DNA of 64,000 nucleotides. Source: Bacteriovoracaceae bacterium. GTDB lineage: Bacteria > Bdellovibrionota > Bacteriovoracia > Bacteriovoracales > Bacteriovoracaceae. The position numbers were made by a program, and so were the translations under genes. The notes beneath the pieces are model-generated. The model did no database searches. It had not been told where the DNA came from and saw nothing but the letters and a program-made list of their open reading frames with translations. Shown piece after piece: positions 1-64,000 of this stretch. Position 1 is the first letter of the stretch. Each line of letters begins with the position of its first letter. The stretch lies in the NCBI GenBank assembly GCA_016784965.1, contig JADHTQ010000001.1, positions 62,001-126,000 on the forward strand, written 5' to 3'.

Positions 1-744
1 TTTAAATATCAACTTAACACCTTTTCGCAGAATTGGAGAAATAATAATGGCCAAAATAATCTTTAATATTGCTTGTATACTATACCACTGGATATTAGCT
101 GTACTGTGGTTTAGGGCCTGAGCAACAATTAAGCACCACCCCCAAAAATAGCCCAAATAAGAAAATGATAGGGCCATATTCTGTTGAATAACAAGTCGAT
201 TAAAGGGAAGATCTGAATAAAACGAGTAAGCCTTGCATGTAAATCCCATGATTACAATGGCAAAGGGCCATATAAATAATAGTAGAGTCATAGAATTACC
301 GGCCGTGTGTACAATTGTTTTTAAGACAAAAGCAACACCTATGGCCCCAGCTGCACTTATAATTGCATAGGGGTAATTTTTTCTCTTTAAAATTTCATCG
401 CTATACTCAAAGTTATATAGCACGATGCTTTCAATAATATAGATGGAAAGAAGAAATAAAAAAGAGACACTGGTTCCCTGAATAAAAAAGTCCAACAGGG
501 CAACAAAAAGACCATCCGACATGTAAAATGAAAATTCAGACAATATTAGTCCTATCCCTATAATCCTGGAAAATAAATGCAATGTATCCGTGGCATTTTT
601 TGAGGGGTAAAATCTTACCAAAAGTTGCTTCTTGGTTGAGGGATACAAAAAGACATGTGCATACTTGTAAATCACTACGATTAAACATAGAAACAGTGCA
701 AATATAACTCTAATAATTAATTTATCTATAAGCTCATTAAACAT
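1..744 (-). CDS. Multi-pass inner-membrane protein, DUF350-like (3' end cut by window edge)
   Basis: An open frame starts at the ATG ending at 744 and runs without a stop for 248 codons off the left edge, so the C-terminus is missing. I translated it by hand. It shows about six or seven hydrophobic segments separated by short charged loops. Residues around 125-150 (EYSDEILKRKN, then a Gly/Ala-rich helix) resemble the pattern of DUF350 membrane proteins, whose function is poorly known. It is the last visible gene of a minus-strand operon with the secreted protein, the HD protein and glutaredoxin. Membrane location is clear; the DUF350 match is by eye only. Confidence 0.7.
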   Translation of the reverse strand, partial: MFNELIDKLIIRVIFALFLCLIVVIYKYAHVFLYPSTKKQLLVRFYPSKNATDTLHLFSRIIGIGLILSEFSFYMSDGLFVALLDFFIQGTSVSFLFLLSIYIIESIVLYNFEYSDEILKRKNYPYAIISAAGAIGVAFVLKTIVHTAGNSMTLLLFIWPFAIVIMGFTCKAYSFYSDLPFNRLVIQQNMALSFSYLGYFWGWCLIVAQALNHSTANIQWYSIQAILKIILAIIISPILRKGVKLIFK

Positions 745-768
745 TTTTTCCTCACAAAGCTTTATGTC

Positions 769-1422
769 TTATAAAAATTTTAACAAATGCTTTTTAAAAG
801 AGAATTGCTCCCGCTTTTTTTTATGATCCTCTTTTTTTAAATATTTTTTTGTAACAGATCCATTGGTTCCAAATTCATTATTGAGGCCATAAAATGGTTC
901 TTCCCTATTCATAGAATATTTCGCAGCTGAATAAAAAGCTTGACTGGGCCTAAAATCTCCCCAATAAAAATAATCCGTAAAATGTCTATACACCCCATGA
1001 AAACGCCATATATTTCTTATCTCTGAACCATGATCCTCAAATTGGCCATAGGCACGATTGCCAACATATAAGATACCTGGGGGCATAACAATAAAGTTTG
1101 TAGCGTTTTGTTTTTCTTCTCTTCTAAAAAGTGACATCCCGTGATTTTTTAGATTTTTGAACCAAAATGCTTTTGAAACCCTAACGCTGACAGTCTCCGT
1201 ACTTTTAAGGCCGCGAATAACTTTATATTTGTGATAATAAGTTTTTATAAAAAGGCCGGTTTGAAATGAATCAAATAAAATAATCGAAAGTGGGGCCCCT
1301 TTAAAGTAATTATTAAATACTCTCTCATTTACTATACCAATAGGTCCTTTTCCAGAGGGAGTAAAACTTGATATTCCTAGATAAATAAAAGTTAAAAAGA
1401 TATAAAAAGATATCTTAAGCAT
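769..1422 (-). CDS. Hypothetical secreted or membrane-anchored protein
   Basis: This 217-residue protein begins with a hydrophobic segment (residues 4-20) that looks like a signal peptide or anchor without a lipobox. The rest is rich in aromatic and basic residues and ends in a Lys-rich tail. I recognise no family. The ATG lies 2 nt after the stop of the HD phosphohydrolase gene, so the two are very probably co-transcribed and coupled. The envelope location is inferred from the N-terminus only. Confidence 0.65.
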   Translation of the reverse strand: MLKISFYIFLTFIYLGISSFTPSGKGPIGIVNERVFNNYFKGAPLSIILFDSFQTGLFIKTYYHKYKVIRGLKSTETVSVRVSKAFWFKNLKNHGMSLFRREEKQNATNFIVMPPGILYVGNRAYGQFEDHGSEIRNIWRFHGVYRHFTDYFYWGDFRPSQAFYSAAKYSMNREEPFYGLNNEFGTNGSVTKKYLKKEDHKKKREQFSFKKHLLKFL

Positions 1423-1424
1423 TT

Positions 1425-2744
1425 TTAGCTACCCTCAAAAGTATTACCTATTAGCTCTAAAACGTCATTTCTTTGGGCCACTGAAAGTAAATTCAAGTTG
1501 CAATGAAGACGATTAACGGCATGTGATGAGCTAAATTTAAAAAACAAATCAGTTGCTTCATTGATATCAAGGTATAAACGCTGTCCTTTTCCATAAAAAT
1601 TTCGAATCACCTTAATTAAATATTTGTTACTTTGCTGCACACCGTGTTGGTAGTACTTGGAAAGTCGTCCTGTTGATGAGCATCTGATATACTCAATGTT
1701 TTGGCCGCTCAAATAGTCTTGAACCGCCTCTAGGGTAACAAGTTGCGATTCATTAAATGACTCAAATATTTTAGTTGGTATTTGATTACTAACAATGGAC
1801 TCAGCATAGCGGTTACTGCTGGCCCTTAGAGCTTTCATCAAAAAATGATCATCGTGCTCTAGGTACTCTTCAATATTGGCGGGAATGCAATACTCATTTG
1901 GCGCTGCAGTAAAATACTTAAGTAACAGTTGCTCAAGACATACAGATCTGTAGTGAAAGTACACCATCAAAAACATGTGGTAGCGACTAAGCAAAAAATC
2001 ATCAAAGGTAACAACTGCTCTCTCAGAAATACCCAGATAAGCCTGGTTATCTATAACACAAACATCTAAATTATCGAGCATCCAATCTAAATCAAAATTG
2101 CCATAGCTAACTCCACAAAAATAGCTATCGCGCAGTAGATAGTCCATTCTGTCACAATCAAGCTCGGAAGATATTAATTGAAATAGTAGTGGGAAGTAAT
2201 TTATACCATCGAGTGTATAATAAGCATCATCTAAACTTTGCCCCACTATTAACTCGGCAATTCGCTGATTTTCAACGCCAAATTTATTTTTTACAAGCTC
2301 AAAAGCAGCTGCAAGTGAGCTATCGACTATCGCCTTGATTGTATAATCTTCATGAGTAGCTTGGCGACTATCTGCTACTTTTCCACCTTGAAATTGTACA
2401 GGAATTTGCAAATCTAAAAGCGCTGGCATAACAGTTTCAGTTGAGTGGCTAAGTGGTGCGTGCCCAATGTCGTGCAGTAAACATGCTAACCTAAAGGTTT
2501 CTCTTAATCTTTGCACTTCTATGTTACACAATTTACTCGAAAAAAGCCGATCAAAGGCCAAGGTACCTATATGCATCACACCTATTGAATGAATGAATCT
2601 AGTATGGGTGGCTCCGGGAAAAACATATTCTGAAAAGCCAAGCTGTTTTATGTTGCGCAGTCGCTGAAAGAAATTGTTTTGAATAATTGGGATTTCCTCA
2701 TCCAAAATATGAATAGAGCCATGAACTGGATCGCGAATTTCCAT
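1425..2744 (-). CDS. HD-domain phosphohydrolase (COG1078, dGTPase-like)
   Basis: The 439-aa protein begins with MEIRDPVHGSI, the usual start of the COG1078 family of HD phosphohydrolases related to SpoT and dGTPases. The metal-site residues are visible: H52 in HSIGV, H91-D92 in LLHDIGHAPLSH, and an Asp in the ELDCDRMDYLLRD stretch near residue 195. Family members hydrolyse nucleoside triphosphates or related phosphoesters; the substrate here cannot be told. The length is normal for the family. It lies 6 nt downstream of the glutaredoxin gene and 2 nt upstream of the next gene, so it is mid-operon. Confidence 0.9.
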   Translation of the reverse strand: MEIRDPVHGSIHILDEEIPIIQNNFFQRLRNIKQLGFSEYVFPGATHTRFIHSIGVMHIGTLAFDRLFSSKLCNIEVQRLRETFRLACLLHDIGHAPLSHSTETVMPALLDLQIPVQFQGGKVADSRQATHEDYTIKAIVDSSLAAAFELVKNKFGVENQRIAELIVGQSLDDAYYTLDGINYFPLLFQLISSELDCDRMDYLLRDSYFCGVSYGNFDLDWMLDNLDVCVIDNQAYLGISERAVVTFDDFLLSRYHMFLMVYFHYRSVCLEQLLLKYFTAAPNEYCIPANIEEYLEHDDHFLMKALRASSNRYAESIVSNQIPTKIFESFNESQLVTLEAVQDYLSGQNIEYIRCSSTGRLSKYYQHGVQQSNKYLIKVIRNFYGKGQRLYLDINEATDLFFKFSSSHAVNRLHCNLNLLSVAQRNDVLELIGNTFEGS

Positions 2745-2750
2745 AAATTC

Positions 2751-3008
2751 CTATCGTTTTTGTAGATTATCTACATTTTTTTTGAGCCAATTAATAATAT
2801 CAGATGACTCATGCATGGGTTTTCCATCCACATACAAAACTGGAACTGTTTTTCTGCCGGTATCAGCTATTAATTTCTCCATATTTTGTGGATCTTCAAA
2901 AATGTGCTTATAGTCTACCTGAATTTTTAACTCTTCAATAATACTTTCTACACGATTACAAAAAGGGCATCCATCAAAATAGTAGAATTCTAGCTGAGGC
3001 TCACTCAT
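2751..3008 (-). CDS. Glutaredoxin
   Basis: An 85-aa thioredoxin-fold protein with the redox motif C14-P-F-C17 and the TVPVLYVDG cis-proline segment that binds glutathione. The C-terminal helix (SSDIINWLKKN) is typical of GrxC-type glutaredoxins. It probably reduces protein disulfides or glutathione adducts in the cytoplasm. The ATG is preceded by AGGAG at good spacing. It is the first gene of the operon that continues through the HD protein. A terminator for the upstream gene lies just before it. Confidence 0.88.
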   Translation of the reverse strand: MSEPQLEFYYFDGCPFCNRVESIIEELKIQVDYKHIFEDPQNMEKLIADTGRKTVPVLYVDGKPMHESSDIINWLKKNVDNLQKR

Positions 3009-3033
3009 TATCTATCTCCTAAGGCAAGTTTTA

Positions 3034-3070
3034 GTAAAAAAAACCCCGGTACATACCGAGGTTTTTTTAC
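3034..3070 (-). terminator. Intrinsic terminator, possibly bidirectional
   Basis: An inverted repeat pairs GTAAAAAAAACCCCGGT (3034-3050) with ACCGAGGTTTTTTTAC (3055-3070) around a 4-nt loop. On the minus strand the C/G stem is followed by a T run, so it should stop transcription of the histone-like gene ending at 3095. The flanking A and T runs would allow it to work in both directions. Confidence 0.85.
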
Positions 3071-3094
3071 TAACTGTGATGTTAATTATTCTTT

Positions 3095-4117
3095 CTAATT
3101 ATCACCTGACTCCTTATCTAAGTCACTATTATCTTTTTTGCCATAGGCATAAATTTCATCTTCGTCCTCTATGCTGTCTGGAGTCACTTCATCTGGCTTA
3201 TCAAATGCGTCATTATAACCCCAACCATACCCATACTGATCTTCATCGCTATCTTCTTCTTTTTCGTCATCGGGGTTATACTCAACCGAGATACTATTTT
3301 TATCACTTGAAGCATTAAATCCTTCGGCATCTTCAGTAATTTCTTCAATTGAACATTCTGCAACTTGATCATCAGATATCTCTACATTGGCCTTTTTCTC
3401 TTCGATAGTAGGGCTCTTGGAGGAAGTTTTATGCTCACCATCAACTGGTATTGTATAAAGTTTTTCTATTTCCTCTTTTTGAGAGTTTAGCTGCTTATTT
3501 TTATAACGCTCAATGGCATCTTCTCTCGATAACTTCTTGGGTTTTTCTACCACTGCCTCTTTTGCTTTTTGCTTTTTAACCGGTTTTTTCTCAGGTGCCT
3601 TGGGGGTTACCTTTTTTGCAACCTTCTTCTCTGTAACCTTCTTGGTGACCTTTTTTGTCACTTTTTTCTTAGCTGGCTTCTTCTTAATGGCCTTTTTGAC
3701 AACCTTTTTCTTAGTAGCTTTTTTGACAGGCTTCTGCTTAGTGGCCTTTTTTACAACCTTCTTCTTAGTAGCTTTTTTGGCAACCTTTTTCTTGGTAACC
3801 TTCTTTGCAACCTTCTTCTTGGTAGCTTTTTTGACGACCTTCTTTTTGGCTGCCTTTTTTACAACCTTCTTTTTGGTCACCTTTTTTGCAACCTTCTTCT
3901 TGGTAGACTTTTTTGTAGCCTTTTTGGCGACCTTTTTTTTGACAACCTTTTTTGCGACCTTCTTCTTGGTAGCCTTTTTGGCAACCTTCTTTTTAATCGC
4001 CTTTTTTACCACCTTCTTTTTAGGTGTTTTTTTGACCACTTTTTTCTTTGTGGTTTTTTTTGTCACCTTTTTCTTAACTACCTTTTTGGTCACTTTTTTC
4101 TTTTTTTTGGCAGCCAC
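3095..4117 (-). CDS. Lysine-rich histone H1-like protein with acidic tail
   Basis: The 340-aa protein has two opposite halves. Residues 1 to about 185 are a low-complexity array of KKKVxKK-type units (KKKVAKKATKK, KKKVVKKAxKK), like the C-terminal domains of histone H1, HctB or AlgP. Residues about 200-340 are strongly acidic (Glu/Asp-rich, with EDEDEIYAYG near the end). The basic part most likely binds DNA or RNA non-specifically. The start is GTG, 8 nt after AAGGA; an ATG just upstream is out of frame. The repeated codons produce long antisense open frames that are not genes. It appears to be a single-gene unit closed by the terminator at 3034-3070. Confidence 0.85.
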   Translation of the reverse strand: MAAKKKKKVTKKVVKKKVTKKTTKKKVVKKTPKKKVVKKAIKKKVAKKATKKKVAKKVVKKKVAKKATKKSTKKKVAKKVTKKKVVKKAAKKKVVKKATKKKVAKKVTKKKVAKKATKKKVVKKATKQKPVKKATKKKVVKKAIKKKPAKKKVTKKVTKKVTEKKVAKKVTPKAPEKKPVKKQKAKEAVVEKPKKLSREDAIERYKNKQLNSQKEEIEKLYTIPVDGEHKTSSKSPTIEEKKANVEISDDQVAECSIEEITEDAEGFNASSDKNSISVEYNPDDEKEEDSDEDQYGYGWGYNDAFDKPDEVTPDSIEDEDEIYAYGKKDNSDLDKESGDN

Positions 4118-4233
4118 GAGTCATATCCTTGTTAGTGATTTGTAAACATTTAAAAAAATTCTCATTTTTCATAAACAGTATATATAAAAATAATTAGTAT
4201 TTACAAGTTCTTTATTAAATTACTCACCATTTA

Positions 4234-6897
4234 TTAATGATCCAAAGGACTACCAAAATCTCTAAGTTCATCACGTCTAATGGTGTTTTGATTTCTAATA
4301 GTTTTAACATCACTGCCGGTAATACCAAGTTGGGCTGACTCCATAAAAAGGCCTCGCTCACTGTACGGGCTCTGGCCACCTGATATCAATTTTTCAAGTG
4401 AGACAAGTTTGGTAGAATAAAAATTGCGCTTATCCAGCATTGCTGGTGTGTCGATACCTGACGCACCAGAATATGGTGGCTCAACCCAACCTTTGTCGTT
4501 GCTGGCGCCTTGCCTCCTGCCCGGCATATATCCACTTGTCAACTGCAGGGTGTCCTCTAAGGTTCCTCTGCCCTGTCCGTAGGGAAATATACCTAGTGGC
4601 TTATAAGGTATACCCACCGCTCTTCCTGCCTTGTCAGGCCCAAGATAATAGTTTTGATATTTAGACGAGGTGTCTCTGTAGAGATAATCTTTAATTGACT
4701 CTCTTAGGGGTATCAACCCACACACTTGTGCCCTACGAGATGTATAAAAGGCTTCAAGCTTACCAGCAATGCTATCACAATAACCCGGTGCACTTAGATC
4801 CTGTCCCGCCCAGATTAGTTTATATGCTGCAGATAAATCTGCACCTCTATTTGATTGGCCAGTTGTTATACTTTTAATATTTAGTGAAACTGCCTTAAGT
4901 GCTGCTACATAGGTTGCAATTGCCCCCTCATTTGATGTCGCAAAGGTGTCAAGAATTTCCACTACCGCATCCGCATTATCATAAAGTGTTTCAATTCCTA
5001 TTAGTGGAGCATATAACATATAACGATTGCTATCATCCCTGGCGTATTTTGTCTCTTTGTTAACTGTTGCAACAGAGCTTAGCCCGAGTGCATCGTTATT
5101 GATAGAAGGAATGAGATAGTTTAAGGCTTCATATTTGGTAGGTCTTCGAGCATAGTTTAAGGCTTTAGCAATTTGCACTTGTGAAAAACTTGTTCCATTA
5201 ATTTGCGCTAGACTACCAGCAAACTTAAAATATTCTTCGGAGCGATACAAGCCTGCTTCCTCTGTTGGTGATCTTGAGGTAGCACTGTTGCCTGGATCCC
5301 TGAGAAACTGAATAGCTTTATTTTGACTGCTAAGCTCACCTTCTTGATCAAAGCTAAACAGCAAATTTGGAATTGCAAATTTCACGTCTGGACTTGCGCG
5401 CGTTGGAACCCCTCCGACAGTGTCACCTGGGCCTTGAACCCAAAATTTTTTGGTCAAGGGAATAGGATAACCCTTTATGAAATCAGCAGTCCTGTCTAGA
5501 ACAAGAGCACTTAAATAAGCCCCAGAGCCAGAATTACCCCACCTAGCTCTGGGCTTTATTGCATTTTGCTCAATCGCAAAAATCCTAGGCCCAATTCGTC
5601 CTCCGTAAGGTTTTGCTGCAGCATATGCTCGCAAAGTGATGCCATCTGAGGCAAACGGGTAAAAAAGCCCTGTGAATTTTGCTTCACCTTCAACCGCATA
5701 GTAGGTTAAAACTTTGGGGTTTTTTACAAATCCAAAGATATAACCAGGTACAGGGATTGCAGTTTTTGAGATCGTGCAAGCAGCTCCCAAACCATGATCG
5801 ACAAGATCAGATTCCTCTTGTTGAGTAACCATCATGGAGAAGAAAATGGCCAAATTTAAAGGATACATTTGGAGATCCAAATAGTGTTTTTGGGTAGCCT
5901 GAGTGGAAGTGTTACCTATTGATGCATTATTAGGAATTAAAAAACCACTTAGAGTGCCAGAATGTGTTGAAAAGGGGATAGGTTTAATTTCTGTTAACCT
6001 AAAAGTTTTTCTCATTGTGTCGTCTAGGTTTCGATAAGCCGAGGTAAAGGCCTTAATGGGTCTTTCATCTAGAGGTAAATTACCATGCATGCTCTGCAGC
6101 GCTGTAACATTTCGATCACGGCAACCACCACCATAACAGATTGGCTCACTAACGGGCGGACGATTGACTATCATTTCCAAATTTCTCATCCGCAGGGCCT
6201 GCTCAAACGCCAATGTCCAAGCCCCAACTCTATCTGTGGCGAGCTTGGGGGTACTCGCAGTGATAGGTTTGCTCATATCTCCGTAAGTCCAAAGCATGGC
6301 CATACCAAAATTTATTATGGATCTCTTTGAGCAATCTTCTGCTTTTGATTCCTCGATAGTGTTTAAAAAGGCCTCATTTTTATCACTCAAACCTGGAACC
6401 CCAACCACCTCAAAACGTGGGATACCTGGTAAGTCAAAGGTTGAACATATATTACTGGTATCGCTAAAATGTATACAAATAGATGGCAAATTGTATGGAT
6501 CATAAGGTGGTGGTTTACCTGAGTCACCCCACTTTTGTTGCTGAGCCGGATCGGTCCAAAACAAATCGAGACGAAAGTTAACGGTATCACCCATTTGGCG
6601 AACTCTGCTGGGGTGTAATTTCTTGGTGGCAATGTTGCCTAAAACATAATACTTAAACATCCACTCTTTATAAGTGTTGCGCATCTCCCAATTTAAATAT
6701 GCAATATTGGTGAGCTGGCGTGCTTGTACGGCTGCTCCTGACCAAGCAGCTGCATCTACTGCATTTTGCAAGTTGATTTTGGCCTTTACAAATAGACCAA
6801 CATTGACAATGAATGCCATCATCGAAAGGATTATCATTAGGGTAATACCTAAAAATATACTTAGTTGACCACCCTCTTTTTTTATTGTTGTTTTCAT
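4234..6897 (-). CDS. TadG-like Flp pilus-assembly family protein (orphan)
   Basis: The 887-aa protein starts with a short basic stretch, then GGQLSIFLGITLMIILS, one membrane helix (about residues 10-36) and NLQNAVDAAAWSGA. This is the N-terminal signature of TadG/TadE-like pseudopilin-related proteins. The remaining 800 residues would lie outside the inner membrane and match nothing I know. No other tad genes (tadA, tadB, rcpA, tadV) are in the window, so a role in a full Flp pilus cannot be assumed. The large exported domain suggests a surface or periplasmic structure. Assignment rests on the N-terminal 60 residues. Confidence 0.75.
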   Translation of the reverse strand: MKTTIKKEGGQLSIFLGITLMIILSMMAFIVNVGLFVKAKINLQNAVDAAAWSGAAVQARQLTNIAYLNWEMRNTYKEWMFKYYVLGNIATKKLHPSRVRQMGDTVNFRLDLFWTDPAQQQKWGDSGKPPPYDPYNLPSICIHFSDTSNICSTFDLPGIPRFEVVGVPGLSDKNEAFLNTIEESKAEDCSKRSIINFGMAMLWTYGDMSKPITASTPKLATDRVGAWTLAFEQALRMRNLEMIVNRPPVSEPICYGGGCRDRNVTALQSMHGNLPLDERPIKAFTSAYRNLDDTMRKTFRLTEIKPIPFSTHSGTLSGFLIPNNASIGNTSTQATQKHYLDLQMYPLNLAIFFSMMVTQQEESDLVDHGLGAACTISKTAIPVPGYIFGFVKNPKVLTYYAVEGEAKFTGLFYPFASDGITLRAYAAAKPYGGRIGPRIFAIEQNAIKPRARWGNSGSGAYLSALVLDRTADFIKGYPIPLTKKFWVQGPGDTVGGVPTRASPDVKFAIPNLLFSFDQEGELSSQNKAIQFLRDPGNSATSRSPTEEAGLYRSEEYFKFAGSLAQINGTSFSQVQIAKALNYARRPTKYEALNYLIPSINNDALGLSSVATVNKETKYARDDSNRYMLYAPLIGIETLYDNADAVVEILDTFATSNEGAIATYVAALKAVSLNIKSITTGQSNRGADLSAAYKLIWAGQDLSAPGYCDSIAGKLEAFYTSRRAQVCGLIPLRESIKDYLYRDTSSKYQNYYLGPDKAGRAVGIPYKPLGIFPYGQGRGTLEDTLQLTSGYMPGRRQGASNDKGWVEPPYSGASGIDTPAMLDKRNFYSTKLVSLEKLISGGQSPYSERGLFMESAQLGITGSDVKTIRNQNTIRRDELRDFGSPLDH

Positions 6898-6955
6898 TGG
6901 TATTTCAAATGCTACCTAGATCACCGTATTGAGTCAAAGGTTTGTTTCATAGACA

Positions 6956-6980
6956 AAGCAAATTGCTTTAATGCTATAAT
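6956..6980 (+). promoter_or_regulatory. Extended -10 promoter with overlapping 13-bp palindrome
   Basis: TATAAT at 6975-6980 is preceded by TGC, giving an extended -10. It sits 32 nt upstream of the mbfA-like ATG. Directly upstream is the perfect palindrome AAGCAAATTGCTT (6956-6968), placed where a repressor would cover the promoter spacer. No convincing -35 is seen. Because the gene is an iron exporter, an iron-responsive regulator is a reasonable guess, but the palindrome does not match a motif I can name. Confidence 0.45.
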
Positions 6981-7012
6981 GGTCCAACAAATTTAAAAAG
7001 GGTGAAAAGATC

Positions 7013-7888
7013 ATGCAAGAACTAAGCAAGCAAAACTACAATGAAATCATCGGTGCCATGAAAAATGAAATTAATGAATTTCACATTTATAACAAACTAG
7101 CAGCAAGCACAAAAGATCCACACAACAAAAAAATACTAACCAGCATCGCAAATGACGAGCTCAGTCACTTTGAGACCTTAAAAAAATATGTTCCGGTAAG
7201 AATTAAGCCGAGTCGATTCAAAATTTTATACTTCTACTTGATTGCCAAATTTTTTGGCTTAACTTTCGGTATCAAATTAATGGAGCGCGGCGAAGCCCAG
7301 GCAAAAATTAATTATGCTGAGCTGGCAAAAAGCTTTCCCGATGCAGAGCAAATTGCAAAGGATGAAACACAACATGAAAACCAACTAATTGAGCTGATCG
7401 ATGAGGAGAGGCTAAAGTATATCGGATCAATTGTGCTTGGTCTAAACGATGCGCTAGTGGAGCTAACCGGCGCTTTAGCGGGCTTTACCTTTGCTTTACA
7501 AAATTCAAAATTAATTGCCACGGTAGGTTTAATTACTGGAATTTCGGCCTCACTTGCTATGGGAGTATCTGAGTATTTGGCCACCAAACATGAAGAGGGT
7601 GACAAGCACCCCATTAAGGCGTCTTTTTATACTACTGCTGCCTATATTATGGTGGTGATTGTTTTAATTAGTCCTTACTTGATCTTAACAAATGTCTACA
7701 TGTCTTTGGGTATTACTCTACTTTTGGCGATAACAATTATTTTTAAATTTACTTACTATGTTTCAGTGGCCAAGGGAGCACCTCTTTGGAGTAGATTTTT
7801 TGAAATGTCATTAGTTAGCATTGGTGTTGCTTTGATTTCTTTTGGTATTGGCTATTTGGTTAGATTATTTTTTGGAGTTGATGTTTGA
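7013..7888 (+). CDS. MbfA-like iron exporter: ferritin-like domain fused to VIT1/CCC1 transporter
   Basis: The first about 130 residues form a rubrerythrin/ferritin-like four-helix domain with carboxylate/His pairs: E19/E22, DELSH (E49, H52), ERGE (E91, E94) and DETQH (E118, H121). Residues 135-291 are a VIT/CCC1 membrane domain, with LGLNDALVELTGALAG at its start and GVSEYLATK later, and about five helices. This architecture is that of MbfA, which exports iron (or manganese) from the cytoplasm under iron or peroxide stress in alphaproteobacteria. The gene stands alone and converges on the small ankyrin-type gene. A ferritin gene lies 10 kb away. Confidence 0.88.
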   Translation: MQELSKQNYNEIIGAMKNEINEFHIYNKLAASTKDPHNKKILTSIANDELSHFETLKKYVPVRIKPSRFKILYFYLIAKFFGLTFGIKLMERGEAQAKINYAELAKSFPDAEQIAKDETQHENQLIELIDEERLKYIGSIVLGLNDALVELTGALAGFTFALQNSKLIATVGLITGISASLAMGVSEYLATKHEEGDKHPIKASFYTTAAYIMVVIVLISPYLILTNVYMSLGITLLLAITIIFKFTYYVSVAKGAPLWSRFFEMSLVSIGVALISFGIGYLVRLFFGVDV

Positions 7889-7894
7889 TATAAA

Positions 7895-8188
7895 TTATTG
7901 ACCTAAGGCTTCACTGACTTTACTTATATTTGTTTGGGTTAAAGTTGCGCCAAACTTATATAAGATCTCTACCATTTCTGTGTTTTGATTAACCTCTGCT
8001 ACTACAATTGGAGTCTCACCAAATTGAGTTGAGTTATTAGGATTGCGTCCCTTTTTTAAAAAATGCTTAACTCCCTGAGTATTATTTTTCTTTAAGAAGT
8101 GTCCAAAAAGATCAACTACATTTTCATCTTGGATTTGTTGACTAGTTTTTTTACTGCTAAATAGACCGTTTATAAAATTTAAATTCAT
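7895..8188 (-). CDS. Small ankyrin-repeat-like protein
   Basis: The 97-aa product (MNLNFINGLFSSKK...) contains about one and a half ankyrin-like units: VKHFLKKGRNPNNSTQFGETPIVVA and a second helix pair MVEILYKFGATL. The frame is open for 34 further codons upstream, but the ATG at 8188 is preceded by AAAGGTGGGG at good spacing and the upstream residues are Cys-rich and atypical, so I start it here. A protein-interaction role is inferred from the fold. It lies downstream of kamC on the same strand with a 135-nt gap. Confidence 0.65.
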   Translation of the reverse strand: MNLNFINGLFSSKKTSQQIQDENVVDLFGHFLKKNNTQGVKHFLKKGRNPNNSTQFGETPIVVAEVNQNTEMVEILYKFGATLTQTNISKVSEALGQ

Positions 8189-8323
8189 GACTTCCCCACC
8201 TTTAAAAACATCGTTACTTACAACGCTTGACTCAGTGCAGTATACTCCGATTTGCAAGAATGTCAAGCAATCTTTAAGGAAAAAACACAATTGATGGGCC
8301 CTCTCTTAAAACTGAAAAGGATT

Positions 8324-9853
8324 CTATTTATTTTCTAAATATTTTTTAATTTCTTTTTTTATAGATTCTGGAATCGCAAAGCTTAATGCTAACTCCAGAG
8401 GTTTGTAGTTGTCTTTCAAAACTACTTCAAGGTTATCAGATGCAACTAACTCTGGAATGTAAGGCGTTGAATCTGAAGTTTTAAAGATAGCAGAATTTTT
8501 TTGAGAAATAATTTCTGGGTAATGAGTATTACAAAAAAAGATCACTTCAGGCTTTTTAGAAAACTCTTTGATAAATATTTTTGAAAGCTCAACTCCTGCT
8601 ACAGGATTAGTAGAATGAAAGAGTTCATCGATTAAAATATATGAGCTTGATGGGATTGCTTGCGTAAAAAAATTCAACTCATCGCCAAGGGAGGATAGGT
8701 TGGTCCTGATGTCTCCAGAGCTCATTAAGTGAAATCCTACATGTTTTGGAAATTTCAAATTTAATTTTTTAGCAGGCACAGGTAGGCCCATTTTAATCAA
8801 GGTAAGGTGAAAATAAAGCGTTTTAAGGATCGTTGTTTTGCCAGACATATTTGAGCCAAACAATATGTTTGATCCGCCTTTAAAACTTATTGTAAGTGGA
8901 GCATAGTGCTTTTTGGCCTTTTTCTTAAGCTGTGGAAGCTCGCCCTCACAAATCTTAAAATCCATAACGTTATCAAAAGATGGAATGACCAGTTTATTTT
9001 TTAGAAGACAAGTAACCAAAGCATAGTTGTAGGTCCGCTTTTTCCTTAAGTCATAATATTTTTTAAAATCAAGCAAATATTCATGAAGATGCTTGTTGCA
9101 CTCTGTGAGCTTTAGGTCAATTAGCTTATTAAACTCTGTTTGATAACCCTCAATCTTTTTTACAAGCTCCTCCATAGCCGCAGGTAGGTTATAGGTTACT
9201 AGGAAACAATCCAGATCTTCTTTCACCTGTAGCAGCTTACACGTTTTTATAGAAGGAAAAAGCGAGCTTTGTTTTGAGATCTCTTTGGGGTAAGGATAGA
9301 TCATCGAAAGAGTAGTTTGCTTATTTATTTCATTTTCTATCTTTTTAATTTCTTTTAACAAATCCTGCTCTAAGTTAGTTGTCACCTCTTGAATATTTGT
9401 CTCTTTTTGGGATAGAAGAAGTTTGTTAAAGTTAGCACCCATGTATTGCCCCAATACCGTTTGTATTTGAAGACAGGGGTTGTGCGCTTGAAAAAACTTT
9501 TTTTCTTCTGCTTGAATTTCCAAGTCTATCTTAATAAATTGGGCAAGCGTATAAAGGTGCACTTGGTCTAATGATTGATTGTTATAAGCTGTGCACACTT
9601 CATCTAAGCTGTTCAATCTAGAACTTAAATTGATAATGTTTTCTAACGAGTGCAAGTTGTCTTTAAACTGCTTCCGAAGTTTTGTTAGCTCACTAAAGTG
9701 AGACTCACCCTGCGTGCAGCTTAGGGGTTTCAATATAACTTTAGAGATAATCGGTAGAGGAATATCAAAGTTTGCTAAAAACTCTTCAAACCCCAACTCA
9801 TCAAAAAGATGCGTGGGTATAATGTTTTGCTCAAATTCTAATTTCACGTACAT
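8324..9853 (-). CDS. kamC: KamC-like MutS-family ATPase, lysine 5,6-aminomutase reactivase subunit
   Basis: The 509-aa protein ends in a MutS-type ABC ATPase: Walker A GSNMSGKTT, the ELNFF/LSSLGDE region, Walker B SYILIDELFHSTNP and a switch His in FFCNTH. It lacks the MutS mismatch-recognition and connector domains, and it is not a mismatch-repair protein by context. It follows kdd and a P-loop protein, the arrangement of lysine-fermentation clusters, where KamB and KamC reactivate the adenosylcobalamin-dependent lysine 5,6-aminomutase. It overlaps kamB by 23 nt. A GTG two codons in has better spacing to GAGAGG and could be the real start. Confidence 0.8.
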   Translation of the reverse strand: MYVKLEFEQNIIPTHLFDELGFEEFLANFDIPLPIISKVILKPLSCTQGESHFSELTKLRKQFKDNLHSLENIINLSSRLNSLDEVCTAYNNQSLDQVHLYTLAQFIKIDLEIQAEEKKFFQAHNPCLQIQTVLGQYMGANFNKLLLSQKETNIQEVTTNLEQDLLKEIKKIENEINKQTTLSMIYPYPKEISKQSSLFPSIKTCKLLQVKEDLDCFLVTYNLPAAMEELVKKIEGYQTEFNKLIDLKLTECNKHLHEYLLDFKKYYDLRKKRTYNYALVTCLLKNKLVIPSFDNVMDFKICEGELPQLKKKAKKHYAPLTISFKGGSNILFGSNMSGKTTILKTLYFHLTLIKMGLPVPAKKLNLKFPKHVGFHLMSSGDIRTNLSSLGDELNFFTQAIPSSSYILIDELFHSTNPVAGVELSKIFIKEFSKKPEVIFFCNTHYPEIISQKNSAIFKTSDSTPYIPELVASDNLEVVLKDNYKPLELALSFAIPESIKKEIKKYLENK

Positions 9854-10793
9854 CCTCTCGATAAAGATTATAAGTTTTAATTGGTAGTGGGATTTTAAAA
9901 GAAGCGGATGAGTTTACTTGCTTAATAAATAGGGCCCGTGCCTTCACCGGATTAAGTAGACTTAGATTGTTTAAAGGTTGCCCCACAGATGATTGGGTTT
10001 GTGCTAATTGGTATAAGGTAAAGTTGTCCAATACAATATTAACGTTGTTTTTTTGCTTTAATAAGTAATCTACAGACTTAGAAAAAGCGGCATTTAAATA
10101 TAATGTATGGGGTTTGCTTTGTTTATTGATCAGGTCTTTTAAATGATCGTCTAAAAATGGAATTTTTAGACTATGGTAGATGATTTTGTTACTGCTACTT
10201 ATGATCATGGATTTTGTAAAATCATTTTTGTGATTTTCAATAACATTTTTTATTTTATTTTCAGTTGTGGGTAAGCTCAGGGAATATATCATGCTTTGAG
10301 CTTTGTTTAGCTGCTGTTGACGCTCACTAATTAGAAGCGAAAAATAAAACTGATCACTAACGATAGGATCTGCCAAAAACTGCCGATCAATTGATCCATC
10401 GATTAGAAGTGTGCCCCTTGGGATGATTTTTTTTAGCGATTGCTTAATGGCAATAAGTTCTTTTTTAGTATTTGGGCCTTCTAATACTGGTCTGATATCT
10501 ACAAGTGCCCTGGCGGATACATATGTTGAAAAAGTATCTAATATCTCATACCTTCCACTTAAGTCCTTTAATTGGTGAACTGAGGTGACAAAGCTATCAC
10601 CTTTTTTGATGGTTATGATGGGTTTTTGGTGCCCCTCAAGACTATCAACCTTTTCTGAATTGATTCCAATGGAAGTAATAATCACCGGAGCCGACGAATG
10701 TTGTTTGATCTGATTATAGACAAAACTTAAGACAGTCGTTTTGCCTGCATTTTTATCGGAGCCAATAAAGGATGTGGTAACAAAGTTGTCCAC
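9831..10793 (-). CDS. kamB: KamB-like P-loop protein, lysine 5,6-aminomutase reactivase subunit
   Basis: The 320-aa protein has a Walker A motif near the N-terminus (GSDKNAGKTT), the only recognisable nucleotide-binding signature. The position between kdd and the MutS-like ATPase matches the KamB position in lysine-fermentation clusters, so I assign it as the partner of KamC in reactivating lysine 5,6-aminomutase. The start is GTG 16 nt after the kdd stop with only a weak AAGAAG upstream. The assignment depends more on neighbours than on sequence. It overlaps kamC, indicating coupling. Confidence 0.72.
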   Translation of the reverse strand: MDNFVTTSFIGSDKNAGKTTVLSFVYNQIKQHSSAPVIITSIGINSEKVDSLEGHQKPIITIKKGDSFVTSVHQLKDLSGRYEILDTFSTYVSARALVDIRPVLEGPNTKKELIAIKQSLKKIIPRGTLLIDGSIDRQFLADPIVSDQFYFSLLISERQQQLNKAQSMIYSLSLPTTENKIKNVIENHKNDFTKSMIISSSNKIIYHSLKIPFLDDHLKDLINKQSKPHTLYLNAAFSKSVDYLLKQKNNVNIVLDNFTLYQLAQTQSSVGQPLNNLSLLNPVKARALFIKQVNSSASFKIPLPIKTYNLYREDVREIRI

Positions 10794-10809
10794 AACTTAA
10801 CTTCTTTTT

Positions 10810-11853
10810 TTAAGTATACTGTTTTTTGAATAGTTGTCTTAATTTGGTATGTTTTCTGACCACATCAAGAGCGATCTGATCGTGGTTGGGAGCAAAACCA
10901 TTCCCCACAATTAGTAGGGCGTCAGACCCGATACCTTCTGCACCAAGTGCGGCTTTAGTGAAGCTTGTGGCCATGGTAAAAAAGTAAACAGTACTCTCTC
11001 TTTGCTTAGCACACATTATTGAAGACATTTCAGTATCAGCAACTGGTGCACAGTTAATTACCAAGTCGGCCATTTTCCCATCTGTAACTTCCGAAACTGC
11101 TCTCTCACACTCTACAGGTGATTGAGCATTTACTTTTAAAACTTCGTCACAGTATCCAAGTTCTTCAATTCTTTGACAACCTCTATCAGAGGGCTGAATT
11201 GCTATTAATTTTCCGGTGTCTTTTAAAATATCTCTGGCAACTGCACAACAGATGCTTCCTGACTTTCCACCAGCACCTATAATAACCACAGTTTGGCCTG
11301 GTTTTACCAAATTAAAAGTTTGTGCTGGAGCTCCTGCAACATCTAGGACCGCTAGAGCAAGGGTTTCGTTGAAGTCGTCTGGAATCTTTCCCAATACTCC
11401 ACTTTCAAACAAAATGGCATGTCCTTTTATTTTTACTTGATCTCGCTCGGGGAAAATTTCTACAATTTCATCAATATGTAGTGGGGTAAGAGAAAGGGAT
11501 ACAAGGCTTGCAATTTTATCTCCAACATTTAACTGTTTGCTATTTGGGTAGCTTTTGCCAATCTCTTTAACTCTTCCAAGAAGCATCCCTCCCGATCCAG
11601 TTACGGGGTTTTGCTGTTTTCCCCTCTCGGCTACAATACCTAAGATCATTTTTTTTACAGATTCTAGGTCACCTTGACAGGCATCTTTCATCTGACGAAA
11701 AGATGCTGAGTCAACATTTAAAGTATCCACATCAATCAAGATTTCATTGTCAAAAATTGGTAGAGAATTATCTACTTTTTGAGCATTCTGAGGAAGTGCG
11801 TTGGGGGGAGAAATTACACGATGTGTTCCATATTTACAAGCAGCTGCTCTCAT
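10810..11853 (-). CDS. kdd: L-erythro-3,5-diaminohexanoate dehydrogenase
   Basis: The 347-aa protein opens with CKYGTHRVI and has NEILIDVDTLNVDSASF and NPVTGSGGMLLGRV, segments I recognise from Kdd of lysine-fermenting bacteria. Kdd oxidises 3,5-diaminohexanoate to 5-amino-3-oxohexanoate with NAD+ in the anaerobic lysine pathway. A medium-chain-dehydrogenase-like Rossmann region (VVIIGAGGKSGS) lies near residue 195. AGGT precedes the ATG. It is the first gene of the kdd-kamB-kamC operon. The rest of the pathway (kamA, kamD, kamE, kce, kal) is not in this window. Confidence 0.9.
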   Translation of the reverse strand: MRAAACKYGTHRVISPPNALPQNAQKVDNSLPIFDNEILIDVDTLNVDSASFRQMKDACQGDLESVKKMILGIVAERGKQQNPVTGSGGMLLGRVKEIGKSYPNSKQLNVGDKIASLVSLSLTPLHIDEIVEIFPERDQVKIKGHAILFESGVLGKIPDDFNETLALAVLDVAGAPAQTFNLVKPGQTVVIIGAGGKSGSICCAVARDILKDTGKLIAIQPSDRGCQRIEELGYCDEVLKVNAQSPVECERAVSEVTDGKMADLVINCAPVADTEMSSIMCAKQRESTVYFFTMATSFTKAALGAEGIGSDALLIVGNGFAPNHDQIALDVVRKHTKLRQLFKKQYT

Positions 11854-11972
11854 TATTTACCTCCAAAAACCATTGAATTAGGCGATTTTAAATAGCTCCA
11901 CAGTCTTTCATATTTGTTCAAATGTGTCTAGTATTCGCCCACTATAAACAAATACATAATTTTGTTCATTTC

Positions 11973-11981
11973 TGCTATAAT
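11973..11981 (+). promoter_or_regulatory. Extended -10 promoter of the lone response regulator
   Basis: TGCTATAAT (11973-11981) is a good extended -10 element. It sits 23 nt upstream of the ATG at 12005, followed by AGGAGGG as the ribosome site. The -35 region is poor, as is usual for extended -10 promoters. The 150-nt gap also holds the divergent kdd promoter, which I could not pin down. Confidence 0.45.
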
Positions 11982-12004
11982 TGCTTTATAGGAGGGCAAA
12001 CGCT

Positions 12005-12421
12005 ATGAAAGATAATTGCACTGTTTTATTAGTAGAAGATGATCCAATTGATCAGATGAACATAAAGCAAGCATTTACCGAAATCGGTGTTTTAACCCCC
12101 TTGGTCATTGCAGGGGATGGCATAGAGGGACTAGAAATACTTCGCAATCCGGATAACTTGCTGCCAAACCTTATATTACTAGATTTAAAGATGCCCAAAA
12201 TGGACGGTTTTGAATTTTTATTTGAAATTAAAAATGATGATTTACTGAGGGGTATTCCTGTCGTCATTTTAACCCACGTAAGCAATCCAGAGTATGTTAA
12301 AAAGTGTTATGAGTTGGGCGCATCTGGGTACATTGTCAAAAGCCCCCAATATCTTGAGCTTTTAAAAATCATCGATCGACTAGATGACTACTGGAGCCTT
12401 AGCGTGCTGCCGGATTTTTAA
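12005..12421 (+). CDS. Single-domain response regulator (receiver only)
   Basis: The 138-aa protein is a complete CheY-like receiver without output domain: acidic pocket E11-D12-D13, phospho-acceptor D60 in LLDLKMPKMDG, a Thr in ILTHVS and a Lys in IVKSP. The subtype with an extended loop after helix 2 resembles Rcp1-type regulators that pair with phytochrome-like or hybrid kinases. The frame opens at a TTG 24 nt earlier, but ATG 12005 has AGGAGGG at good spacing. Its 3' end overlaps the convergent radical SAM gene by 23 nt. The partner kinase is unknown; the hybrid kinase at 14280 is a nearby candidate. Confidence 0.88.
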   Translation: MKDNCTVLLVEDDPIDQMNIKQAFTEIGVLTPLVIAGDGIEGLEILRNPDNLLPNLILLDLKMPKMDGFEFLFEIKNDDLLRGIPVVILTHVSNPEYVKKCYELGASGYIVKSPQYLELLKIIDRLDDYWSLSVLPDF

Positions 12422-13352
12422 TTACAAAAAAGTCACCTCTGTCCTCTTTAGCAATGGATATTGTTTTACTCTCAAGCAAGTTATTGACATGCATTTGTAG
12501 GACATCACTAGGTATATCAAATGTTTCTTTTAGGTCACTGATGGTGCAGGGTCTCCTTTTAACCATCTCTACAATTCTACTGGGGATGTCTTTATTTGGT
12601 ACAATAATTTGAGATTTTTTTGGACTTGCTTTGGAAATTATTTCAATATTGGAGTGTCCCAAAATTTGTGAAATACCCTCCATGTTTGCTTGGCTGAGTG
12701 GTTCTACCCAGGCTTCTGTGCCCGGTCGATCCAATGTATTTAGCTGGACCTTATCAGGTCTCAGCTCTGTTAAAATGCTTCGAAAGTGCTCAAGCTCCTC
12801 TTTTGAATTATTTATTGTACCTACTAAAAATATCTCGAGCCACAATTGTCCAGAATATTCGTTCCTAAACTGCTTTAAACCTTCAATGATAGTTGGTAGG
12901 TGTAGCAATGAGTGGGGCCTATTGATTGAGTTAAAGGCAGCATCAGTGGTTGCATCTAATGAGGGCATAACTAAGTCAATTTTTTTGAGCTCCTGTCTCA
13001 CTTCCTTTAGGTAAAAAAGAGTCCCATTGGTTATTAGGGCCACTTTATATTGTGGAAACTTTAATTTTAAAAAATTTATTATTACCCCAATACCACTGTG
13101 AAGTGTTGGCTCACTGGCACCGCTAAAGGTTATATAATCTAATTTCGGCTGCTGGCTTAAGAAGTCACTCAACTCCTCTAACACCTCTTGTGTTGGAATA
13201 TACTCCTGTCTTTTGATAGTCTTAAGGGTCGTTTCACCGGATTCACAATAAACACAATCAAGTGTGCAAATTTTTTTTGGTACTAGGTCTACCCCCAAGG
13301 AGATTCCCAATCGCCTAGAAGGAATCGGTCCGAAAATATACTTGTATGCCAC
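12399..13352 (-). CDS. Radical SAM protein (COG0731, TYW1-like) with C-terminal winged helix
   Basis: The 317-aa protein starts with FGPIPSRRLG, the usual opening of COG0731 radical SAM proteins, and has the cluster motif C29-TLD-C33-VY-C36 that binds the 4Fe-4S cluster. The TIM-barrel core follows (ITFSGASEPTLH, LITNGTL). The last about 75 residues (CTISDLKETFDIPSDVLQM) look like a winged helix, seen in several family members. The family is related to wyosine tRNA-modification enzymes, but the substrate of bacterial members is not established. The start is GTG with GGGGAAG upstream; an overlapping ATG is out of frame. Confidence 0.85.
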   Translation of the reverse strand: MAYKYIFGPIPSRRLGISLGVDLVPKKICTLDCVYCESGETTLKTIKRQEYIPTQEVLEELSDFLSQQPKLDYITFSGASEPTLHSGIGVIINFLKLKFPQYKVALITNGTLFYLKEVRQELKKIDLVMPSLDATTDAAFNSINRPHSLLHLPTIIEGLKQFRNEYSGQLWLEIFLVGTINNSKEELEHFRSILTELRPDKVQLNTLDRPGTEAWVEPLSQANMEGISQILGHSNIEIISKASPKKSQIIVPNKDIPSRIVEMVKRRPCTISDLKETFDIPSDVLQMHVNNLLESKTISIAKEDRGDFFVIKNPAAR

Positions 13353-13369
13353 ATCTTCCCCGATAGCTT

Positions 13370-14146
13370 TTAAAAATCAGGAATATCAACTTTACTAAAG
13401 TCAAACTCCTCACTTGTTTGTGATTGAGATTGTAATGCTTTGTTAACTTGTCTGATTAAGGCTGCTTTAGATTTAACTTCTACGTTTACAAACTGAATAC
13501 CTATTTTAAAAAGTTTTTTGCCTTCACTATTTTGTTCTTTTAAATCGATATTACATGCAATCATGAGCTTGTTAATATCATACTTTTCTTTGTTAAATAC
13601 TAATTGTATTTTTTTAAATTCCTTCTCTACTGTAAACAACTTACTCAACTCTTCGTCGGCAACAAAGCAAGTACCCGAAGATGAGATATCTAGACATTGA
13701 AATACATTGGCACCAAATTTAATGGCAATTTTATTATTTTTATCTGCACTGAGCCTGGCATTTGCTCTTTGTACTCCCTTATAGACTAAATTGGAAAGAA
13801 GTACGTAGTGAATTCTGTCTACTACATTACAACATAGATTTACAGTAGAAAAATATTGTTCCCCTGCAACAGTGGTTTTTAAAAGCACTTGTTGAAGGGT
13901 TGAACTCTCTTGTGTTAAGTAGTTTCGGTCTGTATCTTTTATCGGTCTAATAATTATTTTAGTAACGGTATATAAATCTCGCTCAATGGCCTTAAACTGT
14001 ATAACTGGTCTACCTTTTTTCCAAATTGCAAAATAAATGCGATATCTCATTAAGTTCTTGGTAAGAATATCGATGAATTCTCTTTTTTCATCTTCGCTTA
14101 AAGCTTTAATAAAAATCTTTTTATTAAGATCTTCTTCTTCGCCCAT
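13370..14146 (-). CDS. PilZ-domain c-di-GMP receptor
   Basis: The 258-aa protein carries a PilZ domain in its second half with both c-di-GMP signature motifs: RANAR (RxxxR, residues 127-131) and DISSSG (DxSxxG, residues 153-158). The N-terminal half could be a YcgR-N-like beta domain. It should therefore bind c-di-GMP. The frame starts 24 nt earlier at ATG 14170, but ATG 14146 has GGAG 8 nt upstream, so I prefer it. It lies 17 nt upstream of the radical SAM gene and is divergent from the hybrid kinase. Confidence 0.85.
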   Translation of the reverse strand: MGEEEDLNKKIFIKALSEDEKREFIDILTKNLMRYRIYFAIWKKGRPVIQFKAIERDLYTVTKIIIRPIKDTDRNYLTQESSTLQQVLLKTTVAGEQYFSTVNLCCNVVDRIHYVLLSNLVYKGVQRANARLSADKNNKIAIKFGANVFQCLDISSSGTCFVADEELSKLFTVEKEFKKIQLVFNKEKYDINKLMIACNIDLKEQNSEGKKLFKIGIQFVNVEVKSKAALIRQVNKALQSQSQTSEEFDFSKVDIPDF

Positions 14147-14205
14147 ATTCTTGGCTCCGTATAATGTCATACGTTTTCGGTCAATTTTTGGCCTATCAAA
14201 TTGCC

Positions 14206-14234
14206 TATAATAATTCCCTTACTATTGTTATAAT
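14206..14234 (+). promoter_or_regulatory. Two TATAAT boxes upstream of the hybrid kinase
   Basis: TATAAT occurs at 14206-14211 and 14229-14234 in the gap between the divergent PilZ and kinase genes. The second is 46 nt before the kinase ATG. A TTGCCT lies at 14201-14206 but its spacing to the second box (22 nt) is too long. Either box could serve as -10. Confidence 0.3.
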
Positions 14235-14279
14235 TAAAATAGCCATAAATTTCAACATAAATAGAGGGCAGAAAAAGTT

Positions 14280-16418
14280 ATGACCAAACATGAGCGACAC
14301 CAAACGAACTGTAAGGCTACAACGGAAACCCTTATCGAAGAGAATAAACTGTTTCAAAGCATTATTGAATCCCTGGGTGATGGGGTAGTTGTATTCAATG
14401 AATTATATAATATTACTTACTATAATTGCGGAATGATGAAGTTATGCCAATTTGATAAAAATTTAGTAGAGGGCAAAAAAGAACTATCTTTACAAGACAT
14501 CATGGAAGAAAAATTCTCCGCTGAGATAAATCAAATATTTGAACAGGTTATTTCTGGTAAAACTGTTTTTAGAGAAGGGGTTAATCCATTTAGTAAATCT
14601 AAAGCAAGTAATTGCTATACCTCTGAAACTTACTACCCACTTTATTCAACAGATAAAAAAATCACTGGTATAGTAGGGGTTTTAAAGGATATATCTAAAC
14701 AGTTTCTTGATGAACAAAAAATACATGAACAACAAAAGCATCAAGAGCAACTTGAGGAGTTGGTTTTAAACAGAACTAGTAATATGGCAAAAAGCAACTC
14801 TCAATTAAAGTTAGAGGTGGAAAAACGCAAGGAGGTGGAAAAAGTTTTAAGAGCTGAAAAAGAACTAGCAACAAAATACTTAGATATTGCAGGTGTGATG
14901 GTAGCAGTAGTGGATAAAAACAAAAAAGTTACTCTAGTAAATAAAAAAGGACGCCAACTACTGGGCCTAAGTGAAGAAGAAATTATAGGAAAAGACTGGT
15001 TTGACAATTTCATTCCATCAAGAATTCGCAATGACCTGTTAAAGTATTTTCAAGATATCATGGAGTCTAATTCCGGCAATATTAAGCCCCATGAAAATCC
15101 AATTATCTCCTCAAGTGGGCAAGAACAAATTATGTTTTGGCACAATACAATTTTAAGGGATGAATTAGGTGCCCCAACGGCTGTGCTTGCTTCAGGAGAA
15201 GATATCACCGAAATAAAAGAGACTCAAAGAAGACAAAGAATATTGCTAAACGAAACAAGAGATGCAAATCTTGCCAAATCTCACTTTTTATCTAGGATGA
15301 GCCATGAACTTAGAACTCCCCTAACAGCTATTTTAGGCTTTGGGCAAATTATTACAGGAGAAGACTTAGATCCTCAAATGACTAAGGAATACTGTGGATA
15401 TATTTTGGATTCGGGCAAACATCTCCTAGAATTAATTAATGAGATTTTAGATTTATCAAAAGTTGAGTCGGGAGAGATAGAGTTACTCATCGAAACAATA
15501 AACGTTAATGATGTTATCATGGAGTGCCTCGATATGATGAGCTCCTCAGCTCAAAAAAACAATATCGCCCTCATGAATGATTTACATAATCAAAAAATGT
15601 GTGTTAAGGCAGATTATGTAAGGCTAAAGCAAATTTTTGTAAACCTGTTAACAAATGGAATTAAATATAACCATGAAAATGGTGTTGTAAGTATTTCTGC
15701 CAAGGAGCTCGATGACCATAAATTGCGTATTCAAATTAGAGACAATGGTTTTGGTATACCCGAAGATCAACTAGAAAAAATATTCGACCCCTTTGTGCGT
15801 ATAAAAAAAGTCGGCCGAAACATTGATGGGACCGGCATCGGCCTTACAATTACTAAGCAACTCGTCTTAATTATGGGTGCAGACATTGGGGTAGAATCAA
15901 AAGAGGGTGAAGGTAGTACTTTCTGGATAGACTTCCCTTTGTCATTTGAATCTGCCTCCAAAAAATATAAAGAAGAGGTCACTGAGAATAACCAAATTAG
16001 GGCCATCTTTGAAAAACAGTTTAAAAGAAAGTTTCGAATCATTTATGTAGAAGATAATCCCATCAATGTGCAACTTATGACTGCGGTTTTAACGCGCAAT
16101 CGCGATATTGAAATGGTTTATGCCATGTCTGCTGAAGATGGACTACAGATGATCAACACCCAAACATTTGATCTAATAATTTTAGATATAAACCTGCCTG
16201 GAATGGATGGATATCAAGCTTTAAGTAAAATAAAATCCAATCCCAAAACAAATTTAATTCCGGTCATTGCTTTAAGTGCTCTTGCCACTAATGCTGACAT
16301 AAAAAGAGGTGTTGAAGCTGGATTCTTACATTATTTAACCAAACCTTTTAACCCGAGAAAACTATTAAACATAATAAGTGATATAATTTTAGAAATTTGT
16401 AACATTAACTTGGAATAA
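14280..16418 (+). CDS. Hybrid histidine kinase (PAS-PAS-HisKA-HATPase-REC)
   Basis: The 712-aa protein has no membrane segments, so it should be cytoplasmic. Two PAS domains (about 25-140 and 195-315) are joined by a coiled linker, followed by HisKA with H342 in SRMSHELRTPL, the ATPase (NLLTNGIKYNHENG, DNGFGIP, GTGIGLTI) and a C-terminal receiver with D636 in LILDINLPGMDG. Phosphate is probably passed to an external phosphotransfer protein or regulator not in this window; the receiver encoded at 12005 is one option. GAGGG precedes the ATG. The coiled-coil gene starts 6 nt after its stop, so they are co-transcribed. Confidence 0.92.
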   Translation: MTKHERHQTNCKATTETLIEENKLFQSIIESLGDGVVVFNELYNITYYNCGMMKLCQFDKNLVEGKKELSLQDIMEEKFSAEINQIFEQVISGKTVFREGVNPFSKSKASNCYTSETYYPLYSTDKKITGIVGVLKDISKQFLDEQKIHEQQKHQEQLEELVLNRTSNMAKSNSQLKLEVEKRKEVEKVLRAEKELATKYLDIAGVMVAVVDKNKKVTLVNKKGRQLLGLSEEEIIGKDWFDNFIPSRIRNDLLKYFQDIMESNSGNIKPHENPIISSSGQEQIMFWHNTILRDELGAPTAVLASGEDITEIKETQRRQRILLNETRDANLAKSHFLSRMSHELRTPLTAILGFGQIITGEDLDPQMTKEYCGYILDSGKHLLELINEILDLSKVESGEIELLIETINVNDVIMECLDMMSSSAQKNNIALMNDLHNQKMCVKADYVRLKQIFVNLLTNGIKYNHENGVVSISAKELDDHKLRIQIRDNGFGIPEDQLEKIFDPFVRIKKVGRNIDGTGIGLTITKQLVLIMGADIGVESKEGEGSTFWIDFPLSFESASKKYKEEVTENNQIRAIFEKQFKRKFRIIYVEDNPINVQLMTAVLTRNRDIEMVYAMSAEDGLQMINTQTFDLIILDINLPGMDGYQALSKIKSNPKTNLIPVIALSALATNADIKRGVEAGFLHYLTKPFNPRKLLNIISDIILEICNINLE

Positions 16419-16424
16419 TTTATC

Positions 16425-17603
16425 GTGCAAGATAAACCTGCCAACCCTCTATTAACCATTAAAGATAGAGTCATCAAGTTAGCTCGACGTCAAAAAGAGT
16501 TAACTGCTGATTTTAAAAGTAAACTGGAAGCTGAAAAGAAAAAGGCAAACATTATCATCACGAATCAGAAAAATGAAATTGATGAGTTAAATCAACAATT
16601 AGCAGCAGGGCCGGGAGGAAACCCTAAAGAGTTAAAAAAATTAAAAGAAGAAAACAGTGCCTTAAAAAAAGATTTAGAACATGCTCACGAAAAAATTCAT
16701 GATTTAAAAGAAGAGTTAAGAGAAGAGATCACCAAAAATGCAAACATTAAACAGTCCGGTGGACATCAAAACACAAGTGACCTAGAGCGGCAGCTACATG
16801 ATGCTAAGATGCAAATTGATGACTTAAAAAGAGAACTCCGAGATGAAATCACCCGTGGTGCATCAAGCTCTCATAAAGATGCTGACACCTCATATCTTGA
16901 GGCACAAATCGCTAGTTTAAAGGCCAATCTCGAAGCTGAAATGACCAAGACAACTACCGTTAAAATAGAAAGTGCAAATGAAATTAACAAAATGAAAGGT
17001 GAGTTTCAAAAAAGCTCAAAAGAACTTGAAGACGAAATTGAAGAATTGAGGCGTGGATTACAGGAAGAACAAATTACTAGTAAAAAGAAAATTAATCAGC
17101 TAGGCACTGAAAATGAAAAAAACAAAGAAACAATTAAAACTCTGCAAAATAGTTTTGATAGCGGACAAAAAGAGGGCGAGCAAAGCGCCAAAATAATTGA
17201 AGACCTAACTAACGAAGCCAATAACCTAAAACAATTATCACAGGATAAACAAGCTGAATTTGAAGAAAGTCTTAAACAAAAAGAGGAGCAAATTGCCACT
17301 TTAAACCAAAATATTGAAAAATCACAAGCAGAAATTACTGAGCTTATTGATGTCACTAGGAAATATGACATAATGAAAATCTTTGATCAAGTTGAAAAGT
17401 TGAAGGTTAAAGCACGTGAATCTATAGAGCGAGCAGATCAAAAAGAGTTGAAGCTATTGTTAAAAGAAGTTATAGAGTTAGATATCGTTACTAAAAGATG
17501 TGACAAAAATCTACGCGATCTATCGTCAAATTTACATAACCAGATATATGAAATGGATAATATGGTAAAAAACTCGATATATACTGTTGAAACTAGTATG
17601 TAA
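16425..17603 (+). CDS. Coiled-coil protein downstream of hybrid kinase
   Basis: The 392-aa protein is almost entirely predicted coiled coil, rich in Glu, Lys and Gln with heptad spacing. Three similar modules around DLKEELREEIT, DLKRELRDEIT and LKANLEAEMT repeat within residues 85-180, separated by short Gly/Ser/His-rich linkers. It has no signal peptide or membrane helix. The start is GTG with little ribosome-site sequence, 6 nt after the kinase stop, which suggests translational coupling. The function is unknown; a scaffold working with the kinase is inference. Confidence 0.75.
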   Translation: MQDKPANPLLTIKDRVIKLARRQKELTADFKSKLEAEKKKANIIITNQKNEIDELNQQLAAGPGGNPKELKKLKEENSALKKDLEHAHEKIHDLKEELREEITKNANIKQSGGHQNTSDLERQLHDAKMQIDDLKRELRDEITRGASSSHKDADTSYLEAQIASLKANLEAEMTKTTTVKIESANEINKMKGEFQKSSKELEDEIEELRRGLQEEQITSKKKINQLGTENEKNKETIKTLQNSFDSGQKEGEQSAKIIEDLTNEANNLKQLSQDKQAEFEESLKQKEEQIATLNQNIEKSQAEITELIDVTRKYDIMKIFDQVEKLKVKARESIERADQKELKLLLKEVIELDIVTKRCDKNLRDLSSNLHNQIYEMDNMVKNSIYTVETSM

Positions 17604-17623
17604 GTTTTTTACTTCAAGAATCC

Positions 17624-18070
17624 TTAGTGATTATTATTTTGTTTCTTTTTTATTTCATAGTTTTCGTTGATAAAGTCCACATATTCATTGAAGTCTGACT
17701 CTAAGTCAGTAAAAAAATCACCTTTTCGAAACTTGATATGTTGAAGAGCATTGCCCTCAATTTCTTTCATCTTTTTTAAACTCATCTTAAAACTATGAAT
17801 TGGCCCGGCTATTCTTAAAGAAAAATTTAGAGAATAAAATATTGCCACTACCACAATTGCTAATAATGTGAGCACTAAGCTAATAATATCTGTCTCCTCA
17901 CTACTGCTGTTATAAACAAGTATAGAATTAATGAGTACAATGGGTGCTAGAATGTATGCCATCAAAGTCAGCTGAAATTTTACGTAAACAAATCTAAATT
18001 GTATCTTTGGTAAAATCCAAAAACGTCTTTTGTGTACTCTAACTTCTGTAGAATTTGTTTCATTTTCCAT
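17624..18070 (-). CDS. Two-helix membrane protein with HAMP-like domain
   Basis: The 148-aa protein has two membrane helices (about residues 32-52 and 64-84), followed by a HAMP-like region: SLRIAGPIHSFKMSLKKM and, after a short linker, GDFFTDLESDFNEYVDF. It ends there, with no kinase or methyl-accepting domain. Stand-alone HAMP proteins of this type exist but their role is not clear to me. It converges with the coiled-coil gene, 20 nt away. Confidence 0.65.
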   Translation of the reverse strand: MENETNSTEVRVHKRRFWILPKIQFRFVYVKFQLTLMAYILAPIVLINSILVYNSSSEETDIISLVLTLLAIVVVAIFYSLNFSLRIAGPIHSFKMSLKKMKEIEGNALQHIKFRKGDFFTDLESDFNEYVDFINENYEIKKKQNNNH

Positions 18071-18144
18071 CTTGCTTCCATCTTTATTATTTATCTAATA
18101 TTAATGGTAACAAGTTATATATATTTATCAAGGTTAATCATTTT

Positions 18145-18189
18145 TTAAGTTGGGCCTTGAACAAAACTGAAACGGCAACGGCAACTTAA
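18145..18189. repeat. GAAAC/GGCAAC intergenic repeat, copy A
   Basis: TTAAGTTG (18145-18152) and CAACTTAA (18182-18189) form a perfect 8-bp stem. The loop contains ACTGAAACGGCAACGGCAAC, a run of period-6 units. Related sequence occurs at 27845-27908 and 50092-50167. The stem is not followed by a T run in the direction of the flanking minus-strand genes, so it is not a simple terminator. Confidence 0.6.
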
Positions 18190-18219
18190 CCCGATGCACC
18201 ACAAGGGTATTAATTAAAC

Positions 18220-18735
18220 TTAAGCATTTGAGTCCGCTGGTGGAACAAAAACTCTTTGGGCCAATTCTCTATTCAACATGAATAGACCATGCCCATCTTT
18301 TCCTACCATTTTTAAGTCTTGAACTACTTTTTTGACGGAGGATTCTTCTTCAACTTGCTCTTGGACAAACCACTGTAAGAAGGAGTTTGTGGCATGATCA
18401 CTTTTTACAATTGATAAATCTACAATTTTATTAACACGAGCAGTTACTTTTTGCTCATGTTCATACGCGTCTTGGAAGGCATCAAGGGCGGATTCCCATT
18501 CTAGTTGAGGGGCTTCTATGGCCGTTAATGTTACTCGACCTTCGCGTTCGTTAATATAGTCAAATAACTTATGGACGTGAACTAGCTCTTCTTGGTTTTG
18601 AATTTTCATCCAATGAGCAAACCCTGGAAGATCTATGCTTTCAAAGTAAGCTGACATGGAAAGATAAATGTAAGACGAGTAAAGTTCAAAGTTAATCTGT
18701 TCATTTAAAGCTTTTTCAACATCTGTGGATAGCAT
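18220..18735 (-). CDS. ftnA: Bacterial non-haem ferritin
   Basis: The 171-aa protein has every ferroxidase residue at the E. coli FtnA positions: E17, Y24, E50, H53, E94, Q127 and E130. It should assemble into a 24-mer that oxidises and stores iron in the cytoplasm. The length is normal and GGAG precedes the ATG. No haem-binding Met52 of bacterioferritin is present (that site is L51/V52). Together with the MbfA-like exporter it gives the region iron storage and iron export capacity. Confidence 0.95.
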   Translation of the reverse strand: MLSTDVEKALNEQINFELYSSYIYLSMSAYFESIDLPGFAHWMKIQNQEELVHVHKLFDYINEREGRVTLTAIEAPQLEWESALDAFQDAYEHEQKVTARVNKIVDLSIVKSDHATNSFLQWFVQEQVEEESSVKKVVQDLKMVGKDGHGLFMLNRELAQRVFVPPADSNA

Positions 18736-18805
18736 AAATTACTCCTTCTTTTAGAATTTTTTGTGAACATACCAATAATCATAGAATAAGGCCACAAGTT
18801 ATGGT

Positions 18806-20155
18806 CTAGAGACTTTCACACATTGCCAGAAGTGCTTTGCGATCAATTTTATTTAAGGAGTGCTGGGGAAATTCATCAAAGCTATAAATTTGTTTGGGCA
18901 TTTGATAAATATTGAGTCTTTCTTTTAAGTAATCTTCAAGGAGTTTCACATCTAGAGTTGGTTTTACTACTAGAATGGGGATTTCTTCATACATGTCACT
19001 TCTTTTTTTCAAAACAATGCAGTCATCAACCATGGGATTAAGTCGTGCGACTGCCTCAATATCTTTCGGGTAAATACTGATGCCTCCAATATTAATTAAG
19101 TCGTCCTCTCTGGAAATATAATCTATATCTCCTTGCGGGTTTATGTTGACTATATCTCTGGTTTTCAACCAATTGTCCTGGATTACCTCAGATTGCAATA
19201 AATTTAGCTTTAGGGAGGGGGACTGAATGCATAGGTGACCTTGCCCTGTATTTAGGAGTGTTTTGTTGTCTGACAATAATACTTTGGCACTAATCCCTGT
19301 AAACGGCTTTCCGATATGGCCTGTATTTTTGCCACTTTTCCACAATCCAGAGGTTACTCTGGGCCCTGCTTCTGTCAAACCATATGTCGTAAATACATTT
19401 GAGTTTTTAAATTTTTTACATAATTTTTCAACCTCATCACTTTGTATGAGGCCTCCGCCTATTGAAACGATATCCATTCCCTCTATTTCATCAATTTTTT
19501 CTTTGATGACAAAGCGGGATTGAGCGGGGCTTAAATGTATTACACAGTTACTTAGATTCCTTTTGTTAAGTGACCTAAGCCCCAAAAATGCAAGGTTAAA
19601 ATCTAACTTATTAGAGGTCACAAGTGTGGTCCAAAGGTATACTACTAGTCCAAAAGAGTGGTTTAGAGGTAGAGACTGTAGTATTAAATGGTGCTTATCA
19701 ATACCTAAAGATTTTGCGTGAGCGCTTGCGTTTTCTTTGGCATTACTTATGCCTAGATAGCATAATTTGGGCGAAGAGGTTGTTCCAGAAGTTAGGCAAC
19801 CATAACAATTGCTGTACTTGTTTTGTTCTATAATAGTCGGTGGAGTAAATTCTTTGTTTTTTATCCAACCGGCCGTGGGCATATTCTTTAAAAACTGTTC
19901 ATATTGAAATTGATTGAGATCACTTGATACACATATGGGAATGTGGCCAAAATCAAGTAGTGTAAAAAAAAGAATTGAAAAAAATAGAGGCTCTTTTTCT
20001 TGAAGAAATATAGTTTTTTGGCCTTCTATGGAGGAGATTAAAGACACTGCATCAAGGTAATAGTTGTTTTTTGTCTCAGTTGAGTAAAGTTGTCCACTTA
20101 AAGATAGTTCGCACTTAATAAAGTTTGTCGCCAATTTTTCACTTGAACTATTCAT
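18806..20155 (-). CDS. Acyl/aryl-AMP ligase (ANL superfamily), coupled to an ACP
   Basis: The 449-aa adenylate-forming enzyme has the phosphate-binding loop LTSGTTSSPK, the TYGLTEAGP motif, and the hinge region SREDDLINIGGISIYP, with the C-terminal Lys in LNKIDRKAL. It should activate a carboxylic acid with ATP. An open frame begins 42 nt upstream, but ATG 20155 overlaps the ACP stop as ATGA, so this is the likely start. The tight coupling suggests that it loads its acyl group onto the adjacent ACP rather than onto CoA. At about 450 residues it is somewhat short for the superfamily. The substrate is unknown. Confidence 0.85.
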   Translation of the reverse strand: MNSSSEKLATNFIKCELSLSGQLYSTETKNNYYLDAVSLISSIEGQKTIFLQEKEPLFFSILFFTLLDFGHIPICVSSDLNQFQYEQFLKNMPTAGWIKNKEFTPPTIIEQNKYSNCYGCLTSGTTSSPKLCYLGISNAKENASAHAKSLGIDKHHLILQSLPLNHSFGLVVYLWTTLVTSNKLDFNLAFLGLRSLNKRNLSNCVIHLSPAQSRFVIKEKIDEIEGMDIVSIGGGLIQSDEVEKLCKKFKNSNVFTTYGLTEAGPRVTSGLWKSGKNTGHIGKPFTGISAKVLLSDNKTLLNTGQGHLCIQSPSLKLNLLQSEVIQDNWLKTRDIVNINPQGDIDYISREDDLINIGGISIYPKDIEAVARLNPMVDDCIVLKKRSDMYEEIPILVVKPTLDVKLLEDYLKERLNIYQMPKQIYSFDEFPQHSLNKIDRKALLAMCESL

Positions 20156-20403
20156 AACTTTGTAAGGTGCTCTGTACAGTCTTGTAACGTGCTCCACTGT
20201 GAGATAACCATTTCATCGAGGTCGGGGTAAAATTCTTGTAACTCATAAACTAGCGACATCAAGGCCAAGGAATCAAAACCTAGATCTTCTTTAAACCTAG
20301 AGGCAAAAGTGATTTCTGATATACTGATCTTGGGATTGAGGTCCTCATTGTCCTCAATGACTTCTATAACCTTCTTTAGTATCTCTGGCATTGCCCCTCT
20401 CAC
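20152..20403 (-). CDS. Acyl carrier protein
   Basis: This 83-aa protein has the phosphopantetheine site DLGFDSLALMSL, with the Ser that carries the prosthetic group, and the acidic four-helix pattern of an ACP. It is followed by an ANL ligase in an ATGA overlap and no fatty-acid synthesis genes are near, so it is a dedicated carrier rather than the housekeeping AcpP. The GTG at 20403 has GAGGAC about 9 nt upstream; an ATG four codons later (20391) is the alternative start. Confidence 0.85.
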   Translation of the reverse strand: MRGAMPEILKKVIEVIEDNEDLNPKISISEITFASRFKEDLGFDSLALMSLVYELQEFYPDLDEMVISQWSTLQDCTEHLTKL

Positions 20404-20517
20404 TTACAATATGTCCTCTTTAACTTTTTATCATGCGTATGTAATTTTATCAACACAGCAAAATTGTCTTACAGCAATAATGACGTTCCGCACTATGTGC
20501 AATTTACTCTAAATGTG

Positions 20518-20523
20518 TATAAT
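20518..20523 (+). promoter_or_regulatory. -10 box upstream of the LolA-like gene
   Basis: TATAAT at 20518-20523 lies 28 nt before ATG 20552, in the gap divergent from the ACP gene. No good -35 is seen at 16-18 nt spacing. AGGGG between box and ATG is the ribosome site. Confidence 0.35.
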
Positions 20524-20551
20524 CAATATGATTTAACCAGGGGTGTTCTGT

Positions 20552-21334
20552 ATGCAAAAAGTTTTTATAATATTAATGGCGTCAGTGTTTATAACTTCAA
20601 TTGCCCTAGCTGAAACTGCTGCACAAAAGGGTCTGCGAATAGCTAAATTAGTCGATAGAAAAAATAGTGGGATGTTGGGTGAGGCCTCCAAAATGGAGAT
20701 GATTATCAGCAATTCCCATGGAGATAAAGTTACTAGACAGATGGAGGGCATTATCAAAGAAGTGCCCTCAGATGGTGATAAGTGTCTTATAAGTTTTCAA
20801 ACACCACTTGATGTAAAAGGCACTAAAATGTTAACTCACGGTCATAAGCAAGAAGAGGACGACCAGTGGTTATATCTACCGTCACTTAGAAGGGTTAAAA
20901 GAATAAGCTCAGGAAGCAAGTCCTCGTCATTTATGGGTTCAGAGTTTACATATGAAGATCTCGGGGCCCAAGAAATTGAAAAATATAAATATACTTTTTT
21001 AAAAGAAATCAAGAACAAAAAACATGGTGGTCTTTGGGTCTTACAAAAAATTCCTGTTAAAAAAAGTGGCTACAAAAAAATTATAACTTTCATTTCAAAA
21101 AAATATTATGTTCCCATCCAGGTTAAGTATTTTGACAGAAAAGGCGCTTTGTTAAAAGTTGCTGTCTTTTCAAAGTTTAACAAATACAAGATTGGTAAAA
21201 AAATTTTTTGGCGAGCAAACTCAGTTCATATGAGTAACAAGCAAACAAGAAAAGAATCAACTATGAATTGGAAAACCCGAAAACTTGGTGTAAAATATCA
21301 GGATACAATTTTTGCAAAGAGCTCCTTAAGGTAG
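20552..21334 (+). CDS. LolA-like outer-membrane lipoprotein-sorting family protein
   Basis: The 260-aa precursor has a signal peptide (residues 1-19, ending ALA-E). The mature part matches the LolA-like family by eye: GTKMLTHGHKQEEDDQWLYLPSLRRVKRISS and SKSSSFMGSEFTYEDLG, segments that recur in this group. Such proteins usually act in the periplasm beside RND (MMPL) exporters and a beta-barrel partner. Here the beta-barrel follows after 5 nt, but no RND gene is present. The frame opens at a GTG 9 nt earlier; ATG 20552 has AGGGG 8 nt upstream. Confidence 0.85.
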   Translation: MQKVFIILMASVFITSIALAETAAQKGLRIAKLVDRKNSGMLGEASKMEMIISNSHGDKVTRQMEGIIKEVPSDGDKCLISFQTPLDVKGTKMLTHGHKQEEDDQWLYLPSLRRVKRISSGSKSSSFMGSEFTYEDLGAQEIEKYKYTFLKEIKNKKHGGLWVLQKIPVKKSGYKKIITFISKKYYVPIQVKYFDRKGALLKVAVFSKFNKYKIGKKIFWRANSVHMSNKQTRKESTMNWKTRKLGVKYQDTIFAKSSLR

Positions 21335-21339
21335 TTTAA

Positions 21340-22614
21340 TTGAATTTACACCACGTCACCATAATTACTATAACTTTTTTACTTGGCCTATCTCCCCTGA
21401 GCTATGGCAGAAAAACTATTTATAAGGGACAGGGAGACATCACCTTTGAAAACTATGTGCATAAAGATGACCACGATACAAATACAATGGATAACGGCTC
21501 ATCTACAATTACTCGAATTGAAGCAATAGTAAGGAGAGGACGACTTAAAGGAGTTTTAAGAGGCTTTATTCGAGCAAACATGAAAGATGACAATCAAACT
21601 TTCATGGCCGCCGAAGATGCCTATATAAAATACACTGCTAGAAAATTTTCGCTGCTTGCTGGATTCAAATTATTTAATTGGTCTGCAACAGAAATCTTTC
21701 ACCCTGCCGACATTGTCAATAGTCGAAACTTAGGTAGTGGTGTTGAAAAAACCGAAAAATTTGGAGAGCTAGTTGCCTCTTTGGATACAGTGTTTGCCGA
21801 TACAGATGTCTCCTTGTACGTGTTTCCAAGATTTGAGCGCCCAAAATATCCCAGTACCAAATCGAGATTAGGTTACACCAAAAATATTGGCAAGATAAGG
21901 TGGATGAATGCTGACGGTGAATTATCTAAAGAATCTTATGATTTTCAATGGGGCTTAAGGCTCGCCAAAAGTATAGGTAATGCCGACTTAGAATTTCATT
22001 TTCTAAATATCATTGACCGACATGATCCCATAATTGCATATGAGCACACTACGGGGCAACTCTACCCAGTATATTTTAAAGTGCTACACTTTGGTACTAC
22101 CTATCAACATGCCTTCTATGACAACTGGATGCTAAAAGTCGAAGGAGCTTATAGAAAATTCGATGATTCACAATTTATTCTTACCATTACTTCTGCGGGT
22201 ACCGAGGTAAGAAATCCAGAAAGTTATGGTAAGTTTGCCTTCGGCCTTGAATATGGCTTTTCTCACAATGATGGCTCCGACAGTACTGTCATTTTAGAGG
22301 GGCAATCTATCATTGGATTAGATAAACTAAAAAGGGCACAAACTGCCGTCTTTCAAAATGATCTCATGCTGGGAATTAGACACAACAGAAATAATATATA
22401 TGGTACAGAATTTTTTGCCAGTGCGGTGGTAGATATTGAACGCTCTCATGAATATATTTTTACATTTAGTTGGACAGAGCGACTTAATGACTCTTGGAAG
22501 TGGAAAGCAGGACTTAAAATTGTCGATGCTCCTCAAAAGCTAGATGATCCTTTGGGCCTTGAGGCGTTTAATGATGCGGACCAGTTCACTTTTGATCTGA
22601 TCCGCTACTTCTAA
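21340..22614 (+). CDS. Outer-membrane beta-barrel protein
   Basis: The 424-aa protein has a signal peptide ending near LSYG-R, then alternating amphipathic strands and a terminal aromatic (DLIRYF), as expected for a C-terminal barrel strand. It has no family I can name. The TTG start is 5 nt after the LolA-like stop, and no other start is better placed. The pair resembles lipid or hopanoid-type export modules that also contain an RND pump, which is missing here. Confidence 0.75.
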   Translation: MNLHHVTIITITFLLGLSPLSYGRKTIYKGQGDITFENYVHKDDHDTNTMDNGSSTITRIEAIVRRGRLKGVLRGFIRANMKDDNQTFMAAEDAYIKYTARKFSLLAGFKLFNWSATEIFHPADIVNSRNLGSGVEKTEKFGELVASLDTVFADTDVSLYVFPRFERPKYPSTKSRLGYTKNIGKIRWMNADGELSKESYDFQWGLRLAKSIGNADLEFHFLNIIDRHDPIIAYEHTTGQLYPVYFKVLHFGTTYQHAFYDNWMLKVEGAYRKFDDSQFILTITSAGTEVRNPESYGKFAFGLEYGFSHNDGSDSTVILEGQSIIGLDKLKRAQTAVFQNDLMLGIRHNRNNIYGTEFFASAVVDIERSHEYIFTFSWTERLNDSWKWKAGLKIVDAPQKLDDPLGLEAFNDADQFTFDLIRYF

Positions 22615-22621
22615 AAAACTT

Positions 22622-24505
22622 CTAGTGATTAGCTAAATCCATGACATGTTCCCAAGGTATTCCAACTTGAGTCGCTTGGTTTTTAGCATTTTTACAAAGC
22701 TTGTTGTAATCTTTTCGTTTACCACCAACCCACATCTTAAGATTTGGATCGTTTGATGGGCGCCCCATCCTGTCCCATCGATAACAAAACATTCTAAACT
22801 TTCTAACCTTTCCTGCATCCATTGTACTTATATTGGTATTTTCTCTAATTAACCTTTTGTAGTATGCATCTCGATCAGTTGTTGTGTTCGAAAATCCACT
22901 TACTTCTGCTGAGGCTTCTGCAAAACTTAAAACTCTTCTGGCTTGAACTGGTGCTGGTGGTGACTCTGGTTCTGGTTCTGAAGCCTTCGTGATGGCAATG
23001 TTTAAGTCTTCATACACATCAGCGTCTGCAAACACAATCGTTCCAACATACTCATATTTTTTATTATTATTTGTATAGGGCAATAATGCATTAACTAAAA
23101 AAGTTGTTGGTGCATAATTTTTTGGCATCCCTGAAGCATTAATCCCTTGAGCAAATGGTTGACTGTCACTATTGCTTAATACGCTGATCCAGTACTTGCT
23201 TAGCACTCCGTATAGTTGTGGATCAATGGTTTTGGCTGCTTTTTTATGGCCACTTGAAATATTTAGATAGGGGAACTTTTGCTCAAACACTTCATTGACC
23301 ATCTTTTTAATCTTAGTGTCACCCCTTATGTCTAAAGCTTTTAACACGAGTAGGGCGGCATCTGTTGAGCCTGGTACATAATCTGGGTCATAAACATTTG
23401 GTCCAGAACCAATAATACCTATAGGATCAAACATTGGATCTGGTTTACAATTAGAATTTAGTTCTTCTATACTGCCATCTTTTCCATTACAAGCACGAAG
23501 TGCATGAAGTGACCAGATAAAATCTGAGCAAAAAAGAGGTAGTACTTTTGTAGGATTGCCTGTCGCTACATCATAGTACTCGTTTACAAGTCCACTTTTA
23601 CTATAGCCAACACGTGCTATATCTAAAATATGAGCAAATGGGTCATTAGTTTTTTGTAACATATAGGCGGGACTTAAATAGTTTGAGTTAAATTTTAAAG
23701 GTGATGGGTAAACAGCTTTATCTGCATTTAAGCGTCTCCCCCTTCTACCCAGTACCCTGTTTCGGATGGCAAATCTTTTGGCCCAATAATATAGATTCGT
23801 TTGATATTTTTCTTGATTTGCTCCAAACATGGGCCGAATGATATGAATATATTTGGTGTGCTTGACGTAGTGATCACTATCTAAATTACTAGTGCTCACA
23901 AGGTTAGCTGATCCAAGCTTAAAGTTTTGGGCCTGATTTAGGGGCATATCGATATTTTTAACAGTGCCTCGATCGATGTAGGCCATCCCCGCGTGACTAA
24001 TTCCCGTCATTAGACTTGGATATGGGCCGGTCCCACCCCATTCTGGGTGAAACGTCAAAAGGACATCTCCATTTTGAACTGCTTTTGATTTCGCCAGTCT
24101 CTTGGTAACACTCAGCCTAGTTTCCTCGTTGTTTACAATATATAGACGCAGCCCAATTTTATTCTCATCATTGTTGTCTTTGGAGAGTGGATGGAAGTAA
24201 TCAAAAAATATATCTTCTGTTCTAAACCCTTCTAATGGCTTATGGGCATTTTTTGGAACATTGAACAAATAGGGTAAGGGATGAGATGTGCCACCAATTG
24301 TCTTCCCAAGGATTTGCTCGCCAATAAAGTCATTTACCTTTTTGTACTTCGAGTTTTCCCCATCATAAATAGTTCGAGGCGCCGAAGCAATGGCACGACC
24401 ACTTTCTCTTACTACCGCCATGTTCTTATTAACTGCGGTGGAGCACCCAGCTAGAATCAAAACTAAAAAGCTTGATAAAAGAAACAATCTTCCACTAATT
24501 TTCAT
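22622..24505 (-). CDS. Lipoprotein with YiiX-like permuted NlpC/P60 hydrolase domain
   Basis: A 627-aa lipoprotein: the lipobox LAGC places the lipidated Cys at C21. Residues 140-330 have the features of permuted papain-fold (YiiX-like) hydrolases: NGDVLLTF, then SHAGMAYID with H171, and FCSDFIWSLHAL with C326. H before C in the chain is the permuted order. Members cleave amide or ester bonds, often in lipids or peptidoglycan. The C-terminal 300 residues are unassigned and include a proline-rich stretch. The ATG has AAGGAGGG. A smaller YiiX-like gene is divergent to it. Confidence 0.75.
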   Translation of the reverse strand: MKISGRLFLLSSFLVLILAGCSTAVNKNMAVVRESGRAIASAPRTIYDGENSKYKKVNDFIGEQILGKTIGGTSHPLPYLFNVPKNAHKPLEGFRTEDIFFDYFHPLSKDNNDENKIGLRLYIVNNEETRLSVTKRLAKSKAVQNGDVLLTFHPEWGGTGPYPSLMTGISHAGMAYIDRGTVKNIDMPLNQAQNFKLGSANLVSTSNLDSDHYVKHTKYIHIIRPMFGANQEKYQTNLYYWAKRFAIRNRVLGRRGRRLNADKAVYPSPLKFNSNYLSPAYMLQKTNDPFAHILDIARVGYSKSGLVNEYYDVATGNPTKVLPLFCSDFIWSLHALRACNGKDGSIEELNSNCKPDPMFDPIGIIGSGPNVYDPDYVPGSTDAALLVLKALDIRGDTKIKKMVNEVFEQKFPYLNISSGHKKAAKTIDPQLYGVLSKYWISVLSNSDSQPFAQGINASGMPKNYAPTTFLVNALLPYTNNNKKYEYVGTIVFADADVYEDLNIAITKASEPEPESPPAPVQARRVLSFAEASAEVSGFSNTTTDRDAYYKRLIRENTNISTMDAGKVRKFRMFCYRWDRMGRPSNDPNLKMWVGGKRKDYNKLCKNAKNQATQVGIPWEHVMDLANH

Positions 24506-24649
24506 ATTTCCCTCCTTAGAAAGTATTGATTATTTTCTCTATAATTGATCTGTGAAAAAACCTCCAAACAATCCTATCATACATCAATTTAAGGGGCAGA
24601 GGGAATCTTTTTCCACAAACCTACAACTATACTGTGCGCAGCGTATGAC

Positions 24650-24739
24650 GCCAGGAGTCTTGGCAACCCTTGCTAAACAAAATAATACTTGAAAGGTATT
24701 TCAATACAAACCTTAAAAACCCAGGGTAGGGTCACCAAG
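24650..24739 (+). other. Possible structured 5' leader of the YiiX-like gene
   Basis: CTTGG-CA-ACCC (24659-24669) can pair with GGGT-CA-CCAAG (24729-24739), giving 5+4 bp around a symmetric CA/CA loop, just before the ribosome site AGGAAA. The left arm also takes part in a competing hairpin, GCCA (24650-24653) with TGGC (24661-24664). I recognise no known riboswitch. The signal is weak and could be chance. Confidence 0.2.
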
Positions 24740-24751
24740 GCAGGAAATCAA

Positions 24752-25450
24752 ATGAGCTACACAAAATTTTTGAAGTTTATATTTTTGGTTGTAATTGTCC
24801 CCTTATTGTCTGTTTGCGCACACAGTCAGAGCATTGAAAAAGAAGCCGAGTGTATTCTACAAGAGGGAGATCTTATTTTCCAAGAAAGTAAGAGTTCCCA
24901 ATCTCCAGTCATAAAAGAAGTGACCAAATCTATGTGGACCCATGTGGGAGTTATTTTTAAACATAACTACCACTGGAGTGTTTATGAGGCGGTCTCTCCT
25001 GTAAAAATAACCCCTCTAAAGAAATTCGTATCAAGAGGTAAGGAGAGAAAATTTTCCATTAAAAGAATTACCCAAGGATTGACGAAACCACAAAAGCGGG
25101 CCTTAAAAGATGAGATTTCCAAGTTTATAGGATTGCCGTATGATGTGTTATTTGAAAGTGGAGATGAATCAATTTACTGCAGCGAGTTGGCTTGGAAAGG
25201 TTATATGAGGGCCTTAAAAATCAAGATCGGAGAATTTGTTGCATTTTCAACACTAAACTATAAGTCGTCTAAGGCATTGAAATTGGCACAAAGAAGATAT
25301 GGTGCGGCCAAAAGGCGTTTTGATATCGAGCGGTGGAAAAAGCAAAAAGTTATCACCCCAGTTGCTATGTACAAATCCACATTAATAAAAGAAGTATTAA
25401 CTTCAAATAAAAAAGCTGACCAGATTATGGTCAACAAACTTTGTGAGTAG
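24752..25450 (+). CDS. YiiX-like permuted NlpC/P60 hydrolase, exported
   Basis: The 232-aa protein has a signal peptide (about residues 1-25) and a compact YiiX/YebB-type domain: LQEGDLIFQE, then WTHVGVIF with the catalytic His, an acidic YEAVSPV stretch, and YCSELAWKGY with the catalytic Cys. This is the full permuted papain triad order. The frame is open 21 codons upstream from a TTG, but ATG 24752 has AGGAAA at good spacing and gives a proper signal peptide. The M28 peptidase gene begins 3 nt after its stop, so the two are co-translated. Confidence 0.85.
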   Translation: MSYTKFLKFIFLVVIVPLLSVCAHSQSIEKEAECILQEGDLIFQESKSSQSPVIKEVTKSMWTHVGVIFKHNYHWSVYEAVSPVKITPLKKFVSRGKERKFSIKRITQGLTKPQKRALKDEISKFIGLPYDVLFESGDESIYCSELAWKGYMRALKIKIGEFVAFSTLNYKSSKALKLAQRRYGAAKRRFDIERWKKQKVITPVAMYKSTLIKEVLTSNKKADQIMVNKLCE

Positions 25451-25453
25451 CCT

Positions 25454-27253
25454 ATGTTTTCAAAAATCCTTTATATTGTCTTATTTGCTACTATTTGTAA
25501 TGCTTATGCATTTGTCGATGTTACCTATTTTGTCGATACAATAAATTACCTAGCAAATGTAAAGCTAGAGGGAAGGCAAAGTGCCACCCAAGGTGACTAT
25601 CTTGCCCAAAAGTATATTATCGATAAACTTGTAGAACAAAAAGTCTCCCCACTACCTGCATACCCCAGTTACAAGCAAACATTTTCAATCTTCAAAGAAA
25701 TGGAAAAAGATGGAGCTAATTATCTAAGTGTCCAGACCCAAAATTTATTTGTTCCATTTGAGCCCCTTCCTCTTTCTGATTCTGGAGTGATTACAGGTTT
25801 AGATCTGGTTTTTGTGGGTCATGGTATCACCTACGAGAATGAAAATTTTAAGTACGATGACTACCAGGGTATAGATGTAGAGGGTAAAGTGGTCGTAGTA
25901 GTTGCAGGTGATCCATCGACTAATAATCCTAATTCACCATTTAATAACTCCAGTTTAAATCATCTTAAAATGCTACCTTTTAAACTAAAAAATGCTATCT
26001 TCCACAAAGCAAAAGGATTTTTATATCTCAGTAACCCTCTAAATTACGACCAGCAAAACGAACCAGCATTAGTGTTTTTAGGTCATGAGGGAGCAGGACA
26101 ACATTACTCTATTCTTGCAGGTCAAATAAAAGTGAGTTGGTTTGATGGGTTAGTGCCAAATGTCGATCTAAGAGATCACTTGCAAAAAATTGCCAACACC
26201 CAAGCTCCTCACTCTTTTATTGTAGAAAATTATAAAACAACGATGGAAGTAAACCTAAAAAAAATCACCGGCAAAACTTCAAACATTATAGGTTTTATTC
26301 CAGGCAGTGACCCTACCCTTTCTAAAGAGATTGTGGCAATTGGGGCCCATCTCGATCATTTAGGGTACGGAGGCACTCTATCTATGGGGTTCTCTCAAGT
26401 AATTCACCCCGGTGCAGACGATAATGCTTCTGGATGTGCATTACTGCTTGCTTTGAGTAAATACTTAGTATCAAGGGATCATAGACGCTCCTATCTTATC
26501 ACTTTTTTCAATGCAGAAGAACATGGTTTAATCGGCTCTAAGCACCTGATGGACCAGTGGCCAAGACTCGCTAGTAAGTATGGCAAAATTGTAAGTATGA
26601 TTAATTTCGATATGGTCGGAAGATATGTTGACAAGCTCAATGTAGCAGAAGCAGGAAGTGCTATTGAATGGAGGAGTTTACTAAACGATTATACTTCAAA
26701 CAATGATAGTGAAATAACTTTGGCCATCAATGACCAGGCAATCAACTCCTCGGACCACGTAAATTTTAAAATAAACAAGATACCTACTTTGTTTTTCTTT
26801 ACTGATGTCCATAAAGACTATCACCGCCCCACTGACACCCCTGAAAAAATAAATTATTTGGCCCTTACTAACATGAATAAATTTATGGGCAACTTTGCTG
26901 ATCACCTAGATGCTTTATCGGCTCCAACTTTTAACCCAGACCATCTAAATGGAAGCGGCAGAGTTGATCTCCCTGTAGGTGAGCGAGCATCGCTTGGCTG
27001 CCTTCCGGATTTTGGAGGAGGTGATATAGAGGGTGTTAGGTGCACTATGATTATTCCCAATTCTCCAGCACAAATTGCAGGTCTTATAGATGGTGACATT
27101 CTTGTAAAAATGGGAGATATTGCTATTTCTAACTTATATGATCTCACCTTTGCACTTAAGTACTACCACGCTGGTGATGAAGTCGGGTTATCATATATAC
27201 GCAGTGATAATGTCATTACCCAAACTACTGTAAAACTTACCGCTAGAAATTAG
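25454..27253 (+). CDS. Secreted M28-family zinc aminopeptidase with PDZ domain
   Basis: The 599-aa protein has a signal peptide (1-19), a PA-type insert (about 110-240), an M28 peptidase core and a C-terminal PDZ domain (about 510-595). The di-zinc ligands are visible: H299 in GAHLDH, D322 in PGADDNASG, E355/E356 in FNAEEHG, D386 in INFDMVGR and H457 in DYHRPTDTP. It should be an active periplasmic or secreted aminopeptidase. It starts 3 nt after the YiiX-like stop and is followed after 3 nt by the DUF4416 gene. Confidence 0.92.
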   Translation: MFSKILYIVLFATICNAYAFVDVTYFVDTINYLANVKLEGRQSATQGDYLAQKYIIDKLVEQKVSPLPAYPSYKQTFSIFKEMEKDGANYLSVQTQNLFVPFEPLPLSDSGVITGLDLVFVGHGITYENENFKYDDYQGIDVEGKVVVVVAGDPSTNNPNSPFNNSSLNHLKMLPFKLKNAIFHKAKGFLYLSNPLNYDQQNEPALVFLGHEGAGQHYSILAGQIKVSWFDGLVPNVDLRDHLQKIANTQAPHSFIVENYKTTMEVNLKKITGKTSNIIGFIPGSDPTLSKEIVAIGAHLDHLGYGGTLSMGFSQVIHPGADDNASGCALLLALSKYLVSRDHRRSYLITFFNAEEHGLIGSKHLMDQWPRLASKYGKIVSMINFDMVGRYVDKLNVAEAGSAIEWRSLLNDYTSNNDSEITLAINDQAINSSDHVNFKINKIPTLFFFTDVHKDYHRPTDTPEKINYLALTNMNKFMGNFADHLDALSAPTFNPDHLNGSGRVDLPVGERASLGCLPDFGGGDIEGVRCTMIIPNSPAQIAGLIDGDILVKMGDIAISNLYDLTFALKYYHAGDEVGLSYIRSDNVITQTTVKLTARN

Positions 27254-27256
27254 TAT

Positions 27257-27802
27257 ATGGCCCAAGCAATAAGCAGACCGCCCGTAAAGCTAATTCTAGG
27301 ATACTTATTCCACGATCATAAACTTTGCAATGAAGCCATTTTAGAGTTTAAAAAAAATTATGGAGAGATTGATTATCAATCCCCTGCAGTTGCATTTTCT
27401 CACACTGATTATTATTCAAATGAGCAAGGTGGTTCGTTATTTAAACAATTTGTTAGTTTTGAAAAACTAGTTAGTGCCACAGCTCTACCAGAGATAAAGA
27501 TCTTCTCTAATGGTCTTGAAGCAAAGTTTAGTCAAAACAAAAAAAAGCGTCTTATCAACCTCGACCCAGGCTATTTGACTGCAGCCAAGCTGATCTTGGC
27601 AACTGCAAAAAATCAAAGGCATCGCATTTATTTAGACCGTGGGATCTATGCTGAAAGTGAACTTTTCTATCAAAATAAAAGTTTCATGCCTTGGGAGTGG
27701 ACCTACCCCGATTATCGCAAAGAAGAATATATTCAAATTTTTAATCACATAAGATCTATCTATGTTTCTCAAATAAAAAAACTGGGACTGATACTACTGT
27801 AA
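27257..27802 (+). CDS. DUF4416 family protein
   Basis: The 181-aa protein matches the DUF4416 pattern by eye: FSHTDYYSNEQGG, FVSFEKLV, RLINLDPGYL, LATAKNQRHRIYL and WTYPDY. The family is widespread in deltaproteobacteria and related phyla with no known function that I am aware of. It has no signal peptide. It is the last gene of the YiiX-M28-DUF4416 run, with only 3 nt between genes. Confidence 0.9.
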   Translation: MAQAISRPPVKLILGYLFHDHKLCNEAILEFKKNYGEIDYQSPAVAFSHTDYYSNEQGGSLFKQFVSFEKLVSATALPEIKIFSNGLEAKFSQNKKKRLINLDPGYLTAAKLILATAKNQRHRIYLDRGIYAESELFYQNKSFMPWEWTYPDYRKEEYIQIFNHIRSIYVSQIKKLGLILL

Positions 27803-27844
27803 TAGACCAATAATGTTGCACTTCTCCCTCCCGCCATGAGTCAA

Positions 27845-27908
27845 GCCAAAACAGAAATAGAAACGGCAACAGCAACGGTTTCTGTTTCTGTTGCAGTTTC
27901 GGTTTGGT
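27845..27908. repeat. GAAAC/GGCAAC intergenic repeat, copy B
   Basis: AACAGAAATAGAAAC (27850-27864) pairs with GTTTCTGTTTCTGTT (27878-27892) over 15 bp with one G-U, around the 13-nt loop GGCAACAGCAACG. The stem is built of period-6 GAAAC/CAG units shared with copies A and C. It lies between two genes on the plus strand and lacks a clean T run after the stem. Confidence 0.7.
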
Positions 27909-27995
27909 TTAGGGGCAAAAAAATCTTTTGGGGTCTAATTGTCCATTGTTTTGTGCTTGAATTTTTCATACACTATATGCTTCAAGGAGACAGAT

Positions 27996-30900
27996 ATGAA
28001 GCTTAGCAAATTATTCTTTTTAGCAATAATTTTTATCATTCCACTAATTGCCACTTCACAAGAGCCCTTGCGATACTTTTTTACCAAGCAAGATCAAGTT
28101 CATTATCTTATAAGTTACGCTCAAGAGGGTCGCTGGTACTTAGATCATTATCAAGTGCCAAACGGTATGCTCCAAGAAAGGATATCTCATCGTGTCTTTG
28201 AAAATCGCGATCATGTTTTGCAATATATTCACAACAACTATCCACAGGCAAAGCTAAAAACCCTAGGTTTTAAAATTTCAGAACATGTTTCTACAGAGCT
28301 AAGACAGCAGAACTTATGGAGTGTAAAAAATAGTTGGAACGAGTCCTGGGAGAGTAAATTTTCTGACTGGTTACAAAATAACTTTCACCAAGATTTCTTT
28401 ATTAAATACAATATTGCCGTTGATTGCGCAGATGTGACTTATGCTCTTAGGTGGATCTTTGCTAGAGTCAACTCTCTTCCTATGGCCAACACCTTAGCCG
28501 GCTCTGAAGTTCTTTTTACTCATGAATCCATGAAAAGAAGTTGGCGGCGCATTCCCTCTCACCAAGTATGGCACAAAGATAAGCGCTTTTTAAAAGCACT
28601 TGATTACCTGCTCAACAACACCTACACTCACTCTTTATTAAGTGATAGTTATCCACTTAAAATCAATTCTGATTTTATCAGATCAGGTGCATATTACCTC
28701 ACCTTAACAAGGGAAAGTGGACATACTCGTATGGTTTCCCAAACCCATTATGAGGACCAAACTAAACCACCAATCATATTGTTATCCTCAACGGTACCAA
28801 GAGAAAAGAGAACTCTTTTTAAGGGGATTTTTCTAATCTCTGAGCGACCCAAAAAAAACAATGATGGATTTTTGTCTATGAGGTGGCCCTTAAAAAAATC
28901 TGGACATTGGTCATTAGTGGCAAGACGGGCCATGCCTGGGTTTTCGATGGAACAATATTCAGATAGTTTCATGGCAAATGAGTCAAACTTTGCTTTGGCC
29001 GTATATAAAAATATAGTTCCCGACTTTAGTATAAAAGTACTAGTGCAAAATGCCATCTTGGAGCTTTTTAACTATATCAAGTTACGAGTAGATTTAGTTA
29101 AAAGAGGGTATAACGTTTGCCAAAACCAAAGCTGTGCACCGGGGTCAATGAATTGGGAAAATTGGAGTACCCCCAGCAGAGACAAAAAGATTCTCAAAAA
29201 ATTTACAACCCTAGAAGAGGTCATTGGTAATTTTGCAAGGATTGATCCTAGTATTATTAAAATGTGGACAGAGCAAAAAAGTAAGCTCAAAGTCGAGATA
29301 GAAGACAGAGAAATATCACTGAAAAAAATTCAATTTCTCTGGATATATAAATTGATCTCGTCTGATCCAAGAGATAGTATAGCGCAAAGATGGGCCTTAA
29401 CAGGGACTGCCGTAGGCCAAAATATTACCAAAAATATTATTAAGAACTTTCAGCTGAGAAAGGAAAAAATTACAAAACAAGGTAACACTTGCAAAGGAAA
29501 TAACTGTCCTTTGGGATCAAAGCAATGGGAAAAGTGGAATAGTTACACAGAAGATAACGAGTTGTTTCTTTACTATGAAGCCACTTCTGCATTTTTGAAG
29601 TACTTTGCCACAGAGGAAAATTCTAAACTAAACACAAAGCTTAACCAAGATATTATAGAAGCCGATAGGAAGCAGCTGACCACCAGACAGTGGTTGAACA
29701 TAATTCCATGGCTAAATGCTGATCCAAGAAGCACAGCAGATGTCAGGTGGGGCAAAAATCGAGTCAATTACAATTATATGAAGATTCCCTCTTTTGAAAA
29801 TATTCAAATTAGTAAGTCTGGATATGCCCTGCTTGATCACAAACACCTGATTAACCTATACAATCAACAAGCTATTAATCTTACTGATGATAGTAAAACC
29901 TCAATTAATTTTAATTTACAAAACGGAATAGCCGTTGCAATTAACAAGGTTAACAATCTAAATGAGTGGTCATTTTATGATACCAATCAACATCTATTAA
30001 CCAAGATAGAAGATCAATACCAAGGAGATTATGTAATTGATAGCCTTGTATGGCACTCACCTCACATTTTTTCAATAGTCAGTAATAACCATTGGGTCAT
30101 ATTTAATCTATCAATAGACGAGGGAGGGGTAGAGTTAAAACAAATCAGACAGTTTGATAACGGACACCCCCTTGCTATATACTATCCATCAAGCAAAAAA
30201 AAGCTACTAAATTGTGCCCTATTTCGAGATGACCAAGACCAAACATTTTTAGTACAGATGACCAAGCAAAAAATTTATAAAACTAAAGTTAATTGGTTTA
30301 ATGATTTTGATCCCCAGTATTTATTTTATCAATTGGGAGACTATTTCATAGGGCAAGGTGTATGGAAAGACAGCGCCAAAGAGCAAACTTTTATCATTAA
30401 CAAGTTGACTGGTAAAACACATTTTATATTCGAAAAAGACACTACATTACTTTCAATGATTGGTAACTCCCTCCAGGGAGTTACCCAAACGAAAAAAGGG
30501 GATGGAGGAAGAGTTCAGTTGGCCAATCAACTTGTTACTTTTTCCGATGATTTTAAAATTCAAGATCTTCGTGATTTTGGTAATTTTGCAAACATTCGTA
30601 ATGAAGGGGAATTCACTTACATCTACTCAATGAATGAGCTCTTTAAGGGGTGGACTTTATATCGCTACCACTTGGATTTCGGACTTGAACAGTTTGCAGG
30701 AGACACTAAGACTTTTTTCATGGGAGGAGTCTCAGACATATTAACAACAATAGATATGAACGATAACTTGCAACGACAATCCATCACTGACTTTTCCAAA
30801 TCGCAAAGCATCCTTCTACCAAAAAATATCTTTTCTTTACTTTCACGGCGCAGTTTTTTTAAAAGTCCCGGAGGAGGTAATCTATTTGGTGCACATAGAT

Positions 30901-31151
30901 TTTGGCAACTTTGGATGATTAGAGATGGCGATTATGCGGGATTTAGAGCAATAATTCCCTCTACACGAGATACCATCTTTAACTCAAAATTGCTGCCACT
31001 ATTAACCCTACCTAAAAAAATAGCAAGAGGTGGCAATATGTTTGTTGGAACTATCGAGGCGCAAAACGGTGCTGTTTCAACGATTGATCATGGAGCACTT
31101 GTTAATATTACTGAAAATTCATATATATGGATTAATCCTATTACTAAATAG
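27996..31151 (+). CDS. Large secreted protein with Cys/His papain-like region and duplicated CX4C module
   Basis: The 1051-aa protein has a signal peptide (1-21). Residues 140-250 contain DCADVTYALRWIFAR (C144) and SGHTRMVS (H243), which resemble the Cys and His segments of papain- or transglutaminase-fold enzymes. Then comes a tandem module of about 124 residues: CQNQSC...NWENW (C375, C380) ending SDPRDSIAQRW, and CKGNNC...QWEKW (C499, C504) ending ADPRSTADVRW. The last 450 residues look beta-rich. An open frame begins at a TTG 57 nt upstream, but ATG 27996 has AAGGAG. I recognise no family. Confidence 0.75.
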   Translation: MKLSKLFFLAIIFIIPLIATSQEPLRYFFTKQDQVHYLISYAQEGRWYLDHYQVPNGMLQERISHRVFENRDHVLQYIHNNYPQAKLKTLGFKISEHVSTELRQQNLWSVKNSWNESWESKFSDWLQNNFHQDFFIKYNIAVDCADVTYALRWIFARVNSLPMANTLAGSEVLFTHESMKRSWRRIPSHQVWHKDKRFLKALDYLLNNTYTHSLLSDSYPLKINSDFIRSGAYYLTLTRESGHTRMVSQTHYEDQTKPPIILLSSTVPREKRTLFKGIFLISERPKKNNDGFLSMRWPLKKSGHWSLVARRAMPGFSMEQYSDSFMANESNFALAVYKNIVPDFSIKVLVQNAILELFNYIKLRVDLVKRGYNVCQNQSCAPGSMNWENWSTPSRDKKILKKFTTLEEVIGNFARIDPSIIKMWTEQKSKLKVEIEDREISLKKIQFLWIYKLISSDPRDSIAQRWALTGTAVGQNITKNIIKNFQLRKEKITKQGNTCKGNNCPLGSKQWEKWNSYTEDNELFLYYEATSAFLKYFATEENSKLNTKLNQDIIEADRKQLTTRQWLNIIPWLNADPRSTADVRWGKNRVNYNYMKIPSFENIQISKSGYALLDHKHLINLYNQQAINLTDDSKTSINFNLQNGIAVAINKVNNLNEWSFYDTNQHLLTKIEDQYQGDYVIDSLVWHSPHIFSIVSNNHWVIFNLSIDEGGVELKQIRQFDNGHPLAIYYPSSKKKLLNCALFRDDQDQTFLVQMTKQKIYKTKVNWFNDFDPQYLFYQLGDYFIGQGVWKDSAKEQTFIINKLTGKTHFIFEKDTTLLSMIGNSLQGVTQTKKGDGGRVQLANQLVTFSDDFKIQDLRDFGNFANIRNEGEFTYIYSMNELFKGWTLYRYHLDFGLEQFAGDTKTFFMGGVSDILTTIDMNDNLQRQSITDFSKSQSILLPKNIFSLLSRRSFFKSPGGGNLFGAHRFWQLWMIRDGDYAGFRAIIPSTRDTIFNSKLLPLLTLPKKIARGGNMFVGTIEAQNGAVSTIDHGALVNITENSYIWINPITK

Positions 31152-31153
31152 AA

Positions 31154-31423
31154 TTACGCAGCTCTTTTTTTTCGGGCCTTATCTAGATCATAACTTGCTT
31201 GTAAATTCATCCAAAGCTTAGCCGTTGTACCCAAAAAATCCGCAAGGTCTAATGCGGTTTCTGCTGTAATACCTCTTTTTCCATTAATCAACTCGCTAAG
31301 TTTTGCTTTAGTCCAACCCAGCTCTTTTGCAACATAGGATTGAGTCCAACCATTTGGTACTATAAATTCCTCCAATAACATTTCTCCAGGGTGAAATGGG
31401 TTCACAGGCGCTTTAATAGTCAT
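31154..31423 (-). CDS. higA: HigA-type antitoxin (XRE family)
   Basis: The 89-aa protein starts with PFHPGEMLLEEF, the HigA opening, and has an XRE helix-turn-helix (about residues 25-56: WTQSYVAKELGWT, LSELINGKRGI). HigA binds and neutralises HigB and represses the operon. It follows higB by 11 nt with AGAGGT before the ATG. The toxin-first gene order is normal for higBA. It converges with the large secreted protein gene, 2 nt apart. Confidence 0.92.
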   Translation of the reverse strand: MTIKAPVNPFHPGEMLLEEFIVPNGWTQSYVAKELGWTKAKLSELINGKRGITAETALDLADFLGTTAKLWMNLQASYDLDKARKKRAA

Positions 31424-31434
31424 ATTTACCTCTC

Positions 31435-31725
31435 TTAGTGATAATCAAGTACTTGTACCTCATCAGCTCCCTTCTTGGACCATTTGAAAACCAACCTCCA
31501 TTGTCTATTTATTCTAATTGAATGATATCCCTTTAGATCACCCTTTAAAGCCTCTAGTCTATTATTGGGTGGAACTCTAAGATCTTTTAATTCATCAGCT
31601 TCATATAAATAGAGTAGCTTTCTTCTTGCAATTCTATATAATTCATTTGGAAACTTCCGAGTTTCCCTGGTTTTTTTATCATAATATATGTCTTCTGCTA
31701 ATTTGCACGCAAATCCCGTTATCAT
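31435..31725 (-). CDS. higB: HigB-type toxin (RelE/ParE superfamily)
   Basis: The 96-aa protein is a HigB-type toxin: [16 protein letters not shown], then [15 protein letters not shown] and [16 protein letters not shown]. HigB toxins are ribosome-dependent mRNA endonucleases, and the basic residues in the last segment are those expected for activity. The frame is intact. It is divergent from the methylmalonyl-CoA mutase gene, with the promoter region for both in the 133-nt gap. Confidence 0.92.
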
Positions 31726-31858
31726 GTTACGACAATATCATACACTGATAACACAGTCAAGTTTCTATTTGAAAGATTGTATTTATAGAGGTCCAGATAC
31801 TGTCAATTTTGTTAAATTAAGGTTATTATATATGAAAATTATTAAAAAAGGGATAGAC

Positions 31859-34018
31859 ATGTCTAACGATCAGGATAAGTACAAAAAACATACATTAGAT
31901 GAATGGAAAAAAGTTGCCACAAAAGAGCGCCGAGGAGCTGATCCCGATGAGCTAATTTGGAACTCTCCTGAAAATATTAAAATCAAGCCGGTCTACAGCA
32001 AAGATGACATAGCAGATGTGGGCTTTACAAATACAATGCCAGGAATTGATCCGTTTGTTAGAGGTCCTCGTGCCACTATGTATACAGGACGCCCATGGAC
32101 CATTAGACAATATGCGGGCTTTTCAACAGCAGAGGAGTCTAATGCTTTTTATAAAAAAAGTTTAGCAGGTGGTGGACAAGGAGTTTCAGTTGCTTTTGAT
32201 TTGGCCACCCATAGAGGATACGATTCAGATCATCCACGAGTTACAGGTGATGTTGGTAAAGCTGGTGTGGCCATAGATAGTGTCGAGGATATGAAAATTC
32301 TTTTTGATGGTATCCCACTAGACAAAGTATCGGTTTCTATGACTATGAATGGAGCAGTTTTGCCGATTTTGGCCAATTATATTGTGGTGGCACAGGAGCA
32401 AGGGGTTCCTCAAGATAAGTTGTCAGGAACTATTCAAAATGACATCCTCAAAGAGTTCATGGTTCGAAATACTTATATTTACCCACCTACCCAGTCAATA
32501 AATATCATTGCTGACATTATTGCTTATACTTCTAAACATATGCCAAAGTATAACTCCATTTCAATTTCTGGTTATCATATTCAAGAAGCGGGAGCAAATG
32601 CTGCTTTAGAGCTAGCTTATACTCTTGCAGACGGAAAGGAGTACATTAAAACTGCTCTTTCTACTGGTCTAAAAATTGATGACTTTGCACCACGGTTATC
32701 ATTTTTCTTTGGGATTGGTATGAATTTTTATACTGAAATTGCCAAGCTTAGAGCTGCCAGACTTCTGTGGAGCAAAATTGTAGGGAAATTTAATCCTCAA
32801 AATCCAAAATCTAAAATGCTTAGAACTCACTCACAAACCTCTGGGTGGTCACTAACTGAGCAAGATCCATACAATAATATTATAAGGACCACAATAGAAG
32901 CAATGGCCGCTGTATTTGGCGGAACTCAATCTCTACACACAAATGCTTTGGATGAAGCAGTTTCTCTACCTACAGACTTTTCTGCTCGAATTGCCAGAAA
33001 CACCCAGATAATTATTCAAGAAGAAAGCAATATCACTAAAGTGGTCGACCCTTGGGGTGGCTCATATATGATGGAAAAGCTTACAGATGAAATTGCAGTC
33101 AAGGCCTTAGAGATAATGGATGAAATTGATGAACTTGGTGGTATGGCCAAATGCCTTGAAGCCGGTATTCCCAAGCTTAAGATTGAAGAGTCTGCCGCCC
33201 ATAAGCAGGCTAGGATTGATATCGGGCAAGATATTATTGTGGGAGTCAATAAGTATATTTTAGACAATGAAGAAGAGATTGAAATCTTGGATATCGATAA
33301 TGAAAATGTTAGGAAATCTCAAATAGACCGCATTAAAAAGATAAAAAAAGCAAGAGATGAAAAAGCGGCACAAGTTGCATTGGATGCTCTAACCCAATAT
33401 GCAAAAACAGGAGAGGGAAATTCCTTAGAATTAGCGATTATTGCTGCCAAGCTTCGCTGTACGGTGGGCGAGATTACTCAGGCACTAGAAAGTGAGTGGG
33501 GTAGATATAAAGCATCTTCACAAACTGTTTCTGGAGTATATGGTAGTGCCTTTAAAGATGATAAAGAGTGGTCATTCATCTCTAGTGAGATCAAGGATTT
33601 TGAGCAAAGAGAGGGCAGAAGGCCTCGGATACTGATTGCTAAAATGGGACAAGATGGCCACGATAGAGGTGCAAAAGTAGTAGCAACTGGCTATGCTGAT
33701 GCCGGTTATGATGTAGACCTGTCTCCTTTATTTTCTACACCCGCTGAAGTTGCCAAGCAAGCAATTGAAAATGATGTCCATGCCATTGGCGTATCATCAC
33801 TTGCTGCTGGTCATAAAACCTTAGTTCCAGAGCTTATAAAAGAACTTAAAAAACAAAATGCAATAGACATTATAATTTTTTGCGGAGGTGTGATACCTAA
33901 GCAAGATTACAAATTTTTATACAAACATGGTGTTAAAGGAATTTTTGGGCCAGGCACTCCAATTCCTAAGGCCGCCAAAGTCGTTATTGAAGAGATTAAC
34001 AAAGCAAAAAAGAAGTAA
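31859..34018 (+). CDS. Methylmalonyl-CoA mutase, catalytic subunit with B12 domain
   Basis: The 719-aa protein is a full methylmalonyl-CoA mutase: TIM-barrel with [21 protein letters not shown] and the C-terminal cobalamin domain (from about residue 585) with DGHDRG, whose H601 replaces the B12 base ligand. It interconverts methylmalonyl-CoA and succinyl-CoA. The open frame extends upstream to 31688 across the higB gene; ATG 31859 with AAGGGA upstream gives the normal length, and ATG 31832 is the alternative. A separate small subunit is not present here. The MeaB chaperone gene follows after 6 nt. Confidence 0.95.
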
Positions 34019-34024
34019 TTAGCT

Positions 34025-34996
34025 ATGTCGGACCAACTTGATATAAAAAAACTTATTGATGGTGATCGCAGATCTCTTGCTAAGGCCATAACAATTATTG
34101 AAAGTAGGCGAGGTAGTGACAGTGTCTTGGCCCGTGAAATTATAGAAGCCGTTTTGCCCCATACGGGTAAAAGCATTAGAGTTGGTGTAACCGGAATTCC
34201 TGGTGTTGGCAAATCAACTCTAATAGAATCACTCGGTCTATTTCTAATTGAGAAAGGAAAAAAGGTTGCAGTGCTCGCCGTGGACCCTAGCTCACCTGTA
34301 ACTGGTGGGAGCATTTTGGGTGATAAAACTAGAATGGAGGAGCTTTCCCAAAATTACAATGCCTTTATCCGCCCATCACCAACCTCTGGTATGCTTGGTG
34401 GAGTTGCCAGAAAAACCCGAGAGACTATGTTACTTTGCGAAGCCGCAGGTTATGATGTCATTCTGGTAGAAACTGTGGGCGTTGGCCAATCAGAAGTGGA
34501 AGTTTCTTATATGGTTGATTTTTTTCTTGTACTTATGTTACCGGGTGCCGGCGATGAGCTACAAGGAATTAAAAAGGGGATCATTGAGCTTGCTGACGCC
34601 ATAGTAGTTAACAAAGCTGATAGTAGCAACAAGGCACTTGCTGAAAAAACTAGGCAACACTATCAAAATGCCCTCTACCTTTTAACCCACAATTCATTTT
34701 GGACACCTCAAGTTCTCACTTGTTCTGCTTTGTTTAAACTAAACATTGATGCTGTTTGGAAGTGCATTGAAGAGTTTCAGACAAAAGCAGCAGGTTGCTG
34801 TGAGCTTAAAACAAATAGAATCAAACAAAATCAATTGTGGATGTGGAAGTTAGTTCATGAAATGGTCGATACAAATATCAAGCAGGATAAACAGATACAA
34901 AAACTACTTCCGGACCTTCAAAAGCAACTAGAAAATGACGAAACAACTCCTTATTTTGCCGCTAAACAAATCATTGAACTCATCTTCCAATCATAA
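34025..34996 (+). CDS. meaB: Methylmalonyl-CoA mutase-associated GTPase (MeaB/ArgK)
   Basis: The 323-aa G3E-type GTPase has Walker A GIPGVGKST (residues 57-65), the VDPSSP switch, VETVGVGQSE and the NKAD base-specificity motif. MeaB gates adenosylcobalamin loading into the mutase and protects it from inactivation. It lies 6 nt after the mutase and is clearly co-transcribed. Its 3' end overlaps the convergent Cys-rich secreted protein gene by 17 nt. Confidence 0.95.
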   Translation: MSDQLDIKKLIDGDRRSLAKAITIIESRRGSDSVLAREIIEAVLPHTGKSIRVGVTGIPGVGKSTLIESLGLFLIEKGKKVAVLAVDPSSPVTGGSILGDKTRMEELSQNYNAFIRPSPTSGMLGGVARKTRETMLLCEAAGYDVILVETVGVGQSEVEVSYMVDFFLVLMLPGAGDELQGIKKGIIELADAIVVNKADSSNKALAEKTRQHYQNALYLLTHNSFWTPQVLTCSALFKLNIDAVWKCIEEFQTKAAGCCELKTNRIKQNQLWMWKLVHEMVDTNIKQDKQIQKLLPDLQKQLENDETTPYFAAKQIIELIFQS

Positions 34997-35660
34997 ATAT
35001 AGTTCTTGCAGGCACAGCTGGAGGTATTCCCAGTGCCGGCTTAAGTACAGTCTCTTTAAATCGTCTTATTGCCCGTCGCTCAGATAGCGATCCTTCTGTT
35101 GAGGTCGTGCCGTCAGCTGTTACAGGAGAAGTATCCGGTGAAAAATTCATATCATTTATAAGCTCTGGACAATCCTTAGGCTTCTTTTTAATTTGTTGTC
35201 TACATTTAGCTTTATTATAAGCGGTCAATAATTTTTCACAAGAACCCAAGTCTCTATAAACATCTGACCGTTGAGATTGGCACTGATAATCAATTTCTCC
35301 AAACGATGGATACCTCTGGCCGGGACAATGATAGCTCCAAAAACCATTAGGTACACATTTTCCTCCTTCTCCGGGTACGTTATCAGTCCATTTATACTTA
35401 CAGGGGTAGCCTCCATTTTTTTTATACTCTTTTATATATAAATTGTTTGAAAGTTGTTGAGTACAAATTTGCTTGTTCGGAATAACTCCAAAGTACAGTT
35501 TTCTAAACTTGAGGCAGACATCAAGATGAAAGCAACTTGTATCAAGATTCCCCTGACACCTTAAATAAATATCGGCCTTGAGATTCGAACATTTGTCACC
35601 ACGTTTGGCCCCTACAGATGCGGTTAATAGTAATGCAAAAATTAATGTCAGGTGTCTCAT
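34980..35660 (-). CDS. Small Cys-rich secreted protein
   Basis: The 226-aa protein has a signal peptide (1-18, ending SVGA-K) and about 14 Cys in the mature part, so it probably forms several disulfides outside the inner membrane. A segment LGSCEKLLTAYNKAKC resembles FAGCKKLVTAYNALL of the large secreted protein at 37801, so the two share a module. The C-terminus is low in Cys. I recognise no family. It lies 20 nt downstream of the Nif3-like gene on the same strand. Confidence 0.7.
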   Translation of the reverse strand: MRHLTLIFALLLTASVGAKRGDKCSNLKADIYLRCQGNLDTSCFHLDVCLKFRKLYFGVIPNKQICTQQLSNNLYIKEYKKNGGYPCKYKWTDNVPGEGGKCVPNGFWSYHCPGQRYPSFGEIDYQCQSQRSDVYRDLGSCEKLLTAYNKAKCRQQIKKKPKDCPELINDMNFSPDTSPVTADGTTSTEGSLSERRAIRRFKETVLKPALGIPPAVPARTIFMIGR

Positions 35661-35680
35661 CCAACACTCCTAATTCCTGT

Positions 35681-36448
35681 CTAAACAGGATTACTAGAAT
35701 CTATAAATTTACATTGAACATTTAAGCACTCATCTACTTTGCCCATAAGTGCTTGTATCCCCAGTCTCTCAGTCGCATTATGTCCCCCGGCAAACATATG
35801 AATTCCGGCTTCTTGACTTTCATGCCAATGATGCTCGCTCATCTCACCGGTAATAAAAGCATCTAAATTATATTTACAGGCCTCGTCCCATTTATTTGCC
35901 GCCCCACCAGTAATAATGCCAGCAGTATGAATAATGGCCCTCTCATCAAATGTTGAAACTGTTACCTCATGATTTAAAATATGTTTTAAATCATGCTGCA
36001 TATCTCTTGAATTTTTTGGATGCACTAATCTCCCCATAACTCCGATAAACGATCCTTTGTAGTCACCAAATGGCGCTAAATCAACTACTCCGAGCCTATC
36101 TGCAATGATTTTTGCATTACCTAAAAAGGGATTGCCGTCTAGCGGTAAGTGATATGAAAAAAGATTAATTTCATTTTTGACTAAAGGGAAGATCCGTTTG
36201 GCAAATGGACCGGTTAGAGTTTTGGTGTCATGAAACCTCCAAAACAGACCGTGATGAACAACGAGGCAATCGGCTCCTGCATCAGCTGCTTTATTTACAG
36301 AGTCACTTGTAGCAGACACGGCAAAGGCAATTTTTTCTATGTACTCGACGCCCTCAATTTGCAGACCATTTGGGCCATAATCCTGATATTCATGGGGAAC
36401 CAATATTTCAGAAAAAAAAAGTTCTAAATCATGTCTTAAAATGCCCAT
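35681..36448 (-). CDS. Nif3-like dinuclear metal protein (YbgI family)
   Basis: The 255-aa protein has the Nif3/YbgI features: GPNGLQIEG near the start, the metal His pair H65-H66 in VVHHGLFWR, SYHLPLDG, and the C-terminal GGHNATERLG. Family members form hexameric rings with a di-metal site and act as GTP cyclohydrolase 1 type 2-like or nucleotide hydrolases, with the function in cells unclear. The start is 2 nt after the TPR gene stop, so they form one operon. Confidence 0.93.
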   Translation of the reverse strand: MGILRHDLELFFSEILVPHEYQDYGPNGLQIEGVEYIEKIAFAVSATSDSVNKAADAGADCLVVHHGLFWRFHDTKTLTGPFAKRIFPLVKNEINLFSYHLPLDGNPFLGNAKIIADRLGVVDLAPFGDYKGSFIGVMGRLVHPKNSRDMQHDLKHILNHEVTVSTFDERAIIHTAGIITGGAANKWDEACKYNLDAFITGEMSEHHWHESQEAGIHMFAGGHNATERLGIQALMGKVDECLNVQCKFIDSSNPV

Positions 36449-36450
36449 TG

Positions 36451-37485
36451 TTATTGCTCACTGATAGTATCCAATGTCTCAATTTCGTTATCCATTGCTT
36501 CTTTTAATCTTCGTACGGTCTCATGCAGTTCATTGTGATATGGCGCCAGCGTAAGAGCTATACTAAATTCATCTAACGCTTTTGCATATTCTTCTTTCAT
36601 CATGAAAGCCCTACCCGAATTGATGTAAGGGTATTCTCGATTTTGATAATTGATAGATTTTTTGGCAAGACTGAACCATTTTAGGCTCTCCTCAACCTGC
36701 CCTTCGGCCAAAATATAATTACCTAAATCGTTATAAGGAGGACCATAATCGGCGTCTTTTCGTATGGCCTTCAGACAAAAACTTTTGGCCTTTTCTGTTT
36801 TATTTAGCAAAAAATACACCCAGGCAATCAAAGTCAACACTTCTGCCGACTCATTATAATTGCAGGCCCGCTCAAAATGCTCTAGGGATTTTGGATAGTT
36901 CTTTTCAAAAATAAACCTATGCCCCTTTTCAATAAGGTCTCTATACTTATTATCCCTTTGCCACTGAAGAGTGCCAATAAACCCCATGTCCTTTTCGTGC
37001 AACTGATAAACCATATCAATTGGAAGGTAAAACTTGGGTATCGTATAGGAGTCCCACTCATCATCTGTAGTTATCAGAGTCATACGAGGATAGGTAATCT
37101 CTAAGGTATTGGTGCGTAGAGAAAAGATGTGAAGACTATGGGCATGCTTGTATAGCAAGTTGATGAATTCTACTACCACCTTGATGCCTATCTCTTCTTT
37201 TATCCCCAAGCTTAATACAGATTCTAACAATTGAACTACCGATTTTATTGTCTCCCTAGTATCGCGGGGATTTAAAAAGGTAGGATCAACTTCCAAAAGT
37301 AAATTCTTAAGTAGGTCCTCTTGTAACAAAGAGACTGTCTCTTTGTGTAGATCCCTTAGAATTTCTTTTGATTCAGGTGTTGAAATTAGTTGTGTAATTT
37401 CACTTAATACGTGGATAATTCTTTCTAGGTAACCATGAGCTGATGATAGCTCACTTTTTAAGATGCTTTTGGTGTTTTCTTTCAT
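36451..37485 (-). CDS. TPR-repeat protein
   Basis: The 344-aa protein is helical at the N-terminus and has about three TPR units in the C-terminal half (FIFEKNYPKSLEHFERACNY, LIAWVYFLLNKTEKAKSFCL, YINSGRAFMMKEEYAKALDE). It has no signal peptide, so it is probably a cytoplasmic scaffold. An open frame extends to 37530, but the upstream starts have no ribosome site. ATG 37485 follows AAGGATTGGAAAAATT. It is co-transcribed with the Nif3-like gene. Confidence 0.8.
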   Translation of the reverse strand: MKENTKSILKSELSSAHGYLERIIHVLSEITQLISTPESKEILRDLHKETVSLLQEDLLKNLLLEVDPTFLNPRDTRETIKSVVQLLESVLSLGIKEEIGIKVVVEFINLLYKHAHSLHIFSLRTNTLEITYPRMTLITTDDEWDSYTIPKFYLPIDMVYQLHEKDMGFIGTLQWQRDNKYRDLIEKGHRFIFEKNYPKSLEHFERACNYNESAEVLTLIAWVYFLLNKTEKAKSFCLKAIRKDADYGPPYNDLGNYILAEGQVEESLKWFSLAKKSINYQNREYPYINSGRAFMMKEEYAKALDEFSIALTLAPYHNELHETVRRLKEAMDNEIETLDTISEQ

Positions 37486-37563
37486 AATTTTTCCAATCCT
37501 TGGAATTACCTCAATGAACATCATGTTCAATGATAGTATATTACATTAGCTTCGTTAAGTATT

Positions 37564-37689
37564 TTATGCGCCTAGTAACACTATGACACTAAATGCAAGA
37601 AATAGATGCAATGAAACTACTAAAATTTCTTGTTTGTAACTCTCCCTTTTGTCAGGTATCACCGCTACCCTTACTTGTGTTTTTTTCAT
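37564..37689 (-). CDS. Putative 41-aa membrane protein
   Basis: A 41-codon frame (MKKTQVRVAVIP... ending VIVLLGA) lies in the 315-nt gap between the TPR gene and the large secreted protein gene. It has GGAG six nt before the ATG, a basic N-terminus and a hydrophobic helix of about 20 residues at the C-terminus. The remainder of the gap (37486-37563 and 37690-37800) shows nothing further. Real expression is unproven. Confidence 0.5.
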   Translation of the reverse strand: MKKTQVRVAVIPDKRESYKQEILVVSLHLFLAFSVIVLLGA

Positions 37690-37800
37690 ATTGCACTCCC
37701 AAGTTGCTCCCCACAATAGTTAATTCAACTTTTATGCCAACTATGGTGCACTTAACCTGCCGATATTAGGAAAGACGCAAGACGCATAATGTTACCGGTG

Positions 37801-40245
37801 TCATTTTGATTTGGGGCTTTTGGTTACCTCATAATTGATAAGATTTTTTCTATTTGAGCGATAACGGTCTGAAATTAGTTCAAATAGAGGTATATTTTTT
37901 GGAATTGAGGCCAATCCTCTAAAGTTTACAACTTTGGTACCACCTTTTTTCTTCTTTCCAAACAATTTTGAAAAAGGATTACCTTTTGAAGCTGCTCTTT
38001 TTCTTGCTTTACCTCCGCTATATGAGTATCCACTACCTCCAGATGCACCATAGGCATAGCTTCCTTTTCCAACTACAGCACCACCAGCAGCGTTCCTGGC
38101 ACGTTTGGGCGCAGCTCCAGGTCCACCGCCGCCTCCTCCGCCAGCACCGCCGCCACCGCCGCCGACGCCACCTCCGCCTCCTTTGCTCGAGACGTTTTTT
38201 ACTTTTGGAGCAGTTGGTGTTGTTTCAAAATCACTACCTCGACCTTCTGTTGTAGCAACAGATCCCATACTACCAACAGGTAAACTCTCCCCTGAGGGAC
38301 TAGCTCCCTCTTCTCCAGTAATTTCCTCGGCTCCAGGAGCAACACTGTAATCTCCAGTGCCGCTTCTTTGCATACCCTCGATGGCAATATTGGTCGCGCC
38401 AAATCCTCTTTGAACATCGAGGTTTTGCCCCTGGCACTCTGGAGCAGAAGGGTTGGCTTGACACATACTAACTCGCAAATCCTCTTGGCCGTATCCCAAG
38501 TTTATATTTGGCTCAAATTGTTGAACTTTATCTGCCACTTCTGATATCTTATCCGCTTGCTTATCCAGTATAATCCCAATAGCCGCCATCTTAGCAGCAT
38601 CAACACCTGCTTGAACCATGGCCGATTTGGCCTGTTCCACTGCCCCCTGATTGAGCAGTAAGTTTCTGTATATATTGGTAATATTTGAACATGGAGTTAC
38701 GTAGCTTGGATCATCCAACTCATCTGGCCAGTACTCTCCAAAACGACTGCGCCAGTTTTGAATGAGAGCAAAGTATCCACCGCCTGCACCTTCACCTTTT
38801 TCACACTCAGCGGTTACATCTTCTTCATCAGGTATATTTTTAATCATCGCAGCAAGGGTGGCAAGTTTAGCAGTATGAAAAGCAGCTTGCACCTTAGCAA
38901 CACCTGCTCGCTCCCTTACCATCTCTTCTTGTCCCTCAATTGCTGCCATAGCATTACCTTTTTTCTGCTTCTCTAATACATCCTGTTGAATCTCTTGACC
39001 TTTTAGTCCTACCTGGACGTTTTGAACCTCTTTGCCTATCTTTTCAGTGGCCAACAGGGCGTTATAAGCTGTAACCAATTTTTTACAACCAGCAAAATCC
39101 TGAGTAATAAAACCTCTGGACTTACACGTAATAGCATTATCCATTGATGCATCTTTACTTTTATCCCTGCTTAGCTCCACATCACTATAGTCAGTTGGCG
39201 ACATGGTCACGGCCAAAGCGGCGCACTTATAAAGCTTCTTTAATGATGTTTTTACTTGCTCTCGTATGTTTTTGTAGTAGGTACCACTACTCATTTTCAT
39301 CCGAAGCTTTTGAGCATCATGTGGATTCTTTTCTGTTCCATCAGAGTTACAGACATTTGCTGCTTTACTTTCAACAGAGTCTACAACTTTACTAACTGCC
39401 TTGTGGACATTCTTCCACATCTTACCCCAATGCCCAGGATGCAAAGGTCCCTCGGGGGATTGTTCACTAATATCTGCCCAATTTTTCACTGCCATACTGA
39501 CACAACTTCTAAATTTATAACTACCGGGAAAAACTTCGTCGCCTCTTTCATCTGATTTTACCGGTGCGACATCGGTATCCTCCATCATCTGTGTTAAAAA
39601 GGCGATTTTTTGTTTGATATCTTGGCATGGGGGAAGTTGTCCTAAACCTTGATTGGGACCTGCAATAGCTGCAGGATTTCGAATTCCTGCTACTTGTTGT
39701 TGTGGTCCTGCGGCTTGCTCGCTTGGTCCTGCGACTTGCTCACTTGGCCCAGCGGCTTGCTCACTTGGCCCAGCGGCTTGATCAGTTGGCCCTGCTGCTG
39801 CTGTCACATCTTGCTGTGGAACCGCTGCAGTAGTTGCTTGATCCTGTGTTGGTTCTTGTACTGGTTGTTCAAATGTTGTGACCGCTGCACGTACTTGTTC
39901 TTCTGGTTCTACAGTTTCTTCAACTGCTGCATCATCTGAAACAACTTCTTGCTCTTGCATCGGTTCAGCTACAGCTTGCTCACTTTCATCGGCACTTTGC
40001 TCATATGAACTTGTGCTTGCAGAAGCCCCTGCAGAATAGTTATTACAGTCTGTGACACACTGCTGCTTTTCCGCTGCAACTTGATATCCCGAACAACAAC
40101 CACTGCAAGTGATCGTGTTGCCATACTTTGCATCTGTAAAAGTAAATGCATTATAGGGTGCCGCACAATTTGAACCAATGGCCAGCTTTATGGGAACCAC
40201 AAATAACAAAAAGATGGTCATATATAGAGTTTTGTTGTCTTTCAT
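37801..40245 (-). CDS. Large secreted Cys-rich, repeat- and Gly-rich protein
   Basis: The 814-aa protein has a signal peptide, then a Cys-rich head (CSGCCSGYQ, CVTDC), an acidic Glu/Gln/Ala region, four AGPSEQ-type 7-residue repeats, a helical middle with FAGCKKLVTAYN, a poly-Gly stretch and a basic C-terminus. The head and middle share cysteine-module sequence with the protein at 34980. ATG 40245 has GGAG at six nt; the ATG two codons earlier is too close. A cell-surface or extracellular structural role is inference. Confidence 0.7.
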   Translation of the reverse strand: MKDNKTLYMTIFLLFVVPIKLAIGSNCAAPYNAFTFTDAKYGNTITCSGCCSGYQVAAEKQQCVTDCNNYSAGASASTSSYEQSADESEQAVAEPMQEQEVVSDDAAVEETVEPEEQVRAAVTTFEQPVQEPTQDQATTAAVPQQDVTAAAGPTDQAAGPSEQAAGPSEQVAGPSEQAAGPQQQVAGIRNPAAIAGPNQGLGQLPPCQDIKQKIAFLTQMMEDTDVAPVKSDERGDEVFPGSYKFRSCVSMAVKNWADISEQSPEGPLHPGHWGKMWKNVHKAVSKVVDSVESKAANVCNSDGTEKNPHDAQKLRMKMSSGTYYKNIREQVKTSLKKLYKCAALAVTMSPTDYSDVELSRDKSKDASMDNAITCKSRGFITQDFAGCKKLVTAYNALLATEKIGKEVQNVQVGLKGQEIQQDVLEKQKKGNAMAAIEGQEEMVRERAGVAKVQAAFHTAKLATLAAMIKNIPDEEDVTAECEKGEGAGGGYFALIQNWRSRFGEYWPDELDDPSYVTPCSNITNIYRNLLLNQGAVEQAKSAMVQAGVDAAKMAAIGIILDKQADKISEVADKVQQFEPNINLGYGQEDLRVSMCQANPSAPECQGQNLDVQRGFGATNIAIEGMQRSGTGDYSVAPGAEEITGEEGASPSGESLPVGSMGSVATTEGRGSDFETTPTAPKVKNVSSKGGGGGVGGGGGGAGGGGGGGPGAAPKRARNAAGGAVVGKGSYAYGASGGSGYSYSGGKARKRAASKGNPFSKLFGKKKKGGTKVVNFRGLASIPKNIPLFELISDRYRSNRKNLINYEVTKSPKSK
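39711..39794 (-). repeat. Four tandem 21-bp repeats coding for AGPSEQ-type units
   Basis: Four contiguous imperfect copies of a 21-bp unit start at 39711, 39732, 39753 and 39774. Each encodes a heptad such as AAGPSEQ or VAGPSEQ. Length variation between strains is likely at such a repeat. Confidence 0.85.
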
Positions 40246-40440
40246 AAGCATCTCCAGCTCGGGCTTATTTTTGCGTAGATATACTACTATTTTACTCTCC
40301 TTCTTCGGCTACAACGGGATAAAACTTGAGTCTTTAGCTCCACTATACGAAGAAGATCAAAAATCTTAAGCCATCTATCTGAAATTATTCAACATAAAAA
40401 TTCACACACTCTCCATAAATTCTGTTGATCACATTTTAAA

Positions 40441-40462
40441 TATGCCAACTATTATTGGCATA
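40441..40462. promoter_or_regulatory. Operator-like inverted repeat TATGCCAA-N6-TTGGCATA
   Basis: Two perfect 8-bp arms (40441-40448 and 40455-40462) surround 6 nt, giving a 22-bp dyad typical of a dimeric regulator site. It lies in the 310-nt gap between the divergent secreted-protein and thioesterase genes; the rest of that gap holds only weak promoter-like AT-rich sequence. The regulator is unknown. Confidence 0.4.
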
Positions 40463-40555
40463 AATGCACTGTGTCCCGAAAAGGAACCTGGAACCATTTG
40501 AAGACTCATTGCAGCGGAATTGACTTTTTTGAAAGTTTCGAGGTAGTTCTACTGT

Positions 40556-40972
40556 ATGGGCTCAAAAACTAGAGTTTATCACTGCAATTTAAAGATCACT
40601 AAAAAACACTTAGATGAAAATAAGCATGTCAACAATGCTGTGTATCTGGAACTTTATGAGCAGGCCCGCTGGGATGTACTGTCTCAAAATGGATATCAGA
40701 GGTCCTCGTTGAGTGAAATAAATATGGGGCCCGTTGTGCTGGATATTTTTGTGGTCTATAAAAAAGAGTTAACTGAAAATGATAAAATTAAAATAGAAAC
40801 TCACTATGCTGGTGTTAAGCACCGCTTGGCCTTATATATTGAACAGAAAATACTAAATGAAAACAATCAACTGGTCTCTTCTGCTAAACTGACGATTGGA
40901 ATTATGGATCTCATTAAAAGAAAGCTGATCCCACATAATGAAAAGTGGCGCAAGGCCATGGGTGATCAATAG
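40556..40972 (+). CDS. Hotdog-fold acyl-CoA thioesterase (4HBT/YbgC family)
   Basis: The 138-aa protein is a single hotdog domain with the 4HBT motif HLDENKHVNNAVYLELYEQARW, including the Asp and Asn positions, typical of YbgC-type acyl-CoA thioesterases. It should hydrolyse an acyl-CoA or acyl-ACP; the substrate is unknown. GAGGT lies 11 nt before the ATG. Its stop directly abuts the stop of the next, convergent gene. Confidence 0.85.
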   Translation: MGSKTRVYHCNLKITKKHLDENKHVNNAVYLELYEQARWDVLSQNGYQRSSLSEINMGPVVLDIFVVYKKELTENDKIKIETHYAGVKHRLALYIEQKILNENNQLVSSAKLTIGIMDLIKRKLIPHNEKWRKAMGDQ

Positions 40973-42808
40973 TTATTCTTGCTGTTTTTGTGCGCTTTGG
41001 TCTTTTTCCCCTTCAGCGTCGTTTGGTGCTCCCCCTTTAGTTTTTTTCTCCTGCTCCTCCTTATTTCTTTTTTCAAACTCCTCTTTTTCTTTTCTTTGTT
41101 TTTCAGCGAGGTCTGAGAAGAATATCTTATTAACAAACTGGCGCAATTTCATTTTGTCATCTTCGTGGATATTGTGGATTAAACCTCGGTAGACAAACAT
41201 GCCCGAATCTTTAAAATAATTCTTACTCCCATCTTTAACTACTTTTATATTAATATCTATTGGAAAATTGGCAGAAAAATTATCCAATCCAAGCTCTTTT
41301 TTACTTCCGAAAGTGCACTCGGATTCGGTCATGGTTCTAAATACTATTGGGTGAGCTATTGTTGCACTACTTTGCATATGCCCTGCTTTGACATAATATC
41401 TCTTCTCGATAAAATCAGCCGTTGTAAGCCTGCGGTTTTTTTGGGGATTTTCTTTTTTCATTTGAACTACACGCTGCTTTAGTTCTGTTTCTTTTTTTAA
41501 TTCTTGTTTTTTTTCGAGAATTTTTGCAAATTCTAAAACACGTGATAGTGCTAACATCTCATGATTAACTAATATTAGGGGATACTCCAGGCTATCTCGA
41601 AAAGACTGAGAATTGTATTTTTTTGTATTAAAAATGACAATGAAGGGATTGTACCCTTCAACGCTTTTAATCTTTTTCACCATATTAATTAACTGAGATA
41701 ATCCTTCGTTTTCATCCTTTTTCTTAAGTTCTTCAACATCTTCTGGATCTAATTGCTGCTGATAATCCAAGTTCGCTTCTAAACCTCTTAAGTCCAATGG
41801 AGGAAATTGAAAAACTATAATACTAGGCCTAAATACAACAATTTCATCCATGCCTTGAGAAATAAGTGTCTGTATTCGAAAGTTATACGGGTATTTTGAA
41901 AAATGTTTTTTTTCCATTTTAAAAATGGTCATGTTTCTATCAATAATCAAGATTTTGGTTTTTTTAAAAGAATCGGGTTCAATGTGATCGATAACCCATT
42001 CTTTTGTCTTTTTCTCACAAGAGCGAAGCTGGAGCTTATACTCTTCTAGATTCTGTTTATAAGTCATTTCCGCCAATTTGGGATCATCTTTAAACTCATC
42101 CTTTGCTGGAGGCTCAGGCATATCCACAAAGACAAAGTCCATTTTGTAACCATACTTATATCTATAAGCTAAATCACCAGTAACAACTTCTCGTACAATG
42201 AAATTTTTTGACGGGGACAGATGTTTGGGAATAGTACTATCTACACTGACCACGTCATTTTTTGTCAATTTCATATTGCCTTCGATATAAATAGAAGTTG
42301 GAGTAAAATAAACAATTCTAAATTTTTCACGTAACTCCGTTTCTTTTTTAAACATGGCATTTGCAAAATCAGGTTTTTTAAGCTCGTTTCCAAATACTAA
42401 GTTGCATGGATCATAAACTACATCTAAAGTTTCCCCACATTTAATTTGGAAAAAATCAAAGTCAACCACCGAACATTGATCATACTTCTCAGACTCATCT
42501 CCCAAACCTACCATGGGCACATTTCTAGTAGTAACTTCATCTCTTAATAACTTAGCGAGTTCTATTTGAGTTTTCATCTCTCTGGAAAAATCCAAATAAA
42601 TTATCATTGGAGCAAGCTCTACTACTTTTACGAAAATGGGATAAAAAGATTTAGGGTTCTTTCGATCAAAGAGGTTAATATATTTAATTTCAATCTGTGG
42701 GTACCAGGCATAAAATCTCTGTCTAATAGTAGAAAAATAACTATCATCATCACCGAGATATACAATTACCTTTGCTTTAACTTTTGGTTTTTTTTCTTCT
42801 TCGTCCAC
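40973..42808 (-). CDS. REC/PilZ-like/REC/PilZ-like four-domain protein
   Basis: The 611-aa protein looks like two copies of a receiver plus PilZ-like pair. First receiver-like domain (13-125): acidic D20-D22 and D73 in IIYLDFS. First PilZ-like barrel (about 165-260): FRIVYFTPTSIYIEG, AYRYKYGYKMDFVFV. Second receiver-like domain (about 285-430): KILIIDRNM and IIVFQFPP, without an Asp at the phosphorylation place. Last domain (about 480-575): FRTMTESECTFGS and GMFVYRGLIHNI. It ends in a basic, Glu/Gln-rich tail. No canonical RxxxR and DxSxxG motifs are clear, so c-di-GMP binding is doubtful. The family is unknown to me. Confidence 0.7.
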   Translation of the reverse strand: MDEEEKKPKVKAKVIVYLGDDDSYFSTIRQRFYAWYPQIEIKYINLFDRKNPKSFYPIFVKVVELAPMIIYLDFSREMKTQIELAKLLRDEVTTRNVPMVGLGDESEKYDQCSVVDFDFFQIKCGETLDVVYDPCNLVFGNELKKPDFANAMFKKETELREKFRIVYFTPTSIYIEGNMKLTKNDVVSVDSTIPKHLSPSKNFIVREVVTGDLAYRYKYGYKMDFVFVDMPEPPAKDEFKDDPKLAEMTYKQNLEEYKLQLRSCEKKTKEWVIDHIEPDSFKKTKILIIDRNMTIFKMEKKHFSKYPYNFRIQTLISQGMDEIVVFRPSIIVFQFPPLDLRGLEANLDYQQQLDPEDVEELKKKDENEGLSQLINMVKKIKSVEGYNPFIVIFNTKKYNSQSFRDSLEYPLILVNHEMLALSRVLEFAKILEKKQELKKETELKQRVVQMKKENPQKNRRLTTADFIEKRYYVKAGHMQSSATIAHPIVFRTMTESECTFGSKKELGLDNFSANFPIDINIKVVKDGSKNYFKDSGMFVYRGLIHNIHEDDKMKLRQFVNKIFFSDLAEKQRKEKEEFEKRNKEEQEKKTKGGAPNDAEGEKDQSAQKQQE

Positions 42809-43012
42809 TGGCCACTCTGAGATAAAAAATTACTAACCCTATTATAGCATCCAGGCAAAAAGTGGCTAAGAAGAAACTTGCACTTAGAACTTATTTTTTA
42901 GAAACCATGTTTCTAGCTATAGAAGGAGAATTTTAAATACTGTACAAAATTGATATAAAATGGAATAAAATGCCTTCTTTGAAAAACAGCACATCCGGCA
43001 GCGCGCCACATA

Positions 43013-43597
43013 TTACTTTCTTGGGCAATAAGTAGCTTCCTCTTCCCCCTGCACTTGATTAGTAAAACGAGCAAAAACAAAAAAATAATCAGAAAGTCTG
43101 TTAATAAACTGAAGCATAAAACTAGAAATTTCTTCGGGGTTATTTTTATGAAATGTGATTAACTTTCTTTCGATTTTTCTGGTGTGGGTTCTACATAAAT
43201 GCAAAAAAGAAGCAGCTAAGCTGCCCCCGGGTAAAATAAAATTATTCAGGGCAGGTAAATTTGCATCAAGTTCATCAATTGTTTTTTCTAGGTTATTTAA
43301 AAACTTTGGTTCAAGTGGAGGAAGCGATAATTTACTTTTTTTATCTTGCTCACAAGAAATATGACTTCCAAGTTTAAAAAGCATCGATTGAATCAAAACC
43401 ATCACCTCAATGCTATCTTTAAACAAATCATTATTTTTTCGAAGAAGTGATACAACTGCTCCTATTCTTGAATTGAGTTCATCAATTTCTCCGTATATCT
43501 CTATTCGTTGATTGTCTTTTAATGTCCTTGTTCCACTGGCCAAAGAAGTTTCACCAAGGTCTCCCGATTTAGTGTAGATGGATGATTTACTGGCCAC
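43013..43597 (-). CDS. PduO-type ATP:cob(I)alamin adenosyltransferase
   Basis: The 194-aa protein begins with IYTKSGDLGETSLASGTRT and YGEIDELNSRIGA, the PduO-family N-terminus, and has the helical bundle and FILPGGSLAASFLHLCRT loop that binds ATP and cobalamin. It makes adenosylcobalamin, the cofactor needed by the methylmalonyl-CoA mutase and the lysine aminomutase served by kamBC. It overlaps lgt by 1 nt and is the last gene of the operon that contains the two-component system. Confidence 0.93.
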   Translation of the reverse strand: MASKSSIYTKSGDLGETSLASGTRTLKDNQRIEIYGEIDELNSRIGAVVSLLRKNNDLFKDSIEVMVLIQSMLFKLGSHISCEQDKKSKLSLPPLEPKFLNNLEKTIDELDANLPALNNFILPGGSLAASFLHLCRTHTRKIERKLITFHKNNPEEISSFMLQFINRLSDYFFVFARFTNQVQGEEEATYCPRK

Positions 43598-44349
43598 TAC
43601 GTTGCTCCTTGTTTGACCTTAAATTTATTATATAAATAAGTTAACAATACTAGAATAACAATAATAATTGAAATGAATTGTGAGGTAGAAAGTTGGCCAC
43701 CAAGGTAGTGTCCCCTTACTTTATCTCCGCGAAAAAACTCAAGCCCAAATCTCTCTAATGCATATCCGCCAAAGTAAATGAAGACAATCTTTTTTGAATT
43801 AATCTTTTTAGTAATCAAAGTTATTAACAAAATTCCAAGAAGTAAAAGTCCCAGGGCTTCGTACAACTGAACAGGGTGCCTAAGTTCTCCATGAAGTTTA
43901 ATGGCCCAGGGAAGTTTACAGGTTGTGCCATAACAACATCCTGCCAAAAAACATCCAAATCTACCTACTGCATGTCCTATGGTGAGCGCAGGTAGTAGTA
44001 AGTAAGCACTTGATAGGTTAAAAAATTTTAAATAATGTCCATAAAGCAATACAAATATAGAGCTAAAAATCAATCCGCCATAAAAAACAAATCCTCCACC
44101 CAACCAAAAATATGTTGAGCTGGCATAGAGATAGTCTCCTGCGGAAGAGTGAATGATAAAAAATGTTTTTGCTCCAATCCAAGATGTAATGAAGACCCCC
44201 CAAAAGAGTCCTCTAAATCCTTTTGTCCCTTCTCCATATGATGTCAAAAAATACCGAGACAAATTATAAGCCACCCCCCAGGCAATACCCATAAGGAGTG
44301 GATAGGAGTACATTGCATGTTGATTAAATTGAAATAAAACTGGTAACAC
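43597..44349 (-). CDS. lgt: Prolipoprotein diacylglyceryl transferase
   Basis: The 250-aa integral membrane protein has about seven helices and the Lgt-type motifs GGGFVFYGG, GHAVGRFGCFLAGCCYG, HPVQLYEA and RFGLEFFRGD. It transfers diacylglycerol from phospholipid to the lipobox Cys, the first step of lipoprotein maturation. It starts directly after the lspA stop. The short form without some loops seen in E. coli Lgt is common in related phyla. Confidence 0.85.
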   Translation of the reverse strand: MLPVLFQFNQHAMYSYPLLMGIAWGVAYNLSRYFLTSYGEGTKGFRGLFWGVFITSWIGAKTFFIIHSSAGDYLYASSTYFWLGGGFVFYGGLIFSSIFVLLYGHYLKFFNLSSAYLLLPALTIGHAVGRFGCFLAGCCYGTTCKLPWAIKLHGELRHPVQLYEALGLLLLGILLITLITKKINSKKIVFIYFGGYALERFGLEFFRGDKVRGHYLGGQLSTSQFISIIIVILVLLTYLYNKFKVKQGAT

Positions 44350-44853
44350 TTATTTTGATCCAGGTAATTTTTCGGGTGCTTTTTTTAACTGCATAAAGAA
44401 GTCATAAATGAGTAAAAAAGCAGCAATAGTTATACTAGAGTCTGCAACATTAAAAGCTGGAAAGTGTTTTCCCATCAAGTGAAAATCAAAAAAATCTATG
44501 ACATAACCTAACCTAAAGCGATCAATTAAGTTTCCTACAGCACCTGCAAGAATCAAGGTATAGGTTAAAGTAAGCAGAACACTATCTTTTCTGGTTCTCC
44601 AGATGAGATAAACAAATCCAAAACACGCTACAACTGGTATAAATAAAAACAAAACAGCTCTGACGGTCTTACTAGCTGTTGCCATAAAACCCCAAGCCGC
44701 ACCGGGATTTCTTACATAAGTAATATTAAATAGGCCATCAATGACAGTTACGCTATCTCTTACCATAAAGTTATTTGTAATAGCTACTTTAGTTACCTGA
44801 TCCAAAACAACAATAATTACAAACAGCAGAGACATCCAGAAAAGTTTTCTCAT
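44350..44853 (-). CDS. lspA: Lipoprotein signal peptidase
   Basis: The 167-aa membrane protein has four helices and the catalytic Asp pair D111 (VGNLIDRF) and D138 (FNVADSS). The family motif VRNPGAAWG is present. It cleaves the signal peptide of lipidated prolipoproteins. It overlaps the NtrC-type regulator gene by 4 nt (ATGA) and is followed immediately by lgt, so the two lipoprotein-maturation genes are in the same operon as a two-component system. Confidence 0.95.
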   Translation of the reverse strand: MRKLFWMSLLFVIIVVLDQVTKVAITNNFMVRDSVTVIDGLFNITYVRNPGAAWGFMATASKTVRAVLFLFIPVVACFGFVYLIWRTRKDSVLLTLTYTLILAGAVGNLIDRFRLGYVIDFFDFHLMGKHFPAFNVADSSITIAAFLLIYDFFMQLKKAPEKLPGSK

Positions 44854-46349
44854 GAATAAAATCCCTTGGGATTTATTGCATACTTTTCAATTTTTCTAAG
44901 TAGTGTCTTCTTGGGGATATTGGCCTTTAAAGCAGTTTGATTAATTTTTCCCATATTGAGCTTTAATGCTTGGATTATAAACTCTTTTTCAAAAAGCTCC
45001 TTGGCAAATTGAAAGTCCATTTTAATCTCATCTTTATCGGTCTTGGTGGCAAAGGTGAACTGATAGTTTTTTACCTCTTCATCACTATGTTCATCATCCA
45101 GCACTGAATCTTTAATACCGTTAATATCTATTACTCCTCCCACCTGTTCCTCAGACTCAGCAGGCACCTTAGAAGAAGATTTGTTCAAAACTTCAGGTAG
45201 TGAACTTACGTGGATATAATCGCTAGACTCAATAATAAAGGCATGCTCTATAACATTTCTTAGCTCTCTAATATTTCCAGGCCATGAAAATGATTTTAAG
45301 ACATTGGTTGTCTCTTCGGTGCAACCTCTAATTTCTAGGTTATGCATATTATTAAAATACGTTATATAGTAGTCAACTAAAAATGGTATGTCGGAAATCC
45401 TTTCTCTAAGAGGTGGAAGATAAACTGGCAGAACATTCAGGCGATAAAACAGGTCTTCTCTAAAATTTCCTTCTTTAATCATATCTTCAAAAGATCGATG
45501 AGATGCCGCAATTACCCTAACATCAACTTTTATATCACGATTAGATCCAATGGGAGTGAAGGTTCGCTCTTGCAGGACTCTAAGAAGCTTTACTTGCATC
45601 GATGAGGATATATCCCCAATTTCATCAAGAAAAATTGTCCCACCATCAGCATATTGAAATTTTCCAATTTTGCGCTCAGATGCTCCTGTAAAAGCACCCT
45701 TTTCATGCCCAAACAGTTCTGACTCAATTAAACTATCTGGGATTGCACCGAGATTTATTGTCACAAAGCGATTATCTTTTCTGGGTCCATTGTAATGGAT
45801 GGCCTTTGCCACTAATTCTTTTCCTGTACCAGATTCACCTCTGATTAAAACAGGAGTATTAACTTGAGCTAGTCTAGAAATTATATTAAACACTTTCTGC
45901 ATAACGTCAGACTCGCCGACAAACTTATCACCTGTCTTATTACCAAGTGATAGTTGAGGGGCAGAAAATGCTGATGTTTCAACCAAAGATCTTGCTTTGA
46001 GTGCTCTCTTTATGAGAGCAACCAAGTTTTCAGATGAAATCGGTTTTTCTAAATAGTTGTATGCCCCCTCTTTAACGGCCTTAACAGCATCGCCGATATT
46101 GGAATATGCAGTCAATATCAACACAATTATTGCTGGATTATATTTTTTAATCCTTGATAGTGCTTCTATGCCATCCATTTCAGGCATATTTACATCCATT
46201 ACTACCAGATCATACTTCCGCGCAAAAACAGCAGCCACTGCCTCTTTACCATTATTTGCGACATCTACGTGGAAATAATGATACTCCAGTGCTTGCTTGA
46301 CAGACTGTTGTAGAACTAGGTCATCATCTACTACCAATACTTTATGCAT
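44850..46349 (-). CDS. NtrC-family sigma54 response regulator
   Basis: The 499-aa regulator has a receiver (D52 in VVMDVNMPEMDG), an AAA+ domain with Walker A GESGTGKE, GAFTGA for sigma54 contact, and Walker B TIFLDEIGD, and a C-terminal Fis-like helix-turn-helix. It activates transcription from sigma54 promoters after phosphorylation. AGGAG gives good spacing to the second of two adjacent ATGs, so I start at 46349. It lies 21 nt after the CHASE2 kinase, presumably its partner, and is coupled by ATGA to lspA. Confidence 0.93.
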   Translation of the reverse strand: MHKVLVVDDDLVLQQSVKQALEYHYFHVDVANNGKEAVAAVFARKYDLVVMDVNMPEMDGIEALSRIKKYNPAIIVLILTAYSNIGDAVKAVKEGAYNYLEKPISSENLVALIKRALKARSLVETSAFSAPQLSLGNKTGDKFVGESDVMQKVFNIISRLAQVNTPVLIRGESGTGKELVAKAIHYNGPRKDNRFVTINLGAIPDSLIESELFGHEKGAFTGASERKIGKFQYADGGTIFLDEIGDISSSMQVKLLRVLQERTFTPIGSNRDIKVDVRVIAASHRSFEDMIKEGNFREDLFYRLNVLPVYLPPLRERISDIPFLVDYYITYFNNMHNLEIRGCTEETTNVLKSFSWPGNIRELRNVIEHAFIIESSDYIHVSSLPEVLNKSSSKVPAESEEQVGGVIDINGIKDSVLDDEHSDEEVKNYQFTFATKTDKDEIKMDFQFAKELFEKEFIIQALKLNMGKINQTALKANIPKKTLLRKIEKYAINPKGFYS

Positions 46350-46370
46350 CATTATCTCCTAATTATTTTA

Positions 46371-48245
46371 CTATTCATTTTTAAGTTTTATTTTAAAACT
46401 TGTTCCCTCTCCCAAAATTGAGGATGCCACAATATTACCCCCATGAAGCTCTACAAAGTATTTCACTAAATAAAGCCCAAGGCCAGTACCCTTTATACTA
46501 TGACTGGCATCATTTTTCACCCTATAAAATTTGTCAAAAATATGCTCTAAGTCATCAGGCTTAATTCCCACCCCATTATCCATGATTTTAATATAAATCC
46601 ATTGATCGTCATCCCAGGATTTTACCCTTATAGTTGAGCCTTCTCCCGAATATTTTATAGCATTTTCAAGTAAATTAGAAATAACTCTTATCATTAAATT
46701 TATATCAATCTTAATGGGGTAGAGCGGACCTAGGTCCGTATTGATAGCAACTTTTTTCGCTCCTGCTTCATAACTCAAATTTCCTACGACTGTCTCAATA
46801 ACTGAGTTAATATCCCGTGAAGACTTATTTAAGTTTAAACTGCTCGACTCAATCTTTGTTAAATCTAGGATCGATGTAATAAAGCGATTTAATTCCTTGG
46901 TAGATTCAATAATGGCCTGTGTGTTATTGCGAATGACTAAGCTCTCTCCATGCTGTTGCAGCATATTGTCAGCAATACCTGCAATCTTGGCAACAGGTGT
47001 TTTTAAATCATGGCTCATAAGTGAGATAAAGTTGCGCTTTAGACCCTCAACTTTTTTAAGCAAAATAGTCTCTTCTTGTATAGCAAATCGCCTCTGGTAC
47101 TCCGCTATAGCGCGAAAAGGCACCCAGATATAGTACACCCCAAAAACGGTTAGAATAAGATGGGTGATGTAAGACCAAACTCCTAAAAACGAAAATAAAA
47201 CAAAAGCAACTATCAAGATACTTATTAATATATTTGCCGTTATTAGAAGCCCTTTAGTCGGCCGAACTCGTGAAATGGTCAAAGACAGAAATATTGCTAC
47301 AATTATTGAAAAAATATATGTAACGGTTTTGGGTAGAGGGTAAATAGTTTTATTTTGAATAAGAGATTCAATCATCTCGGCATGAAGCATTAATTTGGAA
47401 GTCTTATATTTATGCTTATTAAAGGGAGTTAATACATAATCAGATGATTTTGATAAATAATTTGATCCGACAAGAACAATTTTATTCTCAAAAAAGCCCT
47501 CTGGAAAACTACCTACAACTGCTAGATGAAATGGTATTCTTTTTACTTTGCGATTATCCTCCAAGGGTGAGGTGTAATATCTATACTGCACAAATGTTGC
47601 ATCTGCCTCTGGTAAATAATAGGAGCCTTGAATAACGTGTTCATCCAAAGAGCCAAGGCCTAGGGCTTCTCTGTATGTATTGGCAGTCCATAAGTGTATC
47701 GATTCATAACCAGAAATATTTAAGATCATGCGTCTAGAAACATCATCCTTGGCGAAAGTAGAATTATCAATATTGATAATTGCATGAGAAAAGCCAATAT
47801 CTCTAATAATCTTTGGAGGTAGTTGTTCTCCCCAGTTATCCATAGATGTGGCAAACCGAAAGTGCCCACCATGCTGGTTATATTGTTCAATAGTTTTTTG
47901 AAACTTACCCAAATTGCTCAAACTCTGATTGGTTTCAGGTGACGGTAAATTAATAAAATAATTAATTACCAGTGGCTTATCCTTGGTAACCTTTCTAAGC
48001 AACCTCTCGTGGGTTGCGTAGGTGTATGGATAAGATTCACCTAGAAACTCATCACTTTCTTCATCCATAGTGATAATAACAATATCGTCGCGAAAACTGA
48101 TGCCTAGGTCGAATTCAACGTTTAAATCATAGAAAATTGATTCAAGTGAAGAAAAAGAATACTGGAACAAGATTATCATAAAAATAATGGTAAAAAAGAA
48201 CGGATAGTATTCTAAATAATCTAGGGCCCTTTTCTTGGCTTTAAT
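46371..48245 (-). CDS. CHASE2-domain sensor histidine kinase, possible ATT start
   Basis: The protein has an N-terminal helix, a periplasmic CHASE2 domain (to about 270), three more membrane helices (about 280-355) and a cytoplasmic kinase: HisKA with LMSHDLKTPV (H390 counted from ATG 48179), NLLENAIKYSGEG, DNGVGI and GTGLGLYL. It senses an envelope signal and should phosphorylate the adjacent NtrC-type regulator. ATG 48179 has no ribosome site and cuts the first helix in half. An in-frame ATT at 48243-48245 has AAGGAG 7 nt upstream and restores the helix; no ATG, GTG or TTG fits there. I therefore extend the gene by 22 codons. Confidence 0.85.
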   Translation of the reverse strand: MKAKKRALDYLEYYPFFFTIIFMIILFQYSFSSLESIFYDLNVEFDLGISFRDDIVIITMDEESDEFLGESYPYTYATHERLLRKVTKDKPLVINYFINLPSPETNQSLSNLGKFQKTIEQYNQHGGHFRFATSMDNWGEQLPPKIIRDIGFSHAIINIDNSTFAKDDVSRRMILNISGYESIHLWTANTYREALGLGSLDEHVIQGSYYLPEADATFVQYRYYTSPLEDNRKVKRIPFHLAVVGSFPEGFFENKIVLVGSNYLSKSSDYVLTPFNKHKYKTSKLMLHAEMIESLIQNKTIYPLPKTVTYIFSIIVAIFLSLTISRVRPTKGLLITANILISILIVAFVLFSFLGVWSYITHLILTVFGVYYIWVPFRAIAEYQRRFAIQEETILLKKVEGLKRNFISLMSHDLKTPVAKIAGIADNMLQQHGESLVIRNNTQAIIESTKELNRFITSILDLTKIESSSLNLNKSSRDINSVIETVVGNLSYEAGAKKVAINTDLGPLYPIKIDINLMIRVISNLLENAIKYSGEGSTIRVKSWDDDQWIYIKIMDNGVGIKPDDLEHIFDKFYRVKNDASHSIKGTGLGLYLVKYFVELHGGNIVASSILGEGTSFKIKLKNE

Positions 48246-48246
48246 C

Positions 48247-49086
48247 CTAATACTCCTTGGTGTTTAAACTTGATAAAACGTCATTTTTGCTGTTGTTTAC
48301 CAAGGATAAACCATCTACGACCTTTGCCAATACTCTATTTCCGCTAACGTGCTGGTATTGGGAAATTTTAAATATTGCTGCAGTTAACGCATGTTCCGGT
48401 ATGATTTTCACACTCATTTCCCTTTGCTTTTTGCTTCTTAGGTCAAACCTTTTAAGTAATAAAATTCTAAGCATCTCGAAAGGATAAAAAACATATGTAA
48501 TGAGGCTGTATAAAAGATTAAGGGTAAGATTTGGTATAGCTCTTTTAAAATATGGAGGTAAATAAAAAGGAGACAAGACTGTTGTGACCAATGTCTTATA
48601 TTTTACATGCCCCCAATTGATCTGTAGTAAGGATGAAAATAAGAGTGCTTCAATTTCTTGTTTAGCAAGATTTTCTAAGACATTATGGCCAATAACAATT
48701 GATGGTTTTCCAATTAATGATTGCACCAAATATATGTTGCTTGGGTACTTGTATGAACGGTATAAACACACACTCCTTACTTTATACCTGCAACGAAAAT
48801 TCTTTATTGAGTCACCCAATAAGGGTTTTGCTATGAATTTCGCTTCTAAGATGATCAACATTATTTTGTCTGCAAATAAATAAGCAAATACTAACAAAAA
48901 CATAACTACGCATAACGCTACTATTAGACCTTCTTGCCTATTAAGCAAATAGCCCACAGCGGCAACGGGTAGTATATTAATCGCAGTCAGAAGAATCTGA
49001 ATAAGTAAATTACGTATTGTGCACCACCCTATTTTGCATGCCGCCAAATAACGCTCTGTATCGCCTTTTTGACGCATCTTGCGCAT
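48247..49086 (-). CDS. M48-like membrane protein without the zinc site (pseudo-peptidase)
   Basis: The 279-aa protein has two N-terminal membrane helices (about 23-48 and 50-80) and an M48-like domain. PSNIYLVQSLIGKPSIVIGHNVL matches the region before the active site, and EIEALLFSSLLQINWGH (145-160) aligns without gaps to the usual ELEAVLAHELGHIKNGH. The HExxH residues are replaced by S151, S152 and Q155, so it cannot bind zinc there. It is the first gene of the operon with the CHASE2 kinase, whose frame starts 1 nt after this stop. A binding or sensor role is inference. Confidence 0.75.
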   Translation of the reverse strand: MRKMRQKGDTERYLAACKIGWCTIRNLLIQILLTAINILPVAAVGYLLNRQEGLIVALCVVMFLLVFAYLFADKIMLIILEAKFIAKPLLGDSIKNFRCRYKVRSVCLYRSYKYPSNIYLVQSLIGKPSIVIGHNVLENLAKQEIEALLFSSLLQINWGHVKYKTLVTTVLSPFYLPPYFKRAIPNLTLNLLYSLITYVFYPFEMLRILLLKRFDLRSKKQREMSVKIIPEHALTAAIFKISQYQHVSGNRVLAKVVDGLSLVNNSKNDVLSSLNTKEY

Positions 49087-49239
49087 GTCTTTATTACAGT
49101 ATTTTTTTTAAATTATAGACAATATTATCGAGAAAAGCTATAACGCACAACTGGATGATGAGCCGAAATTATAAAAAATTTTGCGTTAATTATCAATTAT
49201 CTATTGAGTTTAGGTGTTGCAGGAAATGGGGAGGAAATA
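49087..49239. other. AT-rich divergent promoter region
   Basis: The gap between the M48-like operon (minus) and the endonuclease IV-like gene (plus) is AT-rich. TAACGCA (49141-49147) and TGCGTTA (49182-49188) form a 7-bp dyad with a 34-nt interval. No sigma54 or clear sigma70 promoter stands out. Confidence 0.3.
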
Positions 49240-50076
49240 ATGGCATTTGACAAACTTTTGTTTGGTACTGCAGGTGTACCTAATTGTGCAGTCAAAAAAA
49301 ATAATCCTATCGAAGGGGTAAAGCAGATTCATGCCTTGGGACTAGACTGCATGCAACTAGAGTTTGCGCACGGTGTAAGAATGAAAGAGGAGATCTCGTC
49401 TGGCTTACGTAGGGTGTCATACGAATTAGGTATAGCCCTCACCTCTCACGGTCCATACTATATTAACCTCAACGCTCGCGAACAAGATAAAATCGACTCG
49501 TCCGTAGAAAGAATAATTCAAACTGCCAAAATCTCTGACCTTTGTGGCGCTGAGTCAATGACTTTCCATGCTGCTTTTTATATGAAAGATTCTCCGTATG
49601 ATGTCTTTGACCTTGTTGAAAAAAGCCTTAATGTAATTGAAGAGCGCTTGGGGCGACTAGATATAGAAATTGATTTGCGCCCAGAGTTAACAGGTAAAAC
49701 CAGCCAATTTGGCTCACTGGCAGAGCTTGTAAGCCTCACAAAAAGTATAAACAGCTGTAGGCCCTGTATGGATTTTTCACATCTCTATGCAAGAACCGGC
49801 AAGTACAATACCTATAATGAGTTTTGTGAGGTCCTAGACGTTCTCAAATCAGAGCTAGGCGATGAATCCCTATCAAATATGCATATTCATTTGTCCGGCA
49901 TTAGCTCTAACTCTAAGGGTGATCTAAAGCATCTTAATTTAGAAAAATCTAAATTTAACTGGAAAGAGCTGCTAAAGAGTCTCAAGGATTATAACTGTGC
50001 AGGCTACGTCATTTGTAATAGCCCGAACCTTGAAGAAGACGCCATTATGATGAAAGGCTACTATACCTCTTTGTAG
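49240..50076 (+). CDS. Endonuclease IV-like AP endonuclease / TIM-barrel protein
   Basis: The 278-aa protein is a xylose-isomerase-like TIM barrel of the endonuclease IV group. Metal-ligand positions are visible: His in SHGPYYINL, His in MTFHAAFY, Glu in RPELTGK, Asp and His in CMDFSHLYAR, and His in MHIHLSG. It probably cleaves DNA at abasic sites. It resembles the short archaeal type rather than E. coli Nfo. An earlier frame start at 49204 is rejected because ATG 49240 has GGAGGAA. It is a single gene. Confidence 0.82.
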   Translation: MAFDKLLFGTAGVPNCAVKKNNPIEGVKQIHALGLDCMQLEFAHGVRMKEEISSGLRRVSYELGIALTSHGPYYINLNAREQDKIDSSVERIIQTAKISDLCGAESMTFHAAFYMKDSPYDVFDLVEKSLNVIEERLGRLDIEIDLRPELTGKTSQFGSLAELVSLTKSINSCRPCMDFSHLYARTGKYNTYNEFCEVLDVLKSELGDESLSNMHIHLSGISSNSKGDLKHLNLEKSKFNWKELLKSLKDYNCAGYVICNSPNLEEDAIMMKGYYTSL

Positions 50077-50091
50077 TCTCAGTACCTTGAA

Positions 50092-50167
50092 CCTTAACCG
50101 AAACTGAAACGATTTCTGAAACTGAAACCGAAACGGTTGCTGTTTCTGTTTGCTGTTTTGGATTAAG
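50092..50167. repeat. GAAAC/GGCAAC intergenic repeat, copy C
   Basis: A long imperfect hairpin runs from CTTAACCGAAAC to GTTTTGGATTAAG, with inner GAAAC and GTTTC units and a tight AACCG-AAA-CGGTT hairpin. It fills the gap between two convergent genes and its right arm includes the stop codon of the gene that ends at 50163. It shares units with copies A and B. Confidence 0.7.
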
Positions 50168-50687
50168 CTGCTTTTAATTTTTTGCTGTGATTAGTGTGCC
50201 CGAAGTAGTTTTTAACCCACTCCAAACTCTTAGGGCTGTCTTTTGGTAAGAACAATGTGTAGATTTGGTTATCAATCAAGATGAAGAGCAAGTGACTTTT
50301 GTAGTCAGCAAGCGATGAGAAAATTTTAAGTAACTCATCATTGTCGTTGCCATCATCAATTAAAAAAAGACCATCTTTTTTTTCAAACTGCATGGTGGAG
50401 TAAATATTTTGAAAAATAGACCAGTTTCTTGGAATGTCTACAAAGCGTTTACTCATATATATTCGAAAACAAAATATTTCATCAATATATTCACACTTGT
50501 AAAAATTGATCCTTTCTCGATTTAGGTAGTTATGTAAAATAGCATCCATTTCTGAATTACTGGTTTGACTTTCTCTGGTCCGAAAATATTGCAGTAGATC
50601 TCCTGATTTTTGATTACAATCAGTTTTTAAGGCCTTGCGATATGTCTCGTTAAGTAGTCTCTGAAAAAAAATAGCATCATCCATCAT
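50163..50687 (-). CDS. Hypothetical cytoplasmic protein
   Basis: The 174-aa protein has no signal peptide, membrane helix or motif that I recognise. It is mixed alpha/beta with many aromatic residues (FCFRIYMSKRFVDIPRNW). The ATG pair at 50687/50684 has no clear ribosome site. It may be transcribed with the lipoprotein gene 54 nt upstream. The stop codon is within repeat copy C. Confidence 0.6.
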   Translation of the reverse strand: MMDDAIFFQRLLNETYRKALKTDCNQKSGDLLQYFRTRESQTSNSEMDAILHNYLNRERINFYKCEYIDEIFCFRIYMSKRFVDIPRNWSIFQNIYSTMQFEKKDGLFLIDDGNDNDELLKIFSSLADYKSHLLFILIDNQIYTLFLPKDSPKSLEWVKNYFGHTNHSKKLKAA

Positions 50688-50741
50688 AAACGACTTATCG
50701 AGTTATAAATAAATAACTTTAGGTCTTTTGCATAGTGACTA

Positions 50742-51182
50742 CTATGGAGTAATGCTTTCTTTGGAATCTATGAATGTTTTAAGATTATTGACATCTGTGA
50801 CTTTCCAATTTCCGGATATCTTCTCTAGCTCTGCAATTTTTTTAACCTCTACATTATATTTTTTACTGCCCTCTTTTATTACATCATAAGAGATCAGATA
50901 AGTGATATAACATTTTTGCTCATCACACTTTTTTAAAATGATACTAAATTTTTTCTTTTTCAGGTCCCTGACACCCTGTGCAAATTCTTCAAAAGCCGCC
51001 TCATCTTTCTCTAAAAGCTGTTTATTTAACTGTCCTGAAGTCATCGCCAAAAGCTTGTCTCGATCTTGGTCCTTTGAAAAACGATAGTTAATATATTTAT
51101 TGAGTACCCCTTCTGGCGTGTTGACGCCACTGCAGCCAAACAAAAAGAGCAAGGTCGTTACAAAGCAAATGGTATGTTTCAT
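50742..51182 (-). CDS. Small lipoprotein
   Basis: The 146-aa protein has a lipobox, LFGC, with Cys at position 17, so it should be a lipoprotein. The mature part has a charged, NTF2-like or DUF4878-like pattern (GVLNKYINYRFSKDQDRDKLLAMTSG, NWKVTDV). It follows the membrane PilZ-like protein by 9 nt on the same strand. Function is unknown. Confidence 0.7.
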   Translation of the reverse strand: MKHTICFVTTLLFLFGCSGVNTPEGVLNKYINYRFSKDQDRDKLLAMTSGQLNKQLLEKDEAAFEEFAQGVRDLKKKKFSIILKKCDEQKCYITYLISYDVIKEGSKKYNVEVKKIAELEKISGNWKVTDVNNLKTFIDSKESITP

Positions 51183-51191
51183 AGATTAGTC

Positions 51192-51926
51192 CTATAACAA
51201 TTGAGGAAGATATCCTCTATCTGATAATATTGTAAAAAATTCTCTCCAACCAAAAATATCATGACCATCCTCTAAATAGTCATCCGCAAGAAAAAACTTT
51301 ACTCCAATCCCCTTACCATAACAAGATACGACTTCCCCTTTTTGGATAAAGCGTTTTCCCTCAAAGTCGATAATAAATTTTATAGTCCCCTTTACTTCGC
51401 CAAACTTCTCTTTAAGGATTATAAAACAACTCTCATCATGCCAGTTTGTTAAATGACCATTGGCCTTTTCTTTATAACCAAATTCTATCATAACATTTAA
51501 ATGATACATAGATTTTCTACCAATAGTTTCATGACTAAAGCACGGACAATACACAGACTCTTGTAATTCTAAGCTCCAAACAATAAAGACATAAAGTGTT
51601 ATGAGAAAATAACAAAAGGCTAAGACTAAAATGAATTTATCAAACTCATGAAAAAACTGTAAAAAGGACTCAAAAATAATGATAGATGCAAAGGCCAACA
51701 GAAGAATTTTGGAAATATTACGTACCTGCATAACTGCAAAAAAAGATAACAACCCCAAAACTGCAATATATGGTTGATCTTTGAAAATTTCTAAAAACCT
51801 GCTTAAATCTAATGCACTACTGCCACGGGATAGAGATAAAATAATATGTAAAAAAACTACACTCAACAACACATACAGCAATGTATTGGCTGTTACCCGA
51901 CTTCTTTTGTATAGCTTTACTGCCAT
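51192..51926 (-). CDS. Membrane protein with degenerate PilZ-like C-terminal domain
   Basis: The 244-aa protein has four membrane helices in residues 15-120 and a C-terminal domain (about 145-235) with PilZ-like strands: GHLTNWHDESCFI, IDFEGKRFIQKGEVVS and GIGVKF. The RxxxR and DxSxxG motifs for c-di-GMP are missing, so it may bind another ligand or a protein partner. It is the first gene of the run that continues with the small lipoprotein. Confidence 0.65.
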   Translation of the reverse strand: MAVKLYKRSRVTANTLLYVLLSVVFLHIILSLSRGSSALDLSRFLEIFKDQPYIAVLGLLSFFAVMQVRNISKILLLAFASIIIFESFLQFFHEFDKFILVLAFCYFLITLYVFIVWSLELQESVYCPCFSHETIGRKSMYHLNVMIEFGYKEKANGHLTNWHDESCFIILKEKFGEVKGTIKFIIDFEGKRFIQKGEVVSCYGKGIGVKFFLADDYLEDGHDIFGWREFFTILSDRGYLPQLL

Positions 51927-52083
51927 ATTTATCTCGTAATTTTAAAAAAAATGAAGAATAATCGTTACACTTAAATATTTTTTTTAATTATTATTTAGGT
52001 TACTTTAAAAAGAGCAAACAAACAACTAAGCAGGCCAATCGTACGTTGATTAAGTATGGCCTAAAGCTAAAATGAGGTGCGAT

Positions 52084-52287
52084 ATGGTGCCTACACTGGA
52101 AATAACTCCCCTTTGTAACTCATGTGATAATTGCAGGCTGATTTGCCCCGAAAATGCCATCATCAAGGTTAAAGATCATTATGCTATAGAAAGTTGGGCA
52201 TGCACACTTTGCAACATCTGTGTTGAAATTTGTCCTAAAAACTGTATTAAGCTCAAAAAAAATCTTGACGATGATGATGATTCTTAA
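52084..52287 (+). CDS. 2[4Fe-4S] ferredoxin-like protein
   Basis: The 67-aa protein has two CxxCxxCxxxCP motifs, C11/C14/C17/C21 and C40/C43/C46/C50, for two 4Fe-4S clusters. It should carry electrons at low potential, for an unknown partner. An earlier ATG (52072) lies in frame, but ATG 52084 has GAGGT 6 nt upstream. Asp-rich at the C-terminus. It overlaps the convergent nucleotidyltransferase gene by 4 nt. Confidence 0.88.
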   Translation: MVPTLEITPLCNSCDNCRLICPENAIIKVKDHYAIESWACTLCNICVEICPKNCIKLKKNLDDDDDS

Positions 52288-53246
52288 GTTACTTTTTCAA
52301 ATAGCTCATCATAGTATAGTCCAGGGCCTTGATATTTAGTACTGTTAGAACTGTGAAGTATTATGCTACACGAATTTTGACAAAAAGTATGATCTTGACT
52401 TAGTGGTGTTTTAGCAAAATTGTAAACACCAGCTACTTTAGAGCCGTAAGCATGAATGTCTGTTGCGCATACTTCATTTGAGAAAACATTTTGCTCAATA
52501 CAAAACTGTAAAAAAGGTTCAGTGCTTTGATTTGTGTATTGGCCATACAACTTTTGGATTGATTCATAATACCTTTTAATGGTGCCAAAATCCCAATACT
52601 TTGCATCTTGTATAGTAGGAACTAATATTTCAGAACTTTTATAATCTGCCACACTCGCAAAAAACTTTGATGGTCCAAAAGCAGGAGATATTTTCTGTAA
52701 ATTTACTAAGCACGTCCCAGAGTAAGTGAAATAATTACTCTTTGATTGATCCCTTTTTTTATAAGGAACAATTTCTTGTAGTAACTCATCTCTAACGATG
52801 ATCTCATTTTGACCAGAATTATATGATACCGCAATGGGAAACAAAATCACTTTGTTTTGAGGTAGCCGTGCCAATAGTTCGCTTAGGTACTTTTTGTCAA
52901 AAACCAAAAATTGATCACCGCCCATAATAAGCAAATTTTCATCGGTTGCAACATGCCCTAAGTTAATTAAGTTATGAACTGCTCCACCTATATCTAACAA
53001 CTCTTCTTCGTGAACTAGATAGACATTGTCGAATTTTTTTGATGATACAAATGCTTTAATTTGAGGGTAATAAAAATGAGAGTTGATAAAAATTTTACTG
53101 CATCCTAAGGTTTTGGCATATAAGATTTGCAGCTCCAGCAATGTCTTTTCAAATATTGGCCATAAAACTTTAGGCAACCTTTGACCAATAATCCCCATGC
53201 GAGTTCCTTCTCCCGCGCTTAATATTAAACAATTATCAATTTGCAT
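52284..53246 (-). CDS. Sugar-nucleotide transferase (NDP-sugar pyrophosphorylase-like)
   Basis: The 320-aa protein has the nucleotidyltransferase signature LSAGEGTRMG followed by LPKVLWPI and the metal Asp in IMGGDQFL. It resembles MurU/RfbA/GlmU-type enzymes that make NDP-sugars from sugar-1-phosphates. The C-terminal 100 residues are atypical. It is the third gene of the run from the LysM lipoprotein, 9 nt after the M48-like lipoprotein gene. The sugar cannot be told. Confidence 0.82.
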   Translation of the reverse strand: MQIDNCLILSAGEGTRMGIIGQRLPKVLWPIFEKTLLELQILYAKTLGCSKIFINSHFYYPQIKAFVSSKKFDNVYLVHEEELLDIGGAVHNLINLGHVATDENLLIMGGDQFLVFDKKYLSELLARLPQNKVILFPIAVSYNSGQNEIIVRDELLQEIVPYKKRDQSKSNYFTYSGTCLVNLQKISPAFGPSKFFASVADYKSSEILVPTIQDAKYWDFGTIKRYYESIQKLYGQYTNQSTEPFLQFCIEQNVFSNEVCATDIHAYGSKVAGVYNFAKTPLSQDHTFCQNSCSIILHSSNSTKYQGPGLYYDELFEKVT

Positions 53247-53255
53247 TTTTTTACG

Positions 53256-54056
53256 TTAATACCTTTTAAAAATTTTTCGATTTTTTATAGAATGTATAAA
53301 CTTGTAAAATTGTTTTGAAGAGTTAGTGGCAAGGTTTTCATCATTGTCAGGCTGCTTCTGCTTAACTATGAAGTTTTTAAAAAGAAACTCCTCCTTAGAG
53401 ATACGCCTTATATCACCAAATTGCAAAGCAAAGTCTAGGGCATTTTTATTTTGAATTTGGAGCCACATTAAGTAGGTTTGAGGATGTAGCTCGGCCCTTT
53501 TTAAGGCCCAATAGGTCCATTTATTGAGCTGCATTTTCTTATTTGTTGGAATGCGAGTCAAATGGATCATTTGCTCTGTCCCAATATACCCAAGTGGAAC
53601 AGTTGTGCTTTTAGTATAGATTTGGCGATGAGACTTAATAATTTCATATGCAAGCAGTGATGCTAGTGGGCCTTCGTGAGTTATATACTTATTAATCAAT
53701 CCATAAGAAAAGAAAAAGTGGACATTTGGTAGTGAAAAATAAAATGGAGACTCATCAACTATAATATAAAATTTGGGTGTCAATTGCCTATTGAGCAAAA
53801 GTTCATTGCTGTGAGTTATTTTATTGTAAAGACTTGTTAGATACTCTTGATCACTGCGACTCAAATTGATCTGCAGTACATTCGGAGAATTTATATAGTG
53901 TTTTCCAAGCACATTCAAGTGATAAGCGTGGTCCTTATTATCATATAAAGCATAGGATGAAATTAAGTCTAAACTACTTGTAGTCGCTTTAAATAGCCCT
54001 AAACTGCTACATGAGCTTAAAATTATAATAGAGAATAAAGAAACCAGTTTTACCAT
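53256..54056 (-). CDS. Lipoprotein with degenerate M48-like domain
   Basis: The 266-aa protein has a lipobox (LSSC, Cys 16). LPNVHFFFSYGLINKY (114-124 region) and LASLLAYEIIKSHRQIY (131-147) align with the M48/BepA pattern in which HExxH normally stands; here it is Y137-E138-I-I-K141, so two of the three zinc ligands are lost. It should be catalytically dead and may act as a chaperone or decoy. It lies between the LysM lipoprotein (8 nt upstream) and the nucleotidyltransferase. The assignment is by pattern only. Confidence 0.6.
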   Translation of the reverse strand: MVKLVSLFSIIILSSCSSLGLFKATTSSLDLISSYALYDNKDHAYHLNVLGKHYINSPNVLQINLSRSDQEYLTSLYNKITHSNELLLNRQLTPKFYIIVDESPFYFSLPNVHFFFSYGLINKYITHEGPLASLLAYEIIKSHRQIYTKSTTVPLGYIGTEQMIHLTRIPTNKKMQLNKWTYWALKRAELHPQTYLMWLQIQNKNALDFALQFGDIRRISKEEFLFKNFIVKQKQPDNDENLATNSSKQFYKFIHSIKNRKIFKRY

Positions 54057-54063
54057 TCATGTA

Positions 54064-54672
54064 TCATTGATTATATGCCAAACTTCCTTCAGGTACATAA
54101 TACAATGTAAAACCAGCAAAAATCAAATTAGGGTTTTTAATCATCGGTCTATTGTTGCGATATATTTTTTTCCATTTACTACTCACACCATACACATCAG
54201 AAGAAATTGTACCAAGAGTGTCTCCTCTTTTAATCAGGTACGCTTCCCCTTGGGGTCTCCAGGCAAATTTAGTAGCTGCTTCTTGATACTTGATTACAGA
54301 TCCAACAGTAAGTTTGGTACTTGATAATCCAGGATTCGCCCTTTTAATTTCTCTCCACTTTGCATAGTCCCCGTATAGCTTAAATGCAATAAACATCAAG
54401 GTGTCATTACGCTTGACTGTGTAACTTGCAACATCTCCGTCAATCACCACCTTAGAGCCATCATCTGCAACTTCTTCTTCAAGTTCATTTTCTTCACCAT
54501 CTAGCGACGATGCCTCTTCAAGGTCACCTTCATCTTCTGCATCCACGATAAAATCAGCATCTTCATTCATTCCTTCGCCTGCTGCAGCTTTATCGGCTTT
54601 TTTACCACCAAACATGGAACATCCTACTAGTGAGAACATGGTTATGAAAATTATCAATTGTAGAAACTTCAT
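54064..54672 (-). CDS. LysM-domain lipoprotein
   Basis: The 202-aa protein has a lipobox LVGC (Cys 18), an acidic linker (about 25-75) and two LysM domains (about 83-130 and 144-193), with YTVKRNDTLMFIAFKLYG and YLIKRGDTLGTISSDVYG. It should bind peptidoglycan while anchored in a membrane. CTCC-type ribosome site sequence (AAGGAGAG) is before the ATG. First gene of a three-gene run. Confidence 0.9.
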   Translation of the reverse strand: MKFLQLIIFITMFSLVGCSMFGGKKADKAAAGEGMNEDADFIVDAEDEGDLEEASSLDGEENELEEEVADDGSKVVIDGDVASYTVKRNDTLMFIAFKLYGDYAKWREIKRANPGLSSTKLTVGSVIKYQEAATKFAWRPQGEAYLIKRGDTLGTISSDVYGVSSKWKKIYRNNRPMIKNPNLIFAGFTLYYVPEGSLAYNQ

Positions 54673-54778
54673 ACTTTCTCTCCTTAAAAACTCTATAGAG
54701 ATACCAAAGATCAGCTATAAATCAAACCAACTTTGCTAGCTCATCGGCAAATGTTGGAAATTATTTATAATTATTTTC

Positions 54779-54792
54779 TCTTAGATCTAAGA
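54779..54792. promoter_or_regulatory. 14-bp palindrome in a divergent intergenic region
   Basis: TCTTAGATCTAAGA is a perfect 14-bp palindrome centred between the LysM lipoprotein gene (minus) and a beta-barrel gene (plus). The 191-nt gap also holds an unused AAAGGAGG at 54802-54809 with no start codon at the right distance. Operator function is a guess. Confidence 0.3.
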
Positions 54793-54863
54793 AATTATCA
54801 AAGGAGGAAAAAAGTTATTACCCCTGTTTGTAAATTAGCACCAATAAGTAGTATTATTAAAGC

Positions 54864-55853
54864 ATGAATGTAACTATAAAAAATTCAATTATCACTTTTT
54901 TTATCACCATCCAAATATTATTCAGTTTTGCTTTGGCAGAGAATGTTATTGATGATTTGAGTGAAGGTGACGAAATTGCTTTTGACGAATCCACGTTAGC
55001 AGATGAACAAATACAAAAAATATCTTTTTCAAGAAGGATTTTTGTTATAACCAATGCCAACAGTTCCTTCTACAAGGGCGATTACGTTTCTATAATCCTG
55101 GATATGAAGTTAGTCGCAAGGGCCTTAGTGGCCAGAATTTTCAGCGGTACAGGTGCAATAAAGATTCTTAAAATTTATTCTTTACCACTATGGCGCAAGT
55201 TAAAGCCTAGTTTAGACGTACAGATTTTAAGGGGTGATGATAGCTACTTTAGAAGATCCAAAAAAAAGGCTCCTTCTGATGAATTGGAGGAAGGTAAAAT
55301 ACTTGACGAATCAGATCTGTTTAATTCAACAATGTTGTCCGACGATCTGTCCTTGGATGAAGATAGTGCCAGGGCAATAAAGCCTGACAATTTGGTCAGT
55401 ATTTCATACGGCTTTGTAAAGGGTTTAAATGATAATGAGAAAGCTGCCTCATACAAACAGTTTTTGGGCTCTTGGGGCTATCAAATGGGAGATAATATTT
55501 GGGCAGAAGTTCGATATGGTCAAAACCTTGTAGAAGATTTTCCTGGCGTAGGCGTAGACACAGCATACCAAAATGTGACTTTATGCTTGAAATATACTAT
55601 TAAAGCTCCCTTTTACTCTTATTTGCAACCTTATTTTGGTTACCAGATGCTTTCTGCTAAAAGTCCCGGTGCTGGAACTGGCACAACGTTAACCCCCGAG
55701 CAAAAGGCGAAAGAGTTAAGGATAATTGACAATTTAAATACTAAAGGTATTGTTTTTGGTGCTACGATCTTAAAAAGGCTCGTCCCAGGTTGGTTTATGA
55801 AGTTAGATATCGGTGCAGACATTATGGCCTTAGGATTTGCTATTGAATTTTAA
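54864..55853 (+). CDS. Putative outer-membrane beta-barrel protein
   Basis: The 329-aa protein has a signal peptide (1-25, ending ALA-E), a first half with acidic, low-complexity stretches (about 125-170), and a second half with amphipathic strands ending in LGFAIEF, a C-terminal Phe as in beta-barrel proteins. It has no family I know. The ATG has no clear ribosome site. Its end overlaps the small lipoprotein gene. Confidence 0.6.
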   Translation: MNVTIKNSIITFFITIQILFSFALAENVIDDLSEGDEIAFDESTLADEQIQKISFSRRIFVITNANSSFYKGDYVSIILDMKLVARALVARIFSGTGAIKILKIYSLPLWRKLKPSLDVQILRGDDSYFRRSKKKAPSDELEEGKILDESDLFNSTMLSDDLSLDEDSARAIKPDNLVSISYGFVKGLNDNEKAASYKQFLGSWGYQMGDNIWAEVRYGQNLVEDFPGVGVDTAYQNVTLCLKYTIKAPFYSYLQPYFGYQMLSAKSPGAGTGTTLTPEQKAKELRIIDNLNTKGIVFGATILKRLVPGWFMKLDIGADIMALGFAIEF

Positions 55854-56019
55854 AGTATTACTAATTATACCACTTTTTTTATTAGCCTCTTGCGGTGTAA
55901 AGTCAAGGCCTATACCGCCAGCAGATAGAGCGATTCCCTCATATATTGATAAATTTATGAAAAAGCCTCCACATCAATCTGATCCAAATCAAGTACAAGT
56001 TCACAGTGAAAAAAAATAA
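55837..56019 (+). CDS. Small lipoprotein (60 aa)
   Basis: The 60-aa protein has a lipobox, LASC, with the Cys at 19, followed by GVKSRPIPPADRA, similar in style to the LptM/YifL group of tiny lipoproteins. It begins with TTG inside the end of the previous gene and ends inside the start of folK, so all three look translationally coupled. Confidence 0.65.
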   Translation: MLLNFKVLLIIPLFLLASCGVKSRPIPPADRAIPSYIDKFMKKPPHQSDPNQVQVHSEKK

Positions 56020-56482
56020 TACCCACTTAATTATTGGGACTGGGTCAAACCTTGGTGACAAAGGTAAAAACCTAGAAGTTGCCAAAAAGCACTTACAAAA
56101 TTATTTTAAGTTGGTAGCAGAAAGTAGAATTTATAGTTCGAAGGCCTCTGACTATACAGATCAACCGGATTTTTTTAACCAGGTGCTTGAATTTGAAGGT
56201 TGTTCTAAAGCACCGGAAGCGATTCTAGATATTCTACTACAAATTGAAACAGATATGGGACGAATACGCGACATCCCCAAAGGACCACGCATTATAGACT
56301 TAGATCTTTTGTTTATTGGTAGCACAATTTATAAAGGTCAACGGCTTGAGATCCCTCATCCTCGCCTTTTTGAGAGAAGTTTTGTTGTGCTGCCCCTAAA
56401 AGAGCTGCCTGCATACAAGCAACTAGTCAATAAATTTAATTTTAAAAGTCACTTTTCGCATTTGGCTAAAGCTATTAAATGA
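56006..56482 (+). CDS. folK: 2-amino-4-hydroxy-6-hydroxymethyldihydropteridine pyrophosphokinase
   Basis: The 158-aa protein has the HPPK signature: GTGSNLGDKGKNL, YTDQPDFFNQV, IETDMGRIRD, GPRIIDLDLLF and IPHPRLFERSFV. It transfers pyrophosphate from ATP to hydroxymethyldihydropterin in folate synthesis. The start is GTG, overlapping the small lipoprotein gene by 14 nt. Confidence 0.92.
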   Translation: MKKNNTHLIIGTGSNLGDKGKNLEVAKKHLQNYFKLVAESRIYSSKASDYTDQPDFFNQVLEFEGCSKAPEAILDILLQIETDMGRIRDIPKGPRIIDLDLLFIGSTIYKGQRLEIPHPRLFERSFVVLPLKELPAYKQLVNKFNFKSHFSHLAKAIK

Positions 56483-56560
56483 TTGCAAATCTATTAATTT
56501 AATACCACAATACTGCAGACAATATTGTTTTAGTCGGTCATTACTTGAAGGAGCAAAATT

Positions 56561-57349
56561 ATGAACATTTTTGTATGTGTAAAGCAGGTTCCAGACACCG
56601 AAACGAAAATCATTCCAAACAGTGATGGAACTTTTATCGAAACAAATGCCATTAAATGGATCGTTAACCCCTATGATGAATACGCTATTGAACAAGCGAT
56701 GTTAGTTAAAGCGGCCAGCAGTGGATCTACGGTAACGGCTGTTAGAGTCGGTGCGATAAAAGACACAGAGGTACTAAGAACAGCAATGGCCATGGGCGCC
56801 GATGATTCTATATTAGTTGAAACAGAAGATAACTTAGACTCCTTCATGACAGCTAAGGCCTTAAAAGGTGCCATAGAAAAATCGGGAAAAACACCAGATC
56901 TAATTTTTATGGGTAAGCAGGCAATTGATAGCGATTGTTTACAAGTACCATCAATACTGGCCCAAATGATGAATTTGCCATCTGTTTCAAATGTAATGGG
57001 TTATGAGGCAAATGGAAATACTATTACTTTAAAACGAGAGGTCGAAGGGGGAACTATTGAGATATATGAAGTAGCAGCTCCCGTAATTGCAGCCTGTACT
57101 AAAGGCCTAAATACTCCTAGGTATCCATCTCTTCCAGGTATTATGAAAGCCAAAAGAAAGCCACTGGCAAAACACAGCTTGGCAGATATCGGAGTAACCG
57201 CAGACGATCGCAAGGTTAGCTATTCTAATTTTGAGCTTCCACCTGAAAAACCCCCTGGCAAAAAATTTGATGCCATGGAAGATGACACACAACTTCAAGT
57301 TGTTAAAGAAGTTGTTGGGCTTTTAAGAACTGAGGCGAAAGTTATTTAA
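56561..57349 (+). CDS. etfB: Electron transfer flavoprotein beta subunit
   Basis: The 262-aa protein has the EtfB features VCVKQVPDTE at the N-terminus, AMAMGADD and DLIFMGKQAIDSD. It binds AMP and partners with EtfA to pass electrons from acyl-CoA dehydrogenases to the quinone pool via ETF-QO. Length is normal. AAGGAG precedes the ATG. A short palindrome ACAATATTGT (56519-56528) lies in the leader. etfA follows after 34 nt. Confidence 0.95.
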   Translation: MNIFVCVKQVPDTETKIIPNSDGTFIETNAIKWIVNPYDEYAIEQAMLVKAASSGSTVTAVRVGAIKDTEVLRTAMAMGADDSILVETEDNLDSFMTAKALKGAIEKSGKTPDLIFMGKQAIDSDCLQVPSILAQMMNLPSVSNVMGYEANGNTITLKREVEGGTIEIYEVAAPVIAACTKGLNTPRYPSLPGIMKAKRKPLAKHSLADIGVTADDRKVSYSNFELPPEKPPGKKFDAMEDDTQLQVVKEVVGLLRTEAKVI

Positions 57350-57383
57350 TTAATCAACTCTTACAAATTAAAGGATAAATATC

Positions 57384-58343
57384 ATGGCAAATATACTCAT
57401 TTTTACAGAACTTAGCGGTGAACACGTCAAGTCAGTAACATTGGAAATGCTCGGAAAACTTTCTGGGCACTCTCTTGATGTTGTAACAATTGGAAAAATT
57501 GCAGATGAAAGTAAGAGTGAATTGGCCCGTTTTGGTGCTTCTAATATTCACTCTCTAAAGGGCGATAAGCTTGAAAACTATACTCCCGAAGGATATTCCC
57601 AAGCTATAAAAAATTTCATGGACGGCAAAAGCTATGACTACGTTTTTGCTGGAGCTACTTCTTTGGGCAAAGACTTGCTACCTCGCTTATCTGGTATGTT
57701 TGACGCTGGCATGGCAGCAGATGTTGTCAACTTTACTTTTAGTGGTGATGAATTTGAAGGTACACGCCCCATGTTTGCAGGAAAGTGCTTGGCAAAAGTA
57801 AAGATCCAAGGTCCCAAACCCCATTTTGTTACAATACGGCCAAATGCTTTAGGCCTAACCGATTCGCCAACTGCCGGCAGCGGTAATCTTTCTGAGCAAG
57901 AGGTTGACGCAGGAGAAATCAGAGCATTGGTAAAAGAAATTATCAAGGGAAAATCTGGCAAACTGGATTTAACCGAAGCCAACGTTATAGTCTCTGGTGG
58001 CCGAGCAATGAAAAACCGCGATAATTTCAAGATTTTAGATGAGTTGGCAGATGTTTTGGGCGCAACAGTTGGTGCCTCAAGAGCTGCAGTTGATGCTGAA
58101 TATGCGGATCACTCAATGCAAGTCGGCCAAACTGGAAAAACAGTTTCTCCAAGTTTGTATATTGCATGTGGAATTTCAGGTGCCATTCAACACTTAGCTG
58201 GTATGAGAACTTCAAAGACTATTGTTGCAATTAACAATGACCCCGATGCACCTATTTTCACAAAAGCTGACTATGGAATTGTAGGGGACTTGTTTAAAAT
58301 TGTACCCATTTTAACTCAAGAGATAAAAAGCATCCTTGGTTAA
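57384..58343 (+). CDS. etfA: Electron transfer flavoprotein alpha subunit
   Basis: The 319-aa protein has the C-terminal FAD-binding domain: VSGGRAMKNRDNF, GASRAAVDAE, VGQTGKTVSPSLYIACGISGAIQH and INNDPDAPIF. It carries the FAD of the ETF heterodimer. It follows etfB in one operon. Its stop is 13 nt before the convergent STAS-like gene. Confidence 0.95.
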   Translation: MANILIFTELSGEHVKSVTLEMLGKLSGHSLDVVTIGKIADESKSELARFGASNIHSLKGDKLENYTPEGYSQAIKNFMDGKSYDYVFAGATSLGKDLLPRLSGMFDAGMAADVVNFTFSGDEFEGTRPMFAGKCLAKVKIQGPKPHFVTIRPNALGLTDSPTAGSGNLSEQEVDAGEIRALVKEIIKGKSGKLDLTEANVIVSGGRAMKNRDNFKILDELADVLGATVGASRAAVDAEYADHSMQVGQTGKTVSPSLYIACGISGAIQHLAGMRTSKTIVAINNDPDAPIFTKADYGIVGDLFKIVPILTQEIKSILG

Positions 58344-58356
58344 AATTTCACCAAAT

Positions 58357-58632
58357 TTATAACTTTCTTAAATGTTCTAAATAGACTTCTTCTAGTTCTG
58401 GTTGAAAATGTACCTTACTGGATATTGTACTAAATGAATACTTCTTAATAAGTGGTCTTAACAGTTCATCAACAAATGATAGAGATAAAATTTTTATTTT
58501 TTCTCTTTGAATTACAATTGTATCATCATGCTCCAACACCGATACAATTTGCTTGGTAAGCTCAGGTAAGCTTTTGCAATCCCTTCTTGTTGCAAACTCT
58601 CCTGAAATTGAAATAAGATCAATTTGTTTCAT
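58357..58632 (-). CDS. STAS-like DUF4325 protein
   Basis: The 91-aa protein matches the DUF4325 pattern by eye: IVIQREKIKILSLSFVDELLRPL, a STAS-like strand-helix. Members occur beside HATPase proteins, as here, and probably act like anti-sigma-factor antagonists. It follows the HATPase gene by 3 nt. Confidence 0.72.
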   Translation of the reverse strand: MKQIDLISISGEFATRRDCKSLPELTKQIVSVLEHDDTIVIQREKIKILSLSFVDELLRPLIKKYSFSTISSKVHFQPELEEVYLEHLRKL

Positions 58633-58635
58633 TAT

Positions 58636-59166
58636 CTAACACCTTATTGTTAAACAAACCACTGAACCATTTATTTTGTGCTCCAAATTTTTTTGCCAAA
58701 ATAGATCTCGTCTTTGTCTCAACATTCCTTGATCAGTGGCGATCAATAAATCTCCACCGCGCGAAGAACAAATTTTTGATGTCCAATAAAGACCCATCCC
58801 TCTTCCTTCAGTTCCCGTTCCTGTAATTCCCTCTTCACAGACCAAACGTAAAATTACTGCAGGAGATTTACCCTTTAGGTCTAGTAAGTTTTTATTGTTT
58901 GGAATGGTTTGATGAATCCCTGGGCCATCATCTTTTATAACAAAATAAAAATAGTCTTCCATCTTCTCTAGGAAGATAGATATATTTGAATTATTTCCAT
59001 GCTCAATGGCGTTTATTAACAGCTCAGTTAATACCAAAAATAATTCAGTATCCTTCTGATGAATTTTGTGAAACTTTTCAAATAAGGTGGCCTCATCTGC
59101 TTTGTCGAGTTGATAAATTAGTGGTGCACCAGCAATTACAGAGTTAAAAATATCTTCAATTTCCAT
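58636..59166 (-). CDS. RsbW-type ATP-binding regulator (HATPase_c)
   Basis: The 176-aa protein is a lone GHKL ATPase without a His-phosphorylation domain: N-box ELLINAIEHGN, DDGPGI and GRGMGLYW. Such proteins act as anti-sigma factors or Ser/Thr kinases on STAS proteins; the DUF4325 protein following it is the likely partner. It is 22 nt after the antiporter gene, on the same strand. Confidence 0.8.
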   Translation of the reverse strand: MEIEDIFNSVIAGAPLIYQLDKADEATLFEKFHKIHQKDTELFLVLTELLINAIEHGNNSNISIFLEKMEDYFYFVIKDDGPGIHQTIPNNKNLLDLKGKSPAVILRLVCEEGITGTGTEGRGMGLYWTSKICSSRGGDLLIATDQGMLRQRRDLFWQKNLEHKINGSVVCLTIRC

Positions 59167-59188
59167 TCGTCACACTCCTATATATTCA

Positions 59189-60535
59189 TCACATAAAATA
59201 TCGCATATAGACATATATATGGGCAATAAAAACCGTCAAAAGCATTATCGGCACTCCAATAAGTGCAAAACGCATAAAACTGATTGTGTGCCCGGCCCTT
59301 TCTCCGAGGCCTACCACCATGACATTTGCCGCTGCTCCTATCAATGATCCATTGCCCCCAAGGCATGCCCCAAATGCCAGCGACCACCATACCGGTTCTA
59401 ATACTTCTGCTCCACCCATACTTGCCTGCATAGATTGAACTAAAGGAATCATCGTCGCGACAAATGGAATATTATCCACCACAGCAGAAAGGACTGCTGA
59501 TAACCACAACATAGTTAATGCCGTTTTGGTGGGATCTCCGCCTGTTGCACTTACTAGTTCTCCTCCTAGTATATTCAAAAGTCCCGCATGCTCTACCCCT
59601 TTAACGACAACAAATAGACCCATAAAAAAAAGCAGCGCCCCCCACTCTACTTCCTCTAAGGCTTCCGTTAATTGGGCAGTTTGACCAGCTTCGCCCTTAC
59701 CTAAACTAACTAACCACAATAGTAAAACGGCTCCAAGCATTGCGACAGTACCAGGTCTTACACCGTAGTGTTCCCCAAAAATAAAACCCAAAATAACTAG
59801 TATCAACATAGTCAATGACACTTTTAGGCGATGAGGGTCCTGAATACTCTCTGATTCTCTAAACCTCATAATTCGTGCTCTGCGCTCGTCAGTGGCCACG
59901 AGGGATCTGCCCCAAATGAGATGAAATACTAATATCACTACCACCAAAATGATAGCTACGGCTGGTCCCATGTTGATCAGAAAATCCATAAAAGTAAGTC
60001 TTGCTGCTGAGCCAATCAAGATATTGGGTGGATCCCCAATCAATGTAGCTGTACCACCAATGTTGGAAGCTATAATTTGAGAAACTAAAAATGGGTAAGG
60101 TGAAACTGCTAATTTTTCAGCAATCATAAGAGCGATGGGAACTACCAGTAGCACGGATGTGAGATTATCTAAAAACGCTGAAAATATGGCTGTTACTAAC
60201 GAAAATATAATGAGAACTCCTCGGGGATCGGCCTTAACCTTTTTTGCAGACCAAACAGCTATGTATTCAAAAATACCTGTGGTTCTCAGTATGGAAACAA
60301 TGATCATCATGCCAGTCAGAAGACCAATAGTATTAAAGTCAATGCCGGAAATGGCCATATCCTGATTAATAACCCCAGATACGATAACTAGACAGGCCCC
60401 AAGCAGTGCAATTACAGTCCTATTTACTTTTTCAGATAATAGCACCGCGTATGTAAAGATGAGAATACCTGTAGAAAGCCACAAAGGATTCAAACCAAAA
60501 ATAACTGCAGAGTGTACTACCGACTGTCCTTGCAT
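59189..60535 (-). CDS. ArsB/NhaD-family ion transporter
   Basis: The 448-aa membrane protein has about eleven helices and the motifs FSAFLDNLTSVLLVVP, GDPPNILIGSAA and SAVVDNIPFVATMIP with two similar halves, as in the ArsB/NhaD/P-protein (ion transporter) superfamily. It may be a Na+/H+ antiporter or a similar ion transporter; the substrate is not determined. It lies 2 nt after the CBS gene. Confidence 0.85.
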   Translation of the reverse strand: MQGQSVVHSAVIFGLNPLWLSTGILIFTYAVLLSEKVNRTVIALLGACLVIVSGVINQDMAISGIDFNTIGLLTGMMIIVSILRTTGIFEYIAVWSAKKVKADPRGVLIIFSLVTAIFSAFLDNLTSVLLVVPIALMIAEKLAVSPYPFLVSQIIASNIGGTATLIGDPPNILIGSAARLTFMDFLINMGPAVAIILVVVILVFHLIWGRSLVATDERRARIMRFRESESIQDPHRLKVSLTMLILVILGFIFGEHYGVRPGTVAMLGAVLLLWLVSLGKGEAGQTAQLTEALEEVEWGALLFFMGLFVVVKGVEHAGLLNILGGELVSATGGDPTKTALTMLWLSAVLSAVVDNIPFVATMIPLVQSMQASMGGAEVLEPVWWSLAFGACLGGNGSLIGAAANVMVVGLGERAGHTISFMRFALIGVPIMLLTVFIAHIYVYMRYFM

Positions 60536-60537
60536 TG

Positions 60538-60993
60538 TTAATAACCCTTTTTAATCCAGTGTAAAATGGTAAAAAACGAAATGGCCCCCAACAACTTATC
60601 ATCATCATCAACTACTGGTACAACAAACTGTTTTTCACTAATCAACATCAAGGCATCCGATAAGGGGGTATTCTTTTTTACAACATTTAGGTTTATGCGA
60701 TCTACCAACTCTCCAAGAGGTCTGGCACGAAGTGCATCCAGTCTCTCCTGAAACTCTTCACGGCTTTCGTTTAAATAGCTGACTCGTTTTTTACCTTGCA
60801 TGGCCATCAAGGAACCTGGCAACATCAAGTGCATTAGACGATCACCGCTAATCATACCCACAAAGGTGTTTTTGTGATCAACTACAGGTACCAGACCCAT
60901 ATGTTTGTCACACATAAAGTCTATTGCTTGACCTGCTGGATCCTCTGCATATAGTTGGGTTTTTACCGGTGCCATAACGGTTCCACAATCCAT
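60538..60993 (-). CDS. CBS-domain pair protein
   Basis: The 151-aa protein has two CBS motifs: VMAPVKTQLYAEDPAGQAI...GLVPVVD and NLNVVKKNTPLSDALMLI...FVVPVVD. CBS pairs sense nucleotides such as ATP or AMP. It precedes the antiporter by 2 nt, so it may regulate the transporter. The frame is open 27 codons further, but ATG 60993 has AAGGAG. Confidence 0.88.
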   Translation of the reverse strand: MDCGTVMAPVKTQLYAEDPAGQAIDFMCDKHMGLVPVVDHKNTFVGMISGDRLMHLMLPGSLMAMQGKKRVSYLNESREEFQERLDALRARPLGELVDRINLNVVKKNTPLSDALMLISEKQFVVPVVDDDDKLLGAISFFTILHWIKKGY

Positions 60994-61133
60994 AGTAATT
61001 CTCCTTAAGTATCTTGTAACAGACAAACACCCAAATGTACTTTCAAAGTATATCAAAGATGGAAAAAACATCAATTTATATTATAGCTAAAAACTTGTTG
61101 ATTCCTACCTGGTAATAGGAGAATATAGACAAC

Positions 61134-61589
61134 ATGGATTTTGTAACATTTTTTAAATGGTTTTGGTGGATACTAGGCAGTGTACTTGTTTTGGCCGAAT
61201 TTTTACTGCCTGGTCTAGTAGTTGTTTTTGTAGGCTTGGGAGCATTAACTGTCGCAGCACTAAATTACTTTGGTTTTGTTACTACTATCATCCCACAATT
61301 TCTCACCTGGTTTGTATCATCCATAATCTACTGTTTTACTCTTAGATTACTTGTTATAAAAATTTATCCCAGTGATGTTGTTAAGCAGAATTCTGATGAG
61401 GATCAAGACGTTGTCGGGCAGATTGCACTTGTTACACAGATGATATCCGAAAATAAAAGCGGAAGGATCAAACATAGTGATTCTACCTGGCCCGCCCGTA
61501 CATCTGATGGAAGCAGTGTGGAAACGGGACAAAGTGTAAAAATCATTGGGCGAGATAATCTCACTTGGATCGTTGAAAAAACTAATTAA
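61134..61589 (+). CDS. NfeD-like membrane protein
   Basis: The 151-aa protein has three membrane helices and a C-terminal OB-like domain (about 85-151, VGQIALVTQMISENKSGRIK and SVKIIGRDNLTWIVE) as in the short NfeD form. NfeD proteins pair with SPFH/stomatin proteins; two such genes follow directly. It is 140 nt from the divergent CBS gene. Confidence 0.9.
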   Translation: MDFVTFFKWFWWILGSVLVLAEFLLPGLVVVFVGLGALTVAALNYFGFVTTIIPQFLTWFVSSIIYCFTLRLLVIKIYPSDVVKQNSDEDQDVVGQIALVTQMISENKSGRIKHSDSTWPARTSDGSSVETGQSVKIIGRDNLTWIVEKTN

Positions 61590-61612
61590 ACCATGTTTCA
61601 AAGGATAGAGGG

Positions 61613-62527
61613 ATGTTAACCATAGCTACCATAGTAATCGTTGTTTCAATATTTATCATTTTAAAAACATTAATTATTGTCTCTGAGCGAGAAAATGTCA
61701 TTGTAGAAAGGTTGGGGAAATATCACAATACTTTAACACCAGGTCTGTATATATTAATTCCTTTCATCGACAATGCAGCCTACAAGCACGAAATGAGAGA
61801 ACAAGTAATTGATATACCCTCACAAAGTGTTATCACCAGTGACAATATTCAAGTAGAGGTGGATGGCCTTTTGTACGTAAAAGTCATGGATGCCAAAAAG
61901 GCAAGCTACGGGATCGGCGATTATGTAGCGGCCAGTATTAACCTGGCCCAAACTACTATGAGAGCCGAAATTGGTAAAATCACTCTTGGAGCAACGTTTT
62001 CAGAAAGAGACTCTGTAAACGCTAAAATAATTGAGGAGATTGATAAGGCATCAGATCCATGGGGAGTAAAAGTACTTCGATATGAAATTAAAGACATAAA
62101 TCCCACCAGGCATGTTATTGACACCCTTGAAAAACAGATGGAAGCAGAAAGACAAAAACGCTCTGAAATTACCATGGCCACCGCAGAAAAAGAAAAGCTC
62201 ATAAATGTTTCAGAGGGTGACAGACAACAGGCGATCAATATTTCAGAGGGCGAGAAGCAAAAAAGAATTAATGAGGCCCAAGGACGTGCGGAGTCTATAA
62301 AGTTAATCGCACAGGCAACGGCCCAAAGTATAGAGATCGTAGGAATTGCCATTAGTGAGCCACGTGGACATGATGCGCTTAAGATGAGACTGGTTGATGA
62401 ATATATTGAACAACTCGGAGAGATCATCGATGGCGCGAATATTTCAGTCTTTCCTGCAGGGCTTGCATCTATTAAAGGAATCTTTGATGAGATTCGTGTA
62501 AACAATCAACAAGATTTAGGAGCCTGA
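61613..62527 (+). CDS. SPFH/stomatin-like protein (QmcA/paraslipin-type), copy 1
   Basis: The 304-aa protein has an N-terminal membrane anchor (4-20) and an SPFH domain (RENVIVERLGKYHNTL, MREQVIDIPSQSVI, VEVDGLLYVKV). The following region is coiled, with repeats of SEGDRQQAINISEGEKQ. It should assemble into large membrane rings with NfeD. The second paralogue starts 1 nt after its stop. Confidence 0.93.
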   Translation: MLTIATIVIVVSIFIILKTLIIVSERENVIVERLGKYHNTLTPGLYILIPFIDNAAYKHEMREQVIDIPSQSVITSDNIQVEVDGLLYVKVMDAKKASYGIGDYVAASINLAQTTMRAEIGKITLGATFSERDSVNAKIIEEIDKASDPWGVKVLRYEIKDINPTRHVIDTLEKQMEAERQKRSEITMATAEKEKLINVSEGDRQQAINISEGEKQKRINEAQGRAESIKLIAQATAQSIEIVGIAISEPRGHDALKMRLVDEYIEQLGEIIDGANISVFPAGLASIKGIFDEIRVNNQQDLGA

Positions 62528-62528
62528 T

Positions 62529-63461
62529 ATGTATAGTAATGAGTTATCAATGGATTTATTATTTTTCACGGCCGTTATGGGGGTTCTTTTTATCTACGTG
62601 CTTGGTGCACTAATAAGAGCACTTCGCCTGGTACCTGCCCGCACAGAATTCATTGTGGAAAGACTTGGAAAATATAACAAAACTTTGCGCGCAGGCTTCC
62701 ATCTTTTGATTCCTGTAATCGATAAGGTTGCCTTTATCCAAGATCTAAAGGAAAGAACCACCGATGTACCTGCTCAAAGTTGTTTTACCAAAGATGAAAT
62801 TCAAGTCGAAATTGATGGTGTAATCTATATGCAAGTGCAAGACTCTGTGAAGGCCAGTTATGGAATTACGGATTATCAATACGCCGCTATCCAACTGGCA
62901 CAAACAACTACCAGAGCAATTATTGGCACCCTCGAGCTAGACAGAACGTTTGAAGAGCGTGAAGCTATTAGTGGCAGAGTAGTCGCAGTCCTCGATGAAG
63001 CAGCAACAAAATGGGGTGTTAAAATCCTAAGATTTGAAATTAAAAACCTTCAACCACCTGACTCTGTTAGGCAAGCAATGGAAAAACAAGTTACTGCTGA
63101 AAGAAATAGGCGTGCTATAGTCCAAAAGAGTGTCGGTGATAGACAGTCAAAAATTAACAGATCCGAGGGACAGTTTCAAGAGATGGTCAATAAGTCAGAA
63201 GGAGAAAAGCAAAAAAAGATCAACGAGGCCCAAGGTCGAGCAGAAGAGATCCTATCAATTGGCAAAGCTACTGCTGAATCCATAAGTAAAATCGCTGGTG
63301 CCATAAACAAAAGTGGTGGGCAAGAGGCAATAAAATTAGAGATTGGACAAAAATATTTTAAAACAATCTCCAAGCTAAGCTCACTACACAACAGAGTTAT
63401 CCTTCCGGCCGATCTTACAAATATGAATGAAATGTTAAAGACACTGGGACTTGATATCTAA
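62529..63461 (+). CDS. SPFH/stomatin-like protein, copy 2
   Basis: The 310-aa paralogue has an anchor (8-30), the SPFH domain (RTEFIVERLGKYNKTL, LKERTTDVPAQSCF, VEIDGVIYMQV) and coiled SEGQFQEMVNKSEGEKQ repeats. It is about half identical to copy 1 by eye. The pair may form a mixed ring, as with HflK/HflC. Probable operon with NfeD. Confidence 0.93.
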   Translation: MYSNELSMDLLFFTAVMGVLFIYVLGALIRALRLVPARTEFIVERLGKYNKTLRAGFHLLIPVIDKVAFIQDLKERTTDVPAQSCFTKDEIQVEIDGVIYMQVQDSVKASYGITDYQYAAIQLAQTTTRAIIGTLELDRTFEEREAISGRVVAVLDEAATKWGVKILRFEIKNLQPPDSVRQAMEKQVTAERNRRAIVQKSVGDRQSKINRSEGQFQEMVNKSEGEKQKKINEAQGRAEEILSIGKATAESISKIAGAINKSGGQEAIKLEIGQKYFKTISKLSSLHNRVILPADLTNMNEMLKTLGLDI

Positions 63462-63483
63462 GACAAGGAGTACACTTACGCTC

Positions 63484-64000
63484 ATGTACATCGATGTCCA
63501 TACTCATAAAAAGGGCAGCAGCGCTGATATCAAAATCATCAATATACAAGTGATGTCTGGTAACACTGATACTATCAATGGCCAACAACACATAAGTCTC
63601 GGTCTCCATCCATGGTCTATAAAAAATAATCAGGAGTCAAAGGCCTTAGAGAATTTAACAAATCAATTAGCAATGCCAAACGTTTTTGCCCTGGGAGAAG
63701 TCGGTCTCGACCGCTCAATTAACACTCCTTTTGAGACTCAAAAAAAAATCTTTGCCCAGCAGTTAGATCTTGCTAATAAATTTAGTAAACCTGTCATCAT
63801 TCACTCAGTTAGAAGTTACTCCGATTTGTTAGAAATTAAAAAAAATTACCCCCAGCAATTGTGGATCATTCATGATTTTAATGGCAATTTACAAATCGCA
63901 AACCAACTTATAGCATGCCTTTGTACCTTGTCTTTTGGTGCCAAATTGTTTCAAACAAATTCTAAGGCATACAAAGTGTTTCTCAGCATTCCAGATGACC
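63484..64000 (+). CDS. TatD-family hydrolase (3' end cut by window edge)
   Basis: The frame starts at ATG 63484 (MYIDVHTHKKG) and runs open to the right edge. LGLHPWS, ALGEVGLDR and VIIHSVRSYSDL are TatD features, and the first His-x-His of the metal site (VHTH) is present. The family has metal-dependent DNase or related activity. AAGGAG lies 12 nt upstream, a slightly long spacing. The antisense open frame at this location is a shadow. Confidence 0.88.
   Translation, partial: MYIDVHTHKKGSSADIKIINIQVMSGNTDTINGQQHISLGLHPWSIKNNQESKALENLTNQLAMPNVFALGEVGLDRSINTPFETQKKIFAQQLDLANKFSKPVIIHSVRSYSDLLEIKKNYPQQLWIIHDFNGNLQIANQLIACLCTLSFGAKLFQTNSKAYKVFLSIPDD

Follow-up and report, generated by a model that had tools for sequence, protein, structure and literature searches.

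Three genes of a Bacteriovoracaceae bacterium probably belong to a Kat-variant lysine degradation pathway split by a break between kamC and kamD

Lysine fermentation has been described in a variant form in which Kat replaces Kal; this variant is known from Candidatus Cloacamonas acidaminovorans and from a contig of Bacteroidetes, and a protein 60% identical to Kat occurs in a bacterium without lysine genes (Perret et al. 2011, PMC3149608). As judged by titles in the open-licence literature, no title on lysine degradation in the phylum studied here was found, which is weak evidence of absence, and those found for kamB/kamC with lysine concern antibiotic resistance. Here we describe kdd, kamB-like and kamC-like genes of a Bacteriovoracaceae bacterium which very probably form a likely transcription unit of Kat-variant lysine degradation, the genes of which lie in at least three places in the genome, most likely through a break between kamC and kamD. 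The pathway is known; what is new is the host, for which no report was found, and the scattered, eroded layout of the cluster.

The trio is located in the window (the whole stretch of 64,000 nucleotides that was analysed; Table 1), where the preliminary description had placed a reactivase pair and a dehydrogenase; kdd and the kamB-like frame lie 16 nt apart, and the latter shares 23 nt with the kamC-like frame. In the window profile search Kdd reaches the cut-off of its model (253.9 bits with NF052381, cut-off 200), whilst the other two proteins fall below theirs. Kdd also matches a solved 3,5-diaminohexanoate dehydrogenase (PDB:7dl3; 349.7 bits) and is 74–80% identical to nine orthologues in the window's family. 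The absence of kamD, kamE, kamA, kce and kal beside the trio was likewise borne out, with zero matches to the kamD, kamA and kal models within the window, and with neither kamE nor kce among the flanking frames as read. The flanking gene that had been called ankyrin-type does match the ankyrin model, but at a score under the Pfam cut-off. Promoter-like sites at the two loci numbered 16 and 12 (14.4 and 12.3 in shuffled sequence), and terminator-like sites 3 and 3 (3.4 and 4.0 in shuffled sequence), all near the shuffled level and hence uninformative.

Table 1. Features of the window and the kat-like gene located elsewhere in the genome.
Feature	Position	Strand	Details
kdd, L-erythro-3,5-diaminohexanoate dehydrogenase	10810..11853	(-)	347 aa; NF052381 over cut-off
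kamB-like, P-loop NTPase of SIMIBI-type predicted fold, presumed lysine 5,6-aminomutase reactivase subunit	9831..10793	(-)	320 aa
kamC-like, MutS-fold ATPase, presumed reactivase ATPase	8324..9853	(-)	509 aa
Flanking frame	7895-8290		ankyrin match, 23.8 bits; under Pfam cut-off of 27.3
Flanking frame	11981-12421		putative receiver domain, from reading its sequence
Cobalamin adenosyltransferase, unlinked supporting gene	43013..43597	(-)	PF01923, 171.6 bits
kat-like gene, HemL-like class III aminotransferase	L002:8672-9916		between kamE and kce

The partner genes had been predicted to lie elsewhere in the genome, and four of the five proposed for a search (kamA, kamD, kamE and kce) were found there; the exception is kal, the Kal model having no match in the genome (estimated completeness 97.47%). 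A kamD-kamE-kat-kce run is located on contig C14, kamA on C20, and a CoA-transferase pair on C41. KamD (766.1 bits with NF052384, cut-off 600), KamE (350.9 bits with NF052385, cut-off 280) and Kce (391.7 bits with NF052387, cut-off 382) each reach the thresholds of their models. The single KamA gene misses the cut-off of its best model, TIGR03820 (lysine 2,3-aminomutase), by 1.3 bits (524.1 and 525.4, respectively), and is over that of TIGR00238. Matches to solved structures were obtained for KamE (9q1a, 282 bits), KamD (8t0v, 601 bits), KamA (2a5h, 418.9 bits) and Kce (2y7d, 269 bits); in the KamE alignment the DxHxxG...K stretch of 9q1a, a solved aminomutase, is retained, and the residues of this stretch have cofactor roles. 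Both subunits of the CoA-transferase pair are over the cut-offs of subfamily models (TIGR02429 and TIGR02428), with acetoacetate as the predicted substrate.

In the proposed route, KamA would convert L-lysine to beta-lysine, KamDE, with adenosylcobalamin and PLP, would convert beta-lysine to 3,5-diaminohexanoate, and Kdd would oxidise the latter to 3-keto-5-aminohexanoate, with the ATPases KamB and KamC presumed to free damaged cobalamin from KamDE. Lysine 5,6-aminomutase (KamDE) requires adenosylcobalamin, which is likely made by the adenosyltransferase encoded in the window, the single match to PF01923 in the genome. There was no match to a heme-copper oxidase (COX1) in the genome, a lack which is compatible with an anaerobic lifestyle.

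The two presumed reactivase subunits score 109.5 bits with NF052386 (KamB-like; cut-off 210) and 132.1 bits with NF052383 (KamC-like; cut-off 300); because these NCBIfam equivalog cut-offs are missed, we use the names KamB-like and KamC-like and do not call the proteins equivalogs. NF052386 discriminates, with matches in 11 of 192 relatives and in none of 14 control genomes. NF052383 is non-specific: MutS-sized proteins from related genomes reach as much as 211.9 bits, and a 901-aa frame in the same genome as the window scores 187.1 bits. Assignment of kamC through this family model was dropped, since such proteins outscore the window protein, and the KamC call rests on synteny, size and fold. 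Orthologues were instead called by BLAST with the window protein, with scores of 182 bits or more in each of the family's ten pathway genomes and of at most 47.5 bits among the other matches listed. The KamC-like protein also reaches the cut-off of PF00488 (43.8 bits, cut-off 30.2). The nucleotide sites of both ATPases, which are encoded together and co-occur with kamDE, are intact; G11, K14, G17, K18 and T19 of the KamB-like protein are invariant across 35 sequences, as are the Walker A (G333, N335, G338, K339) and Walker B (D409, E410) residues of the KamC-like protein across 33. For the predicted KamB-like structure (pLDDT 89.1) the best Z score was 12.2, to Ffh, and Foldseek returned no match at E <= 0.001; the predicted KamC-like structure (pLDDT 92.1) has TM scores of 0.67/0.69 to Thermotoga MutS2 (9kce_D). 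Mean identities in the family (38.5% for KamB, 32.3% for KamC and 76.6% for Kdd) indicate that KamB and KamC are fast-evolving.

Across 192 related genomes, kamD and kdd were each found in 31, with both present in 30, one only in 2 and neither in 160 (Fisher p 9e-33, relatedness ignored). The lysine pathway is a minority trait in these relatives and no rarity, and with kamD in 31 of them lysine fermentation is not as unusual in the phylum as had been supposed. Ten genomes of the window's family have the pathway. Within the family, KamB is present wherever kamD is (ten genomes) and in none of the 105 others, and is otherwise found in only one of the 192 (G115). Besides Kdd, each of the ten has both KamD and KamB and a KamC match scoring 182 bits or more; the remaining 105 gave no match to Kdd, KamD or KamB, and their KamC scores did not exceed 47.5 bits. 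A kamA match of the 500-bit class was lacking in four of the ten pathway genomes (G011, G019, G025 and G062).

It is conceivable that Kdd and the kamB-like and kamC-like genes serve another substrate or task, unconnected with lysine, and the divergence of KamB and KamC relative to Kdd, together with their missed model cut-offs, would fit such a role; nonetheless, given that the same genome encodes KamA, KamD, KamE and Kce, and that Kdd, KamD, KamB and KamC co-occur in the family as described above, we give this very little credence. Greater weight attaches to the identity of the kat-like gene, which was assigned as Kat from where it lies and from its 61% identity with a G115 cluster gene. It is glutamate-1-semialdehyde aminomutases that it matches best in both NCBIfam and the PDB, and the Kat relative found in a bacterium lacking lysine genes likewise leaves room for a scheme in which the HemL-like gene is not Kat, with an unknown lyase carrying out the last deamination and crotonyl-CoA and butyrate being formed as in clostridia. 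However, its score with the hemL model (277.6 bits) is far under the cut-off of 527.3, it accompanies kamE and/or kce in all nine family members with a readable region, and the profile search found no Kal, such that this scheme appears unlikely and Kat in place of Kal is the reading retained here.

The usual order in the family is kdd-kamB-kamC-kamD-kamE-kat-kce, with all seven genes as a single run in five of the ten members and kamC adjoining kamD in eight; the separation in the window genome is therefore most likely a secondary break, by which an ancestral cluster of this order would have been split between kamC and kamD. The exceptions, the window genome (G000) and G019, belong to different subclades. 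An assembly of 126 contigs with 3.78% estimated contamination might, in a family where the two genes mostly adjoin, produce such a separation as an artefact of assembly or binning, the cluster being unbroken in the organism itself, or either C14 or C49 stemming from another strain. This we consider improbable, as neither break in the window genome lies at a contig end (kamC is inside a 200,671-base contig, and 4.3 kb of other sequence precedes kamD on C14), as kamD, kdd, kamB and kamA have one match apiece in the genome, and as kamC and kamD are also split in G019, lying approximately 75 kb apart on the same contig. In G019, foreign neighbours are visible on the kamD side only, because the kamC side stops 0.3 kb before the contig end. 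A single split shared by G000 and G019 is not favoured, since they fall in separate groups of the KamD tree (built without G174 and without those named loci whose kamD frame does not exceed 450 aa): G019 groups with the contiguous G025 and G062 (99/88) and G000 elsewhere (92/70), with G000, G039 and G041 flagged by the program as long branches of unsure placement. In a five-gene tree, to which G022 contributes two genes and G039 four, support for G019/G025/G062 is 100 and the placement of G000 is weak (28–36). Alternatively, a shared split may have been followed by re-joining.

Cluster flanks have little in common between family genomes, and so the cluster seems to be placed differently in most of those with the pathway. 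One gene is common to the flanks of G000 and G011 (68% identical), and another to those of G019 and G025 (45%).

The comparison also points to a second system that may reactivate lysine 5,6-aminomutase. Amongst the 20 relatives with kamD and without KamB, a MoxR-type AAA+ ATPase directly follows kamE in 19; a VWA protein is encoded next to it in 18 of these, the last genome being cut by a contig end. The layout is comparable to that of CbbQ-CbbO and NorQ-NorD. We tentatively propose, at somewhat less than even odds, that the phylum uses two unrelated aminomutase reactivators, KamB/KamC in the lineage of the window and MoxR-VWA in other lineages. If so, the MoxR-VWA pair would be an AAA+ activase acting on a B12 enzyme, a proposal open to testing with purified proteins; no title linking MoxR with lysine 5,6-aminomutase was found in the open-licence literature, as judged by titles, and this by-product is more novel than the split lysine cluster itself. 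The cluster, for its part, places B12-dependent lysine degradation in a group known chiefly for predators, and in a genome with no heme-copper oxidase match, which suggests that some members of this group live on amino acids without oxygen; it also illustrates that neighbours missing from a cluster need not mean a missing pathway.

With respect to known proteins, the KamC-like model shares its core fold with MutS/MutS2 ATPases, and the KamB-like model has a SIMIBI-type fold, as in the P-loop NTPases Ffh, MinD/ParA and MeaB; identities are low (7–17% among the matches listed), a shared fold proves no function, and the KamC-like protein differs from MutS in being shorter and encoded with KamB. 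The clostridial and fusobacterial fermentation with Kal has its steps in common with the proposed pathway up to 3-aminobutyryl-CoA, and Clostridium loci (e.g. L111 and L123) carry KamB- and KamC-like genes beside kdd-kamA-kamD-kamE, whereas in the window genome Kal is undetected and a kat-like gene is present instead. The Kat variant shares kamA, kamD, kamE, kdd, kce, a HemL-like kat replacing kal and a CoA transferase, and the legend to figure 2 of the paper describing it marks interruptions of more than 5.5 kb in a cluster (PMC3149608). The present system differs from it in its Bdellovibrionota-type host, in a family order of kdd-kamB-kamC-kamD-kamE-kat-kce broken at kamC/kamD, and in the unlinked kamA and CoA transferase of the window genome.

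The kdd, kamB-like and kamC-like genes are neighbours on the same strand of the window and, as the preliminary description held, are cut off from their partners, which lie on other contigs of the studied genome (G000; 4.59 Mb, 126 contigs, 97.47% complete by estimate). The window spans positions 62001-126000 of contig C49. The same description expected kamA, kamD, kamE, kce and kal elsewhere in the genome; this is borne out for kamD (766.1 bits; cut-off 600), kamE (350.9; cut-off 280) and kce (391.7; cut-off 382), all on contig C14, and for kamA on C20, whilst kal drops out, its model finding no match in a profile search of G000. The C14 order, on one strand throughout, is kamD-kamE-HemL-like aminotransferase-kce. 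The best model for the C20 gene, which has rimM- and trmD-like genes (named from reading frames) downstream, is TIGR03820 (524.1 bits, 1.3 below cut-off), and a CoA-transferase pair is located on C41. A heme-copper oxidase model, positive in eight of 14 control genomes, finds no match in G000.

The gene between kamE and kce scores 277.6 bits with the hemL model (cut-off 527.3) and is 61% identical to its counterpart in the cluster of the related genome G115. From context and similarity it is assigned as a putative kat, which stands in place of kal in the Kat variant of lysine fermentation (Perret et al. 2011; PMC3149608).

Coordinates of the genes and loci discussed (L-numbers, fetched loci of relatives)
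Feature	Location	Strand	Remarks
kdd	window 10810-11853	minus	NCBIfam equivalog, 253.9 bits (cut-off 200, passed)
kamB-like	window 9831-10793	minus	expected model, 109.5 bits (cut-off 210, missed)
kamC-like	window 8324-9853	minus	expected model, 132.1 bits (cut-off 300, missed)
Rubrerythrin-like N-terminal part fused to VIT1-type part	window 7013-7888		PF02915 and PF01988 over cut-off
Cobalamin adenosyltransferase	window 43013-43597		adjoins lgt- and lspA-type genes; sole match in genome
Longer kamA-like gene (G019, G025, G062)	L073:6673-8130, L075:5149-6468, L079:6032-7348		beside kdd, divergently transcribed
kdd match in two pieces	G158:C163:1014-1533		different frames, stop inside one
Glu/Leu/Phe/Val dehydrogenase-type gene	L083:5812-6855, L086:9559-10611		adjoins kdd; second identified through 49% identity to first
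MoxR(-VWA) loci	L080:4764-6649, L081:5093-6945, L082:3989-5745, L084:9462-11263, L086:4399-6158, L087:5406-7282, L180-L193 except L191		

The fused rubrerythrin/VIT1-type gene is reminiscent of the iron exporter MbfA, although the MbfA model gives only 17.2 bits.

Across the 192 genomes searched (G000 included; 115 are of its own family), kamD and kdd are each present in 31, kdd over cut-off in 30 of them; 30 genomes carry both, G174 kamD alone and G180 kdd alone. Ten family genomes have the two genes, and these ten also have KamB and match KamC at 182 bits or more; six of them carry a kamA match of the 500-bit class, which is missing from G011, G019, G025 and G062. The longer kamA-like gene in the last three is 31-34% identical to G000 kamA and, since the 500-bit match is missing there, may be their lysine 2,3-aminomutase. 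The divided kdd match of G158 reflects either gene decay or an error in sequencing.

Five of these ten (G017, G025, G029, G041, G062) keep kdd-kamB-kamC-kamD-kamE-kat-kce without a large gap. In G011 kdd and kamB are 5.7 kb apart, in G022 a contig end cuts the cluster within kamD, and in G039 kamD and kamE are separated by 2.9 kb, with no kce in the stretches fetched. The kamC-kamD junction is broken in G019, where approximately 75 kb of the same contig lie between the two genes and kamC stops 0.3 kb short of the contig end, and in G000, where neither break falls at a contig end. As G019 and G000 occupy different subclades of the KamD tree, two independent breaks at this junction are favoured over a single event; the placement of G000 has moderate support (92/70) with a long-branch warning in that tree, and weak support in the five-gene tree. 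Outside the family, kdd and kamD adjoin in nine of 20 genomes with both and lie on different contigs in 11; contig ends account for this in G115, the only one of the 11 checked. G115, of the same phylum, has a differently ordered cluster (L088: kamB-kamA-kdd-kce-CoA transferase-like pair-kat-thiolase-like-kamE; unlabelled genes named by reading frames), reflecting either separate acquisition or contamination.

The reactivase role of KamB and KamC is presumed, being taken from NCBIfam naming; no paper on it was found in the open-licence literature. The KamB model discriminates (matches in 11 of the 192 genomes, none in 14 controls), whereas the KamC model does not within the phylum, because MutS-sized proteins score up to 211.9 bits. 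Judged by their sequences, both proteins are fast-diverging (family mean pairwise identity 38.5% for KamB and 32.3% for KamC; 65-77% for the five enzymes), with invariant nucleotide-site residues. Confident structure predictions (pLDDT 89.1, KamB; 92.1, KamC) give KamC a MutS/MutS2 core (best Foldseek E 4.6e-19; TM 0.67/0.69 against Thermotoga MutS2, 9kce_D). The predicted KamB structure retrieved nothing at E <= 0.001 with Foldseek; it aligns with Ffh (Z 12.2; 160 residues at 3.3 Å), and its predicted fold resembles SIMIBI NTPases. MeaB, a chaperone of a B12 mutase, is among its weak Foldseek rows (E 0.068).

Twenty relatives have kamD without KamB, and in 19 a MoxR-type AAA+ gene lies directly 3′ of kamE, followed in 18 by a further protein; the sequence stops after the MoxR gene in G165 and inside kamD in G174. 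PF07728 was found in all three MoxR-type proteins scanned (CbbQ_C in one), and all five following proteins scanned are VWA-type; no NCBIfam model names either over cut-off. Walker A is preserved intact in 19/19 and the DxSxS motif in 17/18, the exception being a short frame. None of the ten KamB genomes that can be judged has a MoxR gene after kamE; in the eleventh, G022, the contig stops before. The MoxR-VWA pair is a candidate for an alternative machinery that reactivates lysine 5,6-aminomutase, and its replacement of KamB/KamC in these relatives is put forward as a hypothesis, because KamD clades are few, MoxR-VWA pairs serve many roles and the named loci have limits. The two sets of genomes correspond to two clades of the KamD tree (19 rows at 100/99; ten family rows at 100/100), so the pattern may reflect very few independent events. 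None of the 80 named loci retrieved with kdd of the window type carries a relative of MoxR or of the VWA protein next to kamE, and one weak match lies away from it; these loci, selected through kdd, do not sample the second KamD clade outside this phylum. Eighteen of the 80 have kamD with no KamB or KamC match by BLAST in the stretch examined, counts in which diverged copies may be missed and many stretches are short, so an absent KamB/KamC neighbour alone proves little. In two relatives without KamB, the dehydrogenase-type gene adjoining kdd is a possible partner for amino group recycling.

The pathway itself is of a known kind, whilst, to the extent that limited literature searches show, novelty lies in its host, its gene order and the break.
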